Positions 1 to 64,000 of a DNA stretch of 64,000 nucleotides are shown piece after piece. Origin of the DNA: Tubulanus polymorphus (lineage: Eukaryota; Nemertea; Palaeonemertea; Tubulaniformes; Tubulanidae); contig NC_134035.1 in assembly GCF_964204645.1 (NCBI RefSeq), positions 9,796,501 through 9,860,500 on the forward strand, read 5' to 3'. Position 1 is the first letter of the stretch; every line of letters begins with the position of its first letter. The notes beneath the pieces were generated by a model. It ran no database searches and was not told where the DNA came from. It saw only the letters and a list, made by a program, of their open reading frames with translations. The position numbers and the translations under genes were made by a program.

Positions 1-278
1 TTTTAAAACGCATTGCAAGCAAACCCTCCGAGTCCAGAATCTGGATGTACGTAAGTGCTTAATATCTGCCAACACTGTAGAGATATGAGCTATGACGAAC
101 TAAACTGTATCTTGAGCGTTTACATTTTATAGAACGCCACATTTTAGACTGAAGTAGAGCCTCCTCATCTTCATATTCAAGATGGCTGGACAGCACAACT
201 AGATTTTCAAGGGGATAGATACGAGATAATGGTTGTCAATCCTCCGAGGACAAGTGCCAGAAGTGGGAGACCTTCCAA

Positions 279-1580
279 AACAGAAGTATGACTGTCCTTA
301 GAAATAGGAACAGAAGTATGAATGTACTTAGAAATAGGATAGTAAGTATGACTGTCCTTAAAATAGGAATGTAAGTATGAATGTACTTAGAAATAGGAAC
401 AGAAGTATGAATGTACTTAGAAATAGGAACGGAAGTATGTCTGTCCTTAGAAATAGGAACGGAAGTATGACTGTCCTTAGAAATAGGAACAGAAGTATGA
501 ATGTACTTAGAAATAGGAACGGAAGTATGTCTGTCCTTAGAAATAGGAACGGAAGTATGACTGTCCTTAGAAATAGGAACAGAAGTATGAATGTACTTAG
601 AAATAGGAACGGAAGTATTTCTGTCCTTAGAAATTGGAACGGAAGTATGAATGTACTTAGAAATAGGAACGGAAGTATGACTGTCCTTAGAAATAGGAAC
701 AGAAGTATGAATGTACTTAGAAATAGGAACGGAAGTATGTCCGTCCTTAGAAATAGGAACAGAAGTATGAATGTACTTAGAAATAGGAACGGAAGTAAGT
801 CCGTCCTTAGAAATAGGAACAGAAGTATGAATGTACTTAGAAATAGGAACAGAAGTATTTCTGTCCTTAGAAATTGGAACGGAAGTATGAATGTACTTAG
901 AAATAGGAACGGAAGTATGACTGTCCTTAGAAATAGGAACAGAAGTATGAATGTACTTAGAAATAGGAACGGAAGTATGTCCGTCCTTAGAAATAGGAAC
1001 AGAAGTATGAATGTACTTAGAAATAGGAACAGAAGTATTTCTGTCCTTAGAAATTGGAACGGAAGTATGAATGTACTTAGAAATAGGAACGGAAGTATGA
1101 CTGTCCTTAGAAATAGGAACAGAAGTATGAATGTACTTAGAAATAGGAACGGAAGTATGAATGTACTTAGAAATAGGAACAGAAGTATTTCTGTCCTTAG
1201 AAATTGGAACGGAAGTATGAATGTACTTAGAAATAGGAACGGAAGTATGACTGTCCTTAGAAATAGGAACAGAAGTATGAATGTACTTAGAAATAGGAAC
1301 GGAAGTATGTCCGTCCTTAGAAATAGGAACAGAAGTATGAATGTACTTAGAAATAGGAACGGAAGTATGAATGTACTTAGAAATAGGAACAGAAGTATTT
1401 CTGTCCTTAGAAATTGGAACGGAAGTATGAATGTACTTAGAAATAGGAACGGAAGTATGACTGTCCTTAGAAATAGGAACAGAAGTATGAATGTACTTAG
1501 AAATAGGAACGGAAGTATGTCTGTCCTTAGAAATAGGAATGGAAGTATGAATATACTTAGTAATAGGAATGTAAGTAAGG
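279..1580. repeat. 30-bp minisatellite (about 43 copies)
   Basis: A 30-bp unit (core AAATAGGAAC-GGAAGTATGA) repeats without gaps. Copies alternate between an ATGTACTTAG and a CTGTCCTTAG ending, which gives a 60-bp higher-order register. Because 30 is divisible by 3, both strands stay open for over 400 codons (plus reads MNVLRNRNRS-like, minus reads HTSVPISK-like). This is a by-product of the period, not evidence for a protein. Edge units are degenerate, the usual pattern in a satellite homogenised from its centre. Confidence 0.95.
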
Positions 1581-2895
1581 AGGTTCTTCAAATAAGGGAA
1601 AGTATTACAGTATACTGTATAATCTATATAACGGGCATCAATAACGTGATCTCAACCTGAACCTCATCTCAACACTCGTATTATATAAATGAATCATTCT
1701 GCCTCAGATCATCGATAAAATTTACAATAGAACTGTTTAAGACTCAGGGTTTAACTATAGAAAATCTATATCCCGTTCATTGATTATCATTGCATCATAC
1801 CCTCCAGTGATAAAAATAAACAAAAAATACACAGAGTTGAATGAGTTCACGGAAATTTTAGAATGTCTATATATAGGACAGGCGTGGGTTTAGTTTGATA
1901 CAAGAGCTAATGATCTCATCGACAATTTCTTAAAAATATACAACTCAATGAATACAGCAAAATCATACATTCCTCATCCAATTTCACACACTGGGATTTA
2001 CAGCCCAGTTCCATGAATTTGTGGGTTTCATTTCATTCGAGGCCCATTCCCACAGTTGTGTGACAGTTGTATGGGTTTAATTTCACTCTTGGCCCAGTTC
2101 CACAGTTGTGCGGGTTTAATTTGACTGTGGACCCATTTCCACAGTTGTGTGGCTTTGATCAACTGCAGGTCCAGCACCACAACGGGTTTATTTCAATTTC
2201 GGGCCCAGTCCTGGTGAGATTAATCAGCCTCTGGGTGCATTTCATCGGCGGCTATACTCAATTCAACTCTTCGACCAATCTGACCGAAATGAACTCATCG
2301 ATCGCACAACTGTAGAACTGCGTCTATAATTCAATCCGGATCGGGAACGTGATTGGTTAAAATTGAACACTTACCCGCGTGTATGCATCGTACGGAACGT
2401 CTTAAGAAGGATCAACACCAGAACGCAGGAGAGTTATATCCCGAGTATGTTTGCATAGAAGTTTTCAACCATGATATCATGTTTGTATTTTTTAAATATA
2501 TAATGTGTGTTCAACTGGGAGGTCGGGGTGGGACAAAAAACATCGCGATCGCACGTCGCGATCCGAAGTCGGTAGTCATCGCGCGCACACACACAGTCCG
2601 TCTTTGAGCTTTCACATCAGCAGTAAGACACCTGAAATGTTATTACAACTAATCAAATAAACTCGATCGGTATACGACGACGACGTGTATACGCCAGGGT
2701 AAATATTGATTTCTTAGATCAGTCGTCTGCTGCCCACGCACGCCGCCCGTCGTCTTCGTCGTCGGGATAGTTCAAATCGGGGGAAGCGACTTCTTTCCTC
2801 GACCGACAACGCGGGCGGAAAAAACAGATTATTGCTTTTCGCTCGGTTTCATATTTTACGCGAAGAGCAAACAACGACCGAACGTATTACACGAC
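1581..2895. other. Spacer with a CAGTTGTG-rich patch and a CpG-rich end
   Basis: No gene is recognised. From 1999 to 2240 several 40-50-bp degenerate units share CCCAGTTCCACAGTTGTG-like text, matching the 'CAGTTCCACAGTT' MITE family seen elsewhere. From about 2520 to 2895 the sequence becomes rich in CpG (CGCGATCGCACGTCGCGATC), unlike the AT-rich surroundings, which is compatible with a promoter or 5' UTR. Confidence 0.5.
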
Positions 2896-2908
2896 ATGTT
2901 CCCGTCGG
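2896..2908 (+). other. Possible first coding exon (ATG plus 5' splice site)
   Basis: ATGTTCCCGTCG-G is followed directly by GTAAGT at 2909, inside a CpG-rich patch. It would encode Met-Phe-Pro-Ser and end in phase 1. The only phase-compatible downstream candidate seen is the exon at 6532-6656. This rests on a splice consensus and base composition alone; the protein is not recognised. Confidence 0.25.
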
Positions 2909-2910
2909 GT

Positions 2911-4935
2911 AAGTAGACTCTCACCGAACTGACCCGTATCTCGAAAATATGAAGAATCCTACTAACTTACGATGGTTTCCATAGACAGGTGACTGTCTGA
3001 TATCATTTGAAGTAAAAAGCCACAATTTACAGAAAAATAAATTCTCGCATTTGACGGTTCGGCCCACTTCTGGGCCATTTACAAAAACTGTTTTTGAAAA
3101 TTAAAACCTATAGAATTGAGTTGCAACGTCAAAAGCTCATTTGATATTTTCTCTATATTGTATGTTTCTACTTATTCCTACTTATTCCTAAATAGCAAGA
3201 TATCAGAAGTGAGTATAGTCGTCGGAATATTTTTGGGTCATTTTGTCTTCAAATCTTTATCGATGCCTTATAAATAATGATGAGGTTATAGGAAAATTTT
3301 ACCAAAAGCAACACGCGACAAAGGGCCAGTCATAAACAACATTCCACTAATTTTATCTATTTCTAAATCATTCCTACCTATATACGCAATTTTATATAGC
3401 ATTACATATACGATACGTTATTTATGAATGTGCGGTAAAAATGCCAGTGGTAAAAATATACCATAGGTAAAAATGCCAGAGTTAGAAATGCCAAAGGGTG
3501 ATATGCAGATTAGGTGAATATCGGCATCGGACATGGCATTCTTATCTAGACTAGATGACGATAAGATTTTGAACATTAAATAACATATTTCTAGATTAAT
3601 GAAAATAACGAAGTGAATGTACAATCATTTATTCGATTAAGCGCATCGCTCATTGCGTTTGATGGAAATCGCGAACGACTCCGTTGAAAGAATCAGATAA
3701 TATCAAACAATATCGGCGTATCGGTTGACAATCAAAATGAAGAGCTTATGAAAAGACGCACATCTCGTATGAAAGCGTCTAACGCTGTATTTGTATTACG
3801 ATATATAGTTCTATGAGAAAATTGATCCAATCAAAGATACGCCAGATTTGAGGATCGTTTGTTTGATTAAACGAATCGAAATTATCGAATAGACAATTTC
3901 TTTTTTATTATGGTGAAAAATATCAAATTACACGCGGCCTCGACCACCAGCTTGCTATCGTTAATTATTTCTAATCAAAAGCTTTTGTTTTGTTTTGTCG
4001 TTTGTTCTTCTATGCTTCCTTTTTTATGGTAAACGTATCTATCAAATCATATATTCGCCGATGGCACATTATCAATTATGGCTTTTTTGACGCTGTAAAA
4101 ACCGTTAAAATAATGTTTATACATATTGATACCTAGTATGTGTTTTATAGGCCTAAGTGGTTCTGTGTGAGTCGATGTGCCCTGTGTCAACAATATTGAT
4201 TATTCAAAATAACAATTACAATTGTAAATGTAGTAATTGATTATTTTGTGATTCAATTTTTTTCATAACTCTCAGCCTATTTCATCATTAACAAATTTTA
4301 ATAATTTTTTTGAGAGGATGTGCACTACCTTATCAAAATTTCGGGGCTCGACTGGTTGCCAGTTTTATTCAATTCAAGTATCAATATTCAAATCCAAAAT
4401 AACTTATCGATCCTTGATTTATAGGATATTATAAATGTTCAACAATATCAAGCTCAGAATCGATAAACTTTCAAAATAGTTTTCTTGTTTACCTCTGGCA
4501 TTATTGCTGCCTATCTTTATGCATATACACTTCATGAATGACCCCAGAGTATATAACTTAAATACATGGCTCCTCGGTAAATTCGACTAGTATCAAAAGT
4601 ATTCACATTGCAATAAGCAAAATCCGTACCTGAAAGCATTATAGAAGATAGCAGTGTAGAGATTTCCATCAGTCTTCAGGCTATCCGTTAGCACCACTGC
4701 AGTTTTCATTACCTTTACAAAAACGAAAGAAAAAAGACGAGTTCACAACATAGTTAAAATAACATCGAATTCATCGAATAAGCTTCGCGTGGACAATATC
4801 TTTGATACAGCTTTGGTCTGCAGAAAGAGGGTCAACTCTCAAGATAAAGTATCTAGAAATCTGAAGAAGACGATGATAACAAATCAGGGGTTAGTTGCCA
4901 TCGGTTGGTTTAAATTATCTAGTGGATAGTTGACA
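2911..4935. other. AT-rich spacer, nothing recognised
   Basis: No open frame of interest, no RNA gene and no clear repeat was found. Low-complexity A/T runs are common. Confidence 0.5.
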
Positions 4936-4936
4936 C

Positions 4937-5216
4937 AAGCTGCGTTCACACGGCCGTGTTAGGCCCGGGCCAAGTTAGGCCCGCAACAACTCGCACATAG
5001 GTGCCAAATGGTCCCGCGCCTGTTTGACCCGACCTTAAACATCAGACCAGGCCAGAGCCAAGCTTTAGCACGGGACAAATGATTGCATTTGAATTGCAAC
5101 TGGTTCGGGAAATGATTTGTTAGTGAGCGTCTAATTAGGCACGGGCCAAATTTGACTCGGGTCTGATCCGTGCCAATTTGGCCCGGGCCAAATCATCTCC
5201 ATGTGATCGCGGCTAT
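4937..5216. repeat. MITE family C, copy 1
   Basis: About 280 bp beginning CTGCGTTCACACGGCC and ending GTGATCGCGGCTATAG. The inside carries mirrored GGCCCGGGCC/AAATT and GTCTGATCCGTGCC text. Related copies lie at 9227-9535 and 23422-23708. The last copy shows the ends best: AGCCGCGATCACATG against CGTGTGATTGCGGCT. It looks like a non-autonomous inverted-repeat element; no transposase is visible. Confidence 0.7.
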
Positions 5217-5365
5217 AGTGACAATTAAAACTGCAAAACTAGACGAAACTTCACATCAAAGAATGTTAGATAATTCTGACAGATTATATGGGTGTCATCA
5301 CGTGAATGGGCAACCTAAAGACAAATTGAATTATTAAAAATATTTTTGAATCAAGTTCATTCGAC

Positions 5366-5370
<5 letters not shown>

Positions 5371-5398
<28 letters not shown>
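5371..5398. repeat. (TA)n microsatellite
   Basis: Uninterrupted TA dinucleotides. Similar tracts occur at 6752-6783, 16424-16451, 29441-29462, 32131-32155 and 39720-39743. Confidence 0.95.
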
Positions 5399-5401
<3 letters not shown>

Positions 5402-6464
5402 GCATACATTCATTTAAACAGTATATTATCAAAGTTATACTACCCCGAGAAGTATTTACAATTGAGGAAAGGTCAAAGTGAAATTCTTAAGGTTTTACAA
5501 CAACATACGTACTATTTATTCGCATAATTGGCGACCGTTATTAAACTCAGGGGAACCTCACAACTGTTGGAAGGGAAGGCAGCAGCTCTTACAGCCGGTG
5601 GCCTATAAGCACTGCTGAAGCGTGAGCCTTTAATAAAGCCACTATTGAGGTCGAAAGTGCAGAGAATGGTAACGCAGTTTAGCCAAGGTCATTCCCAAGA
5701 TGGCCGAAATTTCGCACTGTCCTTCCTACAACTGTTCCATACACGAATACATACTCCGGAATATCTATACATCCTAATACAGTCTAGCGCATAAAGCAAG
5801 AAAAACCTTTAAACAAGAAACGTATTTGGTGTTTATGCGTTTCGAAGTTTGGGTCACCCAATACTGCACAAGGCGAAACAAGAAACACACTGAAAGGCAA
5901 TGACGATCCCATGGTATCGAAATATTGGCAATTTTCGATAATTCATGAATGAGATCTGTTTGTTGTCACTGTATGGGTGTTTCTTGTTTAGATACTGACA
6001 AAGCGCACACAGCTCCTTGTTTTGGTAAGCGCAAGCCGTGGTAAAGTCTAAGACATGACGGTTAGATTATGCAGTCTCGTACATAGACCAGTAGACCAAT
6101 GGAACTAGAACTAATCCACTTTGGTCAGCGGTTGTACAGTAAATATATATGTAAAATGCAGTGAATCCCACAAGAATGACGAAAAAAAGATATGTCCGAA
6201 AATGTTTCCATGAGCGAGGAGATTAATCAACGTTTCGACTATATTCTAATAGTCATCTTCAGGGAATCTATACGCAGTAAACCTTGCCTTACTTGGACAA
6301 AACTGCGACCAAATAACTAATTGACTGTGGTTAAGGCCACAACTTCAGGTTGTACTTAACATCAAATAAGCATAGGTCTATATCAGTTTCACACTGTATG
6401 CACTAGGCTTTAGTCGAACGGTCGCCGCATTAGGAGTTTTAGTAGAAAGCTCCTTCGTCCATCA
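5399..6464. other. Spacer, nothing recognised
   Basis: No gene, RNA gene or convincing repeat was recognised. The stretch around 5560-5720 is less AT-rich but has stops in all frames. Confidence 0.45.
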
Positions 6465-6531
6465 ATGGATAAATTAATCGTTCGGGGTCGAGCGCGCTTG
6501 CGGGGGTCGAGCGCGCTTGCGGGGGCCGCAG

Positions 6532-6656
6532 ATTCGCGCATCACTGCGCGGCGTACATTCAACGCGTATCCACGTACGCGGCCCGTCGTACATCCGTCGA
6601 CCTACGACGAATTAAACCTGGCGCCGATCAACGATTATAGATCAGTCATGTATTAA
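6532..6656 (+). other. Possible terminal coding exon, unknown protein
   Basis: After a CAG at 6529-6531 an open frame runs to TAA at 6654-6656. It encodes about 41 residues with CpG-rich codons like the confirmed exons of this window and ends in two tyrosine-containing stretches (TYDELNLAP and NDYRSVMY). The acceptor has a poor polypyrimidine tract: the sequence before it is a tandem of GGGTCGAGCGCGCTTGCGG. The frame is also open upstream to an ATG at 6465. Exon phase (1) agrees with the candidate first exon at 2896-2908. Family unknown; it could be chance. Confidence 0.3.
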
Positions 6657-6750
6657 TGGATTTATAGATTATTCGTCATAGCTTTCGTTAAACTGATCAT
6701 ACACACGCGCGCACACACCAACGCTGAATCAATGTTACAAGAGCTAAGAG

Positions 6751-6751
<1 letters not shown>

Positions 6752-6783
<32 letters not shown>
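6752..6783. repeat. (TA)n microsatellite
   Basis: Pure AT dinucleotide tract. Confidence 0.95.
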
Positions 6784-6786
<3 letters not shown>

Positions 6787-6848
6787 TATTCTCGTCCACC
6801 TCTCGTGAGCAGGTACAATCTACATCACGTTTATACCCCAATACTATA

Positions 6849-7110
6849 AACTCCTCCTAAGTAACTGTTGATCTCGGTTAACCATTAATTCAGCGGTTAA
6901 CCTCTTATCCTTTACACTACCGAGCTTGGTTTCAAATTCGGTAACCGCCTCAACTGGGTAAAAAAGAAATCCTGGTCCCAACTGTATCGATTTAAGGGTA
7001 CCGGGTAGTTTAATGTACGACAATGTAAAAACTAGACATAAATTCCAAAGGCGTTTCAAGCACCTTTAAAGTATCATCAACTTTCAACTTTGGAATCGAG
7101 GAGTCGTAGG
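6849..7110. repeat. MITE family A, truncated copy
   Basis: Shares GATCTCGGTTAACCATTAATT, GGTAAAAAAGAAATCCTGG and the end GGAGTCGTAGGGA with the fuller copies at 12395-12992 and 26949-27487. The left terminus is missing. Confidence 0.65.
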
Positions 7111-7440
7111 GACAGCGTAAGATGATGAGTGATCATCTGTCAGCCAAGGCCGACGAAAATCCGCCGAAATAATCGTTAACTTCGAAATCGACGCGGTCGA
7201 CTCGAGTAATCAAGAAACATTTTCCCGATGACCGCTGGGAAATAGCCGCGCCGCGTCGAGCCGAGCCTTCGGGTTCATCTCGGTCGCAAGCGAAGACGGA
7301 AAGATGTCCGAGTCGCAGCAGCAGCAGCAGCAGCGTTTCACCCCGTGAACTACGGCAGACAGTACGACTGACTGACCGCCTGATCGAGACAATTAACTCA
7401 TCGCCAATCAAAACCACGGTTGAATATCCGTGCGGGCAAT
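7111..7440. other. CpG-rich patch with (CAG)6
   Basis: GC- and CpG-rich compared with its neighbours, with six CAG triplets at 7316-7333. Short open frames exist on both strands (minus 7133-7417, starting only at GTG; plus from ATG at 7303 with a glutamine run), but none is recognisable. It could be an exon or 5' UTR. Confidence 0.3.
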
Positions 7441-9226
7441 CTAAACTCTTAACTGAAAATCAGCTGCATGTCATAGCTGAATATTTCAACGCGCATTCCT
7501 TTGAAAAAGGTTGTCAATACATATAATAGAAATACGCAAAATAGACTCTAAAAACTTTTCCAAGCTGAATCAACAGCTATAAAGAGTAACCTATTTCAAA
7601 GTGCCTTAAACTTTTGATAATTACTAACCTTTCCGAGGCTTAACCAATAATCAAATCTCAACTAAATGAACCTAAATTTCAAATCCTGATTAAACTAAAT
7701 GAACTGTATCCTGTAAGACCATCATGATGAGATATTGATCGCGGACTATCGACGACTATATAGACAGTTTCCCAAAACCATCTAGAAAACCATCTACACA
7801 AATGATCATGAACCTTTGTGCTAGACACTTCCTGGAACAAAGGTCTTCTGGCTAGGGTTACATCACACGTAGCAGGGTTTCCAGTAGAATGGCCAAGGTA
7901 AAAAGAAGTAGGCCTACTAAGAAGGACTTTTTGGCGATATTAGACCCAAAAGGAAGGTCTTTTGGACTCGGAAAATTATTTCTAGTAAAATGAGGGCCCA
8001 TAAGGGCGCATTTTGCAATGCCTTCACCGGAATAGTAGTCGAGTAAACCAGTCATACATTTTTGGGGTAATTCTATAATACTTTCCTGTATATTCAATCT
8101 TATTGACAATTGAATTAACAGGCCTGAGTGATGAAATACTACAACAGTTGAAATCGTAACAAAATTGCGTGTGAAAAATGAATAAAATAATTAAATTTGG
8201 AAGGACTTTTTTATCAAAAAGGAGGACAAAGATGATGTTTGTCCAAACTTTCTCCAAATGAAGGACAAAGAAGGAATTGGAAGGACCGCTGGATACCCTG
8301 CATTGTGAATTAGGGCACTAGAACGTTGAGCTTATTTGATCGCGTACTGATAACCGACGTTTTCAAAAAATCCATCTATAAACCTTCGCTAGACAGGTTA
8401 AATAGTCAAACACAGTAAGGCTCATTTTCTAAAACAAAGGTCTCTAAATCAACGTTCAGCTTATTGTCCTATATCTTACTGCCGGGATTGTTCTTTGTTT
8501 ATGATAATTTTGAATTCGGTCCTCAACATTACGACATCGCCCCCAAAACGACATCGAAATAACCATCAAAACCAAACACAATTGCTCTAAATGCATTCGG
8601 TATCGGAACAGGGCATTGGAACACCCGGTCGAACGAGCAATTACTTCAACGAACATAATGCCGGCATTTACGAGGAAGCAATTGTGACATTCATAATAAC
8701 TAATCATACAGAAAATTACTTCGTTTATTTCAAATGTTGTACAAATTACGTAGCACAGTATAATTGACTTAATTGCTCTATTTATAATAACACAACAGTA
8801 CAGTGGCACATAAACAATTTTACTGCAGGGTACTATTCCCTACTGGACTGATTGCGAAGTGTCCTGAATTAACCTGTAAGGCCTAGCCTACATCGACACT
8901 GCGATTGGAGACAACTAGTTGTCGGGCAGTTTTGGGCGCATGAGAGCAACTGGCTGTATACAATCAGTTGCTCGAATTTCTTCGATGTGAGCTAGCTTAC
9001 GACTGGTTAGCGTCCATCTATCTCCAGTTCCACCCCAGTTGCTCATGTTCTACTTTTGAGCAACTAGTTGTACTCAGTTGCTGTCAGAAGATTAATTGAA
9101 TGCGAACTAAATCTCGTAAGACTAAAATGTACTGAATTGACTGCAGTCGCGGTTCTTCATGCAAAATATATAAACTCATATAAGGCGAAACGGCCGAATG
9201 GTGCATAAACCATCCATCACAAGAGC
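7441..9226. other. Spacer with a small repeat near 8885-9085
   Basis: No gene recognised. From 8885 to 9085 the text CAACTAGTTG and its inversions recur (8915, 9059), suggesting another small inverted-repeat element. The rest is unremarkable. Confidence 0.4.
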
Positions 9227-9535
9227 CGTGATCGCACAAGCTTTAAGGCCCGGAACAACCGTTCAATCGGGCGCCAAATGGGCCCGTGCCTATCTGGCTC
9301 GGCCAAAAACGTCCAAATTTTAGCACCAGTCAAATTATCGCATTTGAATTGCTAGGACTGGCACTGGAATTGCTAGGACTGGCACCGGAAGAGCTCTCAC
9401 TTATGAGTGTACCTCACTTTGCTTTGCTTAAACATTGTATAGTTCCTCATTAGGCACGGGTCAAATTTGACTCGGGCCTGATCCGCGCCAATGTGACCCG
9501 GGCAAAATCGATCCGAGCATACGATTGTGGCTGTT
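9227..9535. repeat. MITE family C, copy 2
   Basis: Starts GTGATCGCACAAGC and carries GGCACGGGTCAAATTTGAC, GGGCCTGATCCGCGCC and a GATTGTGGCT end matching copies at 4937 and 23422. An internal TGGAATTGCTAGGACTGGCAC is duplicated in tandem at about 9345-9385. Confidence 0.65.
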
Positions 9536-9596
9536 CATTCCGTGGTTCATATATATGAATTCTAATACCAGCGGCAGAATTTTCCAAGTCAGTCAG

Positions 9597-9655
9597 ACAA
9601 AAAAAGAAGCTCGAACCCACTTATAATAATACTAGAGTGCCGTTTCAGCGGGTTG
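9597..9655. repeat. SINE 3'-end fragment
   Basis: AAAAAAGAAGCTCGAACCC-ACTTATAATAAT followed by CAGCGGGTTG matches the tail of the SINE at 12425-12573 (AAAAAGAAACATTGAACCC, GCTTATAATG, TAGCGGGTG). Confidence 0.5.
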
Positions 9656-10239
9656 AAGAAATATCAAGGGGTACGCGTGTGAATGTATATAAATATTCCG
9701 CGCGAGTAGGCGAAGTACGATTGCTTTGTTCTAAAGGTGAAAACAACGATTCTTTCATTATTTCTGTTGTTGCTGTTTAAAGATAAGTCGAGCGTCGTCT
9801 GCGATAGATTGAATATCGAGGCACTTCTCTAACGCAAAATGTCACCCAGTCTTCAAAAGATGAATTAATCGGCGAAGTATTTTTTTTTACCCGCGATGAA
9901 AAAACGATTCGGAACTATGCGTTTGCCAGGGTTTCCTACTATGTCGACACCCAGCACTCGTTGATCCTTTGATTTCCGCGATCAAGATCTGAACATTCCC
10001 TCGAACCAGGCTCAAAGTACAAGACCCTGAAACGTTTTGAGTTGCCCTTTCTGAATGAACTCATAATTTTTCGCTGCCTTATCACGTGGAGTTTTCATAA
10101 ACTATTCTTGCATTATTCCATTGGTAGGATAAGCTCTATACTTGGAAATGCTGTAAAATGCGATACATACATATCCAAGTATTTCCATATACGACGTCCT
10201 TATTATATTGCTAATATGCTACAAAATATGCATTTTTAA

Positions 10240-10720
10240 TGATGAAAATAAGAATCCGAAGTCAGCCATCTTCGATGACATCATAACCTAGTGTGGTCAT
10301 GTGACAGATCATTTCAGTTAACATATTAAATATGATAGCCAGCTCTGAACAAATTTGATGAGTTGATGACCAAAATGAATAATTTCAGAATCAAAGGTGG
10401 CCACCAGTCGGCCATAATAGCATAGCTTTGTTTGGCCTATCGATACACCATTCCATTTCACATTCTCATGTGAAAAATGAAAGCTCTACATGGTATACTA
10501 TATCAGCTGATAGCCAAAACATACATTTTCAGAAACCAAGATGGCCACCAGTCAGCCATGTTACATGACAACATGACCTAGATTGGTCAAATGACTGGTG
10601 GCCATTCGATTTTACATTCTCATATGGAAAATTACAGCTTAACACAGAATATTGTGTGAGTTGATAGCCAAAATGTGCATTTTCGGAAACAAAGATGGCT
10701 ACCAGTCAGCCATCTTAGAT
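10240..10720. repeat. Degenerate tandem repeat, period about 170-180 bp
   Basis: AAGATGGCCACCAGTCAGCCAT, ACATGACCTAG-TGGTCA and GAGTTGATAGCCAAAATG recur about three times with substitutions. No coding frame. Confidence 0.65.
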
Positions 10721-11137
10721 GCGATTACCACAAATATATAAATAATATATCCCAATTTGAAGATGACTGGCCAAAAGTTGTGAGTTGATTTGTAGAGTGT
10801 TCCCAGAAATCTGACGCACGCATGCCAGACCACCACAAACACCAGGGGTACAATATAAGGGGCCTAAGCTCAAATGGTCTTCGGCCAAGTGGACTAAAAT
10901 CCAGAGGCGAGTTAATAATCCCCTCCCCCGCGGATCATCCCCACCCCCATTGTCGTCAGATCCGACGCTGGGATCGTTTATATCCGAAATATAAAATTCC
11001 GAATCGTCGCCGACATTCAACACTAGAAAATAGAATGGCGAACCGAAGAGTGTGGTACAATGGTTACCATAGAAACGACTAGCTACAGGTAGCTCAGTAC
11101 AGTGAGATCGCAGCCAGCATCAGCTCGCAGCCGAGCG

Positions 11138-11277
<140 letters not shown>

Positions 11278-11519
11278 AAATAGAGGCAAATACATCAGTG
11301 ATCGAAGAGACTGCCTTCGCATATATACACTGGAAATTGACTTACATATTCTTGTATCTTTCGAATCAGAGTGAATCGATAACAAAAAGGGCAAAGATCA
11401 AAATCAGCGACGACACTAAAAACGACGGAATTGAAGACATGTAATACGCATTGTGCCGTATCAGCGGCAGATCTCATTACATTCGTATCTACCTTTTGTA
11501 GTAATTCTTACCACAAATT

Positions 11520-11824
11520 CAGTGTTCTCCATGTACACTGGAATTCAAAAGGGGCTGCTTTATGACATAGTGGCTGCTGAAGTAGCAAGGCTTTCGATCC
11601 ATCAAAAAAATAACTAGTGAAAATCTATGCTTAATTTTGGTATAATCTTCTATTTTTCACATAAGCTCAATATATCTCAAAGCAGTTACCAGCGTTAATA
11701 CAATATTAACATCCATTCTGGTAGGGGTAGAAGATATTTCATAAGGGATAGCTGATTTTCAGAGGGTCGGGTGTAAAAATGAAAGCGGTGACCACCTCTC
11801 TAAAACCTGTTATGGAGAACACTG
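11520..11824. repeat. MITE family H, copy 1 (TIR CAGTGTTCTCCAT)
   Basis: Ends are CAGTGTTCTCCAT and ATGGAGAACACTG, a 13-bp perfect terminal inverted repeat. Interior marks are GGGGCTGCTTTATG and ATAAGGGATAGCTGATTTTC. Copies: 59720-59999 and a truncated one at 36083-36228. About 305 bp with no coding capacity. Confidence 0.85.
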
Positions 11825-12394
11825 TAATTTGACGTCTCAAAAGTAGTTTAATTGAAAATGAACAAGGTCGAGCTATTATTTTGATTTTGAGAGTATTTCG
11901 ATGATTTCAGTAGTAATTGAGCTCTTGAAAACGTATAGTAATACCCTCAAACAGTAATGGTAGTGAGGTCTGCAGCGGTGCTGGATATCACAAAGATAGC
12001 CGCGAAGTAGGGCAAATAGGCCTAAGTGAAACGTGTAATTGACTACGCTGACATCAGTAAAAGTACGGATCACAAAGCCATATCAATCGATATTATATAA
12101 ATTTGCATCACAAAAAAAAAATGGATGACTGATCAGAACATTGATGAACGGGGCAAACAAACGAATAGTGTTATCGACCAGCTGGCCTGTTTTATAGACA
12201 AGCCATCAGTTTACTCAACTGACTGTCGTTTAGATTACTGACGTTTGTACTCATTGAAAAATGAAGTAGATAAATACTTTGAGTTCAATGATTTTTATAA
12301 TAACTGGATGCACAATTAATTAACGCGGCTAGGTTAATCATATTATAATTGACGGGCTAACGAAGAAACTTTGTTACGTTACTCAGGTCACCAG

Positions 12395-12992
12395 TAGGGT
12401 CCCTACAGATCAGTCATTCCTGGAGAGGCGCAGTGGCCGAGTGGGTCACTGGTCTCGTCAATCCAGGGTTTATGGGTTCAAACCCTGGTGGCGACAGAGT
12501 TTCTCTAGTCGAAAAAGAAACATTGAACCCGCTTATAATGCCCTGTGTGCTTAGCGGGTGTTAGAAAAAAAAGATTCCTGGATTTGAGTTTTCAAGGAGA
12601 AACATTCATATTACAAGGAAGCGTCTGTATCACTTTCAATCCCTATCACAATAGACTGCCTCTAAATCAGTACTGTTTATCTCGGTAAACCATTAATTGG
12701 GTGTTTTGTAAACAAATAAATTCTTATCCTTAACACTACCTAAACTTTGAATTCTTATTCGGTAACTGCCTAATACGGTAAAAAAGAGATCCTGCTTCCA
12801 ACCATATTGTTTTAGGCGTAGTCTACTGTACAACCCCAAACATTTCCAATCGCCTTTTTCTCAAAATCTAAAGAGTTTTAACGGAGTTTCCGACATTTTC
12901 CGCAAATCGAAACAGTTTCGAGCACCTTCAAAAGCAATTTCCATCTATAGACGGAGTTCTAGAGGAATTTTAAGGAGTCGTAGGGATCCCGC
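12395..12992. repeat. MITE family A, full copy carrying a SINE
   Basis: Ends are GGGTCCCTAC and GTAGGGATCCC. Interior text includes ACTGTTTATCTCGGTAAACC and a GATCCTGCTTCCAACC stretch shared with copies at 6849, 26949, 32158 and 41530. The element is split by the SINE at 12425-12573. Confidence 0.75.
12425..12573 (+). mobile_element. tRNA-derived SINE with 9-bp target duplication
   Basis: A pol III A-box-like TGGCCGAGTGGG and a B-box-like GGGTTCAAACCC lie about 40 bp apart, followed by a unique tail and a short A-run. ATTCCTGGA flanks both sides (12416-12424 and 12574-12582), a target-site duplication cut into MITE family A. The 5' and 3' parts do not pair as an acceptor stem, so this is not a working tRNA. 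The A box resembles those of tRNA-Ser/Leu. Confidence 0.85.
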
Positions 12993-12999
12993 AAGCTTC

Positions 13000-14835
13000 G
13001 TGCGACCGGCCCCTGGTTATCAACCGTATAGGTGTAATAACTGAAACCAGCACCGGGGAATAATGACGGAGAAATAGATTTCGAATTATTCAGTACGCGC
13101 CTGTAGGTGCGTATTCAGTCATGCGACGGCGGGTGGAAAACATTGCCTCGAAAACATTTGGAATTCTGCCATACTATTTATTACTAGCAAATTTTTAATC
13201 ATCGCCCATCTTAAAGTACATCGACGATAAAACGCGCTTCATCATCGTCGCAGTCAATGAATATAGGTTTATATCTGATCGATGGCGATTATGATCATCA
13301 GGTGAACAGACAAAAACTCTTCAAAGGACAGCCATTCGACGTCGATGATGATGATGATGATGATGATGAAAACGACCGAGCCATATGTTTTAAACGATCA
13401 CTCGTAAAAGAATGCATATAAACGTATACAGGAGAATTCGCTTATTTCGGATCATTTCAGGACGGATGAAATGTGATTAAGAGACGACACCCACAATATC
13501 AATTTGAACGACCGTTATCATTTTCTCAATATGTTACGGGTGGAATCCATGAATCGGGACGTTCCACCGTTTTGAAAGCGTTTTCTAAGGTGTGGCCATA
13601 TATGCACCTGGACCCGGATTTATAGATTGGTGCTATCTTTAACCTGAGGGTTAACTCAATTGAAAATAGCATAGGCCTACATGAGGCATATGCACGAAAT
13701 CGAAAGGTATCGAAAGGTACATGACCAAGAATCTACAATCTCAGGACAGAATTCCCGGATTTCCATGAGAAAATGCCCAGATTCCGTGCAGAGAATTTGA
13801 AATACTAAATTCCTGATATTCCCCGATCCGCAGACCTGGCCTGATCATTATCATGGCCATATAACGGCCCCATCTTCACACAGGACTCGATCCTGGAAGG
13901 CAAATGAACCCAGAAATACCCAATCCATGTTCGATACATAAAAAACCGGGAACCACAGAGTTGGGATTGTATCATATGTTTACCAGTAGCAACCGAGGAG
14001 AGGAAAACCTTTGATGTCACGGTATTTTTACTACACCTATCAAATTACGATGTCACGTACGACATTTAAACACTACTTCACGATCGTACCTAAACAGTTT
14101 AAAACATTTAAATTCGTTCGTTAGTCTTGAAATTGTTTGTTAAAACTTCTTCTAAGGAATTAAGGCTCGTCGTGCTCCGCAGCGAATCAAGGGTTTATTG
14201 GAGCGTAATTTCTCGGGCCGGTTGATCTATAATCGCCTTTTGTCCGGTCGGTCACGTCACACGGTCTGCGTTCTACTGAAAAATAAATACCGCGGGTAGT
14301 CCGCGCGTTATAACCGGCTATAAACCTGGCCGCCATTCATTCGGAATTCTGACGCCTGAAATAAATGCTGATTAATGTTAAAAGAGCATTAAATCCGCAG
14401 TGCAGTTCTCTACACGTAGAAATCGTCCATACATTCTTTCATACCTGCTCAATTCCTATCATAAACAGGGTCGGATCAAGGTCTGAAGATCTTACCAAAT
14501 TCTTCGAGGGCAAATCCATTAGAATTTAGGCCATACTGGCAGAAGTGCCACTTTGACCACTTTCCAAAATTCCGAAAAAATTGTGCATTTTTTTCACAGA
14601 AATTTCCAACTTAAAGAAATTTCTTTTGACTAAATCGTGCTCTTTTGTCGAAATCTAAGCGCTTTAAATGAATCTTCCATTTTTAAGATACTTTTTTGGA
14701 CCAAATTGTAACTTTTATGAAGTAACTTTCGCACCAAATTACGCCCTCTTCGAAAGTGCCTTTTAATGAATGGAATGTTGAATTGTGATGAAGTTACGAC
14801 CCACTGTATCCGTCCCTGGTAAAACTATGAAACTT
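13000..14835. other. Spacer, (GAT)n at 13344-13369, CpG patch at 14160-14340
   Basis: No gene recognised. A (GAT)n microsatellite lies at 13344-13369. A short CpG-rich patch around 14160-14340 (CTCGGGCCGGTTGATC, CCGCGGGTAGTCCGCGCG) has no readable frame. The minus frame at 13805-14020 matches no known pattern. Confidence 0.4.
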
Positions 14836-14972
14836 ATAAATCCTTAACAGAATCACAACTGAAACGTAGTTCATCCTTGAAAATGATATATACATATGAT
14901 GATCAATTTCACTGATATATCATTTTCAAGGATGAATTTGTTCAAGTTCGTGATTCTGTTACGGGATTTATC
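14836..14972. repeat. Long imperfect hairpin, arms about 55 nt
   Basis: Left arm 14836-14891 and right arm 14919-14972 are inverted copies. TTCATCCTTGAAAATGATAT pairs perfectly with its complement, then CAGAATCAC/GTGATTCTG and ATAAATCC/GGGATTTAT extend the stem with small bulges. The loop is about 27 nt. Either a palindromic MITE or a small-RNA-type hairpin. Confidence 0.7.
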
Positions 14973-14997
14973 GGGAGTTCAGTTCATTATCATCACG

Positions 14998-15136
14998 GGC
15001 CAGTTGCACAGTCATGACTTAAGTCCAAAAGTGGTCTTAAATCTTAAGACTGGTCTTAAGTCGTTAGATCGGCTATAGAAATAAGTTGGTCTTAGACTGG
15101 TCTTAAGTCTAAGCCATGACTATGCAACCGGCCCCG
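14998..15136. repeat. MITE family D, copy 1
   Basis: Begins CGGGCCAGTTGCACAGTCAT and ends with its imperfect inverse ATGACTATGCAACCGGCCCC, with AGTGGTCTTAA/TTAAGTC repeats inside. Fold-back element of about 135 bp. Another copy is at 29733-29853. Confidence 0.8.
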
Positions 15137-15179
15137 TGTGTTAACATAAAAGTTAAAAACAAAGTTTTCCATTTTTTAC

Positions 15180-15665
15180 AAAAGTACTTACCAGAGTCAG
15201 GCGTGTCCCGCAAACATCAGTATCCTAACACCGACCCAACTCAGCTGGCCGTCCCGTCATCCGGTATCGACGAGCTATCCGGCTCCGCAACCCGAGTTAT
15301 ATCCACACGCGCCGACCGGTTTCACCCGGCGTCATCCGGCAACGCGCGGCCGGGCGCGCGCCCGTCCGCTATCCGAGGCCGCTACCAGCGTCGCGCACAC
15401 GTTATAAATTTTGGCACTTTTAAGAACAGTACTCGCTACGCGTACGTACGAAGAATTTACGAGGTTTCGATTCGTTCCCGCGCGTACACCGATATAAAGA
15501 AGACGAAGAAGGCATCAGAGTGCGGTCGACGATCATGGACAGAGAGAGAAACGCGCGCACACGATTCAGAACTGTGTCAATCGAGAAGACGCCGGGTCCG
15601 CGAGAATCCAGCCGGGCTTTTCGTCCGTAAATTCAGTTTAAGTTGCATATTATCATCGTCGTCAT
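15180..15665 (-). other. CpG-rich patch with a minus-strand 5' splice site
   Basis: Strongly CpG-rich (GCGCGGCCGGGCGCGCGCCCG) in an AT-rich setting. On the minus strand GACTCTG-GTAAGTACTTT at about 15192 is a near-perfect 5' splice site, but every short ATG frame before it on that strand meets a stop. It may be a non-coding first exon and promoter of a minus-strand transcript running toward lower coordinates. The 188-codon plus frame at 15116-15682 starts inside MITE D and looks spurious. Confidence 0.35.
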
Positions 15666-15689
15666 CATCATCATCACCATAAAATCGGG

Positions 15690-16423
15690 AGACTCCGCAA
15701 GGTTTTTTTTCTTCTCTTTTCGATCTATGTTTTGCTTTACATGATTTTTCTTCCCCGTAAAAATAAAAAAAAGGCTACCTAACATTTTTAGTAGTAATAG
15801 TAATACATAACTCGCGTGATGCTAAGATTTTCAATAGTAGTAACAGTAATAAAATGACGACGCTTATTTTCGTTTTCCGTTGATCGTGACTCTCTCTCAC
15901 TCTAAAAACATTGAATACTCTTAAATTTGTTTTTAATTTCTTCGTTAAAACATTTACATAATAGTTTACATCTGTTAATAGCAATACGTAATCGGAACTA
16001 ATCGTTTTTGTTCATTTCAACTTTTCTGCCTTATGAAAAAAAAAAAAAAAGAGAAAGACGCAACAACGCGTAGCCGGAAAACTGGTATGGTCATTATATA
16101 CGTCCGAAAAAGTCCAGCTCGCATTAATGCAATGCCTAATATCTTCTCGCTATCTATAACTTTCTTAACATTCTCTCTCTCTCTCTCACTCTCTCGATCT
16201 CGCGACATTCACTCTCACTCTCTCTCTCTCGAGAAAGTCTTTCTGAGGAACATTTGAAAGTAATTACTTGAGCAACGACATTTTTGTAAAAATCACAGTT
16301 AGGTTTGTGTGGGTAATTAATTATTCTATAACATCATCATCACCGTTATCATCACCATCATTATCATCTCATTAATTAATATAACAATGAGATCTGCAAT
16401 AGTTAGTAAATTATGCCTCGCGT

Positions 16424-16454
<31 letters not shown>

Positions 16455-17742
16455 GTCTCTCGAGCGATTTCTTCTAAACTCTTTTTTTTCGCGGTTCGTA
16501 TTTCGAAGGGACGAAGGGAAGAAGAGAACAATCCTGATTTCATCGACGAACACGAACGAATTTCGCGATTAAAAAGGGGGGGGGGTGGTAGGTTACTCGA
16601 GAAACATGCTTCAAAAAGTGATAAAGGTTGTTTTTTTTTCGTATCGATAACACTATAGCAGAAATTGAAGTTAACACTCGATCCATCTTATATATCGACC
16701 TCGGGTTTACGTGGTTTTTTTTTGCGGCTCGAAGATTTATCACACACCTACGTTTTTCTTTTTTAAATGTAGCAGTAATAGTAGAAGTAGTAGTAGTAGT
16801 ACTAGTAGTAATAGTAACGACGATAATTCTAAATATGCAAAAATTCTAAATACTTGAAATCGAGAGATATTAGTTTTAAGAGTTATCTATGAAGGAGTCA
16901 AAGTTCGTCGTTGTTCGCACGCATGCGGTGTGTGTATAAAATGAAAACTATCGATTATTCGAGTGAAAAAACCACGTTCGTTTTTGCGGCCAGAGAAATA
17001 TAAATATACATATATATATATATATAATATATACATATGTATATACATATTCAATAATATTCTAGACTATTTTCAGATTCGAAAAGCAAAAGATACACAC
17101 GCAGCTTACACATCTTAACAATAATAATAATAATAATAATAATAAGATTATCATCATAGTTATATTCAATCATATCTATATACATATAGATGTACGGTGT
17201 ACATGAAGTGATTTTTGCCTGACTACAAGTTCCACACATTCGATAAAACACATAATCATCATCATCATCATCATTTAAAAGAGGAGTCGATTTGTTTTGG
17301 TTTATTTTAGTAGTAAAACGATAAAACAGGTGGGTTCATTCCTTTTTGCATCGATATTTAATTATCATAATAATGGTAGTAGTATTAATAATAGTAATCA
17401 TAATAAGTCTATGGTTCAGAAGCGTTGAGCTTGTTGTAATATATAAAGGCATCGTTTGATTGACAGAAATTATTCATATATATCGCAGATACATAATACT
17501 CTTTGATTAACCGTACGACTCTTCGGAGGTGTCACTCTTTTTTTTAAAACCAAAAAAAAAAAAAAAAAAACGAAATTCGTCATCTTTCAACATGAGAGTG
17601 AGTTCGCTTTTTTTTCTTCTTCTTCTAATCGTATTATAGTTAGTAACAAAACATATACGCGTATGTGTTATAAAAACCTAAACTGGAAGTCTCCATCGCT
17701 GCTATCAAAATGAAAAACCAAATGTCGCTGGTAGTCTTCGTT
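15690..17742 (-). other. Kv1 3' flank / probable 3' UTR
   Basis: Downstream of the Kv1 stop, with no coding frame. It holds many simple repeats: poly-A near 16036, CT runs 16171-16230, TA tracts 16424-16451 and 17009-17026, GTA triplets 16786-16812, ATA triplets 17119-17142 and CAT triplets 17255-17273. A minus-strand AATAAA lies near 17301-17306, about 440 nt after the stop, and is a plausible poly(A) signal. Confidence 0.5.
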
Positions 17743-19341
17743 TCACACGTCCGTCTCGATGCTGACACTGTTCACCGGCGAGTAGTGCACACGCGTGCCC
17801 GAGCCCGGGTTGTTCGACTTCGAACTACTCGTGTGGTTCTGCTTCGTTCTGTCCATGATTATCATGCCCTCCTCCATCTCCATGATGTCCGACACGCTGC
17901 CCTGCGACGACTCGGAGCCGCGTTTGCCGCGCGGGAAGTTCGGACACGCCGTCTGCACGTGCACGTAGTTCTGCTTTTCCTCGTTATCCGTTTCGCGGTG
18001 GTAGAAATAGTTGAAATTGGACACAATGACCGGCACGGGCAACGCGATCGTCAACACGCCGGCTATCGCGCACAACGAGCCGACCAGTTTGCCCCAGACG
18101 CCGATCGGGCGCATGTCGCCGTAGCCGACGGTCGTCATCGTCACGACCGCCCACCAGAACGCGTCCGGTATACTCTTGAAGTGCGAGTTCTGCGAGTCGG
18201 CCTCGGCGAAATACACCGCGCTCGAAAACAGTATAACTCCGATGAACAGAAAGAAAATTAGTAATCCGAGTTCGCGCATGCTCGCCTTCAGAGTCTGACC
18301 CAAGATCTGTAATCCTTTCGAATGTCTCGACAATTTGAAAATTCTAAAAACGCGCACTAATCTTATAACCCTGAGTATAGCTAACGACATTCCAGGGTTG
18401 TTGCTCTTGCTGTCGTCGGCGATGACGGTGCCGAGCGTAATGAAATAGGGAATGATAGCAACGATGTCGATGAGATTCATTATATTTTTGAAGAAGCCTA
18501 ATTTTTCGGGACACGACGCGAATCGCACGAGCAACTCGAACGTGAACCACACGATGCACGCGGTCTCGATGACGAAGAACGGCTCGTTGAACTGCGGTAT
18601 GTCGTCCTCCTCGATCGACTCCTCGCTCTGGCCGATCGTCTCGGTCGAGTTGATCACGCGGTAGTGTTTGAATTCCGGTAACGTTTCTAAGCAGAATATA
18701 ACGATGGAGACTAAAATCACCAATACTGAGAATATAGCAATAATACGAGCGGGCATCGAGCTCTCCGGGTACTCGAACAGTAGCCAGACGCGCCGTTGAA
18801 ATTCGTTGTCGGGCAACTGTTTCTCGGGCTCTTTGATAAATCCTTCGTCCTCGCGGTACTTCTCGATCGCCTGGTCGCCGAGTTCGTAGAATTTTATCTC
18901 CTCGGAGAAGACGTCCAACGGCACGTTGACGGGTCGCCGTAGACGCCCGCCGCTCTGGTAGTAATACAGTATCGCGTCGAAGCTCGGCCGGTTGCGATCG
19001 AAGAAGTACTCGTTGCGCAACGGGTCGTAATATCGGTTGCGCTTCGTCGGGTCGCCGAGCAACGTCTCCGGGAACTGGTTCAGCGTTTTTACCTGCGTTT
19101 CGAAACGCAGCCCGCTGATGTTGATGACGACCCTCTCGCACGAGTCGTAGTCGCCGAACGCGGTGCCGCGGTCCACCTGCGCCAGCAACGTCTCCGGTTC
19201 ATCGCTCAATTTCGGAAACGACCTGGAATTTGGAAGAGTGGACGATTGGTTACTCCGATCCCGATTCATCATACGCGCCGTATTATAAGTAGGTGGAGGG
19301 CCACCGTTGCCCCCCTCTAGCCCAGCCATAGCCACTTCCAT
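17743..19341 (-). CDS. Kv1: Shaker-type (Kv1) voltage-gated K+ channel, core exon
   Basis: Pore-forming alpha subunit of a tetrameric plasma-membrane delayed-rectifier or A-type K+ channel. Starting at the ATG at 19341 (A at -3, G at +4) it gives 532 aa. T1 tetramerisation domain about 70-165; S1 199-219; an NST glycosylation site at 231 in the S1-S2 loop; S2 254-274; S3 286-305; S4 319-339 with the repeated Arg pattern [18 protein letters not shown]5 about 356-378; filter TVGYGD at 404-409; S6 with PVPV at 435-438; C-terminal PDZ ligand ETDV. The frame stays open upstream to 19536 but without an ATG. A 3' splice site (TTCCAG before position 19222) lies inside the frame just before SFPKLS, so residues 1-39 are replaced when the distal exon at 24439-24737 is used. 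Arg411 sits at the external TEA site (Shaker Thr449). Confidence 0.97.
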
Positions 19342-19541
19342 CTTTTGATTTTTAAACTGTGGACGAAGAACGGGGGTAAACCCCCACTTCTCAATAAAAT
19401 CTAATTTCGAAATTTTGATTACGTTTATAACTATACTAGGCAATAGGCGGCCGAACCCGTCGTTAATAGCAACAACAACGCTTCGAGCGGCCCTACGACG
19501 AAAACCATCGAAAGAAGAAACTCTCGACCCATCCACTTTCG

Positions 19542-20841
19542 AAATCTGTCATTCTATAATAATAACATCCAGTGCAATCGTGTTTAAACATCTAAACTCC
19601 GGCGGACGAATTTTAGTCCGTATCAATCGAGCGGACATCTTTTTTTTCTCGTGCTCGTTTCGGAAGAAGCCGTCGTCGCCGTCACACGCCGCCTCGCGAT
19701 GGTTCCTCGAATCAACCGGTTATATCCCGACGTTACGACAAATACACACACTACGTGTTTAAATACGTATTATAGTGATAGCTACGTGAACGAAATCGAA
19801 CCCCGTCGTCAATAATAATAAGTCGGTATCGTCGCTTATGATTGTAGATTAGGGGTGTGTGCAGAGCCGTTTTATAAGACAGTACAGAGTAGTGATCGTG
19901 ACAATTTTGGACGTAGAACGCGCTATATCGACGCAACGTGTGCCTAAATAAAACTAACGTATCTCTAGGCTACAGCTCTCTCTAGTAATGACAACATCAG
20001 TACTATACTAGATATAGTAGTAAAACACCACATCTAATCATAGATCGTAATAAATAACTCACATCCCTGTTGCTGCTGCTGCTGTTGCCGATGAAGCATC
20101 ATCGTTTATGATATTATTAGTATTAACGTGTCGACAATACGAACATATTAATAACTTGAAAGGCGCTTTCACCATCGAAACAGGTCATCCGATGACACTG
20201 ACAGCCATTCTAACTCGAGCTATCATCAAATCTTCATGGCTCTAGCTATAGCTGGAGTGTGTGTACTGTAATGTGTAGTGGTGCCAGTAGAGAAGTAGCG
20301 CGTTCATAGCCACCAACACCGCCAGAATAGCGGTGATCAGGCGCTAATCGGTCGCGATATAAACCGCGTATAAGATTCCCGGTTGCTTTCGAAATTCGCG
20401 ATAAACGATACCGACGATTATTAATTCGTTAAAAACAGGAAATCTATCGTAGATTTAACCGGTTGATTTCGAGGAAAAAACAGCGACGCAAATTGTGCGG
20501 CGCTTATTGGCGCGCAAGGATACAGTATACTGGCGGTATACTAGCTGAGCTTACCCGGCTTCATACAGTCCGTCAGCGCGCACCTTGCACGGAATGTACG
20601 GAGAGCCGTATGAATTAACGACGGACTGCGGTAAGGGGTGAGCAGTTAATTGGTAGTTCAGTTTATAGCGTGTGTTGGCTATGGCTTCTTAGTTTAGAGC
20701 TAGTTTTGCGTGGAAAATCGTCGAGAAACAACCGTTCGTGGTCGGACCGTGATCGCAAACCGACTCGTATCGAACCGTTGAAGTGATTACTGATTAAAAT
20801 CGTGCACTAACACCTCGTGAAGATACGGCTAGACAATAAAA
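19542..20841. promoter_or_regulatory. Head-to-head interval between Kv1 core exon and SNRNP70
   Basis: About 1.3 kb between the proximal Kv1 start (minus) and the SNRNP70 start (plus). It contains CpG-bearing, repeat-poor sequence, notably 20330-20620. It should hold the SNRNP70 promoter and 5' UTR and may serve the proximal Kv1 start as well. No TATA box could be assigned. Function is inferred from position only. Confidence 0.45.
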
Positions 20842-21487
20842 ATGACACAATATCTACCACCCAATCTACTGGCACTGTTCGCGCCTAGAGACCCTATTCC
20901 TCACCTACCGCCCATCGAGAAAATTTCGGCGGAATTGCGTCCGTACACCGGCGTGGCTACTTTCCTGGGACAATTCGAGGTAATGTCACCCTACTGCTTG
21001 TCTTTATTTTATTCGTTTGTAACTTGTCATGCTTTGGGTTGGACGAGAAGAGAGCCGGAGAAGAAGGGACCTGCTGCCGGGGGCGGTGTGGCGGTGGGGT
21101 GTAAAAACGATAGAATATATAAATATCAAGCCATATTAAAGTCCGGTGTTGTTATATAGATGTAGTAAAAATTAGACGAGAAAATCGATTAAGATTGATT
21201 TTGTAAGTAAAGGAAAAAGCGCAACGTTTTTTTCCGATTTCAAAAACATGGACGGATAATGAAATGAGAAAATGAGAAGCGATTTTTGAAAAGTGCTCGA
21301 CACGCAAATACGAAATATATATATATGAATATAGGTTTTTATTCCCGGTTAGAGAGATGTAGATATTATAAAGATATATATAGAGTAAAATTGTAAGATT
21401 TTTAGCGGTTGTCAACTTACAAATTATTGTCGAGAATGGTCGATACTATCGCTGATGCCATTATATATCATATACGGGTAGTTCCAG

Positions 21488-21525
<38 letters not shown>

Positions 21526-24500
21526 TGTTAGTAGCTAGATCCGTAAAATTAGCTTGATTGATTTGCGCGACAAACGATCATCAATTTATTTGCGCGAGGT
21601 GAAATTTTGATCAGATAGAATTCTTCTCTCTATGAAATTTTTTTCGTTTTTTTTACATTTTTGAAATTTCTAAAAAAAAAACTACGCCTACACTAAATGC
21701 GGAGCCCTATAGTAGCTGTTTAAATCATTAGCTATATATGTATATTCTCGGCACTCGAGAGAGAGATATAGTAGTGAAGCCTACAACGCGCGCTCTCTCT
21801 CCGCCGCGCAAAACGGTCGTTTGCGCGAAATCAAACGCAAAGACAAGCGCGCTTAGTCCAGCTGTGTTTCGTGATAGGTTCGGATCAAAAACAGCTGCTC
21901 TAAAGGATTAAAATCAATCGCCGGTTCAATGTGTATTGTCTGATTTCAAAATGTTTCTCGCGATGACGGCCGGTAGTCTGGCGCGCGAGAGTTTTGGTGT
22001 GTGTGACTCGTCGCTGCTAGTCGTGTTGTAGTGTCTATTGTACGTCGCTGGTGAGTTTCGACTAAGCCGACCTGTTCGTGTGCATTCAGCCAGCAGCTCG
22101 TGTCGTCGTAGTCGTCGTGCGTTCGATTGTAGCCTCCAGATGGCGGACTCGACTTGAGGAATAAATCAATCCGGGGCTGCATGAGACATCGTCAGCGTAT
22201 TTCACACGGTTACGACGACGACGACAACGTTATTAAACGGCGATCGTTTTCACCGCGGTCATTTTTAATCCGTGTCATTATTATTATTATGTCGCGCGTC
22301 GACGTAAATATCACCAGTTCGTACGAACGGTTAACGTTTTAAAAACTAAAACAATTGAATAGACGCGCGCTGGCGCTAAAACGTTCGTACTCGTAGAAAT
22401 AATCAATGTCCCCCGCGCGTGTTGCGGTTATTAACGATGACAATAGAACCCGATCGTTCCGATAGTTACATCCAGCGCGCCGATCGATTGTCCCCGAATT
22501 CGCGCGTGATTCGGTCGGTCGGTCGGTCGGTCGACAGAGAGAGAGATCGCTACGCGTTCGTTCGACGGTTTATATTCCGTTCATCGCGAGGATGATCCAC
22601 GGAATGATGATTGCAGCCAGCCCATCTGCCGCCAGTAGTGCGAGGACAACAGTATGTGTGTATATATGTACGCGCGCGAGGAGAGAGAGCTCGGAGTGTG
22701 CGTGTGTGTCACAATACACAATATAATAGTGATACTATTTAGTAGATACTCGATTTGCATATTCAAATTCTATTGGTAATTGCATCAATGCAAGGTGCAA
22801 CCAATTATGTACTAGCATAAATATTTTATTAGTGTTAATGTAGACTGAACAGTGCGCGTATCGGCTCCTAAAACTGTTTAGTTATCCGACATTGCGACGC
22901 ATTGGTTTTTGCGCGACGGCGCGTGTTTGCGCGATCTGATCCGATTGATTCCGATTCGGCTGGGATTTTGATTTAAATTTTATCGTCAGTATTTAATAGA
23001 AATTGAACGCGTTGAAAATGTCGCGCTGGTTATGAAGATGGGATAAACCCTAAGGAGATCGGGGAATTTGGCCGTGGGGGTTGGAAAAAATTTCGTACAG
23101 ACCCTGTGCTGTAATGGATGCCTTAATTTCCACCGCGCTTGCATGAATTTCAATTTGTGAAGAATGAATTGATTGTTAGATTCAAAACCTTGAAATTTCT
23201 CTGATTCACTCGGGGAATTTTGTGTAATCACGTGAAAAGCTCAAAAAGAATTTATAATTCTTATATGGGCAGAAAGTCGCCACCCTGATTATGTTTTAGT
23301 CATGGACTCTTAAGTTAAGGGAATTTCTGCTTCCCTGATCTATATATAGTTCCTGTTGAACTTAGTCATTCATTATGTACGATTTATCCCGGTAGCGATT
23401 TTATGGGGTAGTTTTACAAAATAAGCCGCGATCACATGTAAGCATTTTTGGCCCAGAACGACTGTTCACATGGCCCGACCGAAAACGTTGGACCAAGTCC
23501 GAGCCAAATATTAGCACGGGACAATTGATTGCAACTGGTTCTCGAAATGATTCCACTTCACTTTAGTATGAGCATTGTTTAGTTTCGAGTGAGTGGTTTG
23601 TTTACGTGTGAACGCGTTCTCTAATTAGGCACAAGCCAAATTTGGCTCGAGCCTGATCCGTGCCAGTTTGGACGGGGCCGAATCATCTTCGTGTGATTGC
23701 GGCTATAGTATGCAGAACCAGACTCTCTCTTTCCCAAGATCTATATTGTGATTATCCCAGAAATTTTCATTGAAAAGCGATCATAACGCTGAATTTTAAT
23801 GGGGATGAACTTTCTCCGTCAGAAATATCAACATCTGTTTTAAAATCCAGATCGATATAGTTTTAGAATTAATGTCTATATGTCGAGAGTGTGGGTGTTG
23901 TATACTCATTGATCTCCAAACGGGATCAAGTCATGTTTGCATGTGTTCATTGGCACGGTGGCCACTGACCTGGAAAACTCAGCATTGATTATGGAATATT
24001 GATTTTCAAGATGGGTTAAAGCAATATGAATAGTAGTATCCCGGATAGCAGGGTTCCACATCGTTCCCCCCTTACATTTGAGATAACATTTTCACTACCT
24101 GGCTTCAGTGAGTTATGCATACAGTGGCAAATGATTGCTGGCTGTGTTCTCTAATCGATCTCTCTAATCACTCTAGGAAGTGATCCATTTAAAAAAAGAC
24201 CCCGTAAAGAGACTTAACGTCTGCCACGTGTGTCAAATACGTATAGAACTTGGCCGTTTAGATGTTTTGTCCCCCCCCCCCCCCCCATATTCAAAATTCC
24301 CAGATCCATCCCTGCTTAGTGCGAAACACAGATTTAGCTAGTCGTTAACTAAGTGAAGGTCTCTACGTTGTAATATTTCTAACAGTCTATTCTAGCTGTG
24401 TTGATATATTTGTGGTTGTTGTAATCGTTAATTCTTACCTGCGCTGAGATTTCGTCGTCGTCGCCGTGGTTTCGTCCGCGTCCGACGTCATTTGCTCGGT

Positions 24501-27500
24501 CGAACTTTTCGGCGACGTCGATTTCGATTTTCGTTTCGAGTCGCGTTTTAAAGTATCTCCGTCGTCTGTCGTCGGCGCCGACAGCAGCGGCTCGGACGCG
24601 CCGCCGTCGTCGCGTTTCACCGGCGACAGGTCGAACGACTCGGTCGGTTTGTCGTCTTGCGTCGCGTCGACGCGGTTCGTTTCGCCCTCCTGCGGTGTCG
24701 GGCTCTTCGATTTGCGATTCAACAATTTGCGATACATGTCGCCACCGGGGGGCGTGTTAGCTCTCTCGGTTCGTACGTTCGTTCGGCGTTCACCGGCCGG
24801 CAACTCGCGACATCGAACGTCCCTTCACCCGAATTCGTGGCTACAAATATACGGCATCGTTTGTTTCGTAGCTACGACACCGGCGGCCATCTTGGATGAT
24901 ATGAATCTTCTTATAATCGACCGTGGAACGCGCGCGGAACGGACGACAACGTCATCGCCTATAAATCCACGTCGCGCAAAATGGCCGTCGATATATCTCT
25001 CCGTTCATTGGATAGTCTTCACTGTCGATAGATCCGCGCGCTCGTGGCGTTTCCGGTTTTCGAGCACCCGCGGCTGAACGTCGTTCTTCCCGCGGCGAAT
25101 CGGATTTTCCCGTCCACCTAAAAGAGAATGATCGCTGTTTTATAATATATGTATATACGTCGAAGTCTTGGTGGTGGCGTTCCTCGTGCGTTTCGGTTAG
25201 TTCGATCGATTTTTGCCCGCGGCGACGGTTATCTTTTTCGAACCTCGAGCTCTAATCATCGCGCTCGGCGATCCTTCCGTTCTTTACCTATATCTATATC
25301 GACTTTTTCGTTTAATAGACTTTTATACTGATGCTAGTAGCACGTTCGGTCGTCGGTACTGAAACCCTGCGTGTATATTCCTGCGTATTGTGCAACACGC
25401 GCGTACGTATGTATCTATGTGTATGTGTGTGTGTGTATTACGAAGGTAGAACATTCTTCTTCGGCGAGCGAGAGAGCTGCTCCCCGCTATACCTTCACCA
25501 ACATGTGTAACTTTAGACGAACTCGGCGATAAAGTGTCGGATCTAAAAATGGCTCAATAAACCCCCCGAGAACTAGTTAAAACTCAAACGCAAAACGGCT
25601 AGAATAGAATCGGTACGCTCGATTTGTGGCGTGCAGGTAATTATGCTGAAACTTTTCCTCCACCGCCTACGAAAACTATTAGTTTTACTATTCTTTATCG
25701 GGAATGGCCCCCGATGTCAGGCCGGGGTCATAGGGTATTGCGATGAAAGCGTTGTTGCATTGCGCGTGGGTTGAATTATATGGTGCAAAGATATTTATAC
25801 TTGTTTCCCCCTATAGTGGCAGCTGGGGGAGGGGGAGGGGGGGGGGTAATGCAGGTGAAGTTGTCCTTAAAGTACATGCTGTCGATGACCGGGTTACCGT
25901 GCATCAGGGGATTTTGTATCTAAACTTCCCTGCATCGGGAAATCAGGGAATTTATTTTTTAAATTTCCCCGCAAGGAGTTCGGGGGGGGGGATCTGGGTA
26001 TTTTCTCATCGCGATCTGCAGAATTCTGAGATAGAATCGTCGGGTGATTGATACCTACTCGACGACGTCCCGAGAATTACGATTCTAATTATTTATCAAC
26101 GAATGAATGAGCAAAATCCGAATGATTTATTCTGACGGCTTCACGGTTTTGAGTAAATTTCATCGTCGGATGAATAGATTCATGAGCGACGATTATGTAG
26201 CCGTTTTATTGTCGTGTCAGATAATTTACGGGTTTTTTGCTTAAATTTAACTCTTGAGCAAACTGAGATCGACGTCAATCTGCTGCCGGTTGTCGTCGAC
26301 GGACTTTCCTAAAAAAAAATGATTTTTTACATTTCTGTTTCGCTATTTGCAGGACCCGAAGGACACGCCTCCCCCGACACGCGTCGAAACTAGAGACGAA
26401 AGGAAAGAAAGAAAGGTGACCAAAAAAAAAAATTATACTTCTCTTATCTTTTTTTTTCGCCGATTTGACGCAATAGATTCGAAAATAGAACTAATCAATA
26501 GTTGTCGATAAACGCATACGTTGCACTTCAGCTGTAGTCGTCATGTCTTTGGGGGGTTTAATTTTTTTTTTTTTAATTATTATTTCGCGGGTAACGTTCT
26601 AAGAATCGTCCCGTCGATTGGTGATAAAAATTCTACAGAAGCTGGAAAAAAGTGTTTTTGATCTTTCCGCCTGGTTGCTGACACCAGCTTGTGTTAATGT
26701 ATGTTTCCCACTTGTCGCCATTGATTTTTTCTTTTTTTCTGGAAAGGCGGTTCCTTCTTTAGTGTTTGAAATGAAACATGACGCCGTACGCGTTGTACGG
26801 TCGGAGAGAAAAAATTGATAACTAGGTTAATTACAGTCAAACACGCGGCAATTGATTTTTGATAAGTCGTATTTAGTTTTGCCTCGAAGAAACGACTTGA
26901 TTTTCTGACTTGAACCGCGACTAATGGACGAACTGCGCGTTGAAATACGGGGGTCCCTACGATTCCTTAAATCCTAAAAAAACTTCTAAGCAGAAAGTGC
27001 CTTTGAAGGTGCTTGAAACGCCTTTAATTGGAGCCAAAACGTCCTCAAATTTGAGAAATAGTCAATTAGAAATTGTCTAGTTTGTAGGCTGTACATTAGA
27101 CTTCACCTAAATCGGTACAGTTGGGACCAGGATATTTTCTTTACCCAATTAGGCAGTTATCAAATTAGAAACCTAGTTTAGGTAATATATAGGATAGTCG
27201 CTGGGTCACTGAATCAATGGTTTACCGAGATAAACAGTACCGATTCAGGAGTCTATAATCAGGGATATGAAGTGATGCGGACACTTCCGTGAAATTTGAA
27301 ATTTTCTCCTTAAAAACTCCTAATATCCAGGAACAGGGTTCATAGCGGTCATTGAAAGTCATGAAATGGGAATCGGTCAATTCAAGGCCTTGAAAGTCAT
27401 TAAATTGCTTCTAAAGTCATTGAATCATGGTCATTAATAGCGATCTACTTTACTACTGATGAATAACCGGTCCGTATAGGGACCCCGCGGTGGAAACTTT

Positions 27501-30500
27501 GCGACCCTTTTTTTTTCTTTTTTTTCTAATCGAGAATTCGACTGTTTCTCGTATGCGTATCGACTTAATGAACCTCTCTCGTTGTTTATTTTCGCAGCGT
27601 CGAGAACGAGCGGAACAAATCGCGTATAAACTAGAGCAAGACTTAGCGTTATGTAAGTATAGTATATTCTGTTTGGAAGACGCTGGAGCGTTCGTTCGTT
27701 CGTTCGTTCGAGCCTCGGTTCACTCTCTTGTTGCTCTGTTTATTAATAATCTATTTTGTTTATTCTAACGTCGAACAGGTGTCATTTTCTTCTCGTTGCG
27801 AACATACTTCGATGTTCGCTCCTCCTCGTTCGAATTCGAAGGGTAGATGATGATGATGATGATGATGATGCAGCGAGTGAGAGGAAGAGAGGCTGAGCTA
27901 TGAACGTGTAACACTTGTTGCATCATCATCTATCGTGTCCGGTTTGAATTTCGTCGATTCTAAGTCTGGGGGTGGGAAAGCAGTCAGCTAGCTATTCGGA
28001 AACTGCCTGTTATACAAGGTGGCCGCCGTCGACCTGAAAAACTCAGGCAATTTGACAAATTTTGGGGGAAAAACCTGGAAACTCAAAGAATTTGACAAAT
28101 TTTGCATCAAAAAATCTGGAAAACTCAGGAATTTGATAAATTTTCTATTGAAAAAACATGGAAACTCAAGAAATTTGACAAATCTTTCACGAAAAACCTG
28201 AAAAACCCGGGGAATTTTGATAATGTTTTCGACATGATTCATGAAATATGAATAGATTGTAGCCTAGAAATTTCTATGATTCTCTCAGGGAATTTTGTGT
28301 TATAACAATGGAAAACATGTTTGTTATGTTGGCTTGTCCTGTTTGTTATATTAATCTGAACATATTGCGTATCGTCAGAATTTCAAGCATTGCGTGCGAA
28401 TGATTCCCTTTCTAAATATTTCGAATTGCAAAACGCAGACAAAATGTTATCTTAAAACATGCGATTCTTTTCTCAATAGTCTGGCGCATCTTTTCGTCAA
28501 AATTTATTACCTTTTTACGCGGCTTATTAATCCGATTTCCTTCTCTTCTAATAACCGTCGACCTTGAAGTCGTCGTAGTAATACTTTGGTTCGAAATATC
28601 AGATAAAAGTTCCTAGCTGCCTGGTTGCCATATTTGTTTCAATAGTCGTTGCGGAGATTTCGTTATCAGGCGAAGAACGAAGATAGCGTTTCACTTGCAC
28701 TCTAAACAACAGACAAACAGCAGAAAAAATTTCGTAGCTGCCTGGTTGCCATATTTGTTTTAGCGGTCTTATGTCAACACCCAGTTATGATCATTCCAAA
28801 GAATCATTGTCGGGTGAAGAACGAAGATATCGTTTCGGTTGCACTGCAAAGGAAATGACGCAAAAACAACAGAAAAAAGTCCATAGCTGCCTGGTTGCCA
28901 TATTTGTTACGAAAGTCAAATATCAACCACTGTTAATGATCATTCCAAACAATCGGAAGAACTAAGATAAACATTTCACTTCCTTTCGAAACGACAGAAA
29001 AAAGTCCATAGCTGCCTGGTTGCCATATTTGTTTCACTGGTTGAATATTAACACGCGTTTGCGATCATTCCAAAAGATTCATCCGGTGATGACCTGAAAT
29101 AACGTTTCAATTGCACGGAAAACAACGCGAAAAAGTCCTTAGCCGCCTGGTGGCCGTATTTGTTATGGCGGTTAAACGTTTAACGTTCGGCGGTGGTCGA
29201 AAAATAATCGCGTTCCGTCTTCAGAAATCGACGCTAGTTGACGCGATACACCGGCGGACGAGGATGAGTTACAGGTATATATCTAGGTGTACATCATCGT
29301 CGTCGTCATCATCATCATCGCATCCATCCTATTGATCACCGTTTACAATGGGTGTCTTCTCGATCGTATCTGTGTATCTCCCTCTTCCGTATGTGTGTTC
29401 ATATGTAAACCCTTAATCAATAGAGCTTCAACCAATATTGATATATATATATATATATATATGTATTTATAGATTTTAAAGGATGGATTCATCGTTATTA
29501 TCCATACTACATTTTACATACTCGACGCGCATATATGTATCGGGACTGGGTTAGTCACGATAACGCGCGCTCGCCTTTTTTTTCGATCGAATACAAAGGA
29601 GTTTTGTTTAACGACGGTGGCGATGACATTTCGAGAAATCGAGCTCGAAATTTCGTCGTGTAACTCTATTTGAGAAACTTAAAACAGAAATGCTCCCAAT
29701 TCACACTATTAAGCCTGATTCTAAGTATCTGGGGCCAGTTCCATAGTCGAGACTTATAACCAAAAGTGGTCTTAAGTTGTTAGATTGGCTTCAGAACTAA
29801 GATTGGCTTAGATTGGTCTTAAGTCTAAGCCCTCTCTACGGAACCGGCCCCTGAACTACCTCAAAACCTCTTACTGTTCGTCACTATTCTACACAGTTTA
29901 AATTTCTACAAAATTCAGATCACTCAAAAATGACTATAAATGCGTGTCGAAACGTCGTGTGTGGATATATTTGGTGGTTCGCACGTGATGCAAAACTTAA
30001 TTAAGTATTTAAAATGATATTTTGTGATGTTCTGGTACGGTAGAACTGACACAAAATAAAGCAGGTTTTATCGTACAAGTTTTGTGTTGATAAGTCGCGC
30101 GTTTTAGTCAAATTTTGTATCGATTTGAAGATTCTTCATCGAGATCGAGTTAAAGATATAAACGTTTTGATATAACAGTTGTGTGACGAAAAAGTGAGGC
30201 GATATTGTCACATGTATCCAATTGGCGGTGGCATATTGAAATCATGGCATTCGGAGCCATCCCTTTTTTTTAGTTCGATGGCTCCAGGTGGAGTTCGATA
30301 TATTTTTAACGTCGCCTTTAAAGATTTATTTTTGCAAAAATATCGACGTCGCGAAAACTCGCTTTTTCAGTTCGGGAAATTTCTCGTTCATATCGTACGC
30401 GGTGTTTAGAGAAAATGATGCTTTCCTCGTCGCTCTATGCAGCAGATACATTGCCCGGTCTACATCGAGATAATACAAAACTGTTAAAAGCTTTAACCCG

Positions 30501-33500
30501 TATATGCGTTAGCCCGACGAGGCCTTATTGCGACGATGGCTGCGTGTTAGAAGCAATTAATAGCTGAAATATTTGCGAATAATAGCTTTTATCGGATTCC
30601 GTTGCGGATATATTTAATTGTATGGCCGCGCATGTCTATAATCCGCTGTATGTATCAGTTATCTGTTAATTTCCGTATACGTATATATATTGTTTTTTTT
30701 CTCTCGATATTTTCAGGGGACCCGGCGACCGATATAAATGCGACATCCGACCCGTACAAGACTCTTTTCATCGCGAGAATCGTAAGTCGATGGCCCGCGG
30801 GATTCTTATACAGGGTGGCCACTGACCTGAACAACTCGGGGAACCGGGGAAAATCTAGAAAAAGTCAGTGAAAACTCGGGGAATTTTACGAATCTTGATA
30901 AAAACCTGTAAAAATTGTGGAATTTGGATGATGTTTTTGACCACATGTTTCTTAACACTACATGGTTCATGAAAAAATGTATAGATTGTAACATTTTAAA
31001 CCGAGAAATTTCTCCGATTGGGGAAGTTTTTGTAAACACAAATCAGGGAAAGCTATGAAAGATTTGTAAATTGGTGGAGGGGGCTGCCAGCCTACATCGG
31101 ATGAAAATCAAATCTTTCTTCAATTATATGCACTGAGTTTGGTACCTGAAATCTTTGAAATGTCATATTCGGTCGTTCTTTTCGTGATGATTTCGATGAA
31201 CGCCTAATTCGTTCGTTAATCGTTATAAAAGCCTGGATTTTTCGCATGCTCGAGTCTCGATAATGATCTTGTTTGTAGTAAACCCCAGGCAGAGTAGATA
31301 CTCGATCGGAGAGCTAAAAAACGAAGATGTGATATGTTGAATAAAATCTGTTCAACTCGTCGTCACTTCTTCTCAGTTCTCCATCGTACATAACTTATAT
31401 TTTTAGAATCTAATTCGAATAGTTCAAAGTCAGTTTATTCGAGAGACGAGTTTCCGAGTTCGGATTCGAGTTTTTCATGTGATTTTAGTTGTACAGTCAA
31501 ACACCACTCCGATAAACCTCGCCTAACGCCCAATTATTTTCTGGCGACGGAATGTTTGTATTTGGTCTTGGAACAAGTAGAGATTAAAGCACCCTTTGTA
31601 TACCAGGGTGGCGCCACTGACCTGGAAAACTCAGGGAATTCGAATAATATTATTGACCACGTGTTTCTTATCTTGATCAGTACGTGATTCAATGAAAAAT
31701 GAACGAATTGTAAAATTTAAGACTTAGAAACTTAAAAATTTCTTTTGATACATCCAGGAATTTTGTGTAATAAAATCAGGGAAATCTCAATTGATGTGTA
31801 AATTGGCAGAAAGTGGCGGCACCCTGTATACGGCCAATCCTGTACTTCTTATACCGCCCAAATCCTAAATCACGGGTTGTCAGTTTATCGGATGAAAAAA
31901 ATGTACAATTTACATTCGATTTTTTTTTTTTTTTCAGAATTTTGACACGAGCGAATCGAAGCTTCGTCGAGAATTCGAAGTCTACGGCCCGATACGCATG
32001 GTAAGAGGGGAATATTCGGAGATAGATCGCCGACACGAGTCTGTGCGCGTTATTTATTACTGAACGGCGTTTTCATCGCTGAACTTAACATACTTTATTT
32101 CTACGCGGAATTATCTTTAGTTCCGCTTCACATATATATATATATATATATATATCAGGGTCGGTACAATTCCTTGATTCGTTAAAAACGTCTTCTGAAC
32201 AGAGAGTGCTTTTTAAGATTCTTGAAACTCCTTTAATTTGAGCAAAGTCTTCAAAGAAAACTACAGTAGACTAACGTCTAAATCGGTACAGTTGGGACCA
32301 GGATATTTTCTTTACCCAATTAGGGGGTTATGGAATTAGAAACCTAGTTCAGGTTATTCAACGGCTGAAAATTTGCTTACAAAACCAGTACCGAGATAAA
32401 CAGTACCGGTTTAGTTTGAGTCTACTGTAATCGGGATGTGAAAGCGATGCTGAAATTCGAAAAAACTTTTTCCTCGAAATTCCTTCTATCCGGGAATGAC
32501 TGATCTGTAGGGACGGTGTATATGTATGAATACGGTTAACGTAGGAAAGATTTAATACGTATTTGATTGGAAACCGCCTCTGTATCTTACAGCGAGGTTC
32601 TCTCAATGGCAGTAGTTGCAGCAGCGATAACGCCGCGAACCCTGGCTTTTTCACATACTCGTATTCAACGCGATGATCTTGTATGTAGTAAACTCCAGGC
32701 ACAGTAAACCACTTGATAAACCGCTAATAGTTGATACGCGCGCGGTCGGCGCTATCAATCGGCAAATCAAGAAACACTTCAATCATTATTAAACTCCTCC
32801 TTCAACTGATTTAAGTTTGTTTGATCTGGATTAATCGATATCGTGGTTTCATTTTTTTATGCATGTGTGCGCGTATGGTTTTTCCCTATAAGGCTATAAT
32901 GAAAATTGATACCTCGTTAAAGAAAATTACTATGACTACGAACCAGGTATTTTTAAAAGTTGAAAAAAACTTGCATTAACAAATCCAGGATAGAACTAAT
33001 GTTTACATCAGTATCCACTTTAGTCAGTGAACTGTTTTTAGGACAAGGATATATTTTTTCTGTTTTCTCCTGGTATATTACTATTACTTATAAATGTAAA
33101 CAGCCTTCACTTAGACTTGTAGTTATTAGTAACAATGTTTGAAACGTGGGTTTTCTTTTGATTATTCGTATTTTATAATCAGAAATGACAGAAATCACAT
33201 TGATTATGATTCTCATCATTTGATGAGATAAATTGGGAATGCTATAAATTAGTTAAAAACTATAGAATTTCTGATATTTAGCCATTTAAGCAATTGAACT
33301 TAGATCCTTTATTTACGGGAGGATATAGATTTGATAGTTGATTCTCTGTTCCCTGGACTGGGTGGTAGAATCCTGATACTTGTTAGAAGTCCGATTCGGT
33401 ATATTAGAGCTTTATATATTTAGTAGTACTGATAGATACAGTAGATACTCTGTATGCAATTTGATAAAACCCTGATACAGCAGATACTCTGCAGTTTGAT

Positions 33501-36500
33501 AAAACCGTGATACAGCAGATACTCTGCAGTTTGATAAAGCCCTGATACAGTAGATACTCTGTATGTTGGGTGATAAAACCCTGATACAGTAGATACTCTG
33601 TATGTGGGGTGATAAAGCCCTGATACAGTAGATACTCTGTATGCAGTTTGATAAAGCCCTGATACAGTAGATACTCTGTATGTTGGGTGATAAAACCCTG
33701 ATACAGAAGATACTCAGTATGCGGCGTGATAAAGCCCTGATACAGTAGATACTCTGTATGCAGTTTGATAAAGCCCTGATACAGTAGACACTCTGTATGC
33801 AGTTTGATAAAGCCCTGATACAGTAGATATTCTGTATGTGGGGTGATAAAGCCCTGATACAGTAGATACTCTGTATGTGTGGTGATAAAGCCCTGATACA
33901 GTAGATACTCTGTATGCAGTTTGATAAAGCCCTGATACAGTAGATACTCTGTATGTGTGGTGATAAAGCCCTGATACAGTAGATACTCTGTATGTGTGGT
34001 GATAAAGCCCTGATACAGTAGATACTCTGTATGCAGTTTGATAAAGCCCTGATACAGTAGATACTCTGTATGTGGGGTGATAAAGCCCTGATACAGTAGA
34101 CACTCTGTATGCAGTTTGATAAAGCCCTGATACAGTAGATACTCTGTATGTGGGGTGATAAAGCCCTGATACAGTAGACACTCTGTATGCAGTTTGATAA
34201 AGCCCTGATACAGTAGATACTCTGTATGTGGGGTGATAAAGCCCTGATACAGAAGATGCTTTGTATGCTGTGTAATAAAACCCTGAATACTGATACAGTA
34301 CTGGTAGAACCCTGATACAGTTGTTGTAGTGGGGGAGATAAAGTCACGAAAGACTATTGTAGTCCGATAGTGTAATTACTTGGCACATTGGGTGAAAGAA
34401 CCCTAATAGAGTACTCATAGAACCCTGATACTGTAATTACGGGGCGGCAGCTGAAATGTTTCGTGATTGCGATGTGTATCATGATCATTAAATTCTATTG
34501 CTGATACTGATCCCGGCGTCTCACGGCGGCTGCTGCTGCTGCTGCTGGTACATTCCGGTATCACACGTCATTAATTACAGATCCCACAGTTAATACGCAT
34601 ACATACATACATACATACATACAGGCAGGCACTGGCATCGACCGACAAACGAACGCAGCTATCATAATGTGTCTCTGTTGTACGCAGCCGATGAGATCGG
34701 TCTCTCGAGAAATCTTTTCATGAGCTTCTCGCGCATTCGTTGAATCATCAGCAGCTCTTCGGCCGACGACGACGACGACGATGCCGCATACAGGCGGTTA
34801 GATTTTTATATACGTTCGTTTTCTGCCACACGTCGTCGACGATGCATGCGTTACATACGCGGTTCTGACGGCTTCGGTTTTAAATTGAAATTAAGCATCC
34901 GAATGCAGCCGTCGTCGTAGATTAACCGATTCAAAGGCGAATCGAGAAAATGCGGCGCCGAAGTGAAAAGAGTTCATTTCGTAAACGCGACGATTTCAGC
35001 GATATTTTCTACGCGGCTGAAAACTTGAACGGTTTTGGTTATTTGATGGATTTTTTTTTTTTGGCTCCGTACAGTTCTTTACAGATCAGGGAAAATCATG
35101 GCACACTCAGGGTACCCGCTTTAATCTAGAAATCAGGGAGTTTTCATTTATTGAATATTCTGTTAATTGATCGGATTCCTAGGAGATCAAGCCAGGGAAA
35201 CAGCAAGTCGGATTCTGAATTTATATTTTCCTGTTCAAAAAATCATACAATTCAAGGGCCAGTTGCTGAAAATTTGGGTAAAGATAAATACCATAGGAAC
35301 AATGAACTTTTAATTGTCTCTTCACCAACTTTTCAGCAACTACAGCCCCTGAGTCTTTTCTTGAAAAGTCGGGGAACATTTTTCGTGTCTTTAGGGGCCT
35401 GTCTAAGAACCGTTTACGCAGATGTTAGTACAGAGCGAGCGGTGATGAATCCCGCCTCGGTGGCGGAGGCTGATCGACACCGGTCGTCGCCGCCGGTGAT
35501 GAAACCCGCCTCGGTGGTGGAGGCTGATCGACACCGGTCGTCGTCGCCGCCGCCGTCAAATTTCATTAACGCCGCGAGTGACTTAAAAGCGTTCAATTTA
35601 ACGAATGTTTACCCGCGATACGTGTTCATTCGCCGCGTCTGCTCCCGACGAGAAATATCGGATAATCGAATATTATCGATAAGTGCTCGGTGGTTTATTG
35701 ATTATTGATTTCGTGTATACGTACGCGCGCGTGAGAGGTAACCGTAGAGAATGTGTGTATGTGTGTGGGTCCGGTTATAATTGATAATGTGAATGTCGGG
35801 TGTGTACGCGTGTGTGGGCTTGAAGGCTTACTGTATTCATCGTGTTCTCCATATGCTGATAATGCATTCGTTCATGATTGATTTTTTTTAAATTTTTGAC
35901 CTTATTAGGTATGTCACTCGCAAACCTGATGTAACCTGCTCGTAACAAAACAGGATCCAGGTCCGCAGTTATGAGTTGAATGTGACTCGGGAGTTAACTC
36001 ATCGAAAATGAAATGATTTCAACTCTTGAGTTAACTCTCTTTTCTAACTCGTAATTGTGGAATTCGGCCCAGGGATTTTGATATCTATATGCTGGGATCT
36101 AAAAGGGACTGCTTTTATGCATTCACTTATTTAATTGGTCACTGGATAGTGGATATTTCTAAGGGGTGGTTGGTTTTCGGAGTAGGACGGATGTAAAAAT
36201 GACAAGGGGGGCTTGTGGAGAACAGTGTATGTACTTCGATGCCCCCCCCCCCCCCCCCCGCGCGCTCGCGTTTTCCAAGAATCGCAACACAATAATAATA
36301 AAAGTAATGTTTTCAACAGATGTGCAGCCGAGTCCAATTTCCAGTTATCCGCTGGTGTGCGTATTGTCAGAGAAATGGTTTATTCGTCTTTGTACCCGAT
36401 ACTGAAAAATTGATATATGGCGTCGAAATCCATTCTTTTTTTTTAATTATTATTAATTACCTACTTCACTTATTGGAAAATCCGAAGTCAAATACAAATT

Positions 36501-39500
36501 TACGGCTGTTGTAGTTGAACTGGTTCCGCTTCAACGAACTTGTCAGTGTTGACGAGTATGCGTACTACTTTCAAACCACGAATAACTGTTATATTCGTCA
36601 TTTGTAATAGGGGCCGGGCGCTTACCTGGATATCGGCGGAAAGTCAGGGAATGATCTTTTCTTTCAAAAAAGTCAGGGAATTTTGTAAAAAAAATTTTTT
36701 AATGAATATCAAGGTCCTTAATTTATTTGAAATTTTTGGTCTTTGATGGAGAAATCCGATGAATTGTTACGTATATAAATTTGCAATGCGTTTGTAATCC
36801 TGTTGATATAGATCCATTGTTTCCTTATAACGACATGCATGTAATAACATCTGATTTGAATGAAAACTGAATCTAAATTTTGCCTATTTTTTGCGTATAT
36901 TTCAGATCCGGTTGGTAACTGATAAGCTGTCTAATAAACCGCGGGGATACGCATTTATAGAGTATGAACATGAACGTGATATGCATTGTAAGTATGCTAA
37001 TCGAGGTTGACCTCTGACCTGACGTCACGAGTGTCCCTCCGGCGCCCCGCAGCAGGTGGCGCCGTTCTACGCGGCGTATCGATTACACCGTTCTATGAAC
37101 GCGAGGATCGGTCGTGGTCGAAAAAAAAAAAACATTTACGATAACCATCGTTGAAACCATGTTGATGTGATATCCCGATCTCAAGAGTCTGAAATGTTTC
37201 CTTGAGCTAGAAGTTTATTCGACGTTTCGACTATATCCTTCTAAGTCCTGCATTTTTAAGCTGGTACCTCGTCTTAAGTTTTAAAAAACCTCTGATAGGT
37301 GAACGATCAACCAACCTAGCAAACACCTTTATGAATTTGATTTCCCTCAAAATTTCACATTGAATTGCTAGATTATTCTCTATTTTGCTTGAGGTTTTTT
37401 AAGCATATAAAGACTAGAATTACGACATGCTACGAATGTTCTCAAAGCCACTAACGTAAGGCGATTACTCGAACCCCCCGCCCCCTCCGAAAAGGGGGTA
37501 ACCCCTCTTCCACTGCTTGCATGCTATGGCCCAATCCCGGACTGGTACAAGGTCCCGGTTTTCCTCAGAAACTCCAAACAGAAGATGCTGTTAAGGCTGT
37601 TTGAAGCTTCTTTGACTTCATCGAAATGCCCCTAACTCAACAGAGACCCAAAACTTTTTGCCAAAACTATAGATGGCCGACGCCCGACTCGTGTAAACAT
37701 TTCAGACTCGAGCGTAAGATTTTATATCGAACGTTTAAACGATATTCGTACTCAACCGCTACGAACACGTGTTACACGCGTAAACTGTTGATTTACGCTA
37801 AACGATTGTCGTCGTCGACGTCGTTTCGCGAACGAGGCGTGTTTCGAAACGTTTTGTGTCGAGCAACTCGCGCGGCAAGATGTATTAATAAGGTTGACGC
37901 GTTGGTGGAGTCAATAATTTCGGTGCGAACAGATGGTTTTAAACGACGCCATTTAAACTGCTACTAAATTAAATCGGTAATAATGGCGTCGGTAAGATTT
38001 ATAACGAATGACACAAAGAGAATTTTTTTTTTTTAAAAGGTGTATTTTGGATTGGTAAGATTTTTAAATCGTGTCCTACGTAAAGGTACATATATAGACG
38101 TATCGAAATGATTAGTGGGTAAGACCAGATTGTGTAGGTTAGGTTTTGTTAAAGCAGGTAAAATAAGCAAGGTTTTATAAGTTGGAGATAAGGTAATTTA
38201 GTTCTGAAGTGTAGGAATGGGTTCGATATTCGGTAAACTTATAAGGTTATGACAGGTAAACCACCTAATAAAGGTGAGGTGTATACATTAGTATGGGTTT
38301 ATTTGGGCGAAGGTGTGTTGAAGAGCTGGCTGTTGCAATTTTGTATTAGAAAGGTGAAGTATGGGTTGAAAGTTCAGGTAATTATATCTACCGCGTAAAT
38401 GGCTATGGGAGGTTGGGCTTGAAAGTTCATTGTTTTTAGTCTAAAGAGTTGTTTGGGGGTTGAAGTTCATCATCTCTAGACTAAAAGGGATATCTTGAAG
38501 CTGTTCAGGTATAGTGTCATAATATTCTAAAGGGTGGTTTGGAGGTTTATTCTGAAGTTCAGGTATTGTATCATCTCTAAAAGAGGTGTCTTGAAACTGT
38601 TCAGGTATTGTGTTGTGTACTCAAAAGGGGTAGTTTGGGGGTTGATCCTGAAGTTCAGGTATTGTATCATCTCTAAATGGGCTGTCTTGAAACTGTTCAG
38701 GTATTGTGTTATACTCTAAAGGGTGGTAAGGGGTTGATGTTCATGATCTCTAGACTAATTGGGGTGTCTCGAAACTGTTCAGGTATTGTGTATACTCTAA
38801 AAGTTGGTTTGGGGGTTGATTGTGAAGTTCAGGTATTGTGTACCATGTTGTTAAGGTTAGGGCGGGGGGAGGGGGTGGCGTTTGATGTAATGACGAGGTT
38901 GTAAGTGCCTCGAACTAACGAAGGGTGTAAACCCTCGGTTCAGGTAAAACAGTTTCCGGGTGACAAGATTCGTCATAAAATTGGACTGTTGTTTAGGAGT
39001 TGTGAGTGTAGGTATGTTAGGTGGGTATAAATACCAGATCAGGTGTAGTATGGTCATCGCTATTTTTCCCTGAATAAAAAAATTAACAGAGAAATTTAGG
39101 CTTCCTTAAGATGAACACACTGTTCGTAGAAAAATGTTTTGAAAAAAACTAATTATCAAATATGGCTGACTTGCAGTTGTCAATTACGCCATAGAACTCA
39201 AAAATCCTAGTCCCTGAGAAATTGTTTGAAAATAGCTTGAAAATTACCGATAAACGTTTTAGTTTTAAGTTCGATTGAAGTAAAATTTTCATCTGTTTCG
39301 TCCGTCATAAAAAAAAACAATTTCTGATTTTCGGTCATCAAAATTCTTAGAAACAAAATCCTATTAGATATTAGCAGAAAACCCTGTGTATATATATATA
39401 CAGTATACATTAGAACTATAAATGCTTACTTTGACTTGCCTGCCATTGAATCATTGAGTCGTAATGCGCATTTAACAATAAGCATAACGACTGTTAATGG

Positions 39501-42348
39501 TTTACTATGGCACCCTTAATCAGGTAGGTCAGGTAAGTTAGGGGTCGTGTGGATGCGTTAGTGAGGCTGCGCGGTGTGATTAAACTGGTCCGATCGTCAT
39601 TTATAAAAAACAAAACTACGTAAGTTACTACTGCGTAAGTTTCATTCGATTTTGATTCGTTTTTGTTGTTTATTTTTCTATTTCGATGATTATTATTGAC
39701 TTTTTGTCGTATTTGTTTGATATATATATATATATATATATATCACCACCGCCATCATCTCTATTCCATTGTATTAAAACGTTACGCAATCGTCCGCGGA
39801 TAATAGCGTCGCCACCGATGCAAATCGATGATATAAGGATAGGTAAAATATATTGTGAGTGTGAAGGTATATTCGTAGGTTTCGAAGGTTTGTAATGCTT
39901 GGAGTTAATCGAATAGGGTTTCCGGGTGACAGGTAACACCCCCGACGGGTAAAGTTTGTATACCGCGCAGCAGATGGCGTTTCGGGTTTTCGTCCTTTAG
40001 GGTTTTTAGATCTTCAGTTTGTTGTCTCGTGATCGACGAATCACTCGAGAGAGAGTTTTGGTAAAATTTGGTTAGCAGGTTGAGGAATTGTCATCGATTT
40101 CAGATGATTGGTTAGTTGCACGTGTAAGGTTCCTCGTCCTTCCATCCATCTGCTGTTGCGTTTTCAATAGGCATGGTGTTCGATGTGTTTGATTTTTTTT
40201 CGACGAATGTCTTATTCATCGTCGTTCACGTTTTCGCATTCGATGTTCGTTTCAGCCGCTTATAAACACGCGGACGGTAAAAAAATTGATGGCAGACGTG
40301 TTTTGGTCGACGTAATGCGTTCGCGTACAGTGAAAGGATGGCGTCCGAGACGATTAGGTAAGTAATGGACAGTTCTTGTGTCGTCATGGCCAACTTCGGT
40401 TTTCGTAGCTAGTCGACTAGTGGTCAGAACTAATAACCGAACGCACTATAGTTTGGTCGTAACGTATTTCAGCGCCTGCCATCTTGGAAATGGGTCGGAA
40501 CTACGGTGACCGCGCTCAATCCCGTTGTCGACTATTTCCAGACCATAGTTCCGACTAACTGACATTCGGTTTTGTTTAGTTTGACTATAGTGGACTAACT
40601 CAGATAACCGAAGTTCACCATTGGTGGCCACAGACTTGGAAAACCGGTTAAATTCAGGGAATCGGAAAAATCAGCGAAAACTCTGGGAGTTTGGATATGT
40701 TATTGGCCGCCCATTTCTTGATAAACACGTGACTTGTACAAAGTGAATAAGTTGTAACATTTTAAACCACCAAATCTCTCCATTCACCCGCAGATTCAAT
40801 CAGGGAATTTGTAAATGTGGAACATCAGAGAACAGGCTAAACCACACAGCATCTCTGCAAAATCAGGGAAATCGAGAAATTTTGCCAGAAAGGGATCTGG
40901 ATATACTATTGACCACTCATTTCTTTATCAATAAGTGATAAAGAATGAATTAATAGTGAAAATTTAAACCAGGAAATCTCTCCATTCTCAGCGGATTTGT
41001 AAATGGAGGAATGTGGCCACCCTGTGTCAAAGATTAAGCCATAGCATCTCTGACTGGAGTTTTGTCACTGATCATTGTAATCAATGAGTGTGTATTAATC
41101 CATATTTGTCACTTTCAGGTGGAGGTCTTGGTTCAACGAGAAAGGGCGGGCCCGATGTGAATAGTCGATTTTCAGGACGCGATGATATGAGCGGGGGTGG
41201 TGGACGTGGTAGGAGTCCATCGCCGTACAGCGGCGGAGGAGGGGTGGGAGGTGGTGGTCCCGGCGAGCGCGAAAGAGGAGGAGGTATGGGCGGAGGCGGC
41301 GGTGGTGGCGAGCGAGGAATGAGGCGTAAACGTAGTCGTAGCCGAGAACGTCGAAGAAGTCGTAGCAGAGACCGTGAAAGACGTAGAAGTCGAGAACGCG
41401 AAGGTATTTTAGAAATCGTGATTAAAAGTCTTTAAAATTTTCTGAAGTAAAGTTAATGTCCGTTGTAACGCCATCCTTTTTAACACCACTGCTCTCTTGA
41501 GAAATTAACAAAATTCAAATTCAATGGAACAACAGTAGATAGTAGACTTCTAAATAAGTATGGGTAGAACCAGGATTTTCTTTACCCAATTGGGCAGTTA
41601 CCCAATTAGAAAGCAAGTTAAATAATGTTAAGGATAAAAATTTGCTTACGAAACCACTGAAATTAGTAGTTTACTGAGATAGTATCGATTTAAGAGGAGT
41701 CTACTTTTATCGGAATATAAAAGTGATGCAGATGCTTCTTAGAAATTTGAAATTTTCTCCTTTGGGATCATTCATTTATTACGTACGCATAAAATTTGGA
41801 TTTTTCAACCCCCCTCCCCCTCTGTACGCAAAATCGGCCATTTTTTCATATACATTAAGCATTACAGTACGCAATTGCACTGACCCCTCCCCCCTCCCTT
41901 GATGCGTACGTAATAAATGAATGACCCCTTTAAAACTCCTCAAATCCTGGAATGGACTGATCGGTAGAGACCCTGTTATAGTTGACTGATCGAGTCTTCA
42001 TTGTATTTTCTAACAGATCGCCGCCGAAGGAGAAGCAGATCACGAGATCGCGACCGCTCGAGGCGAAGTCGAAGCCGCGATCGTAAACGCAGCAGACGCA
42101 GTCGATCACCGCGCGAGCGACGATCGCGATCGGAGGAACAGGACGATCAATACGGCGGCGGCGCGGACGGACAACGAAACGGTAGCGGCAAACGCGATAA
42201 CTACGACGACGGTAATCAATACGGCGGCGCCGGGGACGACGACTTCGACGTGCCATACATCAAAGAGGAGCGCGTCGACGACGGATACGTGGAGAACGAC
42301 CAGAAACCGTTCGTCGGGGGAATACCGGACGAGCCGGTGTCCGATTAG
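20842..42348 (+). CDS. SNRNP70: U1 small nuclear ribonucleoprotein 70 kDa, nine coding exons
   Basis: Binds stem-loop I of U1 snRNA in the U1 snRNP, which selects 5' splice sites. Coding exons: 20842-20979, 26353-26415, 27598-27652, 30717-30781, 31938-32000, 36906-36987, 40256-40357, 41119-41403, 42017-42348. All have GT-AG borders and phases agree, giving 394 aa. N-terminus [20 protein letters not shown] is the conserved segment that reaches toward U1-C and Sm proteins. Acidic/basic helix 47-85. RRM about 100-180, with RNP2 LFIARI at 102-107 and RNP1 RGYAFIEY at 141-148, followed by the conserved [13 protein letters not shown]. Then Gly-rich and two RS/RE-rich stretches and an acidic tail ending PVSD. 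Shorter than human (437 aa) mainly in the RS tail. Splice context AG/GTAAGT is strong for most introns. Kozak AAAATGA. Confidence 0.97.
23030..23290. repeat. Family B remnant
   Basis: TTGAAATTTCTCTGATTCAC, GGGGAATTTTGTGTAATCAC and AAAGTCGCCACCCTG match the distal half of family B elements. A second scrap, GGTGGCCACTGACCTGG, is at 23951-24000. Confidence 0.6.
23422..23708. repeat. MITE family C, copy 3
   Basis: Clear terminal inverted repeat AGCCGCGATCACATG / CGTGTGATTGCGGCT. Interior ATTAGCACGGGACAATTGAT and GCCTGATCCGTGCCAG shared with the other two copies. Confidence 0.8.
24439..24737 (-). CDS. Kv1: Kv1 distal alternative N-terminal exon
   Basis: ATG at 24737 opens 99 codons plus two bases, ending CAGCGCAG before GTAAGA (24438-24437). 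An in-frame TGA lies further upstream, and the apparent Met at 24803 is TTG, so 24737 is the first real ATG. The exon ends in phase 2 and the Kv1 core acceptor at 19222 starts in phase 2. Joining them gives a 592-aa channel with Arg-Ser-Phe-Pro-Lys-Leu-Ser at the junction. Shaker genes commonly have alternative N-termini spliced at this point. The peptide starts [12 protein letters not shown] (hydrophobic and basic) and continues as a long Ser/Thr/Asp-rich tether, the shape of an N-type inactivation ball and chain (inference). The exon lies inside SNRNP70 intron 1 on the opposite strand. Confidence 0.75.
24738..25400 (-). promoter_or_regulatory. 5' flank of distal Kv1 exon
   Basis: CpG-rich sequence upstream (minus strand) of the distal Kv1 ATG, including GCCGGCCGGTGAACG and GCGCGCGGAACGG. 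Likely 5' UTR and promoter of the long Kv1 transcript. Position-based inference. Confidence 0.35.
26949..27487. repeat. MITE family A, full copy
   Basis: GGGGTCCCTACGATTCC at the left and GTATAGGGACCCC at the right form the terminal inverted repeat. The inside has TTGGGACCAGGATATTTTCT, TTTACCCAATTAGGCAG and ACCGAGATAAACAGTACCG. About 540 bp, in SNRNP70 intron 2, ending about 110 bp before exon 3. Confidence 0.8.
27846..27872. repeat. (GAT)n microsatellite
   Basis: Nine GAT triplets in SNRNP70 intron 3. Confidence 0.9.
28013..28325. repeat. Family B element (GGTGGCC...GGAATTT)
   Basis: Starts ACAAGGTGGCCGCCGTCGACC. The phrase AAACTCAGG/AATTTGACAAATTTT repeats three times inside. It ends near GGGAATTTTGTGTTATAAC. 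Confidence 0.7.
28600..29170. repeat. Tandem repeat, period about 130 bp, five units
   Basis: AGCTGCCTGGTTGCCATATT recurs at about 28615, 28736, 28886, 29010 and (diverged: AGCCGCCTGGTGGCCGTATT) 29140. Each is preceded by CAGAAAAAAGTCC-like text and followed by an ATCATTCCAAA motif. SNRNP70 intron 3. Confidence 0.85.
29733..29853. repeat. MITE family D, copy 2
   Basis: GGGGCCAGTTCCATAGTCGA at the left, inverse CTCTACGGAACCGGCCCC at the right, AAGTGGTCTTAAG inside. A (TA)n tract precedes it at 29441-29462. Confidence 0.8.
30814..31084. repeat. Family B element
   Basis: ACAGGGTGGCCACTGACCTG at the left, GAAATTTCTCCGATTGGGG and AAATTGGTGGAGGGGGCTG at the right. Begins only 33 bp after SNRNP70 exon 4. 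Confidence 0.8.
31085..31445. repeat. Element G, plus orientation
   Basis: About 350 bp whose reverse complement occurs in CPSF6 intron 3 (61228-61612). Shared text includes TGATGAACGCC-like, TAATCGTTATAAAAGCCTGG, GCATGCTCGAGTCTCGA, GTAGTAAACCCCAGGCAGAG and ACTATTCGAATTAG. A partial third copy is at 32640-32715. Confidence 0.85.
31602..31831. repeat. Family B element with clear ends
   Basis: CAGGGTGGCGCCACTGACC at the left and AGTGGCGGCACCCTG at the right form a terminal inverted repeat. Interior TGGAAAACTCAGGGAATTC and GGAATTTTGTGTAAT. About 230 bp. Confidence 0.85.
32158..32517. repeat. MITE family A copy
   Basis: CAGGGTCGGTACAATTCC start, TTGGGACCAGGATATTTTCT interior, TGATCTGTAGGGACGG end. 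Preceded by (TA)n at 32131-32155. Confidence 0.7.
33427..34320. repeat. 39-bp minisatellite (about 22 copies)
   Basis: Unit GATAAAGCCC-TGATACAGTA-GATACTCTGT-ATGCAGTTT, with two alternating endings (GCAGTTT and GTGGGGT/GTGTGGT). Period divisible by 3, so minus-strand frames of 155 and 311 codons stay open. These are artefacts. It lies in SNRNP70 intron 5. Confidence 0.95.
35251..35352. repeat. Small fold-back element (CCAGTTGCT type)
   Basis: GGGCCAGTTGCTGAAAATTT at the left and inverse ACTTTTCAGCAACTACAGCCCC at the right. A relative with the same ends is at 62322-62472. Confidence 0.65.
35440..35556. repeat. Tandem duplication of about 54 bp
   Basis: CCGGTGATGAAACCCGCCTC...GATCGACACCGGTCGTCG occurs twice in a row in a CpG-rich part of SNRNP70 intron 5. 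Open frames across it are not recognisable as protein. Confidence 0.7.
35945..36072. repeat. Fold-back element, CAGTTATGAGTT type
   Basis: AGGTCCGCAGTTATGAGTTG at the left and inverse AACTCGTAATTGTGGAATTC at the right, GAGTTAACTC in both halves. A relative is at 55716-55818. Confidence 0.65.
36083..36235. repeat. MITE family H, truncated copy, next to a C-run
   Basis: AAAAGGGACTGCTTTTATGC, TTCTAAGGGGTGGTTGG and TGTGGAGAACAGTG match 11520-11824. It is followed at 36242-36259 by an 18-bp C-run. Confidence 0.7.
36988..40255 (+). other. SNRNP70 intron 6, dense in CAGGTA pseudo-5' splice sites
   Basis: On the sense strand the hexamer CAGGTA occurs at 38155, 38253, 38375, 38506, 38560, 38602, 38656, 38698, 38780, 38830, 38941, 39521, 39530 and 39930. 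The site at 39530-39538 is the full consensus CAGGTAAGT. GTAAGT also occurs at about 39620 and 39634. Part of the array is a tandem repeat (38340-38860). The 5' part of the intron holds a short GC-rich island (37010-37100). The stretch 37500-38000 has no recognisable gene. Confidence 0.7.
38340..38860. repeat. Degenerate tandem repeat, GT-rich
   Basis: Units of about 100-130 bp share GAAGTTCAGGTATTGTATCA, TCTTGAAACTGTTCAGGTAT and TACTCTAAAGGGTGGTTTGG. Each unit carries two CAGGTAT motifs. Confidence 0.8.
40622..41023. repeat. Family B element, composite
   Basis: TGGTGGCCACAGACTTGG at the left, GTGGCCACCCTGTGTC at the right, and two internal copies of the AAACCA-GAAATCTCTCCATTC segment. Fills most of SNRNP70 intron 7. 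Confidence 0.75.
41530..41976. repeat. MITE family A, split by a second MITE
   Basis: AGAACCAGGATTTTCTTTAC and TTTACTGAGATAGTATCG match family A. The right end is ACTGATCGGTAGAGACC. The element at 41764-41928 interrupts it. Confidence 0.7.
41764..41928. mobile_element. 165-bp MITE nested in family A
   Basis: GGGATCATTCATTTATTACG and its inverse CGTAATAAATGAATGACCCC form about 25-bp terminal inverted repeats (to GTACGC). The intact family A sequence (TTTTCTCCTT-AAAACTCC at 27303) shows the empty site; here TTT flanks both ends, a 3-bp target duplication. A fragment of another copy starts at 47940. Confidence 0.85.
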
Positions 42349-42985
42349 AACGTTCGCGTCGACGCGGGTTGTTTTTTCCCCAAGTGGCGGAAATGTCCGC
42401 CGCAATCGAAGTACCTTTTTAACATATTCACGGTTTGCATTTACTCATACATACGCTAGCGTTTAAAACATCGTGGTAGGTATTATACAAACTTTGGAAA
42501 AATGTGCGCGAAAGCTACATACATTAACTCTCCTGTTAAACATCTGTTGAATTTCCTACGTGTGATTTCGATTAACTTTAGATGTATGCGTAATGATAAC
42601 AATGCCAAATTTTTACGAAATTATTTTAAAACTAATGATGACGAATGCTTAAGATTTGAAGTGTTTTAATGGAAGATTGCGTTTTGCTGTAAATAGTGTT
42701 CGAATCGAAGGAGTTTCTCTCGTAGATGAAATATAAGCAATCGGTCTCAATGTGCTGATATCTATTCAATCATTACATCTCAAATAGTTACTTTTAAATC
42801 CAATATATATACATCGACATGCTTTGTGTGTGTAGCCACATTCTAAGTAAAGAACACAAATCGTACATTATGCTGGAGAAATCTACAAGCCTTTCTTGGT
42901 TGACGGTTGAAGGTTCTATTGATTCATTTTGAGATGATGCACTGTTGTATTTATTAAATCTCGAGTAAATAGAATTTTTGTATAT
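42349..42985 (+). other. SNRNP70 3' UTR
   Basis: AT-rich, repeat-free sequence after the stop. No AATAAA is seen. ATTAAA near 42953 is the best poly(A) signal candidate, with TGTATATATTGTACTTG downstream. Confidence 0.5.
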
Positions 42986-43160
42986 ATTGTACTTGATGAA
43001 TATTAGTTTTGCGTTACTTGTTTCTGAGGATTAAAAGCAGTTTCAGCGGAGGAGGTTCAGTGAGAGGAAATGACTGGAATCACAGCCAGTTTTCGATAAT
43101 GCAAGAATTGAGGATGAAACATTATGAGGATGAAAAGAGCAGTTCACTGGGTTCAAAACT

Positions 43161-44097
43161 TTTGACTAAGAAGGATGCCCTCATAACCAACAAACTTTCA
43201 AAACTTCCATAATTTCATTCATCTGAAGATTCATTATTTAAAGAATTGATCCTCTGAAAAATAGATATGTTTCATCAGTTTTAATTATTACTCTACTGCC
43301 AGGGTCGGTTCCTCCACTGCCATTATAGCGTTCACCTGAACCGGGTGGCAGCACTGTACAGTCCCCTAGCGGAATTTCTGTGAACTAATATGTAAAACTG
43401 CCCATGCTTGACTTTTGACTAAGAAGGATGCCCTTATAACCAACAAACTTTCAAAACTTCCATAATTTCATTCATCTGGATGATTCATTATTTAAAGAAT
43501 TGATCCTCTGAAAAATAGATATGTTTCATCAGTTTTAATTATTACTCTACTGCCAGGGTCGGTTCCTCCACTGCCATTATAGCGTTCACCTGAACCGGGT
43601 GGCAGCACTGTACAGTCCCCTAGCGGAATTTCTGTGAACTAATATGTAAAACTGCCCATGCTTGACTTTTGACTAAGAAGGATGCCCTTATAACCAACAA
43701 ACTTTCAAAACTTCCATAATTTCATTCATCTGGATGATTTATTATTTAAAGAATTGATCCTCTGAAAAATAGATATGTTTCATTAGTTTTAATTATTACT
43801 CTACTGCCAGGGTCGGTTCCTCCACTGCCATTATAGCGTTCACCTGAACCGGGTGGCAGCACTGTACAGTCCCCTAGCGGAATTTCTGTGAACTAATATG
43901 TAAAACTGCCCATGTTTGACTTTTGACTAAGAAGAATGCCCTTATAACCAACAAACTTTCAAAACTTCCATAATTTCATTCATCTGGATGATTCATTATT
44001 TAAAGAATTGATCCTCTGAAAAATAGATATGTTTCATCAGTTTTAATTATTACTCTACTGCCAGGGTCGGTTCCTCCACTGCCATGATAGCGTTCAC
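43161..44097. repeat. Tandem array of ~254-bp units, four copies
   Basis: Units start TTTGACTAAGAAGGATGCCC at 43161, 43413, 43668 and 43922 and are over 95% identical by eye. Each has ACTGCCAGGGTCGGTTCC, GAACCGGGTGGCAGCACTG and TAGCGGAATTTCTGTGAAC. The fourth stops at 44097, where a LINE begins. The array resumes at 46897-47110 in a more diverged copy. Confidence 0.9.
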
Positions 44098-44250
44098 CGA
44101 ATACGAATACGAATACGAATATTTATTACACTCCAACCATTCCCATGGTATATGGAGGAAAAAACAGTATTTACAATTATTTACAAAAACAGTGGATAAA
44201 AGCACTTTGAAACATAACAAACGTTATTTACAACATACTATTTACACACA

Positions 44251-44484
44251 CTACCGGAGGGATCTATATACATCCAGACCTAATTTGATAAATTTAGCAA
44301 GTTTAAAAGTTGGAATTTTTAAAACATCAAGATTCCGAAAGGTATTTGAATTTAGGTAGCTTTCACGGAATACGGTAAGTAATTTACAGTCAAAAATGAA
44401 ATGTAGTTCGTCGCCTAAAACGTTACAGGTGGGGCATAATCTATCGGTTCTCGGTAGATGGAGATTTGACAATTCCCTTATGAA
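44251..44484 (-). pseudogene. LINE ORF2 C-terminal fragment
   Basis: RELSNLHLPRTDRLCPTCN followed by an HFIFDC element gives a CxxC...H...C arrangement typical of the C-terminal zinc-knuckle-like region of LINE ORF2. The frame ends at 44251. It would continue the RT frame that breaks at 45747. Confidence 0.8.
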
Positions 44485-45746
44485 AATGGTACACGTGTAT
44501 TTAGCTAAATACACGTGTAATATGAAATTACACGTGTACTTTTGACGTGTATTTTGAAATACACGTGTAACTTAGGACGTGTATTTTAAAAACACGTGTA
44601 AATTCATATGTGGCTTCTGAAATACACGTGCAATCTGGATGCATGTACTAGGCTAAAAAATTATACATGTACCTTGTTTCTCATAATTGGTCACTTTTGT
44701 AAACTGCAATAAAATTTGTAATTACATCATTTAGCTTCACATGATTTTATTAAAAGTAAGATTGTGCATGTAATGTTCGAGGAATTGAAGGAATCTCCTG
44801 TCTTTTTAATTGTTTGATCCTCATTTAGTAGTTTTTTCCAGGATGCCGTGTCAAAAAAGTCATGTTGTTTGTCCTGTATTGACTAGATTGGATCCTGTAT
44901 GAATGAAGCACATGTCTTTGTTGCCCCTTGAATAAATCCAAAAACTGTTTCACAAAAATCATGATCTGAACAAAAAATTTTGGATATTTTTCATTTATTA
45001 TCAAGAAAACTAGAGGCTTAGGGGACTGCCCAAGCCCCGAATTACAATGTTATTTATGAAAAATGTTGAATATATTGCTGTCACCAGCTCGAAGTGTTCT
45101 GCTTTCCTTGTAGGCCCATTCATTAATTTTGCTAGCTAGCTCTTCTTAGCCGAGGAGTCTTTTCAGTTGTTCATTAACGGGCATGTACACAAAAAAATGT
45201 CCTTTTTCCTCTAATGTTGCCTTATCATACTGTATAACACATAATGAACATTTGTATCATACCTGCAGTTTTTTTTATAATGTCTTATATACAGGGCAGT
45301 AATATTTGTTCACCTCCGGACATAGAGAAAATCTTTTGAAAATAGGCTAATTAGAACTGCGTAGAACCGCTTTTCAGTAACAGTAAATTCAACTGATCCA
45401 ACAATCCAGTCAAAACAGTTGATGTGGATCCAGCTTTGAGGGAGAACGCCATAATAGTAGTAACAGCCCCACGATGGTTCACCTCAGCATTTGTGTGGAG
45501 AGGATCATCTATTTCCATCAATGAGCTGTGGCTGCAAAACAGATTAAACATTTTTGTGATTGGTCAAGTTCATATCGGATGAGTAGATTGGCAATTAAGA
45601 TTGCATTTTTAGTCATAAGGCACTGTATTACTAACTTACGTTGTCATAACCATTGTCTGCATTATTGGTGGATTGTGGCCATTTTCAATTCTTAAATCTT
45701 CCAGTTTCTCAAAATCCACTTCTTGAAAAATCGAAATGTCCATCAT
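44485..45746. mobile_element. ~1.26-kb insert inside the LINE
   Basis: Sequence unrelated to ORF2 separates the two LINE parts. Its left 150 bp hold six CACGTG cores (44492, 44512, 44531, 44562, 44593, 44625) in ACACGTGTA-type palindromes. Its right part holds a two-exon frame on the minus strand. No terminal inverted repeat was found. AATTG occurs at both junctions, a possible short target duplication. Confidence 0.6.
45351..45746 (-). CDS. Two-exon ORF in the LINE insert, unknown
   Basis: Exon a 45640-45746 starts with two ATG codons and ends ACAAC before GTAAGT. Exon b 45351-45531 follows a good 3' splice site (CTGTTTTGCAG). The phase agrees (2 then 1), giving 95 aa with stop TAA at 45351. 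Composition is acidic at the N-terminus (SIFQEVDFEKLEDLRIENGH) and Ser/Thr/Leu-rich after. No family recognised. It may be part of a transposon gene or a captured host segment. The two matching splice sites with an open frame are the evidence; expression is not shown. Confidence 0.35.
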
Positions 45747-46896
45747 TTAGCAATTTACAGGTAGGAGATAAGACCCAATCCTGAACTGGAATAAGCTGGT
45801 CACTAAGTCGTCATCAAGCCGATTTATATAGTTTTCAAATTTGATATCCTTCTTATATTGTCTAAAATTAATGTATGGGTTATTATTTAGCCTAAAATCT
45901 GTCTCTTGCACATGCTGATCACGGAGTATACGGTGTATTTGTTTTGGAGAAGTCCTAGAGTTTACCATAGATTGTTGTGTCCATATATACGAAAGGCCAC
46001 AGTCATCAAAAGTCTTCTTAATAAATAACAGCCAGGGGCTCTTAAACCTATCATTCAGATATAAATTATAAGATATCTTATAGAGAATTGAACTAAGTTT
46101 ACTTTGTTTGCACTCAATCGTTTTGACCCAAAAATTAATCATTCTACGCTTTACGCTTAGGCCTATATACATAGGATTACGTCCTAACTCCGCTAATACT
46201 TGAAGGTTATGGGAATATTTTGTAACTTTCATGATAATTTTACAAAATAAACAGTGGAGGTTTTCTAATAAGTCAAGGTTTTCATATCCCCAGATTTCGC
46301 AACCGTACAACGCGATAGGAGCGACACACATGTCAAATAGTTTAAACATTACATCTACTGGAAGTTTCAAACGTCTGCCCTTTCGAATAATAGAATACAT
46401 AGCTTTCATAGCTTTATCATAGAGAATTTTTTTTGCTTTAGCGAAACTACCGTTCCAATTGAATTTCACTCCGAGATACACATAATCCTCAACTAACTCT
46501 AACTCCTGATTACCGAACATGAATTTCGAAATATGCTTAATCCTACTTTTACTTCGAGCGAAGACTAATATTTTAGTTTTATCAACATTCACCGTGAGGC
46601 CGTTGTCGGCGCAATATTCAAATAATGTATCTAAATGTGACTGGAGAGATTCCTCATCTTCGGCAAGAATGACTGTGTCATCCGCATAAAGGATAATGAA
46701 TAAGTTAAGTAAAGTCCCTAGTTCTGGGTCACAATTCACATTAAGCTTTTCAATATACGACAAAGTTGGTTTACCGCGCGTAGCAAAAAAGTCTTCAATA
46801 TCGTTTAAGAATAAGGAAAATAGGATAGGGGATAAATTTTCACCTTGTCTTAAACCTCTATCAGCAGCAAAATACTGTGATGTGTTTCCGTTAAAA
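45747..46896 (-). pseudogene. LINE reverse transcriptase fragment
   Basis: Continuous frame of about 383 codons from the 5' truncation point to TAA at 45747. It shows GLRQGENLSPILFSLFLNDI (palm motif), the catalytic box YADDTVILAE, then NGLTVNVDKTKILVF and YLGVKFNWNG, the order expected for a non-LTR RT, followed by a thumb/connection region. The frame has no ATG at a sensible start and is cut at both ends, so it cannot be functional. Host gene origin is ruled out by the RT motifs. Confidence 0.9.
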
Positions 46897-47110
46897 ATGC
46901 CCTTATAACCAACAAACTTTCAAAACTTCCATAATTTCATTCATCTGGATGATTCATTATTTAAAGTATTGATCCTCTGAAAAATAGATATGGTTCATCA
47001 GTTTTAATTATTACTCTACTGCCAGGGTCGGTTCCTCCACTTCCATTATAGCGTTCACCTGAACCGGGTGGCAGCACCGTACGGTATCCTAGCGGAATTT
47101 CTGTGAACTA
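46897..47110. repeat. Fifth, diverged unit of the 254-bp array
   Basis: Begins ATGCCCTTATAACCAACAAAC at the LINE's right junction and ends CTGTGAACTAATATGTATAAC. Confidence 0.85.
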
Positions 47111-47189
47111 ATATGTATAACTAATGTATAACATTTGCTTGACTTTAGTTCACAGAAATTCCACTAGGGTACCGTACGGTGCTGCCACC
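47067..47189. repeat. Long palindrome, 44-nt arms
   Basis: Arms 47067-47110 and 47146-47189 (GGTGGCAGCACCGTACGG against its complement) pair with about two mismatches around a 35-nt loop. The left arm is the end of a 254-bp unit, the right arm an inverted copy. Confidence 0.85.
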
Positions 47190-47515
47190 AAATTTGCCCT
47201 GCACTCTTCCACGGGATTCGAACCTAAACACTGTCTCTTTGCATTGGGTTCGAAACCTGCCAAGTAACAGCATGTGTGGTTACACTCAGTGACAATATAC
47301 AAACAAATATGAATAGTCCAATCATCCTCTCATTATTTTGATGGTCATCCTCTGCACTACCGTGCAGTTATCCTCTCATTATTTTGATGGTCATCCTCTC
47401 CACTACCGTGCAGTTATCCTCTCAAATATTGTGAGGTGATCATCCTCTCTCCAATAAGCAAATCAAAGATAAAACTGATAGCAAAACGTTACTTTTTGTT
47501 TAGTTTAGAAATTCT
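47190..47515. other. Spacer with B-box-like text and a short tandem repeat
   Basis: GGGATTCGAACC at 47213 (minus) and GGGTTCGAAACC at about 47247 (plus) resemble pol III B boxes, but no A box at the right distance was found. A 50-bp unit (TCATCCTCTC...ACTACCGTGCAGT) is repeated at 47328-47440. Confidence 0.45.
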
Positions 47516-47642
47516 TTTATTCAAAATAAAATAGAAATGTTGATAAAACCCATCATAAAATAATCTCAGATTTTAAAATGTCATTATCTGGTGGAAGCGG
47601 ATCATCATAACAAATGCCATAAGTAAAACGTACCACAGAGAC
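47516..47642 (-). other. Candidate 3'-terminal exon (minus strand)
   Basis: A good 3' splice site (TTTCATATTTTCAG) precedes 47642. Two frames are open: phase 0 gives 29 codons to TGA at 47553, and another gives a hydrophobic 22-residue end beginning SLWYVLLMAFV with stop TAA. A minus-strand AATAAA at 47521-47516 follows, as expected for a last exon. It may be the spliced 3' UTR of CPSF6 (see the donor at 55258-55266) or the end of an unseen gene. Confidence 0.35.
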
Positions 47643-50600
47643 CTGAAAATATGAAACATATCAGCTAGATCAAAACTCTCCCTCTCCCAGTTACAGTTAC
47701 GACTTCAGTCACAGGATTTTAACAATTTAAGATGAGCTTTTTGAATAACTGACCTTAAAAACACATTCGAATTCGATCAATTAATGCAATCTTATCCGGA
47801 CATCAAATTGTAGACATCACCATCTGTGTGCTTGTGTGTGTGACTATATCTAAAAATGACAGGCTTATAAAGGTTAGAATTTACACAATAGCGATTTAAT
47901 AGACAAAGATGAGACAAGAGTTTATACACATGTATACAGGGATCATTCATTTATTACGTATGCATGAAATTTGAGAAAGACCCCGTTAAAAAAACTATTA
48001 CAGCAAACTCTCCGCCCATAGCGGTCAACTCCGGGACAAGCTAAATGTTACCGGTACAGATTTTCAGATTTTTTTACAGTAGGGACAGAAAATTTCATGA
48101 TTATTGCGCTTATTTGAATAGTTAACCAATAGACTGGTACGCTATAAGCCGAGTCTACTGTACATAATCAAAAATAACTTGTGACAATCATATTTTGCTT
48201 ATACATGTACAGGGCAAGTATTTTACACTATCATTCAGTATCAATAATAGCATTTCTTCGCGACGTTATCTATCGGTTTATTTTTAATCATCGAATAAAA
48301 ATACGACATCTCTGATCCGCTATAACGGGACGATTTCGAACTAATCTAAAATATATCTTACGAGTAAGTAGATACAACTCATGGTAAACTGAACTCTATC
48401 GCATTTTATAACTTCAGTATTCATCAATACACCCTTGAAGATTTGTTAGATAGGAAAAATAAATACGAGACAAAATATACTATACATGTAGTTAAGTAGA
48501 TGAGAGCCTAGTCTAAAATTCATTTTTAATATGATTTTTCATCGAATTTAATGGTAATAGCTCAAACAAGTCTCGCCGATAAGGCAACATGATGCCTTCC
48601 AAAAGATACTCGGTCACACCATATACAGTGTATGTACGTACTACAAATGTACTTTCATGCAAGTCGGGTTAAAACTTATGCTCGTGAATATACTGTTAAT
48701 ATAGACTAGTTACCGATTAAAGAGATATTTGTTTAAATATGACATGAAATTTCTTGCAGTATTTACTTCACATTTTAACGTTCGAAACTCACAGTACACA
48801 AAGAATAAGACATAGGTTCATAGGATGCAAATATTTTCGACGCACACGGTAAAAGTTCTAAACTTTGTGAAACATATTCATTCACCAAGGCATAAAAACT
48901 GTACGGCTATGCACGATATCCTTTACACATTTCTGGAGAATCCAATTCAACTGTTCTGGGTTAAATTGAAAGTTTGGTCAAAATTTAAAAAATATCCATT
49001 TCTATAAAAGGGTGTTAGGAGGGTTCATAGACTTGCTGTTCATCTCAACTCCCCAAGTATTTTCAAATAACACCCATTCAAATCATCAATGACCGTTCTC
49101 CGCGCAAAATGCTATGAACCATCCTCTAAAAAGTCAAATATAAACCCCACTATGTTGAAACTGGTTTCAAAAGTTATCGCAAACCAGTCCAATGACTATA
49201 CTAAATACTGCTCAACACTCTTGATAACATTTGACTTACCTTAATTATCAGTTAGTTAACATCTTATCAATCAACGTGTCTGTGTAATAGCGTAGTCTTT
49301 ACAACATCTTATTATGATAATCCTTTTTTACATGAGTTCAAAATACGAAAAAAATTGTTCCTCTTTTTACCTTACCCGATTATAGTAATTACATTCTTCA
49401 TTTAATGATCCTTACACAAAAACAAGTAATTTTCATTCAGGTCGGTAGAACAAACCAATCTGTTTCAAGTTGAAGCGGTAGAAAACTCAAAATTGTCCAC
49501 GAATTGAAACTTTTCCGCGATAGATAGAAAAATGTCTTAATTGCGGTGAAACACTCTGTCCATGTTGTTGCTATAATACAAAATCCCAAAATAAGAATGA
49601 AAATTATATTCATTGAGTAGATGATTTTAAGAATATAGTTGCAATTTGAATGAAAATTATCTCAAGTAAGCATTCGCATTCTTTCTTATTAATGGGATTT
49701 CATATCAGAGAAGTGTCTAAGATCTTGGGTGACTATAATAGGTAACTTAAATTTCTATCTAGTGTAGTCATAAATAAACATATAGCAATTGATATTCGAA
49801 GTCCTAATAATCAATAATGCATAAAAAATGGCAGTAGGAAAGAAGTATTCTTCCATTTGAAGAAAGCCCATCCGACCCGGATAACTAAATGTTTGTTTAA
49901 AATGCCCTAAATAAATTCTGTAAAAATAAAATTTGTGTTATGTTACAAAACTTTACATATGGATTTATATAAGTGGGTAAACTACATTGATTTCATGATC
50001 ATTTTTGGATGAATCTGGTTTTTTCACCAAGATAAATGATTCTTAAGTTTAAACATAAGAGAGAATGCACTTAATATTTTTTTAAGATGAAGCATGCATA
50101 TCAGTATCCGCCGAGTGTTAGTGCAGGTTCTTTTGAAAATGCATCTTAACAAATATCGACATGTATTGACAAGAAAATTCCCCAAAGTTGAAACAATTTC
50201 TGAAGGAAGTTTCATAGAATGACAAACCTACGCCTTTATAAACAACGTGCTATCGACTCCGGTCAAGACATATAAATTTGAACGTTGAAAATATTTCAAT
50301 GAATACCCTAGACGATCCAGACTTCAGCGGAGTCTACCATACGCATATGTCAAGTACAGAGATGGTATAATTTGTTCTAAAAATTAAAACTGTTCCTAAA
50401 TAAAAACGCTTTTCTATGATGCAACTGTACTTCACATATATTTGCAATAAACTGTCAGCCAGTTTAACTATAAGAACGAACATGGGAAAAATGTCAAAAT
50501 CAAGAGAAAACTACAAAATGAACACTTCCAATTCATGGCATTTGCGACAAAATTAAAATATTTTAATAGTCACGTTCGACGTACTAAGTTACAGTTAAGA

Positions 50601-50682
50601 AATATCGACACAAACATATATACGGTATAAACGAGCAGAAATGATCGGAATAAAACTTGATCTCGATGTCTTCTTCTTGACT

Positions 50683-50890
50683 TTAAGTCGGCTCGTTCAG
50701 CGCGTTAAACTCTGCCAGCTGATCCGAAGACGATGATTCTCCGTAGATCCTGCTTTTGTCCGAGAATCCTCAACTTGTCCAAGTTGCAGTCCACGTTCCG
50801 TTGATAGATGATCATAAATCCGTTGATTCGAGGAACAACGATTTTACGCGGGGTAACAACAGAGACATTCTTAATATAACGACGACAAAT
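50683..50890 (-). other. GC-richer island with short coding-like frames
   Basis: Two minus-strand frames overlap. One reads to TAA at 50683 and ends with a Ser/Glu/Asn-rich stretch (SSSSDQLAEFNALNEPT) using CpG-containing codons like confirmed exons. The other is open for about 59 codons to TAA at 50705. Neither has an ATG start with good context. A weak AG lies near 50771. It may be a terminal exon of an unknown gene or chance. Confidence 0.25.
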
Positions 50891-52507
50891 GCTTATCAGT
50901 CGTTAATGTTAAAGTTTTAAAATGTATTTACAAATTGTCTAATGGTTGGTCGTACGTGATTAGATTAAGTTGTATATTTGTTTTCTCATCTAGTTGTTGA
51001 TCCATACTCACAATATTAACGATTTTACACATTAAACGATGATGTATATTTACAAAGTACAAACACTTTATCAATCAATTTGTATTCAACCTAAAAATGG
51101 ACAAAAGAAAAAGACAAAGTCGTTAAACGCAATTACGAAATTCAACAGGTTCGAACAGGTATTGGTGGAAAGAGATACTCTAAACCTACTGAGCGGACAC
51201 AGTTCTACTCGCGCTAAGTTGATCGAATGCTGAACTGGAATTGTTCGAAACATTATCGCATCAAACTTGACATTTTTCAAGGACAAAAATACAGATTTTC
51301 TTCATAATTGTAGGTTCGATTGAATACAAGTAGACTGCACCTTAATCGGTAGCGTTGGGACTGTAAATATCCCAAAAGAATCGAGGAATTTTCGAAATAA
51401 ATCGACGAATACCAACTTGAGCTGTTTACCCAGTAAACCAGCACCGACAAATGAGGTGTCTACTGTACGTAACCAACTTAGCAACGAGTTGACAGGAGTC
51501 TACTTAGCTCAAAAAAACGGATTTGTTTCTTAGAAATGATAGATCAGAATGCCCTACTTCTAAATATCGCGCACAACAAGTACAAATACCATCACAGATC
51601 ATCACAGGGTTTCCACTCATTCAACTGATATATTTCAATGAGTGCGCAGTTGATGACGAACGCTGAAATAAATGTTTCATTAGTGCATCGTGATTCGAAC
51701 AGTGACGATGAAAATATGAAATTCAGTAATACCGTCGAGTAATTGAACAATATTTGAATTTCAAATTGAAATTGACTGAAGGCACAAATGGATAACTATA
51801 TTTCGGGATGGATTGTCATTCGAATAAAATGCATTACGGTACTACTGAATTCCAAAATAGCTATCTGTAACAACTTGTACGCAACAATTTAAAGAGCAGC
51901 TCAAAAACTGGACCCATTTTGTCCGAATAGATCAGAAATGAACAGGATGAATAACTGTTTAAATAGCCTAAACATACAGGGTTACAGATCACTATACAGC
52001 AGAGTACAACATACAATGATGAATATCATCAAATAGATACACAAAAAATACCACAAAATACACATTTACACTTTCGGACCTTTCAATAATATGCCCATAC
52101 AAGAGTATACAATTGAGCTCATAGTATCCCAATCAATCAAATAATCAAGAAATCTTTAGTCAAATTAAGTTATTAAGTTATTTTTCTATTCCTAATCTTC
52201 TTAAACAAGATGTCAGTTGTTATATTTAGAAATGCTCGAACGAGACTATCTTCTCGGGAGCATTCCGCTAAACATCAATGATAACCTTTCAAATGGACTT
52301 TAAGAAAAAGAACAATCATTTATTATTTTTCTGTTCTAATTGAAATGCGATTGTTTGAACAAATTTTAAAGAATAATTGAAAATTATTTCCTACAAATAT
52401 CACTTGATTTCCGCAAAGCATGAATAATGTACATTTGGCTATTCAATTCAGCAATAGCCACATGAATCAAAAGACATGATTTTTCATGACATCAATTTCA
52501 AAACCCA

Positions 52508-52627
52508 GGGTCCAGTTGCACAATCAGGACTAAAGACCCAATATGGCCATTGAAAGCCCTAACAACTTTTACAATTCATTTTAGACGCTTGTTTACGAAG
52601 TCTCCACAGTGCAACCAGATCCCAAGC
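52508..52627. repeat. Fold-back element (CCAGTTGCACAATC type)
   Basis: GGGTCCAGTTGCACAATCAG at the left and inverse ACAGTGCAACCAGATCCC at the right. Related to MITE family D. Confidence 0.6.
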
Positions 52628-54857
52628 ATCAGGATTGGAAGAAAAAATAGTGAGTCTAGCAACATTACCAATGGTAAAAAAGTATGTAAATAGGTGTTTG
52701 TCAAAATCTATAATTCTTGATAATGAATTGGTTTATTCTAACACGGTCTATAGCACCTTAAAATCAAATATTCTTCAAATCAAAATCCTAATATTTGTCA
52801 CCTTTGTGAACTAATTCGTTTTTCAACAGATTGATAGATTGATAAATGATCAATTCTACTACTGGAAACATAATTATTTCATTCTCAGAACTTGCGCGAC
52901 TTCCACAAAGAAAAAAATTCTCATACTCGAAGTTAAAGCAACACGTGTCGAAAAAAATGTTTTGAAACTTTTTCAGAAAATAGGCATTTAAAACCCGAGA
53001 GCTGGTCTTATAGATCGAACAGTGATAATACAGCAAACCTCACCCATCTTAGACTGGTACTGGGACCGGTAAAATCTGTCTGAGGTCAATGTTAAGGATA
53101 GGAAAATCCATTAGAAAGTCGGGAAAATGATTCTGTTTTTGTAGTTTGACATGTGTTTCGGTAGAAACTGGTAAATTAATGGGATTCGAACCTTCCCGGT
53201 CTGTTTTTAATTTATGCAGAACTACGGGTTAAAGGTTGCAGTCAATATCCGGTTTTTCCACGAGACCGCGCCGGTCGAATATAGTTTCTAAAACAACGAA
53301 TTTGAAATAAGAGAATGTTGACGTAACACGTATTATAAGTTGTTCTGTATGTCGTTTCACACTTCGAATAGTTGAAATAAACTAACTATACCAAATCGAC
53401 TGCTTCGTCAATTTATTCGGCCGGTTGGCTATCCAACATGTTTGAGTTAGGTGAGGTTTACTGTTTTACCTGTTCCCGCAGCGATTTAAGTCTCGCCTGT
53501 TTCAATAATTCCAACTGGGTTGAGAAAATCTATATCTATATAAAGATAAATCTATATGAAAGAATATAGCTATAAATAACTCAACCTATGAAAACCATAG
53601 CGTGTCTACAAGGGCTGATTAATCATTCAGCGTTCATGGAGAAATGAAAGAAATTAAACTAAACCATTGGTCATCAATGATAGGATAACAAGAAGACTTT
53701 TCTGTCCCCCCAGTCCTGGAGACAATTGCCAATTTCTATTCTAAATGAATAACGGTTTTCCTTTGATTCATAGAACAGGGCTGCCAACCTCTGCAAAGTT
53801 ATGAACCTCGGTAGCATCTATCGTATATCTGTACGCATCAAACAAACCACACCAGTATTTTTCGAGACGAAAAAGTAAGAAAATACCGAAAATCAGGAAT
53901 AGCTAGCTGACGGCTCAAGACAGAAAATCAGAATTCACTACATCTGAAAGTGCAGGGTATGGGCAGCAGATCGATACACTGAGCACGCATCATATTCAAC
54001 CCTTGTAGACACAATATTCGTACATATACGTAGGGTTAAATAATATGTGAATGATATACATTAAATATATGACAATTAAATCTGAAATGAAACATTTGAA
54101 ACAACAGTTCTTCGTGGCTCTTCGCTATTAAGATAAATGCTGAAAGAAATTCGTCAAAAGTTATTATTAATTCCAACATACAAAGACATTTATACAGCAC
54201 AAATCATCGTATGTAATAAAAGACAGTTTCGATATTAAAGAACTTAAAATAATTAACATAAAGATTGTCATGAAAATACTTAAAGAATTTATCGGCAAAC
54301 ATAAATGGAAAAGTATCAGGTACATTAAGAATTGGTAATCGATCATTTAGTTAAATTCTTACCAAACACTAACAAAACAGTTGTTTTCAATGACCTTCAT
54401 TACGCTTTTCAAAAAGTTTCCAATTAATCACATAAAACAAAGGCATTAAGTAGATTCAGAAATTTTTTTCAAGGTTTAAAATATCATATGCTTGAGGTAA
54501 CGCAAACACTCAGAACAATCAGAATGGAAACTCCCCCGCCCGGGTTACGGCATCGCTGTAACTGATCACCTGTATTATTTCACACATAAATATACTACAC
54601 ATGCTTGCATCAGATGGATCAATATCGAAATGTCAATTCACAACGACCGAAAAACAGAGTTTATCAATAAATCATCACAAAGAAGTTAACGCTTTTCAAC
54701 AGCTATACCTAGAGTCTATTATATAAAGTGTATAGACATCTGAACATGTAAATTTCTTATTCTAATCGAAGATCACTTTAAACAATATAAAATAAATATT
54801 TCGTCTGACTATTCTATCAATTCACTCGTTATCAAACAACATGATACCATTCATTCA

Positions 54858-55110
54858 CAGGGTGGCCACTTTCCACCCATTTACAAATCACCTGAGTTTT
54901 TCACTATGATTATACAAAATTCCCTGAGTGAATCAGAGAAATTGCTAGGTTCAAAATATTACAATTCATTCATTTTTCATTGAATCACGTACTGATAAAG
55001 AAACATGCGGTCAATAGCATTATCTGAATTCCCCTAGTTTTCCAGGTTTTTGAAAAAATTCGTCAAATTCCCCGAGTTTTACAGGTTTTCCAGGTCAGTG
55101 GCCACCCTCG
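54858..55110. repeat. Family B element, minus orientation
   Basis: ACAGGGTGGCCACTTTCCACC at the left, CCAGGTCAGTGGCCACCCT at the right. Just downstream of CPSF6. Confidence 0.8.
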
Positions 55111-55257
55111 ATTCATCAGTTCGAAGACGACTTCTACCGAAATCTGAGCAAACACTTTATCAAACTATTTAATTAATACTTTTCATAATCATTGTTTTAC
55201 ACTTGCAATTTTTTTCCTGAGACGGGAAACATTTGCTTCTGTTTTGGCACATTTTTG

Positions 55258-55266
55258 ACTTACCGG
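55258..55266 (-). promoter_or_regulatory. Strong 5' splice site just after the CPSF6 stop
   Basis: Minus-strand TACCG-GTAAGTCA: a GTAAGT donor about 35 nt downstream of the CPSF6 stop codon, less than the ~50 nt usually needed to trigger nonsense-mediated decay. Confidence 0.5.
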
Positions 55267-55291
55267 TAACGCAACGATGACGCAATGTTTG

Positions 55292-55297
55292 TTTATT
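55292..55297 (-). terminator. CPSF6 proximal poly(A) signal AATAAA
   Basis: AATAAA overlaps the 3' UTR two bases after the stop (TAA-C-AATAAA). Cleavage would fall around 55265-55280, on top of the GTAAGT donor. Confidence 0.5.
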
Positions 55298-55298
55298 G

Positions 55299-58200
55299 TT
55301 AATGTCGGCTGCTGCGACTACTCGATGTATACTCGACTTCGCGTTCGCGCTCGCTGCGTTCGCGCTCGCTGTCTCTGTGACTGCGCGACCGCGATCGCTC
55401 CGGGTCGTGGTAGCGTTCGCGGTCTCTCTCGCGATCGCGACTTCGCTCGCGGTATTCCTCGCGTTCGCGGCTACGCGACGAACGACGCGATCGACTGCTG
55501 CGCGACTTCTCTCTCTCGCGGTCACGGTCGCGATCTCTTTCCCGATCGCGCGAACGAGAACGTCTTTCACGACTTGAACCGGCGCTGAAAAAGATATAAA
55601 CCACAAATCCAGTTTCAATCACAACTCATAGTCCTACATAGTTCTACTCATAGTGTGCAAAATTCAAGGTAAGTTTGACCAATGTTGAAATAATTCCATT
55701 TTCAATGTATGAAACCCTGAACCCAGTTCCACAGTTCCGAGTTAAGATTTGACTCGGAGTTAACTCATTGAAAATGAACTAATCATAACTCTAACTCACA
55801 ACTGTGGAACCGGGTCATAGAGTCTAATTTCAACCCAGTCTGGGCCTTGGGAGTTCAAATTGGATCCCTTTCAATTGGTTCACTCTTCTTTTCAGTCAAA
55901 TCTAGCTCACTCTCCTAACCCGTTAACGACAGATGCAGAGCGACGAATACTAATATCTCTTACCTGGATCCGTACGACTTGGCTTCGATACCGTGCAGCG
56001 TGTCCTGCAGGGAAGTGATCAGTATCTTACAGCGATCGTCGCTGGCAATCTTCGATTGTTTGATTAACGATATCGCCGTCACTAACGTCTCGATGGCGCT
56101 CGCGAAATCACCTATTATATAAAACAATTACGATATTTCGATTAACCCCGCATGAAGTGCCATCGTTTTTCAAAATTGTTTCCATGAAATATTGGGACAC
56201 GATCCTCAGTAATACATTCAAACTCAGTCCGCCTTTAAATGAAAATATAAAATCCCACACTAAGAAGGATCATCGGTCAGAAATGTTACCTAAAACTCCT
56301 TTTCAATTCGACATTTCAACTTTCCTTATTAATATTTCAGTTTAGGATGAAGTTAAATTAAAACGTTGAATAAACTACCAGCCCAGTGAAACATTTTTCA
56401 CTCTTTTTACCTATTTCTAGTTTCGAATCTTACAGGGTAACCACAAAACATCCACCTCTGAATTCCCTGGTTTTTCCCAGTGAAACTTTTTCGAAGTTCT
56501 GATGAATTGTTTTGAATTCCCTGCGAGAAATCAGTTGCCCGTTTTCCAGGTGGTCACCATATAACATTTTCACATTTCTGCTCGACGTAAATCAAGTCGG
56601 TATTTCGCTGGCCAAAACGAAGTAACAAACTTTCCGGGGAAGGGGGATTGCTCTATCCTACCTGCGCTAGCGTCCTGTACAGCCTTCGATATAGCACTGC
56701 TGGACACGGTCTTATTACGTTGTAACATATCTTCATATTCCGACTCGGATATTGACGGCGGAGGAGCGTCGTGTCGGCTGGAAATAATAACACGCAAATC
56801 ATTGTTATCGATTCGCAAAATCGTAGGAATGAAGATAGATATCGAATGTTGAAAATATGCAATTTTCAACAATTGGTAAAAACGCTGTGTCCGTGTTGTG
56901 ACGATACATAGAGAATCACATCCTGAAGACGATTATTAGGCTACTGTCAAAACATTGTACAAATAAATTATTGGCTTTATCTCATCTTCCTCATTAACTT
57001 GATGTTGGATTCTCTATCAGTCTATTTTCAATGTTCAATATCTAATCTTTTTGGATTACGCACAAAGATGAACTGATTCTTATCACTATGAGGGATTTGA
57101 AGTAACCATAACCAAGCTATACATGTTGATACTACTAAGCAAAAACTTGAATGCCTAACTCTCAGCACTAACGGAGGTTTAACTGTGTTTTCGACGTTCA
57201 ATGTCTAACTTTTTGGATTATGCACACACAGAGATGAACTCATTTCAATCACAACGAGGAGGATTTAAATAACCACGTCGATAATCAACAAAACCTTAAA
57301 ACCTAATGCATTGAATGTCTAATATATGTCTAATAATAGGTCCTTTTATATTCTAAAGAGATATTTAATAATAATCGAGCGCCAAAACTCAACATAACTC
57401 AAGAGATTAACTTAAAGAGATTTCATAATAAGCTGCATCAAGTCTACACAATGATTCTTTTTAGTTTGATATACATTTCAATGCGAGGAGAGGAAGGATA
57501 TTTCATCGTACCGCTAATGAGAGACGAGAGATTCATTGAAAATTACCTTTCAGAATGTTCATACCTATCTGGAGGTCGAGCGTATGGATCGTACGATACC
57601 TGCTGCGGAGGTGCACGATATGGATCTTGTGGCTGAAAGCGAAAACAACAAGAAATCTTATATTTCATACGAACTTTAAGAACCGACTTCTTTCCGTACT
57701 TGGAAATTCTGGAATATTGTTGACTACGTAATCGAATTAATGTCAATCTTTATCAAAACACTGATCCCAGACCACTGGGCCACTTTTATTTGACTTGCTT
57801 TTTCCCCATTTTATTTGACTTGCTTTCCACCCCCGACTATTCCCTGACATGCACCTTTCTTTCCCTGACTCGATCTGCTAAGAATCCAATCAATTAAATA
57901 AGTCAAATACATAAAATGCAGACGGAAACTGATTGAACTTGATTTTACACGCGATTTAGCAATCTTAACATATTTCCGCGTCTTATCCCTGATTTTCAGT
58001 TACAAAATTCCTACTTTTTAGAAGAAAAGAGAATTTTTTGAGTGACTCTTCTGTCACCCTGATGACTGTGCACCGTTTTTAAACTTACCGGTTGCGAGTT
58101 CGGTTGCGGTTGAGGGAAAAATGCAGGATTGACGTGAGGAGCAGGCGCTGATTGAGGAGGCATCGGTCCAGGCTGAGGTTGCGGGTGATGCTGAGGTGGA

Positions 58201-61200
58201 GGCATACCTACAAAACCAGAAACTTCACCATCATCACCGTTCGGGAAGGTATTTTCGCGAGATATATTTTCCCAGTATGAACTAACCTGGCGGCGGACCT
58301 CTATGTTGTGGAGGCATCTGCTGATGCGGCGGTCCCATTCCTGGGGGCGGCGGTCCTCCCGGATGTCCTGGTGGTCCGACTGGCATACCGGGTGGTGGGC
58401 CACCAGGATGCCCAGGTGGCGGGGGTCCTCCTGGATGTCCCATCGGCGGACCAGGAAGTGGTCCTGGATGTCCGTGCGGGGGTGGTCCTCCGGGGCCTGG
58501 ATACGGTCCTGGAATAGAAAACATTAGAATGCAATAATAATCTACAAACCTTTCACGTTGCTGTTAAATAGAATTTAGCGAATGGAAATTTCCTGCCCAT
58601 TTTTAATAAATTAATTTTCACTTTGATTTTCTCAAATCTTAATCATCAAATATTTGCATCCTAGGTAACTAGATCCTAAAATACAAACCAAATCTCAAAT
58701 GATGATTTCCTGATGAATTTTTCAAAAACATACCTGGTGGACCCTGCATCATACCAGGGCCTACGAGGTATAAACAAAACAATACTTCAGCATATGCAAA
58801 TTCATTTCAAGTCGATTGAAACATTATTTATCTCGACCTGTATATGATTTACCTGGTGGTCTATGGTCCCAGTCCGGTCGTGGCTGTGGTGGTCCATGCG
58901 GTGGCATTCTCTGTCCAGGAGGTCCACGCGGAGGCTACAAATACAATTCGTACAAAGAACTGATCAGATATTTTATATCTTTTCTGACTGTTACCCTTTC
59001 AGTGTGTCTATACCATATAATAAAACGGGATGGACTTCGCTAGTACAATGCGTTGTGGTGTATTGATGCATTTTGTCATTAAATTTTATTTCTAATCGAT
59101 GATGGCAGCATCTGTCAAACAAATATTAGAGACTAACGATAAACTGCACTGCGGTGTAGACACACTGTAGCAGTAGGTTCGTTATTCAATACACTGAGGT
59201 GGATCTTATCTAAATTTTGAATCATCTTTCTGCACATTCAGATATTAAGTCAACACTGAAGAGTGAAATGCCAAGCTTATTCGATTGCGAAGCAAATAAG
59301 ACATACTTACCATGCCAGGAGGTCCTGGTCTTGGCGGTCCTTGGTTTCCGGGATGACCAGGCGGCGGACCACCCGGGTGTCCAGGAGGGCCGCCAGGATG
59401 TCCCGGCGGTGGTCCACCGGGGTGGCCGGGAGGTGGTCCGCCCGGTCCTCCGGGCCGGTGTCCTGGGGGTCCGCCTGCAACGAACGAACACTCAAATATA
59501 AACATCAAACAAGAATTTCTTAAAATCTGATAAATTAACGAAATATACCTGGAGACGGACCTTGGCCTCTCATTTGGAAACCCTGCGGTGGGAACATTCC
59601 TCGTCCCCTTGGCGGCGGTCCTTGCGGTCCTGGTGGGCCTTGACGGTTATTTTGCTGTCCAGGAAATCGCCCTGAAAATCATTTCAAAACATTCTCAGTC
59701 ACATTTATATAACCACTTACAGTGCTCTCCATATTCTAGAATTTTAAAGGGGCTGCATTATGTGACACTGTGGCTGCTGACTTTCAATCCCCCCAAAAAA
59801 ATCTAAATTTTGTGTAATCATCTATTATTCGTAATAGCTCGATATATTTCAAAGCAATCATCAGCAATGATACAATATTAACATCCACTCTAGTAGGGGC
59901 AGCAGATATTTTATAAGGGATGGCTGATTTTCAGAGTGGTGGATGAAAAAAGGCAAAGGGGTGTGGCAACTTTTTTAAAACCTCTTATGGAGAACACTGT
60001 CTTCAACGAAATGCAAGAATCGTTGAGAAATAGGAGAGAATTGTTAATAAAATGTAGTGAACTCACATGGCTTACCGTTTTGTTCTTTCTTCGCCTGGTT
60101 GTCGAACTGAGCAAGTGTATTACGGTTACAGTGCGTTACGACTGGTGTTTGTCCGTGGATCTCTTTCTGCGGCAGACGTTCCATCACCGTGCGCATCGAC
60201 TGTTCAGAGTTCAACGCCAGAATTCCGAAACTACAAAACAAGGAGTAAACGGATTATGTACAGCGACCTTCACAATCATGGTGGCCACTTTCCGCCCATT
60301 TACAAATTCCCTGATTTTTCCATGTGATTACACAGAGAATTTTCTAGGTTACAATTCATTCATTTTTTTTTTTGATCTTAAAATAGGGATTGTCCCCATT
60401 ATTTATTTATCTGGTAAATTTTGTTTGATTTTTCGATTGAGTGTCCCTTACAGACCCACCACACCTGCCGGGAGCGAAACAGTACAATTCATTCATTAAC
60501 TATTGAGTTAAGTCACAATATGGTCAATAACATTATCCATATTCACTTTCCAGGTTTTAGGTCAAGTTTGACAAATTCCCAATTTTCCCTGATTTTCCAG
60601 ATCAGTGGCACCCTTATAATCATTAACGGGTTTGTTCTTGACAGATAGAGGGGAATCCAAAATTTCATGATATTTTCACGACCCTTTGCCAAAAATTCCC
60701 TAATTGAATCATCATATCAAGATATTCTCAGGGAGGAGCCATTTCTTTTCGGGAGGTTACTTGTGCAGTCCATCCCCAGCAATGACAAGAAGACACCAAA
60801 TATTAAAATTCCCTCGTCTTAAAGAAGACTCTAGATTTCTCTAATTTTCACAGCAGGAAAAAATTCTTAAAACCACAAGTAGTATCTAAATACTGAATTG
60901 AAGATACACACTCGGCAAATCTACTCTTAATTCATCTGAAAGCCTGCATTTCTCAGAACTCACCCCTTCGATTGACCGTTGGCTCTGTTCTCGTAGAACT
61001 TGATCTCGGTGATATCAGTAACTCCGACGCTGGCGCACGCATCGACCAAATCCTGATCGGTGGTCCACTGAAAATACAGGAACAATTCGTGACGAGAATA
61101 ACGAACAGAAAATGGAAAGTAACCAGATAAAAAGATTTCAAGTGCCAAAAAACACAGTACACCGGTGTATAAATACAAATAGTTAAAACATAAAGTCTAT

Positions 61201-63987
61201 GAAAGATTTCTATTTTTATCCAATGTAGGCTAATAAACTGACTTTGAACTATTCGAATTAGATTCAAAAAATATAAGTTATGTACGATGGAGAACTAAGA
61301 AGAAGTGACGACGAGTTGAACAGATTTTATTCAACGCATCACATCTTCGTTTTTTAGCTCTCCGTATCGAGTATCTACTCTGCCTGGGGTTTACTACAAA
61401 CAAGATCATAATCGAGACTCGAGCATGCGAAAAGTCCAGGCTTTTATAACGATTAACGAATGAATTAGGCGTTCATCGGAATCATCACGAAAAGAAGGAC
61501 AGAATCTGACATTTCAATGATTTCAGGTGCCAAGACAGAGTACACCGGTTTACGAGTACAAATAATTGAAACACAAAGTGTGTGAAAGATTTTGATTTTC
61601 AACCAATGCAGGTAATACAGATTTGCAATGCTTTATACAGCATAACTACTCATCTGTGCATTCACAAGGAAAGATTAAGAATTGAAAAGGACGGACTGAA
61701 TACAAGCAGACAGACAGACATACACACAGACAGAGATGTATATACAACAACAATGAATGCTTACCCAGGTCAAGTTACCAACTGACGTGGCAAATCTTCG
61801 GTCGTTCCCCCCAGAATTCTGCATCGAGAGAACAAACAATAACCATGAATATCGAAACAGAAAAAAAAAACAAAACAAAACCATCGAAGAGTAATTAAAT
61901 CAACGGCAAAATTATAACGAGTGAATTTACTGTAATTAAGAACACAGCAGAATTCTGGAAGGACTTGACACCGCAATGATTACATGCTTAAACCCTTAAC
62001 AGATTTCTCTGTGTCGCTTTGAACTTAGATTTTGATTAAAGCGGATTAAAGCAGGCGCCGTATAAGAGTTTATTGGACAGAATTATACATCTTAGTAATG
62101 ACCGTCTAATTCAATTGAAGAAATAATCCACAATTTATGAAGAAAAGCCGAAGAAAGTCACGTCCACGTTTTGACTCAAATACTAATCAGCATCCATTTT
62201 GAAATTGGCTTGTAGCATTTGAGTCATAATATCAATCTTCTATCAGTTTAACTTCGTAATCGAGGGTTCTTTCATCAACTACTGAAAAACCACGTCTTGA
62301 AAATTGACACAATTTTTCGTTCCAGGAGCCAGTTGCTCAAAAGTTGGTTAAGAGTTAACCAGTAACAGCAGAAAGTTGACTTAGGGGTGACAATCAAAAG
62401 TACAATTGGATTACTACATGGTATTTATCCACCAGGTTATCTTCAACCAACTTTTTATCAACTGACCCGGCTGGTATGTATGTTATGAAACAGCCGCTAA
62501 GCATTGTCAATCATTTGGATAAAATGTCTCTACTAGGTGTGACAATGATTACTTACCCATGATAGATTGCCCACGTATGTAGCGTGTCGTCTGGTGGCCC
62601 ATGGTTGCCCGGCAGCATTCGCAGCAGCCGTAGCCGTCTGCTTAGGGCCGGTCGGTTCCGACTGAAAATGAAAGACACAAAACATCTAGCATTGTATTTT
62701 ACAATATCATTTATTTACTCAACACTATTTCTTATTGTATTTTAAGATTATTTTGAATTTTTTGTTTCTAATTCATATTTCATAACGTATTAAGAGTTTG
62801 ATAACCAAAGTTTTGGCCAACTTGTAAGTTTTCTTCTAACATCACCAGTCGTCCTAAATTATTTCTTAAATATTATTCATAAAATTTTATGAAATAATTT
62901 TAGTTATCTTATCTAAATGTCGTTGTCATCAAGTTTAGGGTTTCATTTCATTGACAACTGTTAAGCTATGTATTAGTAACTATTGAAAGAACATTTGTGG
63001 GCCGGGAAAGAATCAATTACAGTTATCGTAGGGTAAGAAATATCAAAAGTAGCAATTAAAGGGTTTTCAGAGATCAGGGAAAGCAACAATCCCCGATTTA
63101 GCAGCAGGGTAAAATAATCCAGACCTCCCTTATTTTCAACATCACTATAAAGAACCATGTAATTCGTAGGTCGGGATAGTTTTTACGATTTAATAAGCTT
63201 TTGCTCGGGGCAACAGGTAAAAATACTAACATTATGATGAGCTGGAGGACCATCAGCAGCGGGTCGGTCACCACCTCCGGTCGCTGGAGCAGTTATGACA
63301 TCATCGTATAAATCACCTGCGTCGTTATTAAATTCATTTTCCTGAAGAAATAGTTCAAATAATCACGTGAAACAGAGCGCGAATATAATGAATACAGCAT
63401 TTGCTATGTCCATCGACATTGTATTTGAGTTAGATTTGGCAAATTTGTTCTCTGAAAGTGCGTTGGCATTTTGTGAGTGGTGGCGTTAAAAAGCATGGCA
63501 TTATCACAGACTTCGACTGTATACTCAAAGCTATTTGATTTTCTTTTTTTTCATTGAAGCCTGATTGCAGCGCCCTCAAATGACAAAACAACGAACTAAA
63601 ATGTGTTCTTTCAGTAAGTAAGTACCAGGATTCATTATCCCCTAGAAGGCTCTAGCAGCGGCATTGTTTAAAATAACCAACCCTCAACTCACGATATAAT
63701 TGCAAGCAACAAACGCAAAAACAACAACTTGCATTTTTTGTTTTAACAAAGAACAATGAATGCCCAGCTCCCGTAGAAACCACCCGGCAAACTCGCACCC
63801 TTCTAAATCACAATATACTAAAGAGAACTGACCGTTATCAACCACTCAAAATAACCCTCCAGATTCTATAATTTGTGCTCTATAAAGAGCTGCTAGAAAG
63901 ATATCGATTCTAAACTGAATAAGACCTATTTACCTGATTAAAATCTTCGATATTTTCATAAATATCGATGTCCACGCCATCCGCCAT
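55299..63987 (-). CDS. CPSF6: Cleavage and polyadenylation specificity factor 6 (CFIm68), 15 coding exons
   Basis: Large subunit of cleavage factor Im, which with CFIm25 binds UGUA upstream of poly(A) sites. Exons in order: 63934-63987, 63231-63341, 62557-62661, 60964-61067, 60076-60230, 59549-59671, 59311-59474, 58853-58934, 58734-58760, 58287-58508, 58089-58207, 57565-57632, 56662-56777, 55964-56111, 55299-55584. All are GT-AG and phases close, giving 627 aa. It starts [18 protein letters not shown]; acidic N-terminus; RRM about 82-165 with RNP2 YVGNLS at 84-89, conserved WWTTDQDL and [11 protein letters not shown]; Pro/Gly-rich region about 177-444 with repeated GHPGGPPP and conserved [10 protein letters not shown]; conserved SSSAISKAV...[13 protein letters not shown] and [12 protein letters not shown]-terminal RS/RE domain 533-627. 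No FG-containing capsid-type peptide like that of vertebrate CPSF6 is seen. The promoter lies beyond the window (the ATG is 13 nt from its edge). Confidence 0.97.
55716..55818. repeat. Fold-back element, CAGTTCCGAGTT type
   Basis: ACCCAGTTCCACAGTTCCGA at the left, inverse CTCACAACTGTGGAACCGGG at the right. CPSF6 intron 14. Confidence 0.75.
56433..56562. repeat. Family B element, short
   Basis: ACAGGGTAACCACAAAACAT at the left, TTTTCCAGGTGGTCACCAT at the right. CPSF6 intron 13. Confidence 0.65.
59720..59999. repeat. MITE family H, copy 2
   Basis: Ends CAGTGCTCTCCAT and ATGGAGAACACTG. Body colinear with 11520-11824. Fills most of CPSF6 intron 5 between exons 6 and 5. Confidence 0.85.
60278..60613. 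repeat. Family B element with insertion
   Basis: CATGGTGGCCACTTTCCGCC at the left and CCAGATCAGTGGCACCCTT at the right. About 100 bp of unrelated sequence (60367-60480) interrupts it. CPSF6 intron 4. Confidence 0.7.
61139..61612. repeat. Element G, minus orientation, flanked by ~80-bp direct repeats
   Basis: 61228-61612 is the reverse complement of 31085-31445. Its last 80 bp (CCAAGACAGAGTACACCGGT...CCAATGCAGG) are repeated with changes just before it at 61139-61228, as if a tandem dimer had lost most of one copy. Lies in CPSF6 intron 3, between exons 3b and 4. Confidence 0.8.
61765..61818 (-). CDS. CPSF6: CPSF6 alternative exon 3b (duplicate RNP2 exon)
   Basis: A 54-nt exon lies between exons 3 and 4 with acceptor TCGATGCAG and donor GTAAGC, phase 0 on both sides. 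It encodes [18 protein letters not shown], clearly parallel to the end of exon 3 ([12 protein letters not shown]). Either exon can join exon 4, which begins with Trp. Using 3b instead of 3 gives 610 aa. The RNP2 aromatic residue (Tyr84) becomes Ser in 3b. Exons of this size that duplicate a domain edge usually behave as mutually exclusive pairs, though inclusion of both would also keep frame. Confidence 0.8.
62322..62472. repeat. Fold-back element (CCAGTTGCT type)
   Basis: GGAGCCAGTTGCTCAAAAGT at the left, inverse TTTTTATCAACTGACCCGGC at the right. Lies 85 bp downstream of CPSF6 exon 3 in transcript sense. Confidence 0.7.
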
Positions 63988-64000
63988 TTTGAATGCCGCT

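Follow-up and report, generated by a model that had tools for sequence, protein, structure and literature searches.

CFIm is a main regulator of alternative polyadenylation. Its large subunit CPSF6 (CFIm68) has the domain order RRM, proline-rich region and RS/RE/RD tail, and the accessible part of PMC3287031 describes the RRM as not binding RNA and yet being required for NUDT21 binding. Tandem exons that vary a domain of this type have been described in vertebrate U2AF1, in which exons Ab and 3 place their variants in RNP2 (PMC5224494, accessible part); the same text names the docking-site/selector systems of mutually exclusive exons in insects. Here we describe a CPSF6 gene that probably gives two RRM forms from one locus through an alternative small exon, 3b. 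Such a duplicated exon is unusual for CPSF6 but follows a known pattern.

A search of the literature by titles and abstract openings, which covered few subscription papers, found no duplicated or mutually exclusive exon pair in CPSF6, and the accessible part of PMC6821156 names the gene once, among qPCR primers. A sequence-only reading of this DNA had held that no vertebrate equivalent of the pair was known. That view stands for CPSF6 within the literature searched but is too broad for the kind of exon pair, since vertebrate U2AF1 has duplicated exons varying RNP2 (PMC5224494, accessible part). As far as our searches reach, CPSF6 is thus new to a class that U2AF1 already represents.

The window, by which we mean the whole 64,000-nucleotide stretch of Tubulanus polymorphus DNA analysed, contains on its minus strand a gene of 15 exons plus 3b, running from an ATG at 63987 to a stop codon at 55299 in a model read by eye without transcripts (Table 1). 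The predicted protein has 633 aa with exon 3 and 616 aa with 3b, and its RRM, Gly/Pro-rich region and RS/RE/RD tail follow one another as in CPSF6. Spliced with exons 4 and 5, either exon matched human CPSF6 (3q2s_C) over the RRM (E 6.9e-35 with exon 3, 3.6e-34 with 3b), and the top three PDB matches of both forms were 3q2s and 3p5t (CPSF6) and 3n9u (CPSF7), with E from 1.6e-25 to 6.9e-35. The RRM_1 profile scored 35.4 bits with exon 3, 34.4 bits with 3b and 25.4 bits when both exons were skipped. By these similarities, the locus is one encoding a CPSF6/CFIm68-type CFIm large subunit, with its closest RRMs in CPSF6 and CPSF7.

Table 1 Exons of the CPSF6 gene model and arms of the predicted helix at exon 3b (positions in the window).
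Feature	Position	Strand	Description
CPSF6 exon 1	63934..63987	(-)	54 nt; ATG start; ends in phase 0
CPSF6 exon 2	63231..63341	(-)	111 nt; phase 0 at both ends
CPSF6 exon 3	62557..62661	(-)	35 codons; N-terminal linker and RRM beta-1 with RNP2 Tyr
CPSF6 exon 3b	61765..61818	(-)	18 codons; shorter linker and RRM beta-1, Ser at the RNP2 aromatic position
CPSF6 exon 4 (WTTDQDL...NGQSKG)	60964..61067	(-)	common to the exon 3 and 3b forms
CPSF6 exon 5	60076..60230	(-)	remainder of RRM
CPSF6 exons 6-15	55299..59671	(-)	Gly/Pro-rich region and RS/RE/RD-rich tail, to stop codon; read by eye without transcripts
Predicted helix, upstream arm	61947..61963	(-)	17 bp; 15 Watson-Crick and 2 G-U pairs
Predicted helix, downstream arm	61806..61822	(-)	covers acceptor AG plus the opening 13 nt of 3b

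The sequence-only reading had placed exons 3 and 3b as two phase-0 exons that each join exon 4 in frame, and their coordinates, borders and frame are all seen in the DNA. Both exons are preceded by AG and followed by GT (ttttcag/TCG...TGG/gtaagt for exon 3, gatgcag/AAT...TGG/gtaagc for 3b); they are adjacent, homologous, in the same phase and flanked by the same partner exons, and so form a tandem homologous pair. Among 535 GT sites of the gene, five pair with U1 at least as well as the 3b donor (-9.2 kcal/mol), which is itself one of them; the five are the donors of exons 3, 3b, 4, 13 and 14. On the acceptor side, 3b has 14 pyrimidines in 20 positions, within the range of 10-17 at the 14 other acceptors of the gene. 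This pyrimidine-rich tract with its AG argues against 3b being an alternative first exon, transcribed from a promoter in the 3-3b intron and translated from an ATG just upstream of the acceptor (61822..61824, minus strand), which would yield a CPSF6 lacking exons 1-3. That ATG is in frame with 3b, but the bases before it do not fit the Kozak context, the rule by which we judged it, and we regard such a start as very improbable.

The two exons differ in length and in one residue of particular interest, both as previously claimed. The linker of 3b is 17 residues shorter (35 versus 18 codons), and when the exons are aligned with human CPSF6 (KRIALYIGNLTW) and CPSF7 (RRAAVYVGSFSW), 3b has Ser where the other three have the RNP2 Tyr, at what we take to be the second position of that motif. 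In the RNP1 segment KGFGIL, Phe is the sole aromatic, so that the likely stacking residues number two, the RNP2 Tyr among them; this Tyr and the Phe of KGF presumably occupy the usual RNP positions for aromatics. Both forms share the remainder of the RRM (exons 4 and 5). The description of the beta-1 ends as near-identical holds at the level of the protein tail, where 9 of 12 residues agree, but does not extend to the tail DNA, which differs at 16 of 36 sites, or to the upstream parts of the exons, which have no significant likeness (local score 13, matched in 165 of 1,000 shuffles). Homology is confined to the last 12 codons.

This short match stands well above what chance yields in the window. 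On each strand we took every 12-codon stretch that has no stop and directly precedes a GT, and scored it against three beta-1 references, those of exon 3, of human CPSF6 and of human CPSF7; exons 3 and 3b ranked first and second against each. With exon 3 as the reference, it scored 69 against itself and 3b scored 48, while the next best stretch reached 21; a simulation of 30 strands of 64 kb, limited to this reference, gave 27 at most. The pair scored 45 and 43 against human CPSF6 (next 19) and 45 and 33 against human CPSF7 (next 18), and neither strand of the window held a third beta-1 stretch with GT scoring near exons 3 and 3b.

The strongest evidence for the age of 3b and for its retention as protein comes from its codons, 12 of them in one genome. 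Of the 12 shared tail codons, 11 differ and only the final TGG is unchanged, so that the two exons use different codons for 8 of the 9 residues in common. In simulations with 3b unconstrained and exon 3 constrained, 2 of 10,000 runs retained 9 or more identical residues and none of 10,000 had 8 or more synonymously differing codons; under stronger constraint on exon 3 the counts were 3 and 2 of 10,000, respectively. When runs were stopped at 15 differences, an unconstrained 3b reached the two thresholds in 1 and 0 of 5,000 runs, and a half-relaxed 3b (w 0.5) in 33 and 12 of 5,000. With w 0.05 on both copies, the pattern was reached in 411 (residues) and 409 (codons) of 10,000 runs, a better yet imperfect fit. 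Because shared residues are encoded differently and this is rare under drift, 3b looks like an old exon under protein-level selection, and both copies look to have been selected as protein over these 12 codons.

These simulations also bear on whether 3b might be a decaying or regulatory decoy, kept in order to hold spliceosomes or tune the level of CPSF6, with its protein irrelevant. The half-relaxed runs speak only mildly against weak constraint, the 3b acceptor may be hidden by a predicted helix (see below), and transcripts with both exons or neither would also be in frame, all of which a decoy would accommodate. The different codons for 8 of 9 conserved residues, a pattern that unconstrained drift rarely yields, suggest instead that selection is on amino acids rather than on RNA letters, and we give the decoy little credence. 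That 3b exists, is in frame and is under selection is, as a joint claim, very probable.

The frame does not decide how the two exons are combined. Whether a transcript has only exon 3, only 3b, both or neither, it keeps one open frame with a single terminal stop, so nonsense-mediated decay cannot enforce the choice, and since the both-in and both-out forms are in frame, exclusive use is not forced. The intron between the exons measures 738 nt, which makes choice by crowding improbable and is long enough for splicing from exon 3 to 3b. It would therefore suit a cassette, sometimes added after exon 3 without an early stop, that places a second beta-1 copy between exons 3 and 4. Serial beta-1 strands would, however, set an extra strand and linker beside WTTD, and that 3b has conserved its entire RNP2 end would make best sense if 3b, as the sole beta-1, leads into exon 4; we consider a cassette distinctly unlikely. 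Exons 3 and 3b are most likely alternatives, 3b giving a CFIm68 RRM without the RNP2 Tyr, and we judge it likely that 3b is used in place of exon 3.

A possible switch for this choice is a 17-bp helix predicted over the 3b acceptor (-28 kcal/mol), which none of 300 shuffles of the intron equalled. Of 28 splice-site-to-intron duplex tests, the one that paired the 3b acceptor with the intron upstream of it was alone in being matched by 0 of 100 shuffles, and the support for a switch is post hoc, from one test in 28. Across four folding contexts, pair probabilities were 0.70-1.00 for 16 of the 17 pairs, the outermost pair falling to 0.48 in one context and 0.60 in another. The AGs of exons 4 and 6 were predicted to be as paired as that of 3b. 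For exon 3, the probability of an unpaired AG was 0.14-0.50 over four contexts, versus 0.00-0.33 for 3b, whose shortest context lacks the upstream arm of the helix. These values weaken the idea that exon 3 is favoured through concealment of the 3b acceptor alone: in most contexts the exon 3 acceptor is largely paired too, so exon 3 does not clearly emerge from the fold as the default choice. We also set aside a candidate conserved intronic element after both donors (8 of 10 bases at intron positions 6-15), since exons 1 and 7 match at 9 of 10 bases, among 105 donor pairs.

The genome searched comprises 268 Mb in 77 contigs. With the window protein and the human CPSF7 RRM as queries, one CFIm large-subunit locus was detected, the CPSF6 of the window, and one NUDIX_2 (CFIm25-type) locus was also detected. 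The 241-nt region around 3b occurs once in the genome. We therefore rejected an origin of 3b in a second gene or a stray copy, in searches whose reach is limited: that with the window protein (E 0.001) did not list exon 3 of the CPSF6 locus itself, and that with the human CPSF7 RRM matched exon 5 of the true locus only at E 0.64 and neither beta-1 exon, so a diverged CFIm large-subunit paralogue could be missed. Searches of prokaryote and virus contig collections yielded no relatives of the exon pair, as expected for such collections.

Several repeats lie in or near the gene. The 3b-4 intron contains a 302-nt element (61232-61533) of which an inverted copy, 95% identical, lies 30 kb from it (31139-31439); the genome has at least two copies. 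Flanking the element are two direct repeats, each about 105 nt long and 80% like the other, at 61131-61235 and 61516-61617. Considered as splicing selectors, these flanking repeats were rejected: being direct and bordering an element with a second copy, they look like repeat debris. Another helix of 17 bp, perfect when G-U pairs are allowed (-28.9 kcal/mol), lies at 55720-55816 in intron 14 of CPSF6. Elsewhere in the window, a long open frame at 17743-19548 (minus strand) with BTB_2 and Ion_trans domains looks like a single-exon voltage-gated potassium channel, an open frame at 45747-46919 (minus strand) with an RVT_1 reverse transcriptase domain is probably a retroelement remnant, and long repetitive open frames at 236-1651 and 33404-34375, in more than one frame, look like tandem repeats.

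In the explanation that we prefer, exon 3b arose long ago as a true tandem copy of the 3' part of exon 3, and some transcripts include it in place of exon 3; taken as a whole, mechanism included, we favour this explanation with modest confidence. Exons 3 and 3b would be spliced as alternatives, and the helix predicted over the 3b acceptor might conceivably restrain 3b use. The 3b protein would still fold as an RRM and bind CFIm25, because exons 4-5 are common to both forms, while its RNA-stacking face would be weaker, because the lost Tyr is one of two aromatics at RNP positions. CFIm carrying the 3b form could then have a reduced grip on RNA or reduced looping, and could shift some poly(A) site choices; this last effect of 3b use we put forward tentatively, as somewhat doubtful. 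Exon 3b would in this way supply a second CFIm large-subunit flavour in an animal with one such locus found.

These steps depend on what the RRM contacts. The earlier proposal that the CFIm68 RRM contacts both CFIm25 and RNA is borne out in its first half, as the RRM is described as required for CFIm25 binding, while its second half is contested: papers disagree on RNA contact, and the accessible part of PMC3287031 describes an RRM without RNA binding. The 3b form would be a natural test of this disagreement. If 3b is used, the animal could switch the RNA-recognition face of CFIm by splicing alone, in parallel to U2AF1, and would carry a natural mutant in which two roles of the CFIm68 RRM, CFIm25 binding and RNA contact, come apart.

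The human paralogues CPSF6 and CPSF7 (CFIm68 and CFIm59; 3q2s, 3p5t and 3n9u) likewise provide two flavours of the CFIm large subunit, and their beta-1 ends differ (GNLTW in CPSF6, GSFSW in CPSF7) over roughly the segment that exons 3 and 3b would switch. The human flavours are, however, two genes that both retain the RNP2 Tyr, whereas one locus was found here and 3b has Ser. Exon duplication might do here what gene duplication did in vertebrates, with exon 3 giving an RNA-gripping form, 3b an RNP2-blunted form that binds CFIm25, and the helix at the 3b acceptor setting their ratio and hence global poly(A) choice, a scenario that we consider unlikely as a whole. Within one gene, CFIm72 adds residues after the RRM and is not known to swap beta-1. 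As a splice form of human CFIm68 it resembles the proposed 3b form in arising by alternative splicing of the same gene (PMC5546720, accessible part). The insect docking/selector exons are similar in that intronic base pairing could govern the choice, but at CPSF6 we found only the local helix predicted at the 3b acceptor, and no docking sequence common to exons 3 and 3b stood out in the 28 splice-site-to-intron tests.

The closest known case is U2AF1, compared here through the accessible part of PMC5224494. Exons Ab and 3 of U2AF1, like exons 3 and 3b of CPSF6, form a tandem homologous pair, belong to a gene for a core RNA-processing factor and vary the RNP2 of an RRM-type domain, and both genes would make two protein flavours from one locus, if the alternative use that we infer for CPSF6 holds. 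The U2AF1 exons are equal in length (67 nt), while those of CPSF6 measure 105 and 54 nt, and inclusion of both or neither leads to NMD in U2AF1 (PMC5224494), whereas all combinations stay in frame in CPSF6 and NMD would not police them. Exon Ab has an upstream stem-loop that tunes how far it is included (PMC5224494), comparable to the helix predicted at 3b; the former lies 61-85 nt upstream, off the acceptor, and the latter covers it. Since deletion of long inverted repeats had no effect in U2AF1 reporters (PMC5224494), that gene offers precedent both for and against a helix switch at 3b. Unlike the variants of U2AF1, another gene, exon 3b of CPSF6 replaces the RNP2 aromatic itself.
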